Of a stretch of DNA of 64,000 nucleotides, positions 1 to 64,000 are shown piece after piece. Source of the stretch: Dermatophagoides farinae. Its lineage: Eukaryota; Arthropoda; Arachnida; Sarcoptiformes; Pyroglyphidae. Where the stretch lies: the NCBI RefSeq assembly GCF_024713945.1, contig NC_134681.1:3883501-3947500 (forward strand), given 5' to 3'. Positions within the stretch are counted from its first letter, which is position 1; the number at the start of each line of letters is the position of its first letter. The notes below the pieces were generated by a model. That model saw nothing but the letters and a program-made list of their open reading frames with translations. It did not search any database and was not told the DNA's origin. The position numbers and the translations under genes are program-made.

Positions 1-1984
1 CCGAAATGAATTTTTTTTTTTTTGTTTTGTTTCCACTGACCGATCGATGATGGTGGTGGTGGTGGTGTTGGCGGTTGTAGTGATTGGTTATATTGATAAA
101 CTGGTTAAATCTGGTTTCAATTGTGTGAATAATATGAGCAATATAGACACATTGTTGCTCATTTGTTTACAATCACCATTTTTTTTTTTTTTTTTTTTTT
201 TGGTTGGTCATCTATTTTTGACAATTAACAAAAAAAAGCCAAAAAAAAATTGGATTTTCGTGAACATTCGGTCAATCGATTAATACGATCCATTTTTTTC
301 TTCTAATTATTTTTTCCATTTTCATTTATCCATAATTTTTTTTCTGCCATTGATTTCAATCAATTAATCATCATCATATAGATTATATTTCCAATGGATA
401 TAAAAGGCGCCACCTTTTTTTCTATTGCTAAATTCTGCTATATATATAAAAAATGTGGTTATAATATATGTCGATTCGATGACGCCCATTTTCTTTGTAA
501 TTGTACATCCCACACACACACACACTATTGCCGATTATATTTACTACTTCTATATAAACATCCTCATCATCATCATCATCATCATCGTCGTCATCATCAT
601 CAGTGTATATAGAAAGATAATGATGATGTGTGTGTGTGTGTGTCCAATAGGAATGCTTCAAAAGAGACACCGGTTTTTTTTTCTTATTTCTTTCTTTTTC
701 TTAATATTATTTTGTATATAAAAATGATGATGATGATGATAACTTTTAAGTGTTTAAACATTATAGAGCGAATTTTTTTTTTCGTTCAATCATCATTGGT
801 GGTGGTGGCTAAGATGTTTATCATCATTGAAAAAAAAGAACACACACACACACACACGCATACAAAATAATAATGTTGTGGTTGTGGCCATCATCAACAA
901 CATGGACATGGACGAACCAATTAAATTGCTTCAACATCATCATCATCATCATGATGTATGAAAGATGAAAAAAAAATTTCGAAAGAAAAAAAAATTAACG
1001 GGAAAAAAAATTCATTCATCATCCATGATTAATTGGATCTAGTGAATAAACAAAATCAAAATCATACAGAGAGAGAGAGAGATGATTACAAAATAAATCA
1101 AGAAAGTTTATTTTTTGATTGATTTTTCTGATTTTTTGATTTTTCATTTATCGAAAAAATTTCATCATCACTACCTATGGATTTTTTTTAAATAAAATTT
1201 TTTTTTTATTATGCTGTTGTACATCATCAACATCATGTACGTCATCGGCAGCGGTATCGGGGACTAAAACAAAAACAAAACAAAAAAAGCTAGCGCAACA
1301 ATGAAATAAAATATACATATATATCGTGAACACACACAAGTCCTTCAAAAAAAAATTTCTTTTTTGGTTCATCATCATCTGTAATCAATAGAAATTTTTT
1401 TTTCTGTTTTTACAACAACAAGTTTTTCGTTATTATTGCTGCTGCTGTTGCTGCTGTTCATATACGTATTTGATGATTGGTTATTGCAATGGCTATTTAT
1501 GTGTGTGTGTGTGTGTGTGTTCATGTGATTGTTGTTCATAAAAAAAATGTGAACATCAGAGAAACAAACGAAATGAAATGAAACGAAAAAAAAGAATGAG
1601 AATGGATGTATGTAAAATGAAATACAAAGAAAGAAAAATACACAGTATGAAATAAAGTTAGTTTGAAGAATGAAAAAAAAATGAGAAAGATTGAAAACAA
1701 AAAAAAATATATTTTGGGTTGAAAATAAATAGAAAAAAAAAACATTTCCACTATCAGGTAGCTATTTGATGTTTTTGGTTGTTGGTCAATGTTGTTGTTC
1801 ATGATCATCATTCAGTTTTGTTTTGTGTATGTAATCTGTATGATGATTTTTGTGATTTTTGAAAACGATTGTGTGATATATGATCATAATGATGATGATG
1901 ATGATGATAGAAAAAAATGCTCTGAAATTATTGATCTATAATTGATGATTAAAAATTAATCAATTAATCAATCAAAAAAAAAGA
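1..1984. other. Gene-free 5' flank of the T-box gene
   Basis: No convincing coding exon was found. The stretch contains short CA/GT microsatellites (about 512-525, 628-642, 841-857, 1501-1520), ATG/CAT runs, poly-T and poly-A tracts and a GA run near 1071-1082. The apparent reading frames are Val/His/Ile runs produced by these repeats. It lies directly upstream of the T-box start codon, so it probably contains the promoter and 5' UTR, but no specific site could be supported. Confidence 0.6.
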
Positions 1985-4900
1985 ATGCAATCTTCTAATA
2001 TTAATAATTCATCACCATCATCATCATTGACAAATGATTATCAATTGTATTCAAATTATTTACATTATGATCAATCAATGCAATATATAACAACAACAAC
2101 AACAACAATGATTACGACAACAACAGCAACATCGACAACAACAACAACAACACCATCATCATCATCATTATTGAATACATCATCACATTATTATTATCCT
2201 CATCATCATCATCATGATTTAGATTCAAATAATTTCTATCATCATCATCCATTTTATTCATCAAATGATCATCGTCATTATCATCATCCACATTATCATC
2301 AAAATTCATCGATAGATTATCATAATCATCATCAATCAAATTCAATATCCGGTACAAATAGTGGTTCATATTTATATGATTCTCTTTATCATCCACATAC
2401 TTCATATTATCAACAGTCATCAACATTTGCAAATCTAACATCATCATCATCATCATCTACATCACCATTATCAGCAACAACAGCAACAACAACAAATCTA
2501 TTAACGACGGCCATTGATCCATATGATGTAACAACATTACCAACATTAACATCGGGAAAAATATTCGAACAAAACACTGCAACCAATTCTAATTGTATGA
2601 CAACAACAACAACAACAACAACTCCAACAACCTTATTATCATCATCGACGACAACCACAACCACGACCACGACCACAACCACAACAACAACATCGACAAC
2701 AAATACCCATCAACATCGACATATTAATGTACAATTAATGGATATTGAAATATGGAAACGTTTTTGTGATGTTAATAATGAAATGATTGTGACAAAAGGT
2801 GGTCGTCGTATGTTTCCATTGATTCGTTGTCAAATTGATGGTCTTGAACATCGTGCAATGTATTCAATTGTATTGGAATTTGTACAAATCGGTACACATC
2901 GTTGGAAATATCTAAATGGTAATTGGGTTGCAGGCGGTAAATCGGAACCACCACCACAAAATCTTCAAACATTCTATATTCATCCAGATTCACCGAATTT
3001 TGGTGCACATTGGATGAAAGAAGTTGTTAGTTTTACAAAAGTTAAATTAACCAATAAACCAACTACACAACAAGGACAGGTAGGCTGGCAAAAGGTAAAA
3101 TTTTAATGAAAAAAAAACATATAATCCTAAAAAACGATCAAATAACCAAAAATCAAAAAAACAATTTTTTCTCTGTTTCCCATTTTTTTCAGGTCGTACT
3201 AAATTCATTGCATAAATATCAACCACGAATTCATATTGTACGTATTGAATCAACGGGAAACAATACCGGATCATCATCATCTGCTGCAACAACACCGACA
3301 TCATCATCATCTACATCGACAAATCATTTAGATACAACAAAAACATCAGCTGCAATGATATCATCATCACCAAAATTAACAATGGATGCATTATGTGTAT
3401 TATCTAGATCATTATATCAAAATCAACAAAATTTTCATACTATCAATGATCATAATAATGATATTTGTGTTGGCGATGATGAATTCGGACAATCATCATC
3501 AACATCAAATGATTGTGTGAATATATTTAATAATAATGGTGGTGGTGTTGGTGTTGGCGGTGGACAATCATCAAATCAAGATAATCAATGTTTATCATCA
3601 ATATCGCCTGTTGTTAGTAGTAATAGTAGTAGTAGTAATATAGATGGTGGAATAACAATAACTGGATCAAATCTATTATCATCAGATAATGGAGGTGAAA
3701 GAACAAATAATAACAACAACTCGATAATAAATGAAGATTGTATTGATTCATTTTGTGGTGGTAATAAAATTGTTACCTATACATTTAAAGAGACACAATT
3801 TATAGCGGTTACTGCATATCAAAATGAAGATGTAAGTAATAATAATAATTATTTTTAAATCGATTACGATCGATTGATTGTTATTAAATTTGAAAAACAA
3901 ATTTTTTTTCTCTTCCATTCTCATGATTCTTTTCTTCATGATAAATTAAAAGGTAACACATTTAAAAATTCGTTATAATCCATTTGCAAAAGCATTTCAA
4001 GATATACGTGAAAAACCAAGTAGCCATCATTATTCTTCCAGTCATCATCATCATCATCACCATCATCATCATTCAAATCTTCATCATTCATCGACTGGAT
4101 CAACATATGATCCACATATTCATCAACATCAACATCAACATTATTCACCAACATCACCATTCTATAATCAGCAACAAAGAATAAATACCGGTGCAACAAA
4201 TTCAACCACAACAACATCTACTACTACAACTACAAATACAATTGCTACAAATAAAACAACAACAACAACATTATCATCCATTTCACCACCATTAACATCG
4301 ACATCATCATTATCATCATCATCATCGACAGCAGCAGCAGCAGCATCGGCATCTGTTGCAGCAATGGTAATTGGTAATGATAATCAATCATCGACTTCAT
4401 CAATGTTAACGGCTTTTACAACAACAACACCATCGACAACAATATCAACAATGAGTGATGATGATATGATCACATCGATGACATCATCAACATCATCATT
4501 ATCACAATCAATAATGAATTCTACATTAAATCCACATTATCATCATCAACCATGGATGGATAATCATCAACAAATCGATAATCATCATCAAACATCATCA
4601 ATGAATAATATGATGATGGACATTGGATATGTAAATCAGAATATAACAAATAATAATTTTACAACAACACAGCAGCCATTATCATCATATGGAACGACGT
4701 CAACATGGCCAATATCCGGTATTACTGGAACAGAAACTGTAAATCATAATCAATCATCATATTATCCATCAACAATGATGCATCCATCATATACAACAGC
4801 AACAGGACCACAATCATCATCAATGGAACAACAATCAACAAGTGAACAATTATTCAATGTTCCACCTTGTTATCAATCTACATATACATCATCATCATCA

Positions 4901-5869
4901 TCATCATATTATAATAGTGTTAGTGGTGATAATTATTCATCAATCGGTTATCAACAATATAATCATCCTAATCACAGATATCAATCAAGTGCCAATTATA
5001 TTCCATCAATATCACTAACACCTCCGCCAATACCACCATTACCACAAATAACAACAACAACAGCATCTACATTTTGGCCATCATCATCATTATCCGATCA
5101 ACATGAAAATAATGATGATGATGATGAAGAATCAATGATTAAGAATCAATCATTTTCAAATATAATACAAGTGAAACAAGAAGATAATCATCAACAACAA
5201 CAGAATCAAGAATCATCGCCAATAAATTTATTAATGGATCATCATAAACCTATGGCGATAACAACGCCATCACAATCAATGTCACAATTAACAAAATTAT
5301 TAGTACAACCTTTATCATCATCTTCATCATCATCATGGAATCCATCATCATCATCATCAAATATGATGATGATTAATGGCAATACAAATCAATGGCATCA
5401 TCATCATCATCATCATCTTCATCATAATTATCAATCATCATCATCAATAATGAATGAAAATAATGATAATTTCAATATAAAACAAATGACAACCACAAAC
5501 ATTGAAGATATTGATAATGATAATCAAATTAAATCATCATCATCATCATTATCGATTCCAATTGTAAATGAAACAAATAGAATAATGATGATCAATAATG
5601 TTGATAATAATGAATTGTTGTCAATGAATAAAAAAGCGATACGTAATAATTCAACGACGACAACAAAAATGGAAAATGATGATGATGATATGGAATTTCA
5701 ATCAAAATCAACCATAATCACTAAATCATCATCATCAAAAAGGCTTAGGGCATGCAATAATAATAGTATTAATTTACATGGCCATGGTCAACAACAACAA
5801 CATATTACAACGATTAAAACTGAAACAGAACAACAACAACAGGAACAAATTGCCGGTGATGAAACGTAA
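1985..5869 (+). CDS. byn: Brachyury-class T-box transcription factor (3 exons, 1216 aa)
   Basis: Sequence-specific nuclear transcription factor of the Brachyury/brachyenteron class. In animals these act in posterior/hindgut and mesodermal specification. Exons: 1985-3079, 3193-3831, 3953-5869, all phase 0, with donors gtaggc and gtaagt and acceptors tttcag and taaaag. The T-box spans about residues 249-594. Family signatures seen are NEMIVTKGGRRMFP, HRWKYLNG, IHPDSPNFGAHWMK, LNSLHKYQPRIHIVR, QFIAVTAYQNE and NPFAKAF. HRWKY and SPNFGAHWMK favour Brachyury over Tbx2/3 or Eomes classes. The start at 1985 is supported by an in-frame TGA at 1946-1948. A second possible donor at 3095 would add five residues inside the box and fits the family less well. 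The N-terminus (248 aa) and C-terminus (about 620 aa) are Thr/Ser/His/Asn/Gln runs. A ~173 aa Ser/Asn/Gly insertion (about 384-556) interrupts the T-box. Two SUMO-type sites (VKQE near K986, IKTE near K1200) are visible. The protein is much longer than vertebrate Brachyury (~435 aa). Confidence 0.95.
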
Positions 5870-6788
5870 TGCACACGCGTACACACTCATACACAAAATA
5901 CAATTTTTTTGTTTCAAATAAAACGATAATTTATTTAAATTAAACAAAACAAAAAAAATGAATGTTTTTCAACCCATTTTCCCGTCACACCACCACCACT
6001 ACTACTACCAAAATTATCACTAATTAATATATTGAAATTAATGTGAAAATGAGAAGAAAAAATCTGCTGCTGCTGCTGTTGTTGTTGTTGAAATATGATT
6101 TTTGGATAATAAAATTTTTCATTTTTTCATTATAAATTACAAAATAACAAATGGTCATTCTTTTGAATTGTTGAACAATTCATGTTTAAAAATTATTGGC
6201 GACAACAAAAAAAGCATTACAAATTCATCGTCAAATCAATGTGTGTTTGTGTGTGTGTGTGAGTGAGTGAATGAGTGAGAGAAAAAAATGACAAAAATGA
6301 TGAAAAGCAAAATGATGAATAATTAGACTATAAAAGTGAATGAATGATGATGACCCGTGAATAGAATATAAAAACCAAACGCACACACACACACACACAT
6401 GCACTCATATTGTGTTTGATATGAAAATTGAAAATGTCAGTGAATGAAATTTTGGTTACAAAAAATGTGCAGTAAAATTTAAATTTTTCATCATTGTTTG
6501 ATGATTTGGATTTGGAATTTTTTTTTTGAATTTTTTTCTTTCATTCTTTTTTTGTGAGTAAAGAGAATATGATAATTTATCAAAAAAAAAAAATAAAACA
6601 ATAATCTTTGGCCGAAATAATAATGGAGAAAATTGGAAAAAAACAGAATAAATAACGATAATGTAAATAGCAAAAAAAAGTGGATATGAGTGTTTGTTCA
6701 GTGTGTGATGTGCTTTGATTGATTGATTGATTGGGTGTGTTTGATAGATAGATAGAATGGATGAAGTGAAAAGAAAAAAAAAGACAAA
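5870..6788. other. Intergenic region between convergent T-box and kinase genes
   Basis: Both flanking genes end here tail to tail, so the 919 bp should be mostly 3' UTR of the two genes. It contains GT/CA microsatellites (about 6239-6261 and 6382-6400), a CTG/TTG run near 6063-6090, GATT repeats near 6716-6735 and poly-A/T tracts. No exon or RNA gene was recognised. Confidence 0.6.
5917..5922 (+). terminator. Polyadenylation signal of the T-box gene
   Basis: A canonical AATAAA hexamer lies 48 nt after the T-box stop codon and is followed by AT-rich sequence. It is the first such hexamer downstream and in the expected place. A TTTATT (AATAAA on the - strand) at 5930-5935 lies just beside it and could serve the converging kinase gene, which would make the two 3' ends almost touch. 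That second use is inference. Confidence 0.55.
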
Positions 6789-9700
6789 TTAAACAATTGC
6801 CGTTGCAATCTTTGTTGTTATATCGGTATCTGAAAATGTTGACAATGGTGGCGATGAATTTATTATCTTCATTTCGGTTTTCATTTTCATTCGATCTTCA
6901 TCATCTGGATCATCGTGATGATGATTATTATTATCATTTATAATTGTAATTGGATTTTTTATCAATTTTTCATTTTCATAAATCGGTTTATTGACAATTG
7001 TTGCTAATTCATTATTCGTTGTTGTCGTGGTTACGGTTTTCACAGTTGTATCAGTGACATTTGATGATGATGATGTTGAAGATGACGATGGTGGTAGTTG
7101 TTGTTGTGGTGACGATGACGTTGATGATGGAAGTGGTAATGGTATTTTTGCAATGTTTTTTGTCGGTGATAATGATCCACCCATTGTTGGATTAGGATTT
7201 GGTATAGCCATTGCCGTTGTTGCTGTCGTTGCAGCCGTTGTAGCTGCTACAGCATTCATTTGACGAATAAATTGTTGCTGTTGCTGTTCTTGTATCGATA
7301 ATCGTTTGGTTCGTGGTGAAAATCCTTTTGGTAATGTTTTTCTTCCATTTAAATATTCTTGACGAATTACATCAACATTATTACCATTGTTGGTGATTTG
7401 AATCGGATTATTAGTATAATATTCACGTTCATGACGCATTTTAATATCCAATAAAACTTCTTCAACTTCACCTAATAATGGACGTTTCAATGGATCACCA
7501 GCCCAACAACGTTCCATTAGATTGAAACATTCATCATCAAATATGGCAAGTTTTTCTGGTCGAAGACCTAAATGAAAACAAAATATCGGATTGGTGATTT
7601 TTGAACAGAACCAAAAAAAAAATATCCATACCTTTTTTAACGGCAATCCATAAATGATCTTTATTATGACATTGTTCAAAAATCTGTGGCAATTCAACGG
7701 ATCCTGCACAAATATACCAGAATAGTATACCAAATGCATAAACATCGACCATTGAATCATATTTTCCAGTAAAAACTTCTGGTGCCATATGAATGGGCGT
7801 ACCAACAATACTACCAGAAATCATAACTTCAGATTTACAGAATCCAAGATCGGTAATTTTTGCACGATTATATTTATCTAATAGTACATTTTTGAGTTTA
7901 ATATCACGATGTATAAGGCCATGATTATGTAGGAAACGTAATCCATGTACAACATCGAATGCAATCTGCAAACGTTGTAACCATTCTAAACCGGATTTAA
8001 GACCAACATATAAATCACGAACCATACGATCCATAATAAGATAAACATATGATGATGCACCATTATAATTATGTTCAATAATTGAACCACGAATCTGTAC
8101 AATACGATCAGTTTCAGGTAATGAACGTGTATAATAGAATTCCATGGCTAAATCATTCCAATGTTTATCATCACAGATCATTATTGATTTGACGGCAATC
8201 CGAGAATAATTGCCCCAACTTTTTTTCGTTGAAAACACAACACCATATTGACCACGTCCGATTTCTTTACCCAATTCCGGTGAACCATAAAGAATGGCAT
8301 CAATAAACGATGTAGATTCCAATGCTAGCCTTGCAAATAATGGTGCATCATTTTTTCGTACCTGTTGACGACGATGATCAATTTCTTTCAATCGTGTGAC
8401 CAATGTTGTTTCTAATTGAAAACCAAAAACATTAGAAAAAAAAATATAAAAAAACCAAAAAAATAAACATACCTAGATTAGCTAATGAATTCAGAAAAGT
8501 TTCATGTGCTAATTTTAATTTTTCCCGAAATTGTGTACAAATACATTTAGCCAGTTTAGCTTCAGATAAATTATCCAACAAATCAGCTGACACTTTACGT
8601 TTCCATTCAGCATCAATACGACAGGTTGGTTTCCATGCGATGCTAAGCATGAGGAAAAAATTTTTCATTTTTTCCCAAAATATCCTCAACATTGATGAAC
8701 AGCTATTGGCATTAATCTCGATTGAATATGCTAAATTCAACAAACGTGATAATGCTAAATCAATTTTTTCTTCTTGCACACGTTGATGATGATGATTATA
8801 ATGACCATTTATTAATTTTGGATTTACAGGAACCATTTTCATATTATCAGCAATCAAATGTTTATTATTATGACCATTATTTATTAAATGGCCACCGCCA
8901 CCACCACCACCATTGCCACCACCAAAACCAAATGTATCACGACGTTGTCGATATTCTTCCAATTGTTTTAGACAACGTTGTAAGGTTCCTATAGGGTTGT
9001 TTTATTAAGTATTAGACAAAATCAAAATTTTTTCTTCAATAATAAAAAAAAAGACATACCAATAAAACTTTCACGCATTATATCAACGGAACCAATTAAT
9101 TTAACAGCGATAGCACGATTAAGTGTCATGAATACAAAATCCTGTATTTCTTCGGCACAATGTTTCACTTCGGCAGCCGATACCATTGGATTTGTGTTGA
9201 AAACTGGATTACCAAATCGATATGATGAAGCCTGTGTAAGAATATCATCACGCATAAATTGTAATGTTTCACCAATCAATTGACGAATTTCTTCCTGTTT
9301 ACGATTAGCAATACCCATTAATGACATATATAGTTCAGCCTCTTTTTTACGTGCATATTCCAAACGTTTTGGTATACAATAATTCAGATTCCATGTCATA
9401 TCGAATGCAGTGAATATATAGTACTGTATGAATTGATTATGGATTTCATTCAACAATGTTGCCGCCACCACAAGATTTGATTTCAATATTGAACGAAAAA
9501 AATCAACAAAATAACAAAATTCATATGAATGACAAATAAAACGTGACGATACATCCATTCCATTGTCGGCATTCTGTTTGGAGCATTTAAATGGTCTATC
9601 ATTGATTATATAATAACCGTTTGATTGATGTTTTTGCCGCCTATCCATTGGCGCTTGTAATGCAACTGTTGAAGGCATTTCCTGGAAGAAACCCATCTCT

Positions 9701-12170
9701 CTTAATTGTTTCCATATGAATTCTGAACCTTGTAGATATGATTGTGATTTATTAATGCTTTGCATACTTTTGCTTTGTGTTGTATTATTACTACATGATA
9801 ATGATGATGATGATGATGATGTTGTCTGTGATGGTAATGTACATGGTGATGAATGTGTCGATGATGTGGATTCAGAACGTTTCAATGAAACCAAACCAAT
9901 TGGTTGTTCACCCAAACAATGTGTATTACGACGTGCAGGCAATTTTTTCGCCGTTGTTGTTTTTGTCATATTCATCGTCGTCGTAGTCGTCTTTGTTGTT
10001 GGATTCGTAATATTTGGAATAAATTCAGCTGAACATGAATTACCATTTGACTTAGTTTGATTCAAGTTGGATTTGACTTCATCGTTCATATGATCAACGA
10101 TTATTTGTGGTTGTGGTTGTGGTTGTTGTTGTTTTTGTTGTTGCTGTTTTACATTGGAAATTTTTGCCGATATACGACTTGGTGCTACTGGTGGATCCAT
10201 GGTAAAACGATACATATTCGATGATGGATAATGAGTTTGTGATCCATTAGGATTCGTCAATGGATATGATGGATGTGCATGATATGGATATGCACCAGCA
10301 GGATGATGATGATAAACAGAATTAAAATCCATAATATGGGCAAAAAATATCGGCGTCGATGGCATTCGTTGTCGTAATTGTTGTAAATGACGACGATCGG
10401 TTTCGGTAAGCATTTCATCCGATCTTTCAAAACAATATATTATTATTGGATTAGTACGGCTAAATGTGGTACGATATATCAAATCAAATGATTCAACATC
10501 CGGTGCGACACGTATCTGTAGATTTTTCTCCAATAATTCATGTGGCAATACAATTTCCATTGTGGTCATTTCGTTAACAAAATCTGTTTGACTAAGCATT
10601 TCATCTTCACCAAATTCAACATCTTCATCATCATCATCGTCGTCGTCATCATCTTCTAGATCATCATATGGTACGAAACTAGATTTCAGATTCATCGTCG
10701 TTTGTTTAATAGTTGCCATTCCATTACCATCGCCAACAACATTTCCATTATCACCAACAGGTCCACCTGATTGTCCACGTTGTTGTAATAAAAGATTGAC
10801 ATTTTGTTGACTAGAATAACCTGATGAATGTCCATGGCGATGACCAACACCAACACCAACACCATTGACACCGCCACCACCTGCATTTTGTATCACATGA
10901 TTAACAGCAGCAGCTACTGCTGCAGCACCTGTATTTGCTGTATTCGTCTGGTTTAATTTTTCTGATTGAGGCCGTGATTGACCGGCCATTCTTACTTGAT
11001 GATTATTATGACGATTAACATGATTCGATGTAGTGGTTGGTGCCGATTTTATCAATGAACATGATGAATTAAATGATAATGTTGTCGGTGTATTAGATGA
11101 TTGATCATTTCCAGCTGAATCAAGACCACTGGAAGCATTACTACCACCACTACCACCATTGATACCGCCACGATCACCATTGGTCATACCATTCACTAAT
11201 GATGTTTGTAAACCATCTGAATAACCATCAGATAATTCTGGATTCGATGATAAAAGATCATCATGTGTACCATTAGCTGATGCTAATAATGTTGGATCAT
11301 CTTGTAGAAAATCTAAACGAAGATCTTCAAATGAAACAACACGTTCAGTATGTAATGGTGAACATTCTAATAATTCAAAATGTCTTATACAGAATGCTAA
11401 ACGTCTTTGTGTACCATATTGAATTCGTACAGAACGTCTTGGTTGTTTATAATCAGGATCATATACATCGAATACCTATGAATTTTTTTTGACGAGAAAA
11501 AAAAATCAAAGTAAAAAAAAAATTGAATTGAATTTTTTTTGCATCATAACTTACAGGTAAAAGCTCATAACCAAGCATATAATTAACTATACGAGCTTTA
11601 ACACATGGCCGGCTACCCATCAATACGATTGATATTGGATTGTCCAACATATTACGTATATAACGTTCATCATCAAATTTTAATGACATTTCCTGGAATT
11701 TATCTGCATACAAACAGACGAAAAAAAAAATAAAACAATTTTGAATGAATAATATTGAAATTGTGCTGATGAAAAAAAAAATCATAATTTTAATGGAAAC
11801 AACACAACAACAAAAAAAAACCAAGAAAAATTTTGCCAATCATCATTTGTTGATGACAATTTGCTTGAAATAAGAATTGTTATCTTTTTTTTTTGATTCT
11901 ACACAAAAAAAAAACTGAAATAAATTCTAAAATCACATCATAACTTCATATATTCATGCAATTTCCATATATGAGTCACTTTATTATGGATTTAATCGAT
12001 GGATGTGATGAAAAGTGAAAAATGTAAATGAAAAAATAAACTTTACCTTTACTGATGTTACGTTTATGTAATGCATCATTACATTGGGCCAATGTTTCAT
12101 TAAAAATGGCCCGTAATAGACGTTTTTTATCGTCAAAATATTCGGCCTCATAACGCATTTGTTGTTGCAT
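6789..12170 (-). CDS. DSTYK: DSTYK-type dual serine/threonine and tyrosine protein kinase (6 exons, 1587 aa)
   Basis: Cytoplasmic dual-specificity (RIPK5/dusty) kinase. The vertebrate protein acts in FGF/ERK and cell-death signalling. Exons: 12170-12047, 11703-11555, 11475-9060, 8988-8473, 8411-7632, 7567-6789, with compatible phases throughout; introns are 61-79 bp except the first (343 bp). The N-terminal half carries the family-specific blocks [32 protein letters not shown]-like [22 protein letters not shown] and the YGTQRRLAF block. The kinase domain covers about 1114-1375: glycine loop GRGQYGVV (1120), AVK lysine near 1143, HRDIKLKN (1236), DLGFCK (1256, DLG instead of DFG as in vertebrate DSTYK), GTPIHMAPE (1273), then RPEKLAIFD and [12 protein letters not shown]. 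The protein is much longer than the ~930 aa vertebrate form. About 200 residues of Gly/Asn/Ser/His sequence with an acidic Asp run (about 362-383) expand exon 3, and a Ser/Thr-rich tail follows the kinase domain. The ATG at 12170 is the only start seen; a 5' UTR intron is possible. Confidence 0.95.
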
Positions 12171-15100
12171 TTTTGGCTATCGTTTTTTATATTGGATTAA
12201 ATTGGATGAACGATTGATAAAGATATTGGTAAAAAAACGATAGATGGCACACTCTTGCAACCATATGCAAACAGACACACACACACACACACACTGGCGA
12301 ACACGTGTTTTGTTGATTTTTTTTTTATTTTGTTCTGTTTCTTTTATCTTTCGTATGGAAAACGAATTTGTATTCGTAATAAAACAATTAATTAATTTAA
12401 CAAAAAAAAAGTTAACGTGCAATGCACGTGCAAGTTTTTTTCGCAAGACAAATCAGACAAATTTTTTTTCCTTGTAAAAACGATAATTATGACAATGATG
12501 ATGATTATGATTGATAATGGGTAACGTTTTGTTTATCTCTAAATCAACATATTAATTTAGATCAATTGATTGATGGATTGTATGGCGACATTTTATAATG
12601 AAAAAAAAAATTCTGGCACATAACACTCGCACACACACAGACAGACGAAAATGTACCGATTTATAAAATCGGACATTGAAAATGGAAATAAAGATGGAAA
12701 TGGCACTTTTTTTTACGGTTATTATGCAAAAGTTGATCATCAATTAATATATAGCATTATTATATATGTCTGTTCACCTGTTGTTGCATATATAAAATGA
12801 TGATGATGATATTTTGTTGTTTTCTTTTGTTGTTGTCAAAAAACAATATAATTTTGTCGATATTTCATTGATGATGATGATGACATTTTACGTAACATTA
12901 TGATTTCATATCAAATGGATAAATCTGTCCAGAGCCATTTTTTAATGATTATTGTTGAGAAAAGAGATGAAAATTTGATTAATTAATTTTAATTTCAGAA
13001 ATTTTTTTTTTTAATTTTAAAATTCAGACACACACACACACACCAAAAACTTGAACAATAATAATTCAGTTATTATTCACAATGATGACTATGTTTATGT
13101 TGATATTGATGTTGATGATGATAATGATGATGATGATGATGACGATGATGATGATGAAATTTCAATATTTCTTTTCATCATCATCACTACGTTGATCTGT
13201 GGTTGTGATGTTTGATTTATTTCTTTTTTATTTCACTTTTTTATTTTCTTTTGGCTATTTTGATTGAACATCAAATCAAACTTCGATGGATGAAAGATGT
13301 GATCCTTTTTAAAAGCACTTCGTTTTCTCACATCGATCTCAATGTGATTATTTATCATTTATTTATATATATATATTCAATGTGATAGCAGCGATAATCA
13401 ATAATCAATAATCAATAATCATCATCAAATTTATAAACAATTTTTTTTTTATTGTATCAAATAATACCACTATGACAGATTTTTTTTCTGTTGTTATGAA
13501 CAACCAAACACACACACAAACAGATATATATCAGAAATCAGAAATTAAGATTTTTTGCACTGTAATATTTTTATGATGATGATATGGAGAAAATTTTTTT
13601 TTCTTCTGTACAATATGACGATGATGATGACAATTGTTGACCATTCCACTACTTGTTGCTTGCTTGCTCTCTCTCTCTCGCCTTTTCTTTCTGTAATCAA
13701 TGATTGGAAATCGATGATTTCTTTTTTTCTTTTATTATCTCGTCAATATTTGAGTATGATTGAAATTTCTTATCACACACACACACACATTTACAGGATT
13801 CACTCTCTCTCTCTCTCTCTCTCTCTCTGAGTCACATTTTTAAAAATTTAAAAAAAAATTGTAAAATTGAAAATAATTTCGATGATGATGACAAACAACA
13901 CTAGCACACGATATCGACAAAATCGATCCGAACAAAAAAAAATCGATTAAACTTTGAAATTCATATTTTTCGGTTTCAAACCACAAAAAAAAATTGCAAA
14001 CACATCACAATCAATCATCAATCAATCAATCAATCAATTTTTTTCATAATTATTATGAAGAAAAAAAATCAATGGCGCTACTGACAATTTTTTTTTCAAC
14101 ACTTGTTTTTTGATTTTTCAGTTGAATGAATCGATTGATCAATTGATTGATCAATTGATTGAACAAATATACCACAATTTTTTTCCCTCCAGTTAATAAT
14201 ATTCACTTTCATTGACCTAATGGTTTGTTTGTTTGTTCATATTGATTTTTCAGGTTGATTGGCCGATTTTTTTTCACTCCATTTCTTTGTTGTTGTTGTT
14301 GTTTTTGTTTTGTTGAGAAAAAAAAAGAACAAACAACGCAATTAAGCCCCAACAAAAAAAAAACACAAAAACATGATCAAAGGACCTAAGCACTCAATCA
14401 GATTAGATAAATTGTTGACAATTTTTTATTGAAATTTTTTTCCTTTGACATTTATTATCTGTTGTAAAATGTACCGAACAAACAAACGAAAAAAAAAAAC
14501 CAATGAAAAGGTCAATGTCAATGAGCAAAATGAATTTGAAACAAACAAAAAAAAAAATTCGGCTGAATAACAGCAGCAGCAGTAATGTGTGTGTGTGTGT
14601 GTGAAATAACCATACAGCTTGATTTGAAGGCTATATCTATCTTTAACCGACAGAAAAAACGAAACGAAACGAAACAAAATTTTTTTCGATGAAGAAAAGA
14701 CAAAATTTCAGTAGCAAATTTTATCAAAATTTATTTTTTTTTTTTTTGGTTATCATCATTATTATGATTATGATTAATTTTTTTTTTTCGGAGAAGAAGA
14801 AGAAGCGATCAAAGTTTTGTTTAAATGTTTTTTTTTTCACTGGATCCAACAAACAAAATTAGACGAAATGAATGGATCAAACAAAAAAAAATGTATCTAA
14901 AATTGACATGGAATTTAATCTTTACCGTTGTCAAAATTTTTTTTTTCATGAAAACTGGTGGGAATTGAATTAAAAAAAAAAAAAATCTGGAAACCAACGA
15001 TTATGCGATAAAATTTTTCCATGTTTTTTGTTCTCGTTGTTCTTTCTGTCTGCCTCTCTCTCTCTCTCTCTCTTTCTCTCTTTTGAACATTGAACTTGAA

Positions 15101-17021
15101 AATTATTTGAATATCCGTCAGGCAAACATGTTCATTTAGCTCTTTTTCTCAATGAATGCGATACGAATGTCTTGATTTGATTTGTTTTTTTTTCATTGAT
15201 TTTAATTTTGACAATCATAAAATTCATTGATTGATCATCATCATCATCATCATCATTCGATAATCATCATCTTGATTATTTTGACATTTCTGTTGTTGTT
15301 GTTGTTGTTTCTGTTGATTTTTTTGAAACTTTTGATATTTTTAAAATTTGAAAAAAAATTTACAAATTAGACTTTCGGTTGGACAGCAAAAAAAAAAACC
15401 AAAAACAAGAATATCCCTTCATATAATCATCGAACAACAAATATAACACACGAAATCAAACAGAAAAAAATAGCCCAATCTGGTCAATGACCAAAACAAA
15501 TTTTTTTTCTTTTCTGATGAACATTACTCATTATCATCATTTATCGTGGCAAAAACAACCACAACCACAACAACAACAACAACAACAAAATGAAAATTTT
15601 TTTTAATCGGACAAATTATAGAAAAAAAAGTGAAAATCAAAAAAAAAAAAAAAAAAAGATATAACATGATGATAGACAAACAAAACAAGATAAAAAAGTG
15701 AAAAAAAAAATAAATAAAAAACTGAAAACAAGTGACAATCATTAGCCATTATGGTCTTCATTACAGCCATATTATCAATAAATGATGATGGTAAACAAAA
15801 TTGAGACAATAATCGATTCAGACATTGTTGCGACCAGAAAAAAAAAATAAATATCAACAACCTATTTTGACAACGGCGGCCAATTATTTTACGAATGAAA
15901 ATGAAATTTTTTTGTTTTTTTTTCTTCTTTTTGAATGACATTAACCCCTTTCTTTCTATGTTTATCGCTCATTTTATCTAATGGTAGGACAATTTTTTTT
16001 TTCTATTGATGATGATAAATGTATGTTGCATAGTTTGTTTACATAAATAATAAACATGACTTCTGTATTTTTTTTCTGGATCATCTCCTATTCAATTTAT
16101 TTTTTTTTCTTTAGATTATCATATATTTAGATGGGCTACTGCCCCGGAACCCTGTTCTGATAATAATGATGGGTTCATGGATCAGATTTTTTTTTTCATT
16201 AACCGATTGATCTAGTCTCTGTCATTATTTTTTTTTGTTTCTTGTTTTTTGGGTACATGTTTCGAAAATGGGATACCATATGATCATCGATTTTGATATG
16301 AGGAAAAAAATTTTTTTTGGACATTTGGACTTTCTAATGAATTCTGATGAATGAAAAATGTTTTTTTCTTTCCATTTTGCTCAATTGATGATAAAAAAAT
16401 TGATTAAAATTAATTTTTTTTTTGATTGATTGATTGATTGAATATGGCATTTTCATCGCCTGCATTTCCAATCATTCATCGCCATAATTTTAATTAATTA
16501 ATCAATCAATTTTTTCATTCAATGGAAAAATAAAAAATGTTGAAAAAAAAATTTCCAGCAACCAAATTGAATGAAACAACCAATCAATAAATAAATGATG
16601 AACTTGAATATATGTCTATATAGACTACTTTAATACGAAATATATCAGAATGAATGAAGAAGAAAAAAAATCATGCATACAGCGAATGATAGATTTGATT
16701 GAAAATGATCATAATGTCAACAACAACAACAGCAACAACAGCAACAGCAACAGCAACGGCAGAAGTATCGATCATTGATTGAAATCAAATCACAAAATCT
16801 TGAAATTAATCATCAATCAAATTTAAAAAGATTTCATTATAATTTGGCTATATATATAATCATTGCACTTGAAAAATGATTTTTTTTTCTGATCGCTTCA
16901 TGTCACCTTTTTCCAGATTTTTTTTTTTGCTCAGATTGATTGATTGAATGATTGCATGATTGACGGATGAAAATGGTTCCATGATGTTGTTGTTGTTGTT
17001 GTGTGTTTGTGTGTTTGTGTG

Positions 17022-17053
<32 letters not shown>

Positions 17054-17693
17054 CGTCAATGATGATCATCATCCCATATATTTTAATTGAATAATCAGGA
17101 CAGTGATGAATAAAACACAAAACAAAACAAAACAAAAAAAACATAAAAACAAAATTTATGGCTAACGATAATGATCTTGATTGAAATCATTTGATCAATA
17201 TATATGATGGATGGATATATATTTTTTTCCACACAAAATTTTTAGCTACTACTTGATATTTGAGTTCATTTCTAGTTCATTGATGTATTGATGAATTTAG
17301 ATTAGTTGTGCAAAAAAAATTATACATTTTTTTTCTTTCCTTCTGGCAACCTATTCTGAATTGGTTTTCAAAATTTTTGTTTGTTTTTCACACTGATAAT
17401 AATAATCGTACGTCATAAAAAAAAATTAATTGTTGGCTTTTTCTTTATTTTTATTCATTCAAAATGTAATATCATCATCATCATCATCATTGATATATAT
17501 AAATTAATCACGAAAAAAAAAACTAATCATGACAGTCTAGCGTAATAGTTTGTGTGTGTGTGGGTGTATTTGCCGTATTTTTTTTCATTTTATGTGTTTA
17601 TCAAAAAACAAACAAACAATTTTTTTTTCTGAATCTGAATCAGGGAGTAGAAACGACAAATGAAAAATTTTATATAACTCACATCGATCATCA

Positions 17694-17724
<31 letters not shown>

Positions 17725-17738
17725 GAATGAATGAATGA
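17694..17738. repeat. (ATTG)n-(AATG)n tetranucleotide tract
   Basis: About seven ATTG units run directly into four GAAT units, making a compound 45 bp tetranucleotide repeat. ATTG/AATC tetranucleotides recur through the whole gene-free stretch (for example 19193-19220 and 25985-26010), so this is one of the longer members of a common local class. Confidence 0.8.
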
Positions 17739-20250
17739 AAATGAAATGTAATGTTGATTGCTGGAATTCATCAATTCAATTCAATTAATAATCTCAACCA
17801 TCGTTGAGTTTTTAATTAAGAATTGCGAAATGTTTAAATATTTGTCCTGACTTTTCTTTTTTGTGGTTTTTTTCATTGATTCCAAAATAATTTTTTTTTT
17901 GGGAAATTTTTTTTTTCAATTTCGATTTTGTAACAATATTGTGTAACACTATAGCAGTAGCGAGAAACAAAAAATTTGTTTATTTTAGATTAATATCGAT
18001 GATAGAAAATTGATCGATTGATTTATGGATGGATGGATGGATGTACTTTTTTTTTCTTTTCCTTTTTTTACTTTTCCTTTTATATTTTTTTTTTCGTACA
18101 TTCACCTATCAAATATGATGATCACAGTATCCCAGCCATATTAGTACACACACATACAGACACAGACACATAAATCGAATCACCACCGATTGAATGATTG
18201 TCTAATTGATCAAATCACCGAACCGACCGATCGATGATCTGAATCCAAACATCATCATCACCATCATCGTTATCGAATCAAGAAATAGCGACAGAGAGAG
18301 AGAGAGAGACAGAAAGAAATGGAAAAAAATGAAATAAAATCATCATTCTCAAGTACAAGAGACACACACACACAAAAAAAACCAGATGAGAATAGAAATA
18401 TACCCAAAAATAAGTTTTTTCTTTTCTTCTCAAAATAAACACCTAAATCAAATAAAAATGTATTAATTACTTATCATGCATGTTACACTAATTACGAAAC
18501 AAACAAACAAACAAAATTCATTTCAAATGAAAAAAAAAACAATCTAGAATTTTTTTTTTGGGGGGGGGATCGATAATATGAAAAAAAAATTTCTTTTCAT
18601 TTTGATAATGCAGTATTATTTTACAAGTGGATAGAAAAAATTTGTATGAATTTTTTTTTATCATTATTGTGCTCTGTCTGTATGTGTGTGGGTGTGTGCG
18701 AGTTAGTGAGTGAGTGAGTGAGTGGTATGTTACATACATTCAGTGCAAACAATGTTCATCATCGATTATCATCGACGACGACGATGATGATGATCATGAT
18801 GATGATGATGATGATCAAATCTGATTTCTGATCCGATTTGATCCACATTGATCCGATTTGTTCCGAATTTTTTTTTCTTTGTAGACTTCAATCCTAAGAA
18901 ATTAGATTGGATGATATAAAAAATGTATTTTTTTCGACAACAACAACAACAATGATGATGATGATGATGATTTTGCTTATTTTTCCAAATTATTATCATG
19001 GCTAAAAATAATTTCTATTTCTATGAAAAGAAAAAAAAACATTCGTGGCATTAGTAGAGTTTCATTTTTTTTTAGTTCTACTAGAATTCTCATTCAATTT
19101 AAAGTAGATTAATTTTCTGTAAAACGTGAAAAATCTCAAGGATCGATAATATACACTATAAACATTGATTGATTGTGCAATATGAATATTTTCAATCAAT
19201 CAATCAATCAATCAATCAATATAAATCAATCAAATTATTAATCTATTTGATAGGATCAATTTTTCGTTACTCTTTGGTTGCTCTTCGATCATGTCATCAT
19301 CATGAAAATAAATTGTAAATTTTTCCATTGCTTCTATAAAATGAAACAATCCAAATAATAATAAATGAAAAAAAAATAAATCATTTTTAATCAATCAATC
19401 GATTGATTGATCATCATGATCAAATGAATAAACAAAACAAAAATGAAATAAATTTGATGACATTTTCACATTTTTTTTTTGTTTTGACAATCAATCAATC
19501 AATGAAACGAGAGAATCTAAAAAAAATGTACATTATTTTTCATTGGATCACTAGTCCATCATCATCATCATCATCATCATCATCGTGGATGACACATGCA
19601 CATGAAACATTAACCTTTTTTTTCTGTCTGTCTGTTTGTTTGTTTGTTTCTGGGTTACTGTTAATTTTTTTTTCTGTTTGTTTTTCATTTTCTGATTCAT
19701 CGTTGATCATCATCATTCATAATTGAAACAATAACACAATAATCACACAACTGAAAGGACGTCCCATTCTTGAAAAAAAAGACAAGCCTACAATAATAAT
19801 AATAATAAGCATCTTGAAAGTGTTTATTATAATAATCAAGAACAACGAAAAGAAGAAAATTTTTTTTTTTGTTCCCCATCATCTATCGACAATCGATCGG
19901 GTTGAAAAAAAAAATTTTTTTTTGAACAGCCAATCATCGTCAATCAATCAATCAATCAAATTCAGCCAAAAACAAAAAACCTGAAACCAGAAAAAAATAT
20001 ATGAAAAAAAATATTAGATTTTGAACTTTGTACATTGATGTGAAGAAACAAGAAATTTTCTCGACATTTTTTTTTTTTGGTTGTTTCAATCGTTGGTTGG
20101 GTTGTTGCCATTTTGATTTTGCCCAGTTTGTATTTTTAATCAATTGAAATTGAAGAACCGGAAATTTTTCCTTTTTTTTGACAAATAATTCAATACTTGT
20201 TTTTTTTACCAAATGATTATGATGATTTGTTTGATCGAATGATCAATCAA

Positions 20251-20278
20251 TCAATCAATCGATTAATCGATTGATTGA
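20251..20278. repeat. 28-bp perfect palindrome in AATC repeats
   Basis: The sequence reads the same on both strands around a centre between 20264 and 20265. It arises where AATC units meet GATT units through a central GATTAATC. It could extrude a cruciform or be a homeodomain-type ATTA site, but repeat turnover alone explains it. Confidence 0.8.
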
Positions 20279-22754
20279 CATTTGGTAGTCGTTTGTCTTG
20301 TGATTTTGGCCAATCAAATTTTGTCTATATATATTTAATAATAATTTAATTTTTCATCACACGCATCATAACACATATATATCGATAATTTTTTTTTTAT
20401 TTGATGAAAAAAAAATTACAAATCAAATCAAATCAAATGAAAAAAAAATCAAATCGAATCAAATCGGATCAATATGAATTGAACCGATTTTAACCAGTTT
20501 TAACCGAACAGTTTTTTTTCCATTTCAACATAACGTATAAATGTGTGTGTGTGTGTGTGAGTGGGTGTGTGTGTGTGTTGATTTGATTTTTTTTTCTGGT
20601 TGCTGATAACAACAAAATTAGTTGAACACAAGTTTCAAGTTTCGAGCAACTTTTTTTTTCTTCTCGTCGTCGTCGTCGTCGTCGTAGTAGTGGCCACCAT
20701 AATGCGTGTAATTATAATGATGATTAAAATGAAACAAAAAATTTCACACATCATGATTATATTGTCGGTGTTTTCAATAATTAAATCTTTCAATTTTAAT
20801 TTGATGATTTTTTTTGTTGTTCGTACTCTAATTATTTTTTTTCTATGATTGACGTCATCGTCATTGTTGTTGTTGTTGTTGTTTTAATCGAATCAAACAT
20901 TCATTGTTTGGATTTTGTCTGTTTTTTTTTGTCGAAAATCTTCGAATTCGAGATTTATTTACCAGAGAAAAAAAAATATGAGAATTCCAATGAAAACAAA
21001 ACGAAAAAAAAACCACACAAATTCAATGCCAATCATGTAAACAAAAATCCAGTAATACATTAAGTAGCCTCGTGCCTCTTTATTTTTTGATGATGATGAT
21101 GATGATGTTGGTTTGACTGTTGTTTTTGTTTTTTTTTTCATTCATTCATTTATCATATATTCAATATATTCGAAACGATTTCCGTCGGAAAAATAACTGA
21201 TCCTAATAGAAAAAAAAAATTTTCTCTCTCTCTCTATTTTCATTAAGAAATTGATCATTGAAGAGCAATGAAAAACAAAAAAAAATATAGAAAAGAAAAA
21301 CAAAAATGATAAATTTTCGCTTGTTGATGGCAATGATGATGGCCATGCATGTATGCATGGCAATGTTTCATGGTTCCTTTTTTTTGAATGTCTTTCAATG
21401 TTATTTTTTTTCTCGTGTTTACTTTGTGGTGAAAGAAAAAAAAATGAAAATCAAAAAAATCGGTTGCCATACATTTACAATTTGTATATAATAATAATAA
21501 TAATAAAAAAATAATTGTGCTATAATATTTCAATCAATCAATCGAAACCAAAAGAAAAAATGAAAAAAATGATCGATATTGAAATTGAAATGAAAATAAT
21601 AAATCAAAATCCATCAATCTACTCTCATTAATACAGGAATGATGATGATGATGATTGTGATATAATAAACCAAATTCAATGCCAAGGCTTATAGACAAGA
21701 AAAGGTGATAAACAAAAACAGAAAAAAAAAATTAAAATGAAATGAAATAAAATGAAATTTAGCAAGATGAATAAAATGATAAAACAAAGAAAAATAAAAT
21801 ATCATGATCAGTACAAAATAATGTGAAACAAAAAATTTGATAAACATTGACAGCAGCCATTACATTACACAAAAATCGATCAATCAGGCCAACAACAACA
21901 ACAACAACAACAAAATTGATTTTCATGAACTATTTTTAGTTTAATTTCAATTATATACACACACCCACTTAACAACCCATTTTTTTTCTCTTGTTTGTTC
22001 ACCATCATTCTCATGTCCATCCATAAGAAAACAAAACCATCGATATTGATTGAAATGATTTAGAAAAAAAAATCATTCCATGGCCATTTTAGTGTATTAA
22101 AATATCAAATATCAAAATGGTTAGCAAAATAAAAAAAAAATCAAAACAAAAAAAAATTTCAAGCATCCATCCATATATATATATATATATATATTGTTTA
22201 ATGAGATTATCAAATACTTAGTGAGTAAAAAGAGAAAGAAAATCTCTCGAATTTTCTCGATTAAGATTGGCAAATTTTTTTTTCACCATTCCAACGTCTT
22301 ACATAAACAATGATGAATTAATGAAGAAAGAGAGAGAGACTGGAAGCAAGATTTGTTGTCATGGTTTGGTATTTGGTTTGATTAGTTGGAATTGAAAAAC
22401 AAAACACAAAACAAAACAAAACAAGAAAAACGAAAACAAAAACAGAAAAAAAATAGATAGATAGATTTTCACTTTTTTTTCTCTCTCTCTCTCTCCACAA
22501 TCATCGATCAAAGTTCATGAAATTTTTTTTTCTTCTTTCTGGCCAATCTAATAAATCGAAGTGGAAAAAAATGGAAAAAAAAGAGGATAGGATACACCCG
22601 ATTCAGGCGAAAAAAAAAGTTGAAGATAATTTTTTGTGTTTTTTTTTTGTTTTGAAAATTTTTAATTGGCAGCAAAAAAAAAATTGAAAGAACAAAAAGA
22701 TTGTAAATAATGAAAATTTGGCACCTGATTCACTCGACACACGTGTAACAACCA

Positions 22755-23988
22755 TTACATCCAACGTGCACGTTGTGCAAAAATCTGTCCTTGTAATGAT
22801 CGTGCAAGAAACATTGCAAATAGCTATTTGAAAACCAGGAAAAAAAATTTTGAAAATTAGTTACGAAAAAAAACCAAAAAAAAAAAAAAAAAATTACCTG
22901 TGCCAATGCTGATCCAAGACAAACGATTGCAACCAAATTCATATTACGATCAACCAATTCACTAATAGCTTCCACACATCCACGTGTATAAACATATTTA
23001 TTAATTTCAACCACTGAACTTAGATTCTGCATATTATAGCCACACATTGAATTGATTTCTGTCTGTTTTGTTTATTTGATAATAAAGGGGTATTGAGAAA
23101 AAAAAAATTTTTTGAACTGGAATAGAAATCAACGTTACCTTTAGATTACGACAACAGGAAAAAGGCACAGCACAACGTTCAGAACTTGGATTAATAAATG
23201 TACAATTAAAATAGATATTCATTGACCAATCTTTATAGCCATGATCCGAAATGCCACAACATTTAAATTGTAGCTGTATTATATCGATTAAATTCTGTAA
23301 ATTTGAATCTTCACGATATTTTGTAATCATATCTTTTGATAGATGATCTTTAAGGAAATGTAAAACTGTTTGTGGAAATACAAATGCCAAACTTGATATT
23401 GTAACTTCACCCACAAATAATATTAACAGCATTAATGAATACTGGTAAACAAAAAAATTGAAAACAAAAAACCAGACAAAATTATCATTTCAATACTAAG
23501 CAATAAATCAATGTACTGACCAATTTGATAAGGCAAAGATTTTCACGTAATGCTCCTAAACAACCCATTAAACTCATTGAAAATATAACCGAACCAGAAA
23601 ATACTAATGCCACCGATATATGTAAAATGAAATCGAAAATATTACGCAATTTGAATAGATTGTATTCATATTCTTCGAAAAAAGACCAAACACCTAATGA
23701 AATCAATGTTGTACCAATTAGCCAGAATATAAGATTGAAAAAGAATAATGAATATTTAACATATGGTGATATGAATGTAAAATCTTCATCCAATAATGGT
23801 GGACAATGACGACAATGATGATGATGATGATGAGATGTTTGTGAATGTTGAATGGCAGCAGCAGCAGCTTGATTACGATTATAATGATTGCTTGAATTAT
23901 GGCCACAATTACGATTACGGCGATGATTTGGCTGTCCACGAGCATAATGATAATTTATCTGATTATTTTGATGACGATTCATCATCAT
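22755..23988 (-). CDS. TspanC8 tetraspanin, TSPAN33-like (4 exons, 334 aa)
   Basis: Four-pass membrane scaffold protein. TspanC8 members are known to escort and regulate the sheddase ADAM10. Exons: 23988-23521, 23441-23139, 23062-22898, 22823-22755, all phase 0. TM segments lie at about 79-101, 121-143, 157-178 and 298-320. The large extracellular loop has CCG (217-219), the YKDWSMNIYFNC block, an ERC and PFSCC motif, MCGYN and a final YTRGC, giving eight cysteines, the TspanC8 hallmark. FTFISPYVKYSLFFFN before TM1 and YREDSNLQNLID in the loop resemble TSPAN33 most closely. The GCLGALREN motif follows TM2. An in-frame TAA upstream supports the start at 23988. An extra N-terminal cytoplasmic stretch of about 60 residues is Asn/His/Arg-rich with six consecutive His beside CRHC. 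The first donor (gtcagt) is slightly off consensus but gives the family-correct join. Confidence 0.95.
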
Positions 23989-24422
23989 TATTGATCTTGG
24001 ATTATTTACAGGTTAGATAAAAATTCTATGTTTTTCTTTTTTTTGGAACTAAAATGAAAAATTTAACACAAAACAAAAACTCAATCACAATTCAGAAACC
24101 AGAATCATTTATTCGACTCACACAGACTCAGTTTGATTTGGATAACAATCATCATCATCATTTATGTATGTAAAGATTTGGAGCAAGAGAAAAAGATTTT
24201 GTTCCAAAATTGATTTATATAGTAAAAAAAAAAAATTTCAACGAAAAAAAACAGAACTTACAGCGCCATCTACTAACAATGGATTCAAACATTATTCCAA
24301 ATGATAACATTTTTTTATAATTTTATTATCCAATTTTAAATTTTAAATTTTAAGTTAAATTCAAAATACGACGCACGAAAAACAATGATTAAATTATGAG
24401 CTAAACTAGAAGAGAAAAAATT
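23989..24422. other. Short spacer between tetraspanin start and M13 stop
   Basis: These 434 bp separate two genes on the - strand lying head to tail. The part nearest 24422 should be the 3' UTR of the LRR-M13 locus and the part nearest 23989 the promoter and 5' UTR of the tetraspanin gene. Only AT-rich sequence and poly-A tracts are visible apart from the poly-A hexamer annotated separately. Confidence 0.6.
24322..24327 (-). terminator. Polyadenylation signal of the LRR-M13 locus
   Basis: AATAAA on the - strand (TTTATT on +), about 96 nt downstream of the TGA stop at 24425-24423. It lies in the spacer before the next gene, the tetraspanin. It is the only canonical hexamer seen there. No AATAAA or ATTAAA occurs between the LRR and M13 parts of the locus, which fits a single transcript ending here. 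Confidence 0.6.
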
Positions 24423-27217
24423 TCACCAACTTTCACAACGTTTCGCCGGATTCATAGCTGAACCAATTGGACAATTGAAAGCTTTAGCGAATGCATCCAA
24501 ATTACTGAGAGCACCATTTACACGATATTTGCCTGGTGAATGAACAGATTTCGATATACGAATCCGTGTCTGTACATGTGTACTAAATCGACACCATTTC
24601 TATTTGTGATTGAGATAAATTAATGATTTGATTTGATTTCAGAAACAAAAAAAAATCAATTATCTATGATACCTGTGCAAATGATATGAAAAATAACATA
24701 TCAATAGAAAATTCTGGTAATTCTTGAATTCTTTGAACATGGATAGCCATCGATTGTGGTGATTGTCCATTGGAAATGGTACCATTTGGTGTTTGATTAG
24801 CCAAAAAACGTTTCGCCACATCTTGATAAGCATAATAGGCGGCTTGTATTCCGGCTAAATCACTCATATCTTCTTCAAATGTTCGTGTGCCATCAAGCTA
24901 TCGAGAAAGTGATCAAGATGAATTAGATTTAAATATCTGTAAATAAATTAATGATTAATACTTACATGTAAATCAGCTTCTTTATCATAATAGCTTGTAT
25001 ATTGTGATACAAAACATTGTGCTTTAAATAGATAATCTTTAAGAATATTCATACTCCATGGTGGTAATAATTGATCAAATTCACTATAACGTGGTGTAAC
25101 TGAATGACCCATTTCATGGCCAAAAAATGATCCTAATGATGCATAATTTAGATAGCTACAAAAAAAAGTAAATAAATCATAATCATCAATGATTGATAAC
25201 GGATGAAACATAAACAAATAAACTTACAATGGACGATCATCTTCATAGAATGGTGGTTGTAATAATCCCATTGGAATAGCTTAATTGATGATAAATTGAA
25301 AAAAATGAAATGAAATGAAATGACAGAATATTCATCATTCATAGAATAAAAACATACTGATCATATGTCCAACATAATCATATGTAGCACCAACATGTAA
25401 TGGTAATGGATCCCAAAAATGGCTTTTATTTACACGTTCACCAATCTGTGATAATAGATGTAAAATTTTACATTCCTGTACCTTTGAATAGAATTTCATC
25501 AATGTAGTTAAATTATTTTTCTTCTTTTCCGGTATCGTGTAATTCTATTAATTGATTTGATTAAATAAAAATCGATTCAAACAAGAATTCAATCATCATC
25601 ATTAGTCATCATACTACCAGAATACTATGGTAATTTTCCAAACTTTCATCATCCATCACCCAATCTGGATAACCGACATTGATATTGATTTTTTCTACTT
25701 TTTCAATCAATTCACGTTTAGGTTCATCGATCCAATTCTTTTTTCTCATTGATTCAATAAACGAATTTTTCACTGTTTCAATTATTTGCTGGGCATTTTG
25801 CCGTGCACTTGATGGTAGATTTTTTTCGGCAAAAATTCTTGCCATTAAATATGGTATCGATTGTAGCAATGGTTCTAAACATTGTTTTTTCATTGCTTTT
25901 AATCCTTCTCTTGATTCGGTGCTATAAAAATTTTGCTGTATATCTATTAATTATAATCAATCAATGATTGTTTTAATCATCATCACTCAATCAATCAATC
26001 AATCAATCAAACCTATGAATGTTGTGCCACCAAATTGATAACCAATTGAATCCATAACACGCCAGCCAATATAATTGGCAATAATACGTTGATCAGTACG
26101 TACTAATAATCGGCTCAATTCAATCAAATAATGAACATCAAACATTAGTTTGGTTTTAGCAAAATTCGAATCATTCATTATACGATGTGTACGTTGTATA
26201 TTGTTCAATACGTAAAGCCAATCAATTTCCTGTATTAAACATCCTAATGTTTCCATTTTTCGTTGTATCATAAATTCTGGTCCCATACTTTTTTTAGCAA
26301 TCTAAATTGAATAATTTTGAAAACATTAGCAATTAGCAATACAGAATGGAATCATCAAAATCATACATACATTGGCTAATTGTTTTTCAAATTTAATCAT
26401 TTCCCATACTTCATCCATTGTTTCGTTTTGATGATTTTTAGCTCCAAAATGTGATGCCGTTGCAAGTATATAATTAGCATATGATTCTAAACGATTCAAT
26501 TTTACTGATAATAATTTACGATGTGATACAATGAAACCACCGCTTTTGATCATTAAATATTTCATTTGTTTTTCATCAATATTTGATTCCAATTCAATGA
26601 ATATATGATCATTATATTGATTGACAATGGTATGGAAATAATTTTCCCAACGATATTGATCACGATCAAAACGTTTTGTTAATAATGGCCAACCGCCAAT
26701 ATCTTGTAATACATGATTTAAAATATCAAAATCTGGTTCTTTTGTTGCCGATATACATTTCGTATACATTGTACGAATATTGGTAGCTAGTATCGTTTTC
26801 TCAAATTTTGATGGCAATTCAATTGATGGTGGCTGCGTTGTTGTGGACAATGATGAAGTGATATTTTTCGGCGGTAACAATAAATCTTGATCAATTGTGA
26901 GTAATTTTTCAAAATTTTCTTCAATTTTCAATTGAACTTTAACAAAATTATCATATTCTGATCCACCATTCGATAAGAATTGTACTAGATATTCTAATAA
27001 ATGTTTACTTTCCCAACCATTACAAGCATAATCATAGAATGATTCACATGGATCAACTGAACGATTAATATATGTATTCATTTCGATTCCTTGTTTTGAA
27101 CATTTTTTCGTTGAACAATAATCACGATGATGATCACCAAATGTTATTGTTTCCATCATTACCGATGAACCATTTCTATATGAATCTTTTGAATCTATGG
27201 GTATTTCATTTGCTTTT
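24423..27217 (-). CDS. M13 (neprilysin-like) zinc metallopeptidase domain, eight exons
   Basis: Ectopeptidase module that in this family cleaves short peptides outside the cell. Exons: 27217-26371, 26301-26013, 25943-25618, 25544-25358, 25279-25228, 25155-24966, 24897-24673, 24599-24423; every phase matches. Numbering follows the joined 1334-residue protein. Visible are the N-terminal DPCESFYDYACNGW (627-639), NYIGWRVM, LLQPPFY, zinc motif GHEMGH (1150-1155), the third zinc ligand in EDMSD (E1210, D1214), VHSPGKYRV (H1296, R1302) and the C-terminal MNPAKRCESW. Length (~760 aa) matches the family. Oddities: the usual NAFY/NAYY reads GATY (1110-1113), and the GFDD that normally follows HExxH is replaced by SVTP. 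If translated alone from the ATG at 27159 it would lack the transmembrane anchor M13 enzymes normally carry, which argues that it is joined to the LRR exons upstream. Catalytic residues look intact. Confidence 0.95.
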
Positions 27218-27275
27218 CTAAAATTTTAGGAAAACAAAAATATGAAATACTTTACATATATACCTCTCAAACGAC

Positions 27276-29111
27276 TTACATCTGATCAGTTATAGTTATC
27301 GATGTATCTTGTGGTGTTGGTGCCGTTGTCGATTTTGTTTGTCTATAATATGGACAGGTTTTATTACGCATATAATCACTAAAATATACGGTATTATTTC
27401 GATCATTTGAACAGCGGAAATTTTTCACACGTAATCGATAACGTTCCGATAATGTCCACGCCATACGACAACCACATTGAAGATTGAAACAATGACGGCC
27501 AACATCGATAGTATTTTTAAGATTTTCATCCAAAAATGGACGAAAAATTTCTTCAGATAAATGATCCAATTTCAAATTACAGCCATTTAATCCAAGATGA
27601 ATTTTTAATGGTCTAAAACGACAACAATAAATGAATAGGAATTAGTACATTTTTTTTGATTGAATTCGAAAAACCTTTTAGCACCAAGAAATGATTCTGG
27701 TTCAAAACTACTTGAATTCAGATCATTATCGGTTAAATCAATCATCAATGTCAGATTGGATGGTTTATTCATACGAAATGCATATGCATGAATGAAATTG
27801 ATGTGATTTTTACTCAATGATAATTGTTCTAAATGCAATAGATCGGCAAATGCGTCCGAACCGATTGATTGTATATTACCAGTTGTGATTTGTATTTCTG
27901 TCAATTGTGATTCAGTTTCATTCGATGAAAATGCTGCTGCTGCTTCTGCTGATGATGATGATGGTGTGGATGTTTGTTCAATACCATCAGTGTTATTCAA
28001 TGATGATGAATGTGAATCATCATCATCATCATTTTTATTATCCACCAATGTCGTGGTAAAAGCTCTGAACAAACAGGAAAAAAAATCATTAAATTTAATG
28101 AAATTTTATTTGAAAAAAATACCTTTCTGGAATCATGGTCAAATTATTCTGATAAATAATCAATTTCTGTAGATTAATTAATGAACGAATTGATGCAAAA
28201 AAATCAAATTTTCCATTCAGTTCAGAGCTAAGATTTGTGCCATAAATGAACACAGTGTATACAGTGTATTCGGTACCAATGAATGCATTGCGATCGATAA
28301 ATTTTAATTCATTACCACTTAATAAAATATTTGAAAATTTAATTCCATTAAACAATCGATCTTCTAATATTGTTAAATTTCTTAAATTAATATAAATGGA
28401 ATCAAAACGTTGCATATCTTCTGGTATCCATTTTGCATAATAAACGAATGTATTTCGTAATTGTTCCGTAGCTGAACCAGAAATTGATGAACCACCACCA
28501 CGGCATAGAATTTCTTTTTTACTTGCATTACATGTACATGGTAATAGAATATGATGATCATCTGAATGTGGACATTGTTGATATTGTTGATGATGATGTG
28601 ATGTTGACGATGAAGAAGCTGATGTTGATGATGATGATGATGATGATTTGGAATGTACCGATGGTTGTACCGATGATGATGATGGTAATTGTTTTATTTG
28701 ATTCATTTTTCCATTTGCCAATATAATTGATAAAATAGCTTCATCATCATCATCATCATAATAAAAAGAATCATCATCATTATTTAAATTTTCCAATCGA
28801 GAATATCGATTTGGCCATATAATTTTATTATGATAATGATGAACAGAATTTCTACAATACAATAATGCCGATGATTTTGGTAGATTTATTGTTGTGATTA
28901 TCATTATGATAACCAATTTCCATATGATAATCATAAATGTTTGATTATGTTGAAACCAAAATTCTACTAATGATTTTAAAATTGATTTATTGATCATTTT
29001 ATTCTTATTATTCACATTATTTGATTTTTTATTCTTGAAATTCTTTTTGGTTGATTGATGCTTTGATGATTTTGATGATGAAGATGACGATGATGATGAT
29101 AATGATGGCAT
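27276..29111 (-). CDS. Leucine-rich-repeat ectodomain with N-terminal signal anchor, three exons
   Basis: Extracellular LRR protein or module of the arthropod class often named after the non-catalytic subunit of Oplophorus luciferase. That name does not imply luciferase function. Exons: 29111-28123, 28064-27675, 27612-27280, joined in phase 2 (AG|A, AG|A). Residues 1-57 are Ser/Lys/Asn-rich and basic. A hydrophobic stretch at about 58-78 fits a signal anchor with the N-terminus inside. The N-cap CPHSD...LLPCTC (C170, C182, C184) is followed by LRRs to about residue 500 (LRNLTILEDRLFNG, ILLSGNELKFIDRNAF, LINLQKLIIYQNNLTMIPE). A Cys-rich cap (HCFNLQCGC ... FRC ... KTC) follows. A Ser/Asp low-complexity insert interrupts the LRRs at the start of exon 2. 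The exon-2 donor (gttttt) is weak. Unspliced reading ends at TAA 27278-27276, which lies inside a strong gtaagt donor; splicing removes that stop and leads into the M13 exons. Confidence 0.9.
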
Positions 29112-30071
29112 GATTCATTCATAGCATTTTATTTTCATTCAAAAATTCTGGAGAGAAAAAAAACAAATTTTTTGATGAATTTTTTGGCCTGTACACATTT
29201 AGCCGGCTATGTGAAAAATATTTATTTATTTTTAGAATACAACAGAAACAACAGAAATCTGTGTGGACAAAAAAAATGAAAAAAAAATTAGCCACGAAAC
29301 ATCAATATGAAATGAGTATAGTATAACGGCGTCAAATCTTAGGCGTTCACGCACAAACACACACACACAAACTATATCGGGAAACAATTTTCGATAACGA
29401 AAAAAATTTCTGATCGGTTTATCGTTCAAATGAAATGAACGAAAAAATCCATAAATTAATGAATGAATGAATTGATAATAATAAAAAAAAACAACAACAT
29501 ACATCATCAATGATTTGATGGCAAAAAAAAAAATGAAAATCATGAAATTTGAATTCAGCCATGAAGTTTTTTTGTTTTTTTTGAATGAATGAAATCAAAG
29601 TCATTATCATCATCATGATCATCATCGAATGATTATCATACATTTAAATTTTTATATCTCCGAACAACAACAACAACAACAACAAGTGAAAAAAATCAGA
29701 CCATAGATTACCGTTTTCTCATTGAATTAAAATTTGAATTTTTTGGAAATAACGATTAATATTGGCCCAACACATTGTATTACATCATATGTGCAAAACA
29801 AAAAAAAATAACAACAATAATAACTCTCACCACCACAAGATGTCGGTAATGATGTCAAAAATAAGAGATTTTTTCCAGTACTTTCTTTTGGCAATGTGGA
29901 CCGACAGACAACATACACTGTGTTTGATTGAAATCGAAATCGAAATCGCACACACACACACACCACTTGAAGTTGAATTTCCAAAAGCTAATTTTTCGAT
30001 TTTTTCCATTGATTATCCCGATCATCTCGATTATCCCGATTATATCCTGATTATCCAGAAACGCAAAAAAA
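29112..30071. promoter_or_regulatory. Divergent intergenic region, possible bidirectional promoter
   Basis: These 960 bp separate the start of the LRR-M13 locus (- strand) from the candidate + strand start at 30072. An in-frame TGA just upstream of the LRR ATG confirms that its coding begins at 29111. The region holds CA repeats (about 29354-29369, 29950-29963), an AAC repeat near 29667-29684 and near 30010-30060 a set of near-identical GATTATCC-type units. A promoter role is inferred only from the divergent arrangement; no TATA or initiator element was assigned. Confidence 0.35.
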
Positions 30072-30149
30072 ATGGATCGTGAACGTCATGAACGATTATT
30101 TCGCATATGGGATGCAATTCTTCAAGCTCCACCAATTCGTTTTCTTGAA
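30072..30149 (+). CDS. Candidate first coding exon, 26 codons, unassigned
   Basis: Not recognised as any family. The exon starts MDRERHERLFRIWD and ends PPIRFLE, followed by a gtaatc donor in phase 0. It uses the same codons (CGT, CAT, GAA, TTA, CCA, CAA) as the confirmed genes here and is free of simple repeats, unlike its surroundings. Downstream sequence turns T-rich at once, as an intron would. If not spliced, the frame continues to a TGA at 30242-30244, giving a 57 aa peptide with a hydrophobic C-terminal half. The sequence tccag just upstream could be a 5' UTR acceptor. No second exon could be linked with confidence, so the gene may have a long first intron reaching into or past the following 34 kb. 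The - strand frame through the same bases is also open but uses codons less typical of the window. Confidence 0.4.
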
Positions 30150-31735
30150 GTAATCAAATCCATTGTGGAGTTTTTCATTCTATTCATGATTGTTTTTTTT
30201 ATTCACAAACAATTGTATTATTTTTTTCTCTATTATCTTGATTGAAAAACAAATCAAATGTGTTCAATTTTGATCGATTTTCATCATTTTTGATTAAATT
30301 AAAAAAAACAACCCATTTTTATTTTGCTCATTTCATTTCCATTTGTTTTGTTTCCATTTTCGAAAAAAAACGAATTTGTTTCGCATTCCAAATGATCCAT
30401 TTCCATCATCATCATCATCATCCCCAATAAACTTGTATCAGATCAACTTGTGTTTATTATTTTTCTTAAATTTTACCAAGATAAACAAACTTTTTGTTAT
30501 TACAATCAATAATTTCCAAATCGCATCAGCAAAAAAAAAAAAAAAAAAACCGTTGGAAAACAAGTGCCCAGTCAACCTTTGACTTTGATGATATATTCTT
30601 CATAGACATCGTGACATGTACATTTTTCTTTTCCATTATCATCATCATCATCATCATCCGCCCATTTTTTTTTATGATAAATTATTATTATTGTTGTCAG
30701 AGTATATATATATATGACGCCCAAAAAATGCGATATATCGTGACTTTTGTTCATTTGTTTCTTTTTTTTTTTTTTTTTTTTTGTTTTTGTTTTTGCTATT
30801 TGAAAATTGTGTCCAATGTCTTTTTTTTTTCTTCCTATTTCAATTTCAATTTTTTTTTTTTGTTACACAACAAGAACAAACACAAAACACACAAAGACAA
30901 ATGTACAATGTTTTTGAATTTGATTTTGAATTTGGAACGAAAAAAAAATTCTGGCTTGTAGAATTAAAAATAGGAAGAAATTGAATTTTTTTTTCATTCA
31001 ATTCAATTTCAAGAATTGTAAATGTTGAGATAATTAATTTTTTTGTTGTCTTTCTCGATTCTTTCGATTCTTGTGTCTGTGTGTGTGTGTGTATATGGTC
31101 GTATAATTGATGATGATGACGATTGTGTTCTGTGATTCGTAGATTCAATTATTATTTTTTTTTTTTACAAACAATTAAAAATGGCAAAAGATAGAAATTC
31201 TTTGATTCTCTTTTTTTTCTGGCTGATCTGGATTTCTTTGTTTTTCTGTTTCTATTCTCATCAATTCACTCATCAACCAACCAACCATGAATGAATGAAT
31301 GAATGAATGAAAGACGAATATTTCTGTTTCTTGGTTTGAACAAAGAGAAAATACAAAAAAAAAAAATTCATAAAAAATGCATGAATCTTATGTTCCAGAA
31401 AATTATCTCAATGATGATGATGATTGATCAATACACGGAAAACTAACTACACGGATCTTTAAATTATTTACGGTCACCATATCTCTCTTTCTCGTGGTCT
31501 AAAATAGTCGAGACCTCAAAAAAAACGACAACAACAATGACCAAACAAGGCCTTAGGCCAGCGCAAAAAAAAACAACAGAAGTGTTAAAGCAACAACAAC
31601 GACGACGAAAAGACGTACGGAAAGAAACAAAAAAAAAATCTCCACTAATAAGGTTCTAAAATATTTACTAATTGCATTTCAGATACGAAAAAAAAGCAAT
31701 GAAAATTTAAATTGAATCACTGAAAAAAAAACAGC

Positions 31736-31739
<4 letters not shown>

Positions 31740-31777
<38 letters not shown>
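31740..31777. repeat. (GA)n dinucleotide tract, 38 bp
   Basis: Uninterrupted AG repeat of about 19 units. A second GA tract of nearly identical length and orientation lies about 240 bp downstream. Confidence 0.9.
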
Positions 31778-31780
<3 letters not shown>

Positions 31781-32012
31781 TCATAAATCGTGATTGATCA
31801 ACAGAAAAATTATGAACAAGAAAAAAAAAACAAAATTCGTGATTCGGCTACGTGAACATAGAAAAAAAAATTGAATGAATTGAATTGAATTTGAAAAAAA
31901 CATACATACACACACACACACTGTCGACACATCAATATTGCACAACAATGATTATGGAAAAAAACAAAACATCCCCCAAGAAGAAGAAAAATTATTATTA
32001 AATTGAATGAAT

Positions 32013-32013
<1 letters not shown>

Positions 32014-32052
<39 letters not shown>
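32014..32052. repeat. (GA)n dinucleotide tract, 39 bp
   Basis: Uninterrupted AG repeat, the partner of the tract at 31740-31777. The unique sequence between them differs from the flanks, so this is not a simple tandem duplication of a larger unit. Confidence 0.9.
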
Positions 32053-32056
<4 letters not shown>

Positions 32057-35000
32057 AAAAATAAACGAATAGATCGATCGATCTAATAGATTGATCTGAA
32101 TGCCAGACCATATTACTGCACTATAAACAAAAAAACAAAAAAAAAACATCACCACCATCATCAACAATACCGCCAGTACCTACCATCACCTGGTCTAATT
32201 GCTTTTAAGGATGATAATAAAAAAAAAATTCTCATTTATTTAACTTTCACTAATGTTAACCAAAAGAAAATGATCTTTGAACACAAACATACACACACAC
32301 ACACACGGATGCATCGAATCATCTTTCGGGTCTTTATCATCATCATCATCATCATCATCAGGATAATAATGATAATGATTGAAAGAATCGTGCACGACTA
32401 AACATTCAAACATTGAATCACATTGGAAAACATTTTTTTTTTTTTTTTTTTTGGTTCCACAAAATGTTCATTATTCAAAATGTTTAAATCTAAAAACATT
32501 TTACATTTTTTTTTCTGTTTGGTTCATCATCATCATCATTATTTTGGTCAATATTTTAGCCAAAAAAAATGTTGATTACTACAGGTGTTAACATTCAATC
32601 AATTCATTCATCATTTTGTTTAGAATGAAATGGAGAGATTTCCAGTTTGTTTTTTTTTTATCAAACAAACCCTCCTTTTTCAGGAAAAAAAATCGATCGT
32701 GATCAATAATTTTGACCATATACGACATTTTTACTGAAGAAAATGGAAAAAAAATTCGATTGATTGATTCTGTAGGTGCGTGTGTGTGTGTTTGTGTGTG
32801 TGTGTGATGCAAAATTCATTCAATTTCTCAATATCCGAAAAGAAATTCGTTAAAATTTTTTTCTCGTTCCGTTTCGCATGGCTGTAAATGATGGTAATAA
32901 TAAAATGCGATGACCTATGGTCATTGGCCATCATTTTTCTCCTCTAGACTGCGTAACAAATTCATTTTCTCCACACACATACACACACACACACGGCAAA
33001 CATTCGTTAATGAATAGAAAGAATATTTAATCATCAAAAAAAAAAATTTAAAATGAAACAAAAATTTAAATGAAATTTTGTGTGAAAATTTCATTTATCG
33101 ATCACAATTTTTTGCCAATTCAATCCAATTTGAATTCAGTAATGATAGATTCGTCGAATATTGATTTTTCTAGATCGTTTTTTTTCTTCTTTTTTTTCAA
33201 AATAAAAAAAAAACATCATTATTATCATGACTGGACATCGACTTTGGTCAATAACAATAAAATAATTGAGATTTTATCACCAAAGTAATTATGATGGCCA
33301 TGGCAATTGATGATAATGTAATTGAGATGAAATCAGTTTGACTAAGGAAGTTGAATGATAGAAAAAAAATCCTCTATGGTCGATATGGTCAATTTTGTTT
33401 CCAGTCATCATCATCATCATCATCATGGCAATCGTTATCATTATCAGCATTATTGATCTTTATTTTGCCATCAACTTTGTCGTTGACTTCGTGTGAGTTC
33501 CAGGTATTTTATATTAGTGATATAGTCACATTTTTTTTTCGTTGCCCACAATATTTTGTTTCGTTTCATTTCATAAGTTTTTCTTTTATCATTACAATTA
33601 AATTTCATATATAGTCAAAACACAAGACATACAAAAATCTATTTATTTGTAAGTATAGAACAACAAGAACAACGAAAAAAAATCAATATTGACCATCATG
33701 ATCATTAAACATGATGATTTACGTGATGATGATAAATTACCAAAAAAAAAGAATTAAATTTTATCCATTTTAAATAATAATAATCATCAATTGGACACAT
33801 TTATGATAATGATGATGATAATCAAATGGTTGCAGTAGTGGTGGTGGTAATGGTGGTGGTTGTGATTGATAATACACCTGGATTTTTTCATTTCATCCAC
33901 CACCACTACTACCAGCGGTAAATGATTTTTTTTTTTTTTTTTTTTGGTATATTTATTATTCATTAGCTTTAATGCATTCTATTATGATATGATGTGCATA
34001 CATAATTATCATCTCACAACTATACTGCAACAGCCAAAATAAAATCATCAATAATCATCATCGATCATTATGATCATTTTTCCAAGAAGCAGAAAAATAT
34101 TTTTTATCATTATTTTTTTCTTTTCTTCAAAGAATAAATAGGACATGTTTTCCATTTCTACATATTTGTGATCATGTGTTGTTGAAGATCAAATTTTAAA
34201 TATTGGATGTCAATTTATAATGGATGAATAGAAATAAGATAACCTTGGCCTAATGGATTTTTCTTTTTTTCTATCTATTCTTGTGATCATCAGCATCGTT
34301 AATTGTTTTTATTATCCAAAGCATTCAGTTGATTCAATCATTTCAAACGCACACACACACACACACACACACACAGAAAAACAGTGGAAAATGAAAGCTT
34401 TTCTTTTGTTTTTTTCTTTACCACGTGTTGCCACGTTATGTTGATAGAAAATTAAACCAGTCATTCATACACTCACTGTGGTTGTGTGTTGTGGTGTTAA
34501 CCTTGAATAATCATTGGAATTTACAATATTTCTATGCGATAAATTTCATTTGAAGTGAACGAAAAATGACAATTGACCACTACATGACGTCCACTGCTGA
34601 CAATTGATTACTGTTTTTTTTTCGAGACAATTGTCAATTGTTATTGTTGTTGTTGTTTTGTTGTTTTGTTAGAGTGACAAAGTTCATAGATGAAAAATAT
34701 TTTTACATTCAAAATTCTAGTAATCTAGATATTGTAATTCCATATCTGTCACTCTCTCTCTCTTTGAAAGTGGTGATTGTTTTTGATTATAACCAAAAAA
34801 AAAAAAAAAAAAAATGCCATTGATATCGATATGAATAAGTGACATTCATATGACTACCTGATTGAAACTAAGACAAGACAAAAAAAACGAACCCTTTTTC
34901 ATTCGAGACAATCGATAATCATCATTATTGAACCAACACCACCACCACCACAATATTTGATTGAATTGTCTAAAAACAAACAAACACAAAATACTCACTT

Positions 35001-35677
35001 TATAGCAAACCACCACAACGACAATATATACATTGATGACCAATTCGTCAATTCGTTTGTTTGTTATCGACCATGTTCAATCTGGAGAAAAGAAAAATCC
35101 GATTGTTCCAATGATAAGTATAAGATGGTATTTGCCGCGACAATTGATATTAACAAAGACGACGACAATAACCAGCGATGGTATTCGATTACATACAACA
35201 AGATAATGAGAAAGGGAGAAAAAATTCAAATTTTTTTTTAGGTTAATCTTCTTTGAGGTGATATAGGACTATAGTTCAAAATAGAAACTTTGGCAATTCA
35301 TCATCTTGTAACTGATATATAAACTAAATTTTTTTATGCCAAGACAAAACCACAATGATTTGAGAACCAAAAAAAAAAAAAAATAGTCTGCTTAAACTTG
35401 AAGAAAAAGTAATGAATTGAAATGGAATAAATTGAACAATTGAGACAACAACAACAACAACAACCACAAAAAAAACGAGAGAGAATGTAAAAATGGAAAT
35501 CAAACCACGATCTTTTGATTTTGTGTTTTTTTCCTCATTATTATTACCGATTGCTAAGTTGATTGTAATCGGTAAATGAAAAGATACCCGAGATTATATG
35601 AAGAAACTAAACCCAAATAATTTCATTTTTTTTTTCTTTTTTCTTTGTCAACTTTATTTCCTGACCAATTTATCTAG

Positions 35678-35735
35678 ATTGAGAAATGTTGCCAGCAACG
35701 GCAACATCAGCAGCAGCAGCAGCAGCCGAGTGCAA
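35678..35735 (+). other. Possible internal exon, 58 bp, weak
   Basis: A GC-richer patch preceded by a pyrimidine-rich acceptor (ttatctag) and followed by a consensus donor (gtaagc). Two of the three + frames are open. One gives a Gln run (starting IEKCCQQRQ, the frame that would follow the exon at 30072-30149), the other a Ser run (RNVASNGNISS, ending ...RVQ). A CAG/AGC trinucleotide repeat explains much of its composition, so coding status is uncertain. Confidence 0.2.
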
Positions 35736-38700
35736 GTAAGCGTATTAAAAGCCAGTAAGCAATTATGATGATGGAAACAAAAACTTGGCCCTACTACTTA
35801 GGGCCTGTAAAAACTGTTACCGGAAAGCAGAAGAAAAAAAAATACCTAGGTGTACAAATTTCATTCAATTGTTCTCGATCAGATAAAACGATCAAAGAAA
35901 AAAAAACAACAGAACGAGACAGAGAGATCAATGAATACATATCCACTCGGTCCATTAGGTGTGTATAGACCTAGAAACCTAGAGCGATAGCCATGGGGTA
36001 GCTTGTGATGTGTGTGTTTGTGTGTGTGTGTGTGTGTGTGAGTGAAATGAAAAGGAAAGAAAAATAAAGTTCTGGTTTTGTTTTTTTACTGGGTCTTTTT
36101 CGTTTGTTGTTTGTTATTTATTGATTTTTATATTCATCATGGATCATTTTACCATGTTTGTAATATCTGATATCCAAGTGTGGTATTCAATTCATAAACA
36201 ATTTTCTCATTTTAAGCGGATTTTACTTCTTCTTTTTCGTTTTTTTTTCATTCATTCATGTTTATTCAACCACCAGTTTATGTTTGATTTCCCTTTTTGT
36301 TTTCATTCCTCGTTTTTCTATGATTCAAAAAAATATGACAAAATTTATAAGTGAACCAGAAATTAAATCATAAAAAATTTGTAATTGTTAATGGATCTTT
36401 TGGATCGATACAAATGGTTAGAGATTAAAATCAATGGCTGTCCCTCTCGCTCTCTCTCTCTATTTCATTCGATTAAACCGATATAGATGACCAAAAAAAA
36501 CAACAAAAACTGGAATTACTGGTCATCAGACTAAGCTATCGAAAATGACAATAAACATAATGGAAAAATTTTCAATTTTCTACTCGAATGAATTTTATTC
36601 ATCATCATCATTATTCTGATTGTGATTTATGATCATTATATCATTTCATGGTCATCAACGAAACAAAAAAAAAACAGTGAAAGAATCCATATTCACTTGA
36701 CCATTATTAAAATAATAATAGTGAGTCATTCAATTCTGTGAATTAATGGATCATATAACAACAACAACAACAACAACAACAACGATGTGTGTGTGTGTGT
36801 GTGTGTGTGTGATGAGTCATGTTTTTTACCAATTTTTTTTTGACACTTTGAATATTCTGTGAATATAAATGAAAATATATTTTGTGGAACGTGCGTGTGT
36901 GAACCAATTGAAATTCCCGTCTGGGATTTGAATTAAAAAAAAAAATTCATTTTTTTCTGCATTTTCATAAACTTGAATTTTTTTTTTGGATTTTGTTCCC
37001 AGGAAACAATAATAGTTTTGCAAGGTCAAAATTTGAATGAAAACAAAAAAAATCACTGTGCTGAGTTCTGTAGTTATGGTTTCTTGGTAAGAAAAGAGAA
37101 AAGCCAGAAAAGAGTAAAAAAATTCAAATATTTTATGTATTTTCAAGTGTCAAATTTTATTTTTATTTTTTTTCGCTGCACACACCTTACCATATATATA
37201 CCTGCTAACTTGCATAGATGTTGCCGTTGCTGTTTCATAATTCCAAATAATTTATCACCATGAACATTATTATCATCATTATTCGCTCGGTATGGTGCAT
37301 CATCATAATGATTCAAATTGTTTCGAAATCTGATTTAAAATCATCATAACACAACAAAAAAAAACACAACAGCATACAATAATACTATCTAATGATGATG
37401 ATGATGATCTGCAAACCTGAATTTTTGGTATACTTGAAAATAAAACAACAAACACGTGTTTGTTGTTTGTTTGTTTGTTTGTTTGTTGGTTGGTTGGTTG
37501 GTTTGAATTTGTTTTTTTTACAATTCATGTTTATTCAATGATGTAAAAGTGGTACAAAATCCTCTTATCTTTACTAACAAATCACACACACACACATATT
37601 GAATAATTAAATTCACAAATCTCATCTTGTCAGATTTGTGTGTGTTTTTTTTATCAATTTTTTTTCTTATTTCTAAAATAAAAATCTATGAATTTATTGA
37701 AAAAATGTATAAATAAAAACGCAGACAAACACACACACACAGGTGTAAATTATAAGATTTTAAATCGAATTAAACAACATGAACATCAACAAAAAAAAAA
37801 ACACATCATCATTATCATCATAAACATTTCAAATGATGACCAATGATGTCATTTTTGTTGTTGTTGTAATCTTTTTTCCTCTACAGTTACGAAACATAAT
37901 AATGTTGATGATGATGATGATGATAATAAATTCAATTGAACATTCACATACCATTTAATTGAACCATCTTGATATCATGATGATCATGATAATAAAATTA
38001 TCACATCTCAAGTTTTTTTATCTTGAAGAAATAGAACCCTTCAATAAAAAAAATAGAAGAACCAGAGATAAAATTAACTGAAATGACATAAACGATATAT
38101 ATACTTGAATTTTTTTTTTCTGAACTGGTAAAATTTTACCCTAATTTGTAAATGGAAATATGTAAAAAAAAGAAGAAAAAGAAATATTCAGAAATGACAA
38201 CCAATTTTTTTTTATTAGCACATTTAATCCATCGACATAATTTGATGATTATGGAAATAAAAAATTTTTTTCTGGTTTTTTTTTGGTTCGAAAATTTTCA
38301 ATTCCTATAAATAAAATGTAATGAATGGCGTAACAACAAAGTGGTTGTGAGCACGAGCAAATCTTTGAAAAGACAACAACAAAAAAAAAATATGGCAAAA
38401 TGTTTTTCCAAGACTATCAATTTATCGATTTATCCATTTTTTTTTATTATTGATTATTTGATGAAATTGAACAAAGAAAGAAAAATGAAAACAAAAATAA
38501 TAATGTAACAAGTGAATGAAGAAGATGAAAGAAATAATAATTATCAACAATAATAATAATAATAATAATCGATTATTATTATTATTATTACCTTCATTTA
38601 GTTTTGTTTATTGTATATATATATATAAAAATACGATTATTATTGATTGATCAATCGATTGATTCATTGATATAGCCAATTTTAGCAAGAGAGAGAGAGA

Positions 38701-41700
38701 GAAATTATTTTATCAAGATCATTTAGAATAAATAAGTAAATAACAAAAAAAAACGATTGATGATTGATTTATTGATTGATTGAATAATTTAAATGCATAA
38801 TGTATCACATGATAATGAATAAACAATTTCCTCTTACTCTATCTCTCTCTATCTCTCTCTATTTCCATTAACAAGAATGCAAAACATCATTATTAAGTCT
38901 AGCCATAGAATTTTGTTGTTTAATAATGATGATGATGGTGATTTTTTTTTCTTGGTTAGATTTTTTTGCATTATAATGATTGTATATAACATTTTTTTTT
39001 CTCCATTTTGGTTGGCTTTAATTCTTTGTTGTTGTTGTTGTTGTTGTTTTTGTTTTTTTCCGCTGTTGTTGTTGTTGTTGTTGTTTTTGTTCTTTGGATC
39101 CATCAAAATTATCGAGCTGATTATTTTTCAAAATACTTTTCATTTATTATTATTATTATTATTATTTCGAGCTTCTTTGCTACACATTCATTCATGATGA
39201 TGTTACATTCTTGTAGCTTGTTTTTTTATTTCTATTTTTTTCTACTTTTTCCCGAATAGATGTCTATATTCATGGATCAGAAGGATGAATGTGATTTATG
39301 TGTGCTGTTGTTGTTGTTGTTGTTTATGCATAATGTTTTCATCATGATGATGATTAAGACATCAAAAAAAGGATAATATTATTGTTGTTGTTGTTGTTGA
39401 CGATGATGAAAAAGAATTTATTCATGCGAAAAGTAACTATAAATGTAATAAAAATTGAAGGGATGTAAATTATGAAATGATTATGATGATGATGATGATG
39501 ATGATGTGTCTACACCACAAAAAAAAACTCAATGATTTTTTTCTCTTCTTTTTTTTCCATTTCCATCATGATGATGATGTTAATAATGATGATGATCATT
39601 ATTATTATTAACATTAGTCTGACAAGATGATGATGTATTCACACACAGAGAAAAACCGCTGTTTGTTTGTGGATATATAAAAAAAAATTAGTCAATCAAA
39701 ATGAATAATAAAAATGGCCAATTAAATGATGAACAATAAACAAGACACAAAATGGAAAATGGTAATGTTTTGGAATTTGACTTTATGTGAATGAGAATTC
39801 TTGTTGATATTTTAATGTTGTTGTATATTGTGGTGGTGGTCAGAGAATTTTTTTTTGTTTTTTTTTTTTTTTTTTGATTGCCGCCACTGCCAGTGCAATA
39901 AACCGATTGTAGCCAAAATGAAAAGAGAAACCGCAAGAAAGTGTCAAAGTTCAGGCCAAGTTTTGTTTTTTTTTGTGTGTATGTTATTTGAATAATTAAT
40001 GCTGTAATAATAATCACTATATCTCTAAAGCCAAAAAAAAAAAAAAATTTAACCAGATTGTAATTTACAGTCAATCAATCAATCTGATTTTTTTTTTTTT
40101 TTTTGATTATAAATTCCGGAAATTCATTGTCCAATTGTAGATAATCATATGGACAGAATAAATCGAAGCAAAAAAGTCTCGACGTATGGCTGCATTTCAA
40201 CCAGCATTGTAATGATGTGGACATGAATTTTTTTTTTGGTTTTTGTTCCAAAACTTGTCGGTCAAAATCATAAAATTAAATATTTACTTTCATTTTTTTT
40301 CCCCAATACCGACCGACTGACTGACTGAATTGGAATTGACCACACAGGACCCATAATAATCATCATCATGTCATTCTGTGAATTCACCGGTCATTGATAA
40401 TCACCATCATCAACTTTTACCACAACCACCAAATCATTATTATTATTATTCAATGGTAAAAATGTAAAACGAAAATGGACACAGATGGTAATGGTCACGC
40501 CTGTATTATTATTATTTGTTTAAATTTAAATTTCAACCACCAACATTCACTATGTTTACGCATGTTTGTGTATGTGATTACAACATTTTTTTTTCTCTCT
40601 CTTTTTTTTCGTTCAACCATATACAAAAAATGACGGAACAGAGAAAGAAAAAAAAATTGTGTTAAACCTAAAGTTTTTAAAAATGAAAAAAAAATATTTG
40701 GCCTACAATAAATTCTTCACTGTTAATAATAATAACCCTTCGTTTTAGCTATAGCTATAGCTATAGACTGGCCAATTTGACCACACACACAACAATCACA
40801 TATAGATTCTATTTGGTGGCTAGAAAATAATAATCACCACCATCATCATCATCATCATCGAGAGAGAGAAAAGAGAAAATTGCAGAAGCTCCATTGATGA
40901 TGATGATTATAATCATTGTGGATTTTATGACCCATACACCACAATTGAAACATTTGGTCATTCATTCATTCATTGGGTTTTATTGAATGCTTTTTTCTTG
41001 CTAAATTTTTTTTTCAAATGAAAAAATTCTGGCTGAAACAACAACACCGGAGAAAAATTGTAACACATTTTATGAAAAAGAAATGGTCATAAAAAAACTG
41101 AGAAATTCATTTCAAACGAAAAAAAAAAATCCATGGCTAATTTTTTTTTTTGTTTAGAATGATCATTATGATGGTGATTATTGTCACTGTTGTTGACTGT
41201 TTTCACAATTTGGTCATTTTTTTCTCTCTGTGTGTGTGTGTATTTTTTTCATCGAAAAAATGACCATTCCGATTATATAGGGACAAATAATGAATATTTT
41301 TTTTTGTCCACCACGTCTTTTGGTGTGACGAACCAAATGCACACACACACACATACATACAAACGGAAAATTCCATCATTATGACCTCATCACCATCATC
41401 ATCATGATCATTATGATTGAAAAATTGTAAAAATCTACGTTCAAAATAAAAGAGAAAAAGAACCGATGGTAACAGATTTTTACATTTGTTCCGATAATTA
41501 GACACGGGTCCCGAAACCGAAAGTTTTCTTTTTTTTTTGTTTATTTTGAATTTCTCTTTTTTTTGACACAAACATTGTTAATTGATTCACGGTATGTCAC
41601 ACACACACACACACACACACATACACATATGACCTTTTTTTTCACTCTCATGATCTCTGTTGAATAGAACGGAACCGTGTAAATATCGTCGTCGTCGTCT

Positions 41701-42509
41701 TTGACTTTATCACGTTTTTTTTCGAACCAAATCCAGTTGTTTGATGATCATCGATGAAAGAGGTCATATCATTTGATGATGATGATGATGATGATGGACC
41801 CGATTTTTTTCCAGTTTAAATGGTACATATGGGACTATAGTAGTGCCTAGAAATAGAGAAAAAAGGGCTTTTTTGTCACATATCGATCAAATTCGATTCG
41901 GTTTCGAGATTTTCATTCTCATATTCAATTCGAGAAGCCGAATATATAGAAATGATAGATTTTCTTTCAATTTGTGTGTGTGTGTGTGTAAGTGTGTAAG
42001 GTGTGCGCTAACATTACGGTTTCAATTTTTATTTTTATTTTTCACTCATCGTCGGTTAGATTCAGATTCCGAATTCGATACGGATTGATGAACACGAAAG
42101 AGAGAAATGTTCAAGTCATCATCATCATCGTCGTCATTGTGTGTGTGTTTTGGTGTCGATTACAGTTATATGAGAATGAATTTGAATACAACCGTAGATC
42201 GGTTGCTGTTGTTGTTGTGGTTCGGCTTGGTTCGATGTCCTACGAATAATCATAATTTTATGCAGGGGTTTTTTTCCAATTTCTAGCTAAAAACTAACCT
42301 GCACAAATTATCGACAAACCAAAAAAAAAAAGAAAAGAAAAACTCGATCGATCGATAACATATATATACTGTACTATTGATTGATCATATTTTTTTTCGT
42401 TGTTGTTGTTGTTGTTTTTCTTTCTTGATCAATCTATATATTAAATCGATCAATCCATCTATCGATCGATCGATTTGATTCGATTCGATTCGATTGAAAT
42501 AATTCATAT

Positions 42510-42512
<3 letters not shown>

Positions 42513-42550
<38 letters not shown>
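42513..42550. repeat. (CA)n dinucleotide tract, 38 bp
   Basis: The longest uninterrupted CA run noticed in the window, about 19 units. It follows a CGATT pentanucleotide cluster (about 42468-42496) and TCGA-rich palindromic units at 42460-42472. Confidence 0.9.
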
Positions 42551-42554
<4 letters not shown>

Positions 42555-45500
42555 ATGACAATTGATTGAATGTAGAATTTCATTTATTTATTTTTTTTTG
42601 GCCACAAGTTTTTTTTTCACTATTTTGATTGTTACAAATTACTAGGAATTCATTCAAAATCTCTAGATATGTTTATGATTGTGTGCATGGATCCACCATA
42701 ATCACACACACACACACAAACACACGGCCAATTTTTTTCCAACCAGAATAAATTTAAATGAACCAGCAAAGAGCACAGAGAGGTCATGAAATACGAGAAA
42801 ATTACCAAGGAAAAAAAAAGGACATTTGAAATTCATTGCACAATCCAAATAGAAAAAAAATCAGTAAAAAAAAAAGAAAAATTCCGGGTATTACAGGAAA
42901 ATTTTTCTACGTCTATATATGTGTGTGTGTGACTATATGCGACGATTATTTGTATTATTATCGACAGATAATAATGAACCAAGCCGTCCATCATCATCAT
43001 CATCATGATCATGATGAGTTTTCATTTCTGGTTTTTTTATTTTTTTCTGCATTCAAGATACACCCATCGGATATTATATAACCAGGATTTACGATGGTCA
43101 AAAAAAATGGTCATCGTAAATTGGAAAATTCTTATATTTATTCTAACCGGAAAAAATCATCATCATCATCATGATCATCATGATGATGATGATGAACCAT
43201 AATGTTCAATTGGGATCAAAATTAACTAATTTTCAATTCCAATCTCATACATGGATTATGATAATTCAGTGAATTTTTTTTTTTTTTTTGTAATAATGTA
43301 TTGGCCACTCAATTATTATTACAACAAAATTTGGTTTTTCGGCTGCAATTTTTTTTTCTTCCGAATATTATTCAGTAACGCCTCAAACTGGCAAACCAAC
43401 AAAAAAAAAAAAATTTCGTTCATTCATTTTATCATTAAAATCTGTATGTACCTGTGTGTGTTTTGATGTTCCAAAAAAAAAACGAAAAAAAAATCCAGAT
43501 GAGAAAAAACACAAGCAACGAATTTGTAGCAAAAATTTATCTCTTTGTTGGTGGTCCAAAAATATAATTGATTTTTACTTATTGGTTCCAAATCAATGTG
43601 GATCATCCGTTTGTTTTTTTTTATTCATTCTCGATTGATTTTTTTTTTGCTGTTGGGTTACATCATCATGGCCAAAACAACTTCTTATTATTTCTGCTGT
43701 ATCATCATCATCATGATTCAGTGATCGGTGATTACAAATAATTGGAACAAAAAAAAACATGACATGCACACATTCACTAATACACACACGATCGATACAT
43801 TTTTGTTTTGTTTTGTTTTGCTTTGTTTTCATTTTAGGTATTTTCCAAGCTTGTTGTTGTTGTTGTTGTTATTGTTGCTGTTGTTATTTCATCTGACAAG
43901 GAAATCGCCAATCGATGATGATGATGATGATTAGGATTATCAATAATGATCATGATTATGATAATCGTTTTGAAGTTCGATATTAAACATAAATATATAA
44001 TATATATGGTCGTTCAAAATATTAATGAAAAAAAAATAAAATGTTTTTTTTCGTTTCTAGTTTCACAAATGATCGATTGATTTATTATTTTTATAATCAA
44101 TCAATCGATTGATCAATAATAATAGATAGATTATGGTCAAAAAAACGATAGTACAATAACAACAACAACAATAACAACAACATAATCAAAATAATTGTCG
44201 ATCATCGGATAAAAAGAGAAAAAAAATGAACAACAACAACAACAACGACAATAACGACAACAACGGCAGAAAATCAATCATAATTAATTGAAGAATCAAT
44301 GAATGATATAATCATCAATGGTGAACAAAAAAAAAATTTTTTTTCCACCGGTAAATTTCTAACCAACAAATTTGAATAACGGAAATCATTTTATTCTGGT
44401 CAATTACTACTACTACTACTAGTAGTACTTATTACAAGTACTGCTAGTCTGATGATAATGATGATGATTATGACCGAGAACGGCAGGCACCTATTGACAT
44501 TTTTCATATTCAAATTCAAATTATTATTAATGAAATGAAATTTCATTTTAACAAATTTTTTTTTCTCTCTCTCTCTCTCTCTTCCATTGTGAACAATTTT
44601 TCTGTTGTTTTGTTCTGTTTTTTTTTCTTGTTACAATTTGATTTGAAATTTTTTTTTTACTTTTCCATTTCTTTTATTATTACTAAATAAATAAAGTTCA
44701 ATATGGTGTGTGCGTGTGTGTGTGCGTGTTTCTACCGCAATGAATGACAATATGAAATGCACGCAATACGCACGGGACATTGAACAAAAAAAAAATCTGA
44801 ATTAAAAAAGCCAAACCCCTAAACGACAACAACGACGACGATGATTCAATCGAAGGCCATACACATACCATCCATGTGGTATAAACCAGAAAAACCGCAA
44901 CATTTGAAACAATTCATTATGATGATGATGATGATGATGATCATTGTAACAAAATATAGTGAACGGACATGAAAAAAATAAAGGGAAAATTTTTTTATTT
45001 TTATTGAAAAGCAAATAAAAATCAATGTGGTAGACCAGACCTGAATGCTGTATTTATATGAATAAATGAATAATAATAAAAAAAAATGAATGGACCCTGG
45101 ATGATGATGATGGTTGTGGTTGTGGATATTGACAGGTAAAATATTGCGTGCCGGGTTTTTAACAACAACAAACAAAAAAAACGTGCTGAAACTTTTAGTC
45201 GAAAATAAAAAGAGAGAGAGGAAAAAATCGGTAACCCACACACACACACACACACACACGGACAAGGCATCTGGTCCTTCAAATGAAAGCAACGAAAAAA
45301 AAAATTATTACATTCATTTGGATCGTTTGGGTCGGTCGTTTGGTTGATGTTCGCGTCAACATCTCATCAAATTGGATGATTACACAATTCTCATTGAATG
45401 AAATCGGTACGAATGAAAAAAAAAATTTTTTTTTCATCTCTTGTTTCATTTCCAATTTCCAATATTTGTTCCATTATTCCATCATCATCATCATCATCAT

Positions 45501-47620
45501 CATTTCAATTGACTCTCAAATGTCTATGGATCATCATCATCATCATATTTGAAACGATAAAAAAAATATATAAAAATGATCCAGAACATGGAAAAAAAAG
45601 AAAGAAAGCCGATTCACTGACTTTCCATTTCCCCTTCATTCATTCAGTCAGTTGGTTAGTTAGTTAGTTGCTTGTTTCATTCAGGAACAACAACAACAAG
45701 CGAGAGAGAGAGATAGAGAGACAAAAAAATCCAACAAATCCACCAGACCGCAGATGTATGTCTCATTCATTCATTCATTTATTTGACAATTTATTTGATG
45801 AATTTGGTGATTATCAACCAAAAAAAAAGAGAAAAAAAAGTTGCAAAATAAATATCTAGGACATGATGATTGAATACATTGGAAAAACAACCGTGTATAT
45901 ATTCATATTCAACAACGGCTCATCATCATCATCATCATCATCAACATCGATGTTGTTTGATCATTCATTCATTCAATGGCAATTTGTATTCAATTCAATT
46001 CAAACAAACAAACAAACAAAAAAAATTTGTATTTTTTTCACATTTTTCAATGTAGCCCGGTGAATGTAATTTTTTGTTTTTTTTCCTAGTTTTTTGTTTC
46101 ACTCAAATATTACATATATAATCTGATGATTCTAATGGAAATAGAATTGTAGAATTTTCAAAATGCACTACATACACTGCGTCTTATTTCATGTAGATTT
46201 TTTTTTCGTATATTTTCATTCATTCTCTTTGTACATGAAATAATTTGTAATACAAATCGATTGTCATTGTGTGAGTGTTTCTGTGTGTGTGTGTGTCTTC
46301 TGTCGCTTTTTCTCTTGTTTCGATGGATAAATATAAAAAAAAATGTCATTTTATTCGATGATGATGATGAGGATGATAAAAAGCATTAAGCTTGTCGAGT
46401 GGACCCTATTCAAATGTATAAAATATTAGCAAACACAACCCCCACCACCACCACCATCACCATCACCAACCACATTCCTCTTAGCATAATCATTATAATT
46501 CCAATCCCACCCCCTCTTGGTTCTCGTTATTTCATTTTTTTTCATTTTTTTTTTAGTCACCATTGTCATAATTTTATGATTATCTGGTTGTCATGTTTCT
46601 TCATTGGATTCAAATTCATTCATTCAATGAATAATATGTTTAGTTTCATATGTGTGTGTGTGTTTTCTTCTGCTTTTTATCTTTTTTTTTCTCTTTCATT
46701 CATCCTAGTTACTGTATAGTTAGTTTTAATGTTCCATTTGATTGGTTAGATTTGGAATCATCATCATCATCATCATCATAATTGATGATGATGATAATAA
46801 GCAGCTTATAAACATTTTGTGGACAATAAAAATAAGAAGTAACAGCAGCAGCAGCAGCAGCAACAGCAGAAAAAAATTCGATATGAGATCAGATCCCCGG
46901 GTAATCTTGAAACATTGAATTGTGTTCAACAATATCGACAACAACAACAACGACAACATAACAACGGAAAAATAATTCTTTTCACATCCATTAAGCTAAA
47001 TGTCCAGTCTTTTGGGAAACATTTTCAATTTTCTAGTATTTTTTTTTTTTACTTGCCGAAAATATTACCTAAACATTGAAATGATTATCACGTGACCATT
47101 AAGTTTTTTTTTCTTTTTTTTGAAAACGACCACGACAACAATGACCAGATGAGGAAAATTTTTTTTTTTTTTTTTTTGGTTCTTAAATGTACCTTTGCCA
47201 CAATGGTTACCAATAATAATTGGGTCTCTCTTGGGTCCTGTGATGGTGATGGTGGTGGTGGTTCCAAATTCAATACAAAACATCCATGTAATCAAAATGA
47301 ATGAAAAATGATTATAATTATAAACACGCAAACAATTCGTTTGTACAAATGAAATTATTGAATTAGATTCAATCTTGATGATTTTCAATTTGAAAAAAAA
47401 GTAACCAAAAAAAAAAAGAAAAAAAAAACTTTAACATGAACTTAGGTTATATGAACCAAATGAAAGAAAGAAAACCACAAAAAAATTTTCATTCCCTTTT
47501 TCACCTTTCTTTTGTCGTTGTCGTCGTTATTTGAAACATTTCATTTCAAGATAAAGAACCAAAAAAAAAGAGACCACGAAACATTCAATCTCCTACCGTT
47601 ATGATCATAATCAAATTTTT

Positions 47621-47782
<162 letters not shown>

Positions 47783-50700
47783 ATTGCTTTCAATGGCTAC
47801 TCACCGCACACACACACACACATATCGTCTTTCTTTTTTACGAAAATTTTTTTTTTTTAAACAGTACTCAGGTTACAATCACCACCACTATTTTGGTCAT
47901 ATTGATTGTCGTTTTTTTTTTTTTTTGGTTTGTTTGTCAAAAGAATGAATTTTCAACATTTCCATATACCCATAACTAAGTAGCTAGATATAAATTATTT
48001 TATCGTTATTTTTTATTATTAGCTTACTCACTATTGTATATTGTCCATTTGAATTGACGACAAAAACGTTGTGAATGTCTTGAGATTCGATACGATACGA
48101 TCCGATACGATCCGATCATCAAATAAAAAAAAAATGTCTCAAAAACAAACCAACAATCATCATGTGTGTGTGTGTGTGTGCGAGTTTTGTTATCCGTCGT
48201 TATTTTTTTTTCTTTCTTTATTTCACCGACCTAGCTTCTAAATTCTCATCAATGATGATAGTGGTGGTGGTGGTGAATTTACAAACTCTTGAAATGTCAC
48301 CACCACCACCAGTACCACAGTACCACCAATTGGTTTCAGGAGAAAAAAAATGACGACAAAGACCAAAAAAAAATGTTCAAACATTGTGCATGTGTTTGAA
48401 GAAAGATTTTTTCTTTTCGAAAGAATGTTAAGTCTTTTTTTCTTTCTTCGAAACAACCACCCTTCTCTCTCTCCCCCCTCTACACACAGACGATACATAC
48501 TGATACGATGATTATGATGATGATGATGATGGTGATGATCATCATCATCATCATAATGGCCAATACATATTGTCAGATCGAATCAGACCAATGATTTTTT
48601 GATGGCCAAATGGTGTATCTGGTGTAATAAAAAAAAAGAAAAAAAAATTTTTTCTTCAAATAGTCAAATTGTCTATTGCCTTGAAGCCGATTTTTCTGTT
48701 TTTCTTTGACAATTTATGTGTGGCCACCACAGCCACAACAACAACAACAACCACAACCACAAATATATTAGAAGCGCAGGTATTTTAATCGATCGAAAGG
48801 AAAAAAAATATATTTCATCGCTGTTGTTTTGTAATCAATTTTATTGCGGAATCATCATCATCATCATACTAAAATCAAATGAAAATGGCTACTGTAAATC
48901 GGTTTTTTTTTTGATTTCAGTTTTGTATACATATAAAGCTTTTGTTTGTTAAAACTATTATTATTTTGTTCATTCATTTTTTCCATTATTATTGCCAAAA
49001 AAAAAAAAAACAAAATCGTTTTTTAATTCAATTTTTAATTTTCAAAATTCACAGAAAAAAAAGAGAAAAGATTGCCAGTATCTCTATATAGTCAGAGATA
49101 CGAAATTCTTTATGTTTTTAAACGATTAGAATGATAGTGGTGAAAAAAAAAGAGAATAGACGATAATCTTCTTCTTTTGCTCCCCCTTACCACCACCACC
49201 ACCACCACACTATTTCATCATCATCGATTTGTGTTGTTGTTGTTGTTACCCTCAGTGTTTTTTTTTCACATCTTTGAATCATAAGACGATGATGATGATG
49301 ACGATGGCAGCTGACGTAGATCTTCAAATTGAAAGAAAAAGAAATGGAAAAAGAAAATCTTGACATAAATCCGATTATATGATTAATGCATCATCTATAT
49401 ATTTTTTTTGTGTCCATGTGTATTTGTATATGAACGAAAAAGAAATGAAAATAAAAAAATGAATGAAAATAAAAACAAGGTCTTAGTGTTTTCCAGCTAC
49501 TGGCCCATTTTTGGTTTGTTTTGTTTTGTTTTGTTTGTGTATGGATAAATAGAAAAATAGAATTGGATAGTGATGGTCAAACAAAAAAAAAATTGATGAT
49601 TGTAATGGATCACCAAATAATTATAGATGATGACCAGAAAGTTTCATGTTTGAAAATTATTTCCATTCAATTTGTCTGTCTGTCTGTTTGTGTGTGTTGT
49701 GTGTGTGTGTGATTTGTTGGAGTTTTATTGTTTGAATGATTTTTTTGCACTTCCACTTCTTCCTGGTTAGGTTATTCTGACCGAAAATTTTTGTTTTTTT
49801 AAACTTTTTGATGATAAAAAGATCAATGAAAAATTTTTTTTTTTTATTAATTATTTTTCACTGAGAAAAATTCATTTTTTTTTTTTTTTGAAAAATTTGT
49901 TTCCACAGTGTTGAAGATTTACATTCATTGAACAATGCTACTAGCTAATATTTTTTTTTTTTTTTTTTAATACAAGCATGCGTGTGTGTGTGTGTGTGAG
50001 TGTGTTTGAAAGATCATATTTCAACACTATTCAATGCTACTACCATTTGGTTTTTGGTTTTTTTTTCAACTAGCATCCAGTTCTCTTTTTTCTTCATATT
50101 TTACTTTATTCAACTGTGTGCAAATTTAGCAAATTCATAGAATATATACAGAAAAAAAATACCATTTCAGTTTGACTTTGTCTTGCAAGCTGTTTGGATC
50201 TATGTTCTGTTTTTGTTTTTTTTTTTGTTGTTTTTGAATTTTTTCATCATCAAAAGAAAAAATCATATACTGGCCAATGGCCAATAAATTTTCATCATCT
50301 TGTTCGTCTATTTGTGTATAAATGTGTGTGTGTGTGTGTGGCTATTTAATTTCATAGCCACAATTTTTGTGATTTAAAATCATCATCATCTATCTATTTA
50401 TTATTTATTTTTCAATCATCACGAATTATTATTCTCATCAGTATCGAATAAAATTCTTCGAAATTGACAACAAATAAATCACATACATCATAATCAATAA
50501 CAACAACAACAACAACTAACTTGTCACTATTAATCAATTTTTATTTTCATCATTTTAGCAATTTGATTATTGTTAATTGAAATTCATTCACATACACACA
50601 CACACACACACACACACGTGCATTCATGTTTCACATGTCATCATAAATGATTGTGATTGTGATCAAAAAAGAAAAAAAAATGTCGTGTTTGTTTTTCGAT

Positions 50701-52137
50701 GTCTTGTATAATTGATTTATCAATCAAAAATTGAATATAAAAAAAAACACATCAAATCTCATCATCATCATCGTCATCTATTCACGTCTGTGTTTGTTTG
50801 TGTGTGGTGTGTGATTTTTCATCCATTAATTATCATCAATTTTGAATGAACAACGTGTTTTTGTTCTGATTTGAAAATCAACAAGTGTTTTGTTTTTTTT
50901 TTTGTATTATTAAGGTATGTTTGATGATACATCATCATTGTCGTCATTCAATGTGATTTGATTTTGTTTTTTTTTTTTTTTTTTTTTATTTGCAAAACAC
51001 AAACCGTAATCAGACATAGAAAAGTTGATAATAATAATGATGATGATGGACAGTGACAAAATAATAACAACAACAAACGGACATTATTCATTATCGTTTT
51101 TTTTTATTTTTAAATTGGTCAGGCTAGACAGAATTAAAATTTTCTTCTTCTTCTTGTCGTTGTTGTTGTTGTTTGGTTTTCATTTTATGACAAAAAAAAA
51201 TGAAATTTCTTTATCATTATTGCTGACCATGGTCACCATCATCATCATAATGATGGCAATTAATAATGGAAAATGATGTTGTTGTTGTTGTTGTTTTTTG
51301 ATCATCATCATCATTAAAATTAATTATCGTAGCTGTTGTTTTTTTTTTTTTTTTTATTTGGTGAAAAACACAATTGAAAATTGACGAAACAAAACGAAAA
51401 AAAAACACGAAAAATTTCGATATCCAATACCGGAAGTGTTTTTATGCTGTGTTGTAAATCTTTTAAATTTTTGCAAAATGTCAACATCAAAGACATCCGA
51501 TTATAAACAACAAATGATAATGATGATGATGATTAGTAGTAGTAGTAGTGGTAGGTGAATATTCTTGTTGAGAAAATATGACAAGTTGACATTTTTTTCT
51601 GGTTTTTGTTGTTGTTGTTGTTGTTTCCAGATATTTTTTGTGAAATATTTTTTTTACTGTTGATTAAAGGATAATATTTTTAATGGATAGTTTTTTTTGA
51701 AAAACCAGAAAAAAATTATTGAAGAAATCATCATTAAATGATTCTTTACATGATGCTAAAAAATGCACACACACACACACAAAGAATCAATGTCAAAAAT
51801 ATATGTCATTTTATGTCACATTATCATCATCATCATCATGTTATGTCATGTCAAGTGTCATATGTCATTGGATGTTCATTTTTTTCTATTCAACTTTAAA
51901 AATCATCATCATCATACACTCGATGTGTATGATGACACCTGAATATGTTCATGTTTTTCTTTACGATGGATTTTTTCGTTAATTTTTTTTTCGAAACTAC
52001 CTTTATCCAGGTTTTTTTTTGTATATTTAAAATGATGATGAAGATGAAGATGAAGATGAAAAAAAGAAAAAGAAAATGATGGCCTGTCCATGTCTAAATA
52101 AGAGATAGCTTAAATGGTAAAAGGAAAAAAAAACGAC

Positions 52138-52159
52138 AAGCCAAGCCAAGCCAAGCCAA
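52138..52159. repeat. (AAGCC)n pentanucleotide tract
   Basis: About four and a half units of AAGCC. It is unusual locally because it is GC-containing, in a region where nearly all other repeats are built from A, T and a single G or C. Confidence 0.8.
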
Positions 52160-53456
52160 AATGTCACATTTACCTTTTTTTTCACCATTTTCCAGTTGAC
52201 AGTCTGTGTGTGTGTGTGTGTTTTTCGCAATTAAAAAAAAAATATTGTCGTCTTTTCCATTGATCCTGATTGACGATAATCTGGCCATCAAACTAAAAAA
52301 AACTAAAAAAATTTTTTTAGTTTGAAATATAATTTTTTTCCACATAACTTGATTTTATCCGTTTTTTGTTTTCATTCAATTAATTTAATAACAAATGAAA
52401 AAAAACGAATATTATGACATATTTGGTTGATCAGATCAGATGAATAACAAAAAACAAACAAACAAACAAACAAACAAAAAATCGATAAAGGTTGATCACA
52501 CACACACACACATTTGTTATCGAGGTGGTTGATTGATTTTTAATTATAATAATCATCATCATATTTATTCATATGAATCTGATTCATTTTCCTTTTCATT
52601 TTATATATTATATATATTTGTTTTATTTCCTTATCACCATCATCATCATTAATAATTATTACATCAATGGGGGTGTGCGTATTTTTCTATATCATCAGCC
52701 TAATTATTATTAATCATCATTATATAGGAATTGTAGACGACAATCACAAATGATGATGATAATGATGGGAAATAAATAAAGAAATGAATATAAAGAGAGA
52801 GAGAGAGAGGAAATCAGACCAAGTGATTTAAATTGCCATTTGTTGATTGATTAAATGGAAAACAGTTTATTATTATTATATTTGATTGGTTTGGTTTGGT
52901 TTTTTTTTTTTTGGTTTTGTGTGTGTGTGTGTGTGTGTGTGTGATTAGCTGATTAGCTCTCATTTTCTCTTTTTTCTTCGTTGATTTTTTTTTATTCATT
53001 AATCTAACGAATTTATCTATTCTATTCCATTCCATTCATATAGCCAATGAATTCCAATGATTAGCTTGTTGATGATTGTGATGAAAGAGTTGTGTATGTG
53101 TGTGTGTATTGTGTTTGCGTTTTTTTTCGGTTCGTTTACTTCCTCTCTTTCTTTCTTTCAATCACCCGATCGTTAACGATTTATTCCCGACGTTTGTTTT
53201 TTTTTTATTCACCAGTTATTTGGGCGCCAAACACATAAATATGTGTGTGTGTGTGTGTGTTTATGTAATCAACATGTATACATTATCCATCGACAGAGAA
53301 AATTAGCAGATATATATTAGCTCCGGGCATGAATACCATCACATATCGTCATCATTATAATCAACCACCAAACATTTGGTGAAAGAAAGAAAAAAATTTT
53401 TTTAAATCGATTCCTTTAAGGAAAAACAGAGTGTTTTATCGATCGATTCATTTTCG

Positions 53457-53487
<31 letters not shown>

Positions 53488-53642
53488 TTGATTTGAATGT
53501 TGTTGTTGTTGTTTTTTTCCATTGTTTTTGCATATCTTATTCAATCATTTATGATTACCAAGAAGCGAAAAAAATGATTTTGTGGGACAAAATCAGCCAA
53601 AAGAGAGTGTGAGAGAGAGAGAGAGAGAGAAATTCATTCATG

Positions 53643-53643
<1 letters not shown>

Positions 53644-53723
<80 letters not shown>
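53644..53723. repeat. (GAT)n trinucleotide tract, 80 bp
   Basis: About 26 uninterrupted GAT/ATG units, the longest trinucleotide run in the window, just after a GA run near 53610-53631. Its translation as consecutive Met is an artefact of the repeat. Shorter GAT/ATC runs occur throughout, both in exons (coding Ser, His or Asp) and in gene-free DNA. Confidence 0.95.
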
Positions 53724-56090
53724 CGTTGATTACAATACTCATTAACATTATCATCATCATATATAATCGGTTATCGATTTGATACAGTTCGTTTATTTTT
53801 TTTTCTCTTTTCATTTCATTATCATCATCATCATCATCACCATTTTTAAGTTTGTTTCAGTTCAATGATATCGGTAATGATTATTATGTTTCCGGTATGG
53901 TTTTTTTTTCATTCATTCACATGTTTGTTATAAATATCATTGAAAATCTTCTGTTTTTAAAGAAACCAAAAAAAAAAAAAAAAAACAGTAACCAGAAGAA
54001 TTTCCAATTTAAAAAAAAACAAAAAATAAAAATAAAACTGGATCATCAACATTTTTCTATTTTTATTTGAAATTTGAAAATGAAATAAATTACCAAAAAT
54101 CCAACATCATGATGATGACCTCAAATTTTTTAGTATTTGACTTTGATCTAAAGATCAATATTGAACGATGGTGGTGGTGGTGGTCGGTTCAGGTCGATTG
54201 AATGATTTAATTTCATTTGTTTTTTTTATATTTTTCCTACTACTATGATGGTATTCAGTGGCTATAATTTCTTGTAGACATGTGTGTGTGTGTGTGTATG
54301 CGAATGTTTATGGAGACAAATTTTTTTTTGTTTTGTTTTATTTTCTTTCCTTTGACTTTTGACCTTTTTTCAATGACAACAATATGTTATTTTTGAATTG
54401 AATTGAATTGAATGATGTACCGCTTGCGTAGTGCGATATATAAGCATTAAGTTCAGCAGCAGCAGCAGCAACAAAAACAACAACAACGACAACATTTTCG
54501 ATATGTTCAACCATGCGAATACAATAATCATCATCATCATCATAATAATAATGGTAGTCGATGAAATGAAAAAAAAAAAAACAAAAATCGAATCATCTTG
54601 TCGTCATCATCATCCACGACAAGAATGTTGGCGATTACCAAAATTTTGGTTTTTTTTTTGTTTTTCTATTTTATAGCAAATGATGATGATGAGAACCAAA
54701 AAAAAAAAAAAAATTGGATGAAGACAATCTAATTTTCCAACATACAACAAGTGAAATGTTATGTTATTACAAAAAAAAATGAATGAGAAAAATAAAGTGA
54801 AACAAACAAATAAACAGAAAAAAAATTGTCATTTCAGTTTCATTTCTTTCGGCATTTGGGTTACCATCATCTTGATTTTCTTGATTTTTTTTTTGTATAT
54901 ATTGATGTATGTTGTGTGTGTGTGTGTGTGTGTGTGTGTGAAGATCATCAACATTCAGATTTTTTTCCTTTATTTATTTTGTATGGTACACAACCATCTC
55001 AATATTATATGGTTTGAGAATGTTGATTTCATTTCTGTTTTTCATGTATTATTGTAGTAGTTTATAGTCATCATGGCAGACGCAAACGTTTTATACTCCA
55101 CCCCATTAATTCTATGGTTTGAATCAACCATTCATTCATTCATTCATTCATCCACAAGCGAAACGAAACTGAAGAAATGAAAATGATGAAATTTCTCCCA
55201 AATGAAAAATTTAGTTTTTAGGTTCTTATTGGTTTGAGAATATTAACCATTATTTTGAAAAGATGAAAATTTTTTTTCTCCCTCTCTCTCTCTCTCGACG
55301 ACGACGACGACGACGACAACAACTTTGATGAGATTGAATCCTCTTGAATTCACAAAAATTGTGTGGACAACCAAAAATCCTATCATTAGGGGGGTGGTGG
55401 TAGCGGTGGTGGTGGTGGTTGTGGTGGTAAATGATAGTGATGGTGGTCATCATCATCATCATCTTTATTTTCATTCTCATCAGTTTATTTCATTTGTGAA
55501 TTTTTTTTTCCGAATGAAGAAAAAAAAAATTCAATCAATCCACACACAACATAACATTTGCTAGTTTTTTTTTTATTTTTTTATTTTCACTATTTCAGAT
55601 ATCGTCATCATCATCATCATCTCTCTTGAATGATAATGATGATGATCATCATCATTATATCGTATATATATATATATAGAAGTAGAGAGAGTTTTTTTTC
55701 TCCCTTTTTTTCAAATGAGAAAATAATATGACCCTATCGAAGAATGAAAAAAAAAACCGATAGGCGGTGTCAATACCGTTTTTATCATTATGTTATCCAA
55801 CAACAACAACAACAACGACAGCAACAACAAGACGGATGAGTCATTTTTGACCAATCATTTCTGGTTAGATCAAGTGACAGAACAAAAAGAAATGGAAAAA
55901 AAATTGTCAGTCATAGTGCCAGTTGTTGTTGTTGTTGTAGAATTTAGATAATTGAATTTTTTTTCCCCGAATCCAATTTCAACTTGAATCAACGAATCAA
56001 TGAATAATAAAAGAAAAAAGAATCATTCGTAATTTCTTTTTTTATTTAAATTAAATTTTACTACTATTTGCTTATTTGTACCCATCAATA

Positions 56091-56254
<164 letters not shown>

Positions 56255-57952
56255 TAATGTTTAAAATTCAATTTTCAAATTGTCAAATCAAGCCACTTTT
56301 TTTTCACAAAGAATTGATTTGTCTGCTGTTTGTAATATGGATCCAGTGAACAACAACATTGAAAAAGATAGACAGCTATTGAAATGATTAGTTTGAAATG
56401 GAATGAATATCAAATGATTTTGAATTAAATCATTGAATCTGAATAACGAATTCGAATTTTTTTTTTTTGCTATTCTCCAAATGTATTTTGGATTCAATTC
56501 CAAATTGAATCAAATTAAATTCTCCAAAAAAAAATAGAATCCAAACTATAAGAAACAATGAATAAACAAAACAGAAAAAACGACAAATAGATCACATCCG
56601 GTACAATAAATGAAGAATTTTCAATTCAACGATAATTGAATTCTTGAATTTGTGGAATAAATCATTTTATTAGTGGAAGAAAAAAAAACTTGTGTGAAAA
56701 CAAAAAATAATGGTAGTGTATCGTTGGACACACCACACACACGCACACAATTAGACACTGAGTGGAAGAAAAAAATGAAAGATAGTATTGTAGTGACACG
56801 CACAACATTTTTTTTTGTTTGTTTCGTGTCATTACACCATCATCATCATCATCATCAAATTATTATTAAATAAATTAAATTGAATTTTGAAAATTATCCG
56901 GATGACAATAATAATAATAGTAGAGATGACCAAGTCGTCGTTGTCGTCGTTTTTTTTCTTCTTCTTTCTACCAGTTTAAATTATCTATAATGATTGTAGT
57001 CTGTAATAACAGAAGTCCACCCATCCGTATTCCCCTCCTCCCTCCCCCCCAAAAAAAATGGATAGTATCAATTATTCATGAATAGACAAAAAGAAACCGA
57101 AACAACAACAAAAACAACAAAAATTGTATGAGAACCAAGAAAAAAAAACACCAGTATTTTTTGTCGTCGTCGCTGTTGATGCGATTCATTCTTGATTTTC
57201 AATTTGTAGATTTTTTTTCTCATTCTGTCTCGTTCACATCATACACACACACAACACACACAGAGTAAAATTGTCATTGATGCCGGTTGTCGTTGTAGAT
57301 GTGTATGTGTGTGTGTGTGTTTGATGAAATTCGTCAAAAAAAAAAGGAAAATTACGGGAAGAATTTTTTTGTTTTGTTTTTTTTGTAGTTAAAAAAAATT
57401 GGTCAAAGCTTATTGTTGCTGTTATCAGCAGCCGGTAAAATTATTGTCATTTCATTTCTTATCTTTTGTTTTTCATTGTAAACAACGAATGAAATGAAAT
57501 GAAAAAAAAAATAGTCATTTACTTGATGATGTCTGTCGGTGTGTGCATGTGTGTTTATTTAGTCATTAAACGATTGTGTCATTATCATTAACAGAATAAA
57601 AAAATACTGGCATTAATTTTTTTCTTCTTAACACAAAAAAAAAATTTCTCTCATCATTTGTGTGTGTGTTTGTGTTTTCATTGTGATTCATCATCATCAT
57701 CATCATATGATGATTTTGATGTTTTTATTGAAAATTTAATTTAATTTTTTTTTCACTTAAAAATTGTCCACATTTTTTTTGTTGATGATCCATTTTCGTT
57801 TGCCAAATTTATTGATTTCATGGCTGTTGTCGTTGTTGTCGTTGTTGTTGTTGTTGTTGTCATTTTATTTCAGTATTTCCAATATTTCAAAACTTTTAAT
57901 TTAGCAATGAGAGAGAGAGAGAGAGAGGAAAAAATTCATAAAAAAAGTCTTT

Positions 57953-58094
57953 TTAAAAAATTTCTTTCTTTTTGGTCATCATCGTCGTCGTCGTCATCAT
58001 CGTCTTCTTCGGGTGGTCATCATCATCCTGAGCATTTTGGTCATTATTTTGTCGTGAGATTTGGCCTCGGGCTTGATCGTGACGCTCACGCGTT
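57953..58094 (-). other. Possible terminal exon on the - strand, weak
   Basis: Read on the - strand, a strong acceptor (tttctcctatttag) precedes a 142 bp frame starting TRERHDQARGQISRQ and ending at TAA, with AATAAA about 85 nt further (57870-57865). A second frame (starting RVSVTIKPEAKSHD) is also open to a TGA near 57997. No upstream exon was found, and part of the patch is a GAC/GAT repeat, so this may be chance. Confidence 0.2.
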
Positions 58095-61000
58095 CTAAAT
58101 AGGAGAAAAAAATTTGGTTGAGGAAGAGAAAGAGATAGAGAAAGAACAAGAAGATAGTAAAGAACATCACCACCACCACCACCACCATCACCACTTGTAG
58201 ATAGATAGTGAGAGATGTATTTTATTTTCTTTCTTGAATGTAGATTGAGGATGTATACATTAGGTTGACTTTGGCCTTACACACACAAACATGTTAGCTA
58301 TTTTTTTTTTTTTTACTCTCGTGATGTTTGACCATATGCATATACATTCCATACAACACACACACACACACACACAAGATATACTTCTGATGATTGAAAA
58401 AGATTCATTCCATTTTCATTATATATTTGCCAGTGCAAAATAGAAAAAAAACCATCACCATCACCATCTTCAGTTTGACTGCGCATTTTTTTCTCCTTAT
58501 TTTTTTTGGCTGATCGTTTGAATTTCCATTAAAAATCTATTGTTGGCTGGTTGGTTGGTTGATCGGTGTGTGTGTGTGTCACGACAAGAAAAGAAAGAAA
58601 ATGCATGGTCTTTTTTTCTGGTTTAAATATAATGGACAAGCTAGAGTGTGTACATTTCATTTCATTTTTATTTTGTTTGGGTTTAATGTATTTTTTTTTA
58701 TATGGACAAAATAAATATCTTTCTGGGTCATAATAATTGGTAGAAAAAAAAATTTTTCTTGTTGACCATTTCATTTATGTGGATTTCGATTTCATCAATT
58801 TTGGACCAGTAGTTATAGTGTGTCATATCATATAAAGAATTTTTTTGTCCACGAATAACACGTGTAAAAATTGAGAAAAAAAATGAAAGAAATGAAAATT
58901 AAATTATCTTTGAATAATTTACACACACAAACACGAAAAAAAATTTTTTTTTTTGCTTTTTTTCTCTTCATTTCTTGTTGTGTTATACGTATATTCAAAA
59001 AAAAAAACATCTGCTATTCAATATAAATATGATTTCGGTGATTGATGGATTGAACATCATCATCATCATCATCATAATCATCGATAGAAAATGAATTTTT
59101 ATCCATATAAACCACAAACAGATGATCATCATCATCATCATCATCAATGATGATTTTCACCTGTTCATACTTGAAATTTTATTTTTTTTCGTATGTACAT
59201 GTGTGTATATGCTCATCTTTTTTCGATGATCAATTGGGCGCAATAATCTTTTTTTCTGTGTTCAACAACAACAAGACAAAAAAAACAAATTTTCAATTTT
59301 TTTTGATAACAAACAATTGTTGTTGTTGTTGTTGCCATGAAAAAAAAATTTTTTTTTTCAATAAAACAGATGAACATTGAAATGATAAACTGGATTTGCA
59401 TATCTAGGCAATTTATTCAATCTTTTCAATGGAAATTTTGTTTTTTGTCTTCTTTTTTGTACCATTCATAAATGGACCAGACCAGACTCCGTTTTTTTTT
59501 TGCTTCATTTTCTCTACAAACGATTCGAATGGTTGCCCGGAATAATTGATTGAAACAGAAAAAATTTTTTCTTTTTGCCATTTCGATCAGAACAACAGAA
59601 GTAGGAAAACGGTTTTTTTTTTGTTTGGTTCGGTATTTTTCTTATTCTTCATTTATATAAAAAAAAATTTCTGGTTCCAAATGAATGGTTGTTGATTGTT
59701 GTATAACAACAACAACAACAACAAGAGCAGTGAAATAAATGTCAACCCAATTATCATCATGGTTGTTTTTTTCTATCTCTCTCTTCCCCTCCCCCCTCCG
59801 AAAAAAAGAAGAAGATTTTTCTTTTCTTGTAAAAAAAAAAGTAAATGTCAACCGGTTAGGTGATGCTTGACTTGTTGTTGCTGTTCATTCACAAAAGGTA
59901 ACTTTTGAATTGATTAGAAAAATCAAAGAATGGCAGCAAAAAAAAAATGGTTGGAATATTTTGAAGCTCCATGAAAAAAAATGGTGAAAGACAAAACAAA
60001 AATCCACTGCTTCGTTAACAGCCTACATTTTCGATTTATCATAATGTCAATGTTTTATGAGATTTCTTTTTTCTTTCCTTCTTTCTGTTGTTGTTGTTGT
60101 TGTTGTTGCTGTGGAAATTATTCTCGCAATTTGACCTGAGATATTTTCATTCATTCAACCGATTCATGGCATTTACAAAATGAACAGGTGACATTTTCAA
60201 AATGATAATCAAACCAACTGTGAAATGTGTGAAAAACCGTTATTATTTTTCTGTTTGAACAAAAATGTCAACGTGTCTGTGTGTGTGTGTGTGCGTTTTT
60301 AATGTCTCAATTATTATCAATGCCATAAATAAATGCCATCACATATATATTCTACATTTCAAATTCAAGATTTTATTTTGTCATTTTTTTTTCTTGATTT
60401 TGATTTGGATGTTTTGGTTGTTTAAACTTGATCTGGTTTTTTTTTCTTTCTTTCTGATCATGATTATGATCATCAAATATGATCTAGTTGATCAGTGATC
60501 CAAAAAAAAAAAAAAATTATTAAATGTGAATGAATAATCTGTCTGTTTGCTCTCTCTGTCTGTGTGTGTGTTTGTATTTATTATCAATAATTTCAATAGT
60601 CTGATTACATGAAACCTGATTTGATCTGGTTTTTCTGGTTTTTTTTGTTGTTTTGTTTTGTTTCATCTTAGAATTTTTTTTTCTATTGTCATTTATTTAC
60701 AATTTTTTTTTCTTTTCTATTGTAATTTTATTCCCAAACAGATTTTACTGACCGAATTGGACCAATTTGGATCAACATTCTTGGAATGATTAATTTGATT
60801 ATGAAAAATGAAACAAAAAAAAATCAAGAAGCAAAAAACAATCTATAATCAATTTATCTGCCTATAATCGATTTTTTTTTCTTCATTCAGTTTGTTTGTT
60901 TGTTTGTTCCATTGGTTTTGTGTGTGTGTGTGTGTGTGTGTCAATTTCAATTTTCATTTTAACCAGAAATAAAATAGTGTTTTGTGTTTGTGCGTTTGTG

Positions 61001-64000
61001 AATGCGTGTGTGCGTTTGTGTTTACGTTGCAAATAAAAGAAAAAAAGAAATCTTATCTTCTTCAACAAACAATCAAATAAACCATCGATAACGACGATTA
61101 TTTCATTCTTGTTTTTTGTTTGTTTGTTTTTTTTTGGATCAATAACCTCATCTTTATTCAACAAACATTATAATCCAGAATAAAATAAAAAACAAAAAAA
61201 AAAATAACTACAGCGAAAAAAATCAACACAGCATTAATATCCGGTAAGTGTGTGTGTGTGTGTAAGAGATAGAGAAAAAGAATGACTACGATAATTGAAT
61301 TAAATTGTGATGATGATGATTCGTTTTTTCCCCCTTTTAGATAAAGCATTTTCTTCTATCTTTTTTTTACCTATTTGATTCATTTCACATTCATTTCTTT
61401 TTTTTTCTTTGAGATTTTGATGGTTATCATCTGTTTACATCATCATTTTTCTTTATTTTTTTCAAATAAATTCAATTATAAATTTCACCTGAACATACAT
61501 ACATACATAGATAGATAGATGGATAGAATGATAAAAATCTAATTGATGATTGTAATTTTGTACTTTATAATATGTATTGGTGCGTTTGTTTGTTATATAT
61601 TTTTTTCATCTTTGGTTTCTTTTTTTTTTGAATATTTTTTTTCATTCTTTCATCAAAAATGGGCGTAGGTGGTGTGATGCGATATGTTTGTTTCACAACA
61701 ATATTCATCATCATCATCAACAACAACAACAGTAATTTACTACAAATTTTTGTTTCGTTTCGTTTCTCCTTTTTTTTCAGTCTGTTTATTTTGTTTGTGG
61801 GTTTTTTTTTTTCTTGATCATTCGTTTTTAGTTGATTTTATTCTTCAAATTTTGTAGGTAGATAGATAGATTGTTTTATAGTTGTATATTCAGCTCTTTT
61901 TGTACCTGAACACACAGCAATGATGATGATGATGATGATAATCATTAAAATGACCGAAATGATGATTGTATTTTGATTTGATTTTATTGAGCACCCAAAA
62001 AAAAAAAATTCAACCAAACAAATTTCTTCATTTTTACTTTTTCCAGGTTAAAATGGAGATTCTTTTTCCACTGAAAAATGATGATGATAATGTTGGTAAA
62101 ATCACACACACACACAGAGAGAGAGAGAGAGAAAATGGTTATGGCTAAATGATGATGATAAGGATGATAATAATAATAATAATAATGATGATAATGACAT
62201 GAAAAGAGCTGAATGGCTAACCATGGTTGACTATGGTCACTAATGCTAATTTAAATTTGACAATTTGATTTACAATCTTATGTCTCGGTGTGTGTGTTGT
62301 GTGTGTGTGTGTAAATAACCGAATACAAATGGAAATTGACCGAAAAATAAATAAATAAAAAAAAAATTGCGAAGCAAATGAAAGAAAAATGTGTGTGTGT
62401 GTGTGTTTTTCTTGAAAATTTTTATTTCGTCTTCGTCGTCGTCGTTTCGTTTTTTGGAAACGAAAACAATCACGAGTTTGAAAATTTATTTATTCATTTT
62501 CTTTTAAAAATCCTTGAAATTGAATGATGAAATTAAATAAGATCATGATCATGGTTGACGGTTTGTGGATGATGATGATCATCATCATTATTTAGTCTGT
62601 GAAAAATTGATTTTCAACTTGGAAAAAAAATCGTTTATTTTTTGATGGACAAAAAAAAAATTTTTTTCTTTCGTTTAGATATTATGCAAAATCGTTGAGA
62701 TCATCGATCGACATTGTTTCGATTTACTTTTGTTTTTTTGTTTTGTTTTTTTACTGTAATAATAATCTTCAGAACTGATTGAAATAATTGAGCCATGAAT
62801 GGAATGAACAACAACAACAAAAAACAAAGAAAAAACAAAACCCAGTCAATCACATGATCATAATCAAAAAAAAAAAAAAAATATAGTGATTGGTGGCCAA
62901 AATAGGTGTGGCCGTTTTTGTTTGTTAATTTGCCGAAGAAAACACCCTCCATTTTTTTCTGTTCATCGTTGTTTTGTTGACACCTTTCGCGTTTTACTCT
63001 GTTACAAATGTGAATGAAACAAAAAAAAAAATCGCCAAAAAAAATGACTGAAAATTTTTCTTAAATCAAATAGAATGGATTATGTTGATGATGATGATGA
63101 TCAGGTCATGGTCAAGCTCAATCAATTTGATTATTATGAATAGATAATCCTATGGCAGATGTTGTATGTATTATTTTCATCATAATGTTCAAGATGAAAT
63201 TTGTTTCATGAAATAAATAAATAAAAAAAAAGAATGGCTAGGATTATCACGACGATTATCATCGTCGTCATCATCATTGATGTGGTTTCAGAATCCAAAT
63301 CCAACAACAACAACAACAATAATGATCATCATCATCAGAGAAAGAAAAAAAAATCTAGCACGTAGAAAAAATTCACCCATTCATTTTATTCATTGTGAAA
63401 TATAATATGTAAATTTTTTTTCTTTTTTTTCTGGATTTCATTTGTATCCACAACCATTCTGTTTGTTTGTTTTGTGTGTTTGTGTTCATTTTGATTGGAT
63501 AATGAGTTAATTTAACATTCATTCAAATTATCAAATTATATCAATCTTCCTCTACGATGATGATGATGATTACTGTATTTACGAATTCGTTTCTATTTTA
63601 TTTATACACCAATGAAGACGAAAAAAAAAATATTCAGGACAAATCAAATTCAAAATTTTGTTGTTGTTGTTGCTATTGTGACCTATTGTATTTCATAGTC
63701 AATTAGATGAACCATTGCATATAGAATTTGTTGGAAACTCTGCCTACAAATCATTTTTTTTTTTTTTTGATTGTCCACACATTGGTCAATCATTATCCAC
63801 ATCATAAATGATTGTTTCGATCTGTTGTTGTTGTTGTTGTTGTTGTTTTGATTGTCAGATGTGATCATGACGATGATGATGATCATCCACAAGATGCACA
63901 CGATGATGATGATGATCAAAAAAAAAAAAAAAAACAATTTATATCCAATCTAATACTACACACACTATTCCATTGCCATCATCATCATCATCATGATCAT

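Follow-up and report, generated by a model that had tools for sequence, protein, structure and literature searches.

Does the Dermatophagoides farinae locus analyzed here encode one protein or two, and if one, what would a leucine-rich repeat (LRR) domain do in front of a neprilysin-type enzyme? M13 peptidases switch off peptide signals in animals, and most are anchored on their own. In the 64,000-nucleotide stretch that we analyzed (contig NC_134681.1; hereafter the window, whose numbering is used throughout), LRR exons and M13 exons follow each other on the minus strand. The gene was rebuilt from the DNA, and eleven exons (29111..24423) gave one frame of 1,334 amino acids (aa) plus a stop; the exons total 4,005 bases, or 1,335 codons including the stop. 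The original prediction of three LRR exons and eight M13 exons with compatible phases on the same strand, joined by a 62-bp intron (donor gtaagt, acceptor ttttag) into one frame of 1,335 codons, was thus borne out. All 10 introns were of the GT-AG type and 58 to 78 bp long, and judged by the other nine, the joining intron 3 (27218..27279) is unremarkable within this gene. The model matched public D. farinae protein P0001 ("neprilysin-1-like isoform X2") at 100% over all 1,334 aa; P0001 is the annotation of the same locus and hence not independent support. The label "isoform X2" implies at least one other isoform. Retention of intron 3 would stop the LRR frame immediately (ATG TAA, stop at 27278-27276) and would give an LRR-only secreted protein. 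A tetraspanin gene (23034-24012, minus strand) starts about 0.4 kb downstream of the stop codon on the same strand, and a T-box gene lies at 1949-3855. Positions 31000 to 64000 contain only 13 stop-to-stop open reading frames of at least 110 aa, mostly of low complexity by eye, in a genome of 62 Mb. Rfam and tRNA scans of the whole window returned nothing.

The gene model, hydropathy, Pfam matches, and alignments were combined to assign the exons, all on the minus strand. Exon 1 (28123..29111) encodes an N-terminal extension, a hydrophobic segment (aa 59 to 82, approximately 28937-28866), an acidic, Ser-rich stretch, the LRR N-cap, and the first repeats. Exon 2 (27675..28064) contributes a low-complexity insert and repeats, including a Pfam LRR_8 match at aa 383 to 427 (39.8 bits; cut-off, 27). 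The last repeat is encoded by exon 3 (27280..27612) together with the start of a linker and a C-terminal cap (RPFLDEN...CFNLQCGCRMAW...), which we take to be LRRCT-like, Pfam giving no match to LRRCT. Across intron 3, exon 4 (26371..27217) continues the linker and begins the Peptidase_M13_N domain (PF05649; aa 627 to 1042; 146 bits; cut-off, 32), to which exon 5 (26013..26301) and exon 6 (25618..25943) also belong. Exon 7 (25358..25544) carries VGATY (25394-25380) at the VNA[FY]Y site of M13 enzymes, and exon 8 (25228..25279) encodes part of the M13 C-terminal domain (IPMGLLQPPFY). Exon 9 (24966..25155) encodes the zinc motif HEMGH (25118-25104), after which SVTPRY stands in place of xFD; the third zinc ligand, in EDMSD (24873-24859) replacing ENIAD, lies in exon 10 (24673..24897); and exon 11 (24423..24599) supplies VHSPGKYR, the C-terminal CESW, and the stop. 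Peptidase_M13 (PF01431) was matched at aa 1112 to 1332 (147.5 bits; cut-off, 24.5). Fold comparisons identified a neprilysin fold in the M13 part and an LRR solenoid in the LRR part, in addition to the Pfam match of the latter.

A search for other mite proteins with both modules, which had been proposed as a check, was successful. Among 18 proteins found at an E value of ≤0.001, four (P0001 to P0004) contained both LRR and M13 parts, and in all four, both M13 Pfam domains scored above the curated cut-off. Besides P0001, these were P0002 of Dermatophagoides pteronyssinus (78% identity with 100% of the query region covered), P0003 (1,165 aa; 51% identity and 100% coverage), and P0004 of Medioppia subpectinata (36% identity over 46% of the query), in which about 200 aa of the M13 part, including the NAYY region, is absent. 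Both P0002 and P0004 are themselves gene predictions. The longest contig of the P0003 assembly is 3,969 bases, leaving little or no room for introns, so that its contigs are probably derived from transcripts. Medioppia belongs to the Oribatida and Dermatophagoides to the Astigmata; the joint is therefore present in four proteins spanning these two groups. When the M13 part of P0003 was used as the query, 25 proteins were listed, the query included; the next three were the other fusions (59, 59, and 39% identity), and the remaining 21 listed proteins reached no more than 30%. Other M13 genes of the D. farinae genome reach 31 to 42% identity over short C-terminal stretches (58 to 215 residues), so the gap to other M13 proteins is smaller C-terminally than the whole-protein figures suggest. 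An alignment search for distant fusions returned 16 proteins, two of them with both modules (P0002 and P0003, both part of the query); because it failed to recover P0001 and P0004, which had also been part of the query, its recall is poor, lone M13 relatives could be missed, and it cannot show absence from ticks, spiders, or Trombidiformes.

The relationships of the M13 parts were analyzed in a tree of 30 of the 39 aligned M13 rows (P0005, P0033, and P0046 to P0052 were left out, and no Drosophila Nepl row was present). The four fusions formed one clade (support, 100/100), a grouping that needs one origin only. This clade, whose stem is long (1.26 changes per column), grouped with M13 proteins of Oppiella and Halotydeus (100/96) in a tree in which P0002 and three other rows were flagged for unlike letter composition. 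Two other M13 proteins, P0006 of Oppiella nova, which opens with the final portion of an M13 domain and runs on into a further one, and P0033 of Nasonia (1,371 aa), are possibly tandem or mis-joined M13 genes.

Within the D. farinae genome, the chimeric protein matched exon by exon at 40 places or more, its own locus included (35 of 49 candidates scored). We fetched 10 M13 loci (9 to 10 kb each) and 7 LRR loci (L017 to L023; 4.5 to 5 kb each) and searched them by tblastn at an E value of ≤0.01. None of the 10 M13 loci gave an LRR match to three LRR queries, nor did any of the 7 LRR loci give an M13 match to three M13 queries; the window itself, as the positive control, gave 9 LRR and 11 M13 matches. 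No further LRR-M13 fusion was seen among the 35 scored candidates and these 10 M13 and 7 LRR loci. Three M13 genes within about 15 kb (L024 and L025; C7:1796500-1816000) form a small cluster. The LRR loci were 33 to 41% identical to the chimera over residues 380 to 530 (approximately) in six of seven cases and 23% identical in the seventh, with 21 to 31% identity over longer stretches. Their products share the same kind of N-terminal cap (CP..L..PC.C in most), the repeat spacing, and the LRRCT-like end. A hydrophobic C-terminal tail, possibly a GPI signal, was present at three of the six LRR-locus ends scored. L020 seems to carry several LRR units in a row.

Could two adjacent genes have been merged by an annotation error? 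Although the unspliced LRR frame ends in a TAA at 27276 and gene predictors can merge close neighbors, we consider this highly improbable. The architecture recurs in the three closest other proteins, which come from different assemblies and in one case from contigs that could hold little intron sequence, and there is no AATAAA within the 62 bp of intron 3. Moreover, an M13 protein starting at 27159 would be without a secretion signal despite the conserved cysteines of the family. Two separate genes were therefore rejected, both by the joint conserved across relatives and by the missing secretion signal of a lone M13, and the locus probably represents one old fusion in sarcoptiform mites. A different question is how this single protein is placed. 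The original prediction placed the LRR part as an insert between the enzyme and a membrane anchor; if the segment at aa 59 to 82 were kept in the membrane, the product would be a type II ectoenzyme with an LRR stalk, a reading that concerns topology only and overlaps the others. The segment is strongly hydrophobic in P0001 (residues 59 to 77; mean hydropathy, 2.35 over 19 residues) and P0002 (residues 36 to 54; 2.76 over 19 residues), where it is preceded by lysine-rich stretches of 58 and 35 residues, respectively, as would suit a cytoplasmic tail. In P0003 and P0004, however, it lies at residues 3 to 21 (mean hydropathies of 1.61 and 2.35, respectively), with just two residues before it, like a plain signal peptide. 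Both Dermatophagoides proteins also have an internal Met at the segment start (FMIIIW) and small residues after it (SSA and STSA), and because of this Met, either start codon is possible. A membrane-held stalk thus appears unlikely to us; since in two relatives the counterpart of the supposed anchor is an ordinary signal peptide at the N terminus, secretion would be more likely. As had been predicted, the peptidase part has no anchor of its own: the hydropathy scan showed nothing strongly hydrophobic within the M13 part. A second peak in P0003 (residues 118 to 136; 1.79, above its N-terminal value) falls inside the LRR part and does not represent an anchor. Thus, one LRR-plus-M13 gene was correctly recognized, but insertion between anchor and enzyme is not well supported, the segment being signal peptide-like in two of the four members. 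An N-terminal fusion replacing the peptidase's anchor fits better, because the LRR part, caps included, resembles a whole secreted LRR protein, a type for which at least seven further loci exist in this genome.

The remaining alternative concerns catalysis, and here an alteration of the substrate site, unnoticed in the original prediction, has to be weighed. In the alignment of 39 M13 rows, HExxH was kept in all four fusions (HEMGH, HELSH, or HEISH) and in 38 of the 39 rows overall. The third ligand with its Asp (ExxxD), the His and Arg of HSPxxYR, and the C-terminal CxxW (CESW or CEMW) were likewise present in four of four. The substrate motif VNA[FY]Y has changed to VGATY in P0001 and P0002 and to VGASY in P0003, so that Gly occupies the position of the Asn in all three fusions that can be read at this point, P0004 being gapped; of the 34 other M13 rows with a residue there, 31 have Asn. 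None of the four fusions has the FD that comes after HExxHx in 33 of the 35 other rows, and ENIAD reads EDMSD or EDIGD, with the ligand Glu and the Asp kept. The column that we take to correspond to human Arg102 was variable among the M13 rows. Nine HExxH sites in 8 of the 10 own-genome M13 loci all read HE[ILM]TH followed by [GSA][FL]D; a scan for NAYY-like patterns matched nothing in these 10 loci and so says nothing on the Asn there. An M13 review assigns the coordination and orientation of the substrate to the Asn of VNA[FY]Y (PMC2259306). In the Drosophila classification (PMC8223033), a protein without one of four motifs is called inactive, and the active class requires NAY/FY and ENIAD. 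The fusion has neither NA[YF]Y nor ENIAD; it would not be filed as a Nep under that scheme but would be neprilysin-like and presumed inactive. The same fused protein might then be noncleaving, its M13 part capturing peptides and its LRR part locating the protein, as proposed for secreted Drosophila Nepl proteins, which would sequester rather than cut. The three substituted motifs and the Drosophila rule speak for this possibility. Yet the zinc ligands, the catalytic Glu, and the His and Arg of HSPxxYR are kept in four of four fusions, which is not expected under relaxed selection, and ED for EN also occurs in other M13 proteins (P0009 and one own-genome paralogue in L025). We regard a noncleaving protein as a possible but rather unlikely outcome. 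Because the zinc site is conserved from the oribatid to the astigmatids, activity with altered specificity is favored and, on the evidence of these residues, seems moderately more probable than inactivity.

Compared with neprilysin and endothelin-converting enzyme, the chimera differs in having an LRR part of about 370 residues in front, in the lack of an anchor of its own, and in VGATY for VNAFY, the absence of FD after HExxHx, and EDMSD for ENIAD. Like Drosophila Nepl proteins, which are mostly predicted to be secreted and inactive, it misses at least one of the four classification motifs and is probably secreted; unlike them, it has retained both its catalytic Glu and its zinc ligands and carries an LRR. 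It forms its own mite clade, in a tree without a Drosophila Nepl row. The stand-alone LRR proteins of L017 to L023 have the N-cap, the repeat spacing, and the LRRCT-like end in common with it but no M13 within 4.5 to 5 kb; they are probably similar to the arthropod proteins named "oplophorus-luciferin 2-monooxygenase non-catalytic subunit." In human carboxypeptidase N, the LRR subunit CPN2 carries CPN1. Oplophorus luciferase consists of a 19-kDa enzyme and a 35-kDa LRR subunit, the latter described as having no known role (PMC9491549). Both are secreted enzymes paired with an LRR partner, as in the chimera, but their subunits are separate chains and their enzymes are unrelated to M13. In PDB fold searches, no chain credibly spanned both modules among the best 50 of 637 and the best 50 of 954 matches, and the best 50 matches listed from a viral-structure search were all partial ones, to M13 or to LRR. 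Literature searches on neprilysin or M13 with leucine-rich repeats, mites, Dermatophagoides, and oribatids found no description of the fusion; the word "leucine-rich" does not occur in the main text of the M13 review PMC2259306, and one paper on neprilysin and Dermatophagoides names a Nep2 homologue of D. pteronyssinus. The LRR-M13 architecture is real and conserved and, as far as these searches go, undescribed, in agreement with the original prediction.

We propose that a gene for a secreted LRR protein, from a family still represented in mites, was fused before an M13 ectodomain and supplied its secretion signal, in a single event predating the split of Medioppia and Dermatophagoides. The product would comprise a signal peptide, an extracellular LRR domain with caps, a flexible linker, and a zinc peptidase of the neprilysin (M13) fold. 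It would act like a two-subunit complex of LRR protein and enzyme that is built as one chain. In line with the targeting suggested in the original prediction, the LRR domain may serve as a built-in docking or stabilizing subunit and keep the peptidase attached to a single partner, either a surface protein or the substrate; stabilization of the enzyme is suggested by analogy with Oplophorus luciferase and carboxypeptidase N. With its remodeled active site, the enzyme could be restricted to fewer peptides or could cleave a protein to which the LRR has bound. Overall, we lean slightly towards one gene of single, ancient fusion origin that encodes a single-chain, most likely secreted, LRR-docked putative zinc peptidase of altered specificity. 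More tentatively, and with considerable doubt, the members of this old sarcoptiform family might be self-targeting neprilysins, in which the LRR picks one partner and the rebuilt site (VGATY, HExxHSVTPRY, and EDMSD) cuts that partner, not small peptides generally. Databases label the chimera only as "neprilysin-1-like" or "endothelin-converting enzyme homolog," which hides its architecture. It occurs in two house dust mite species, a setting in which a secreted peptidase deserves attention. A conserved and, as far as seen, mite-specific fusion to a binding domain, combined with a changed substrate site, would constitute a natural test of how an enzyme gains specificity.
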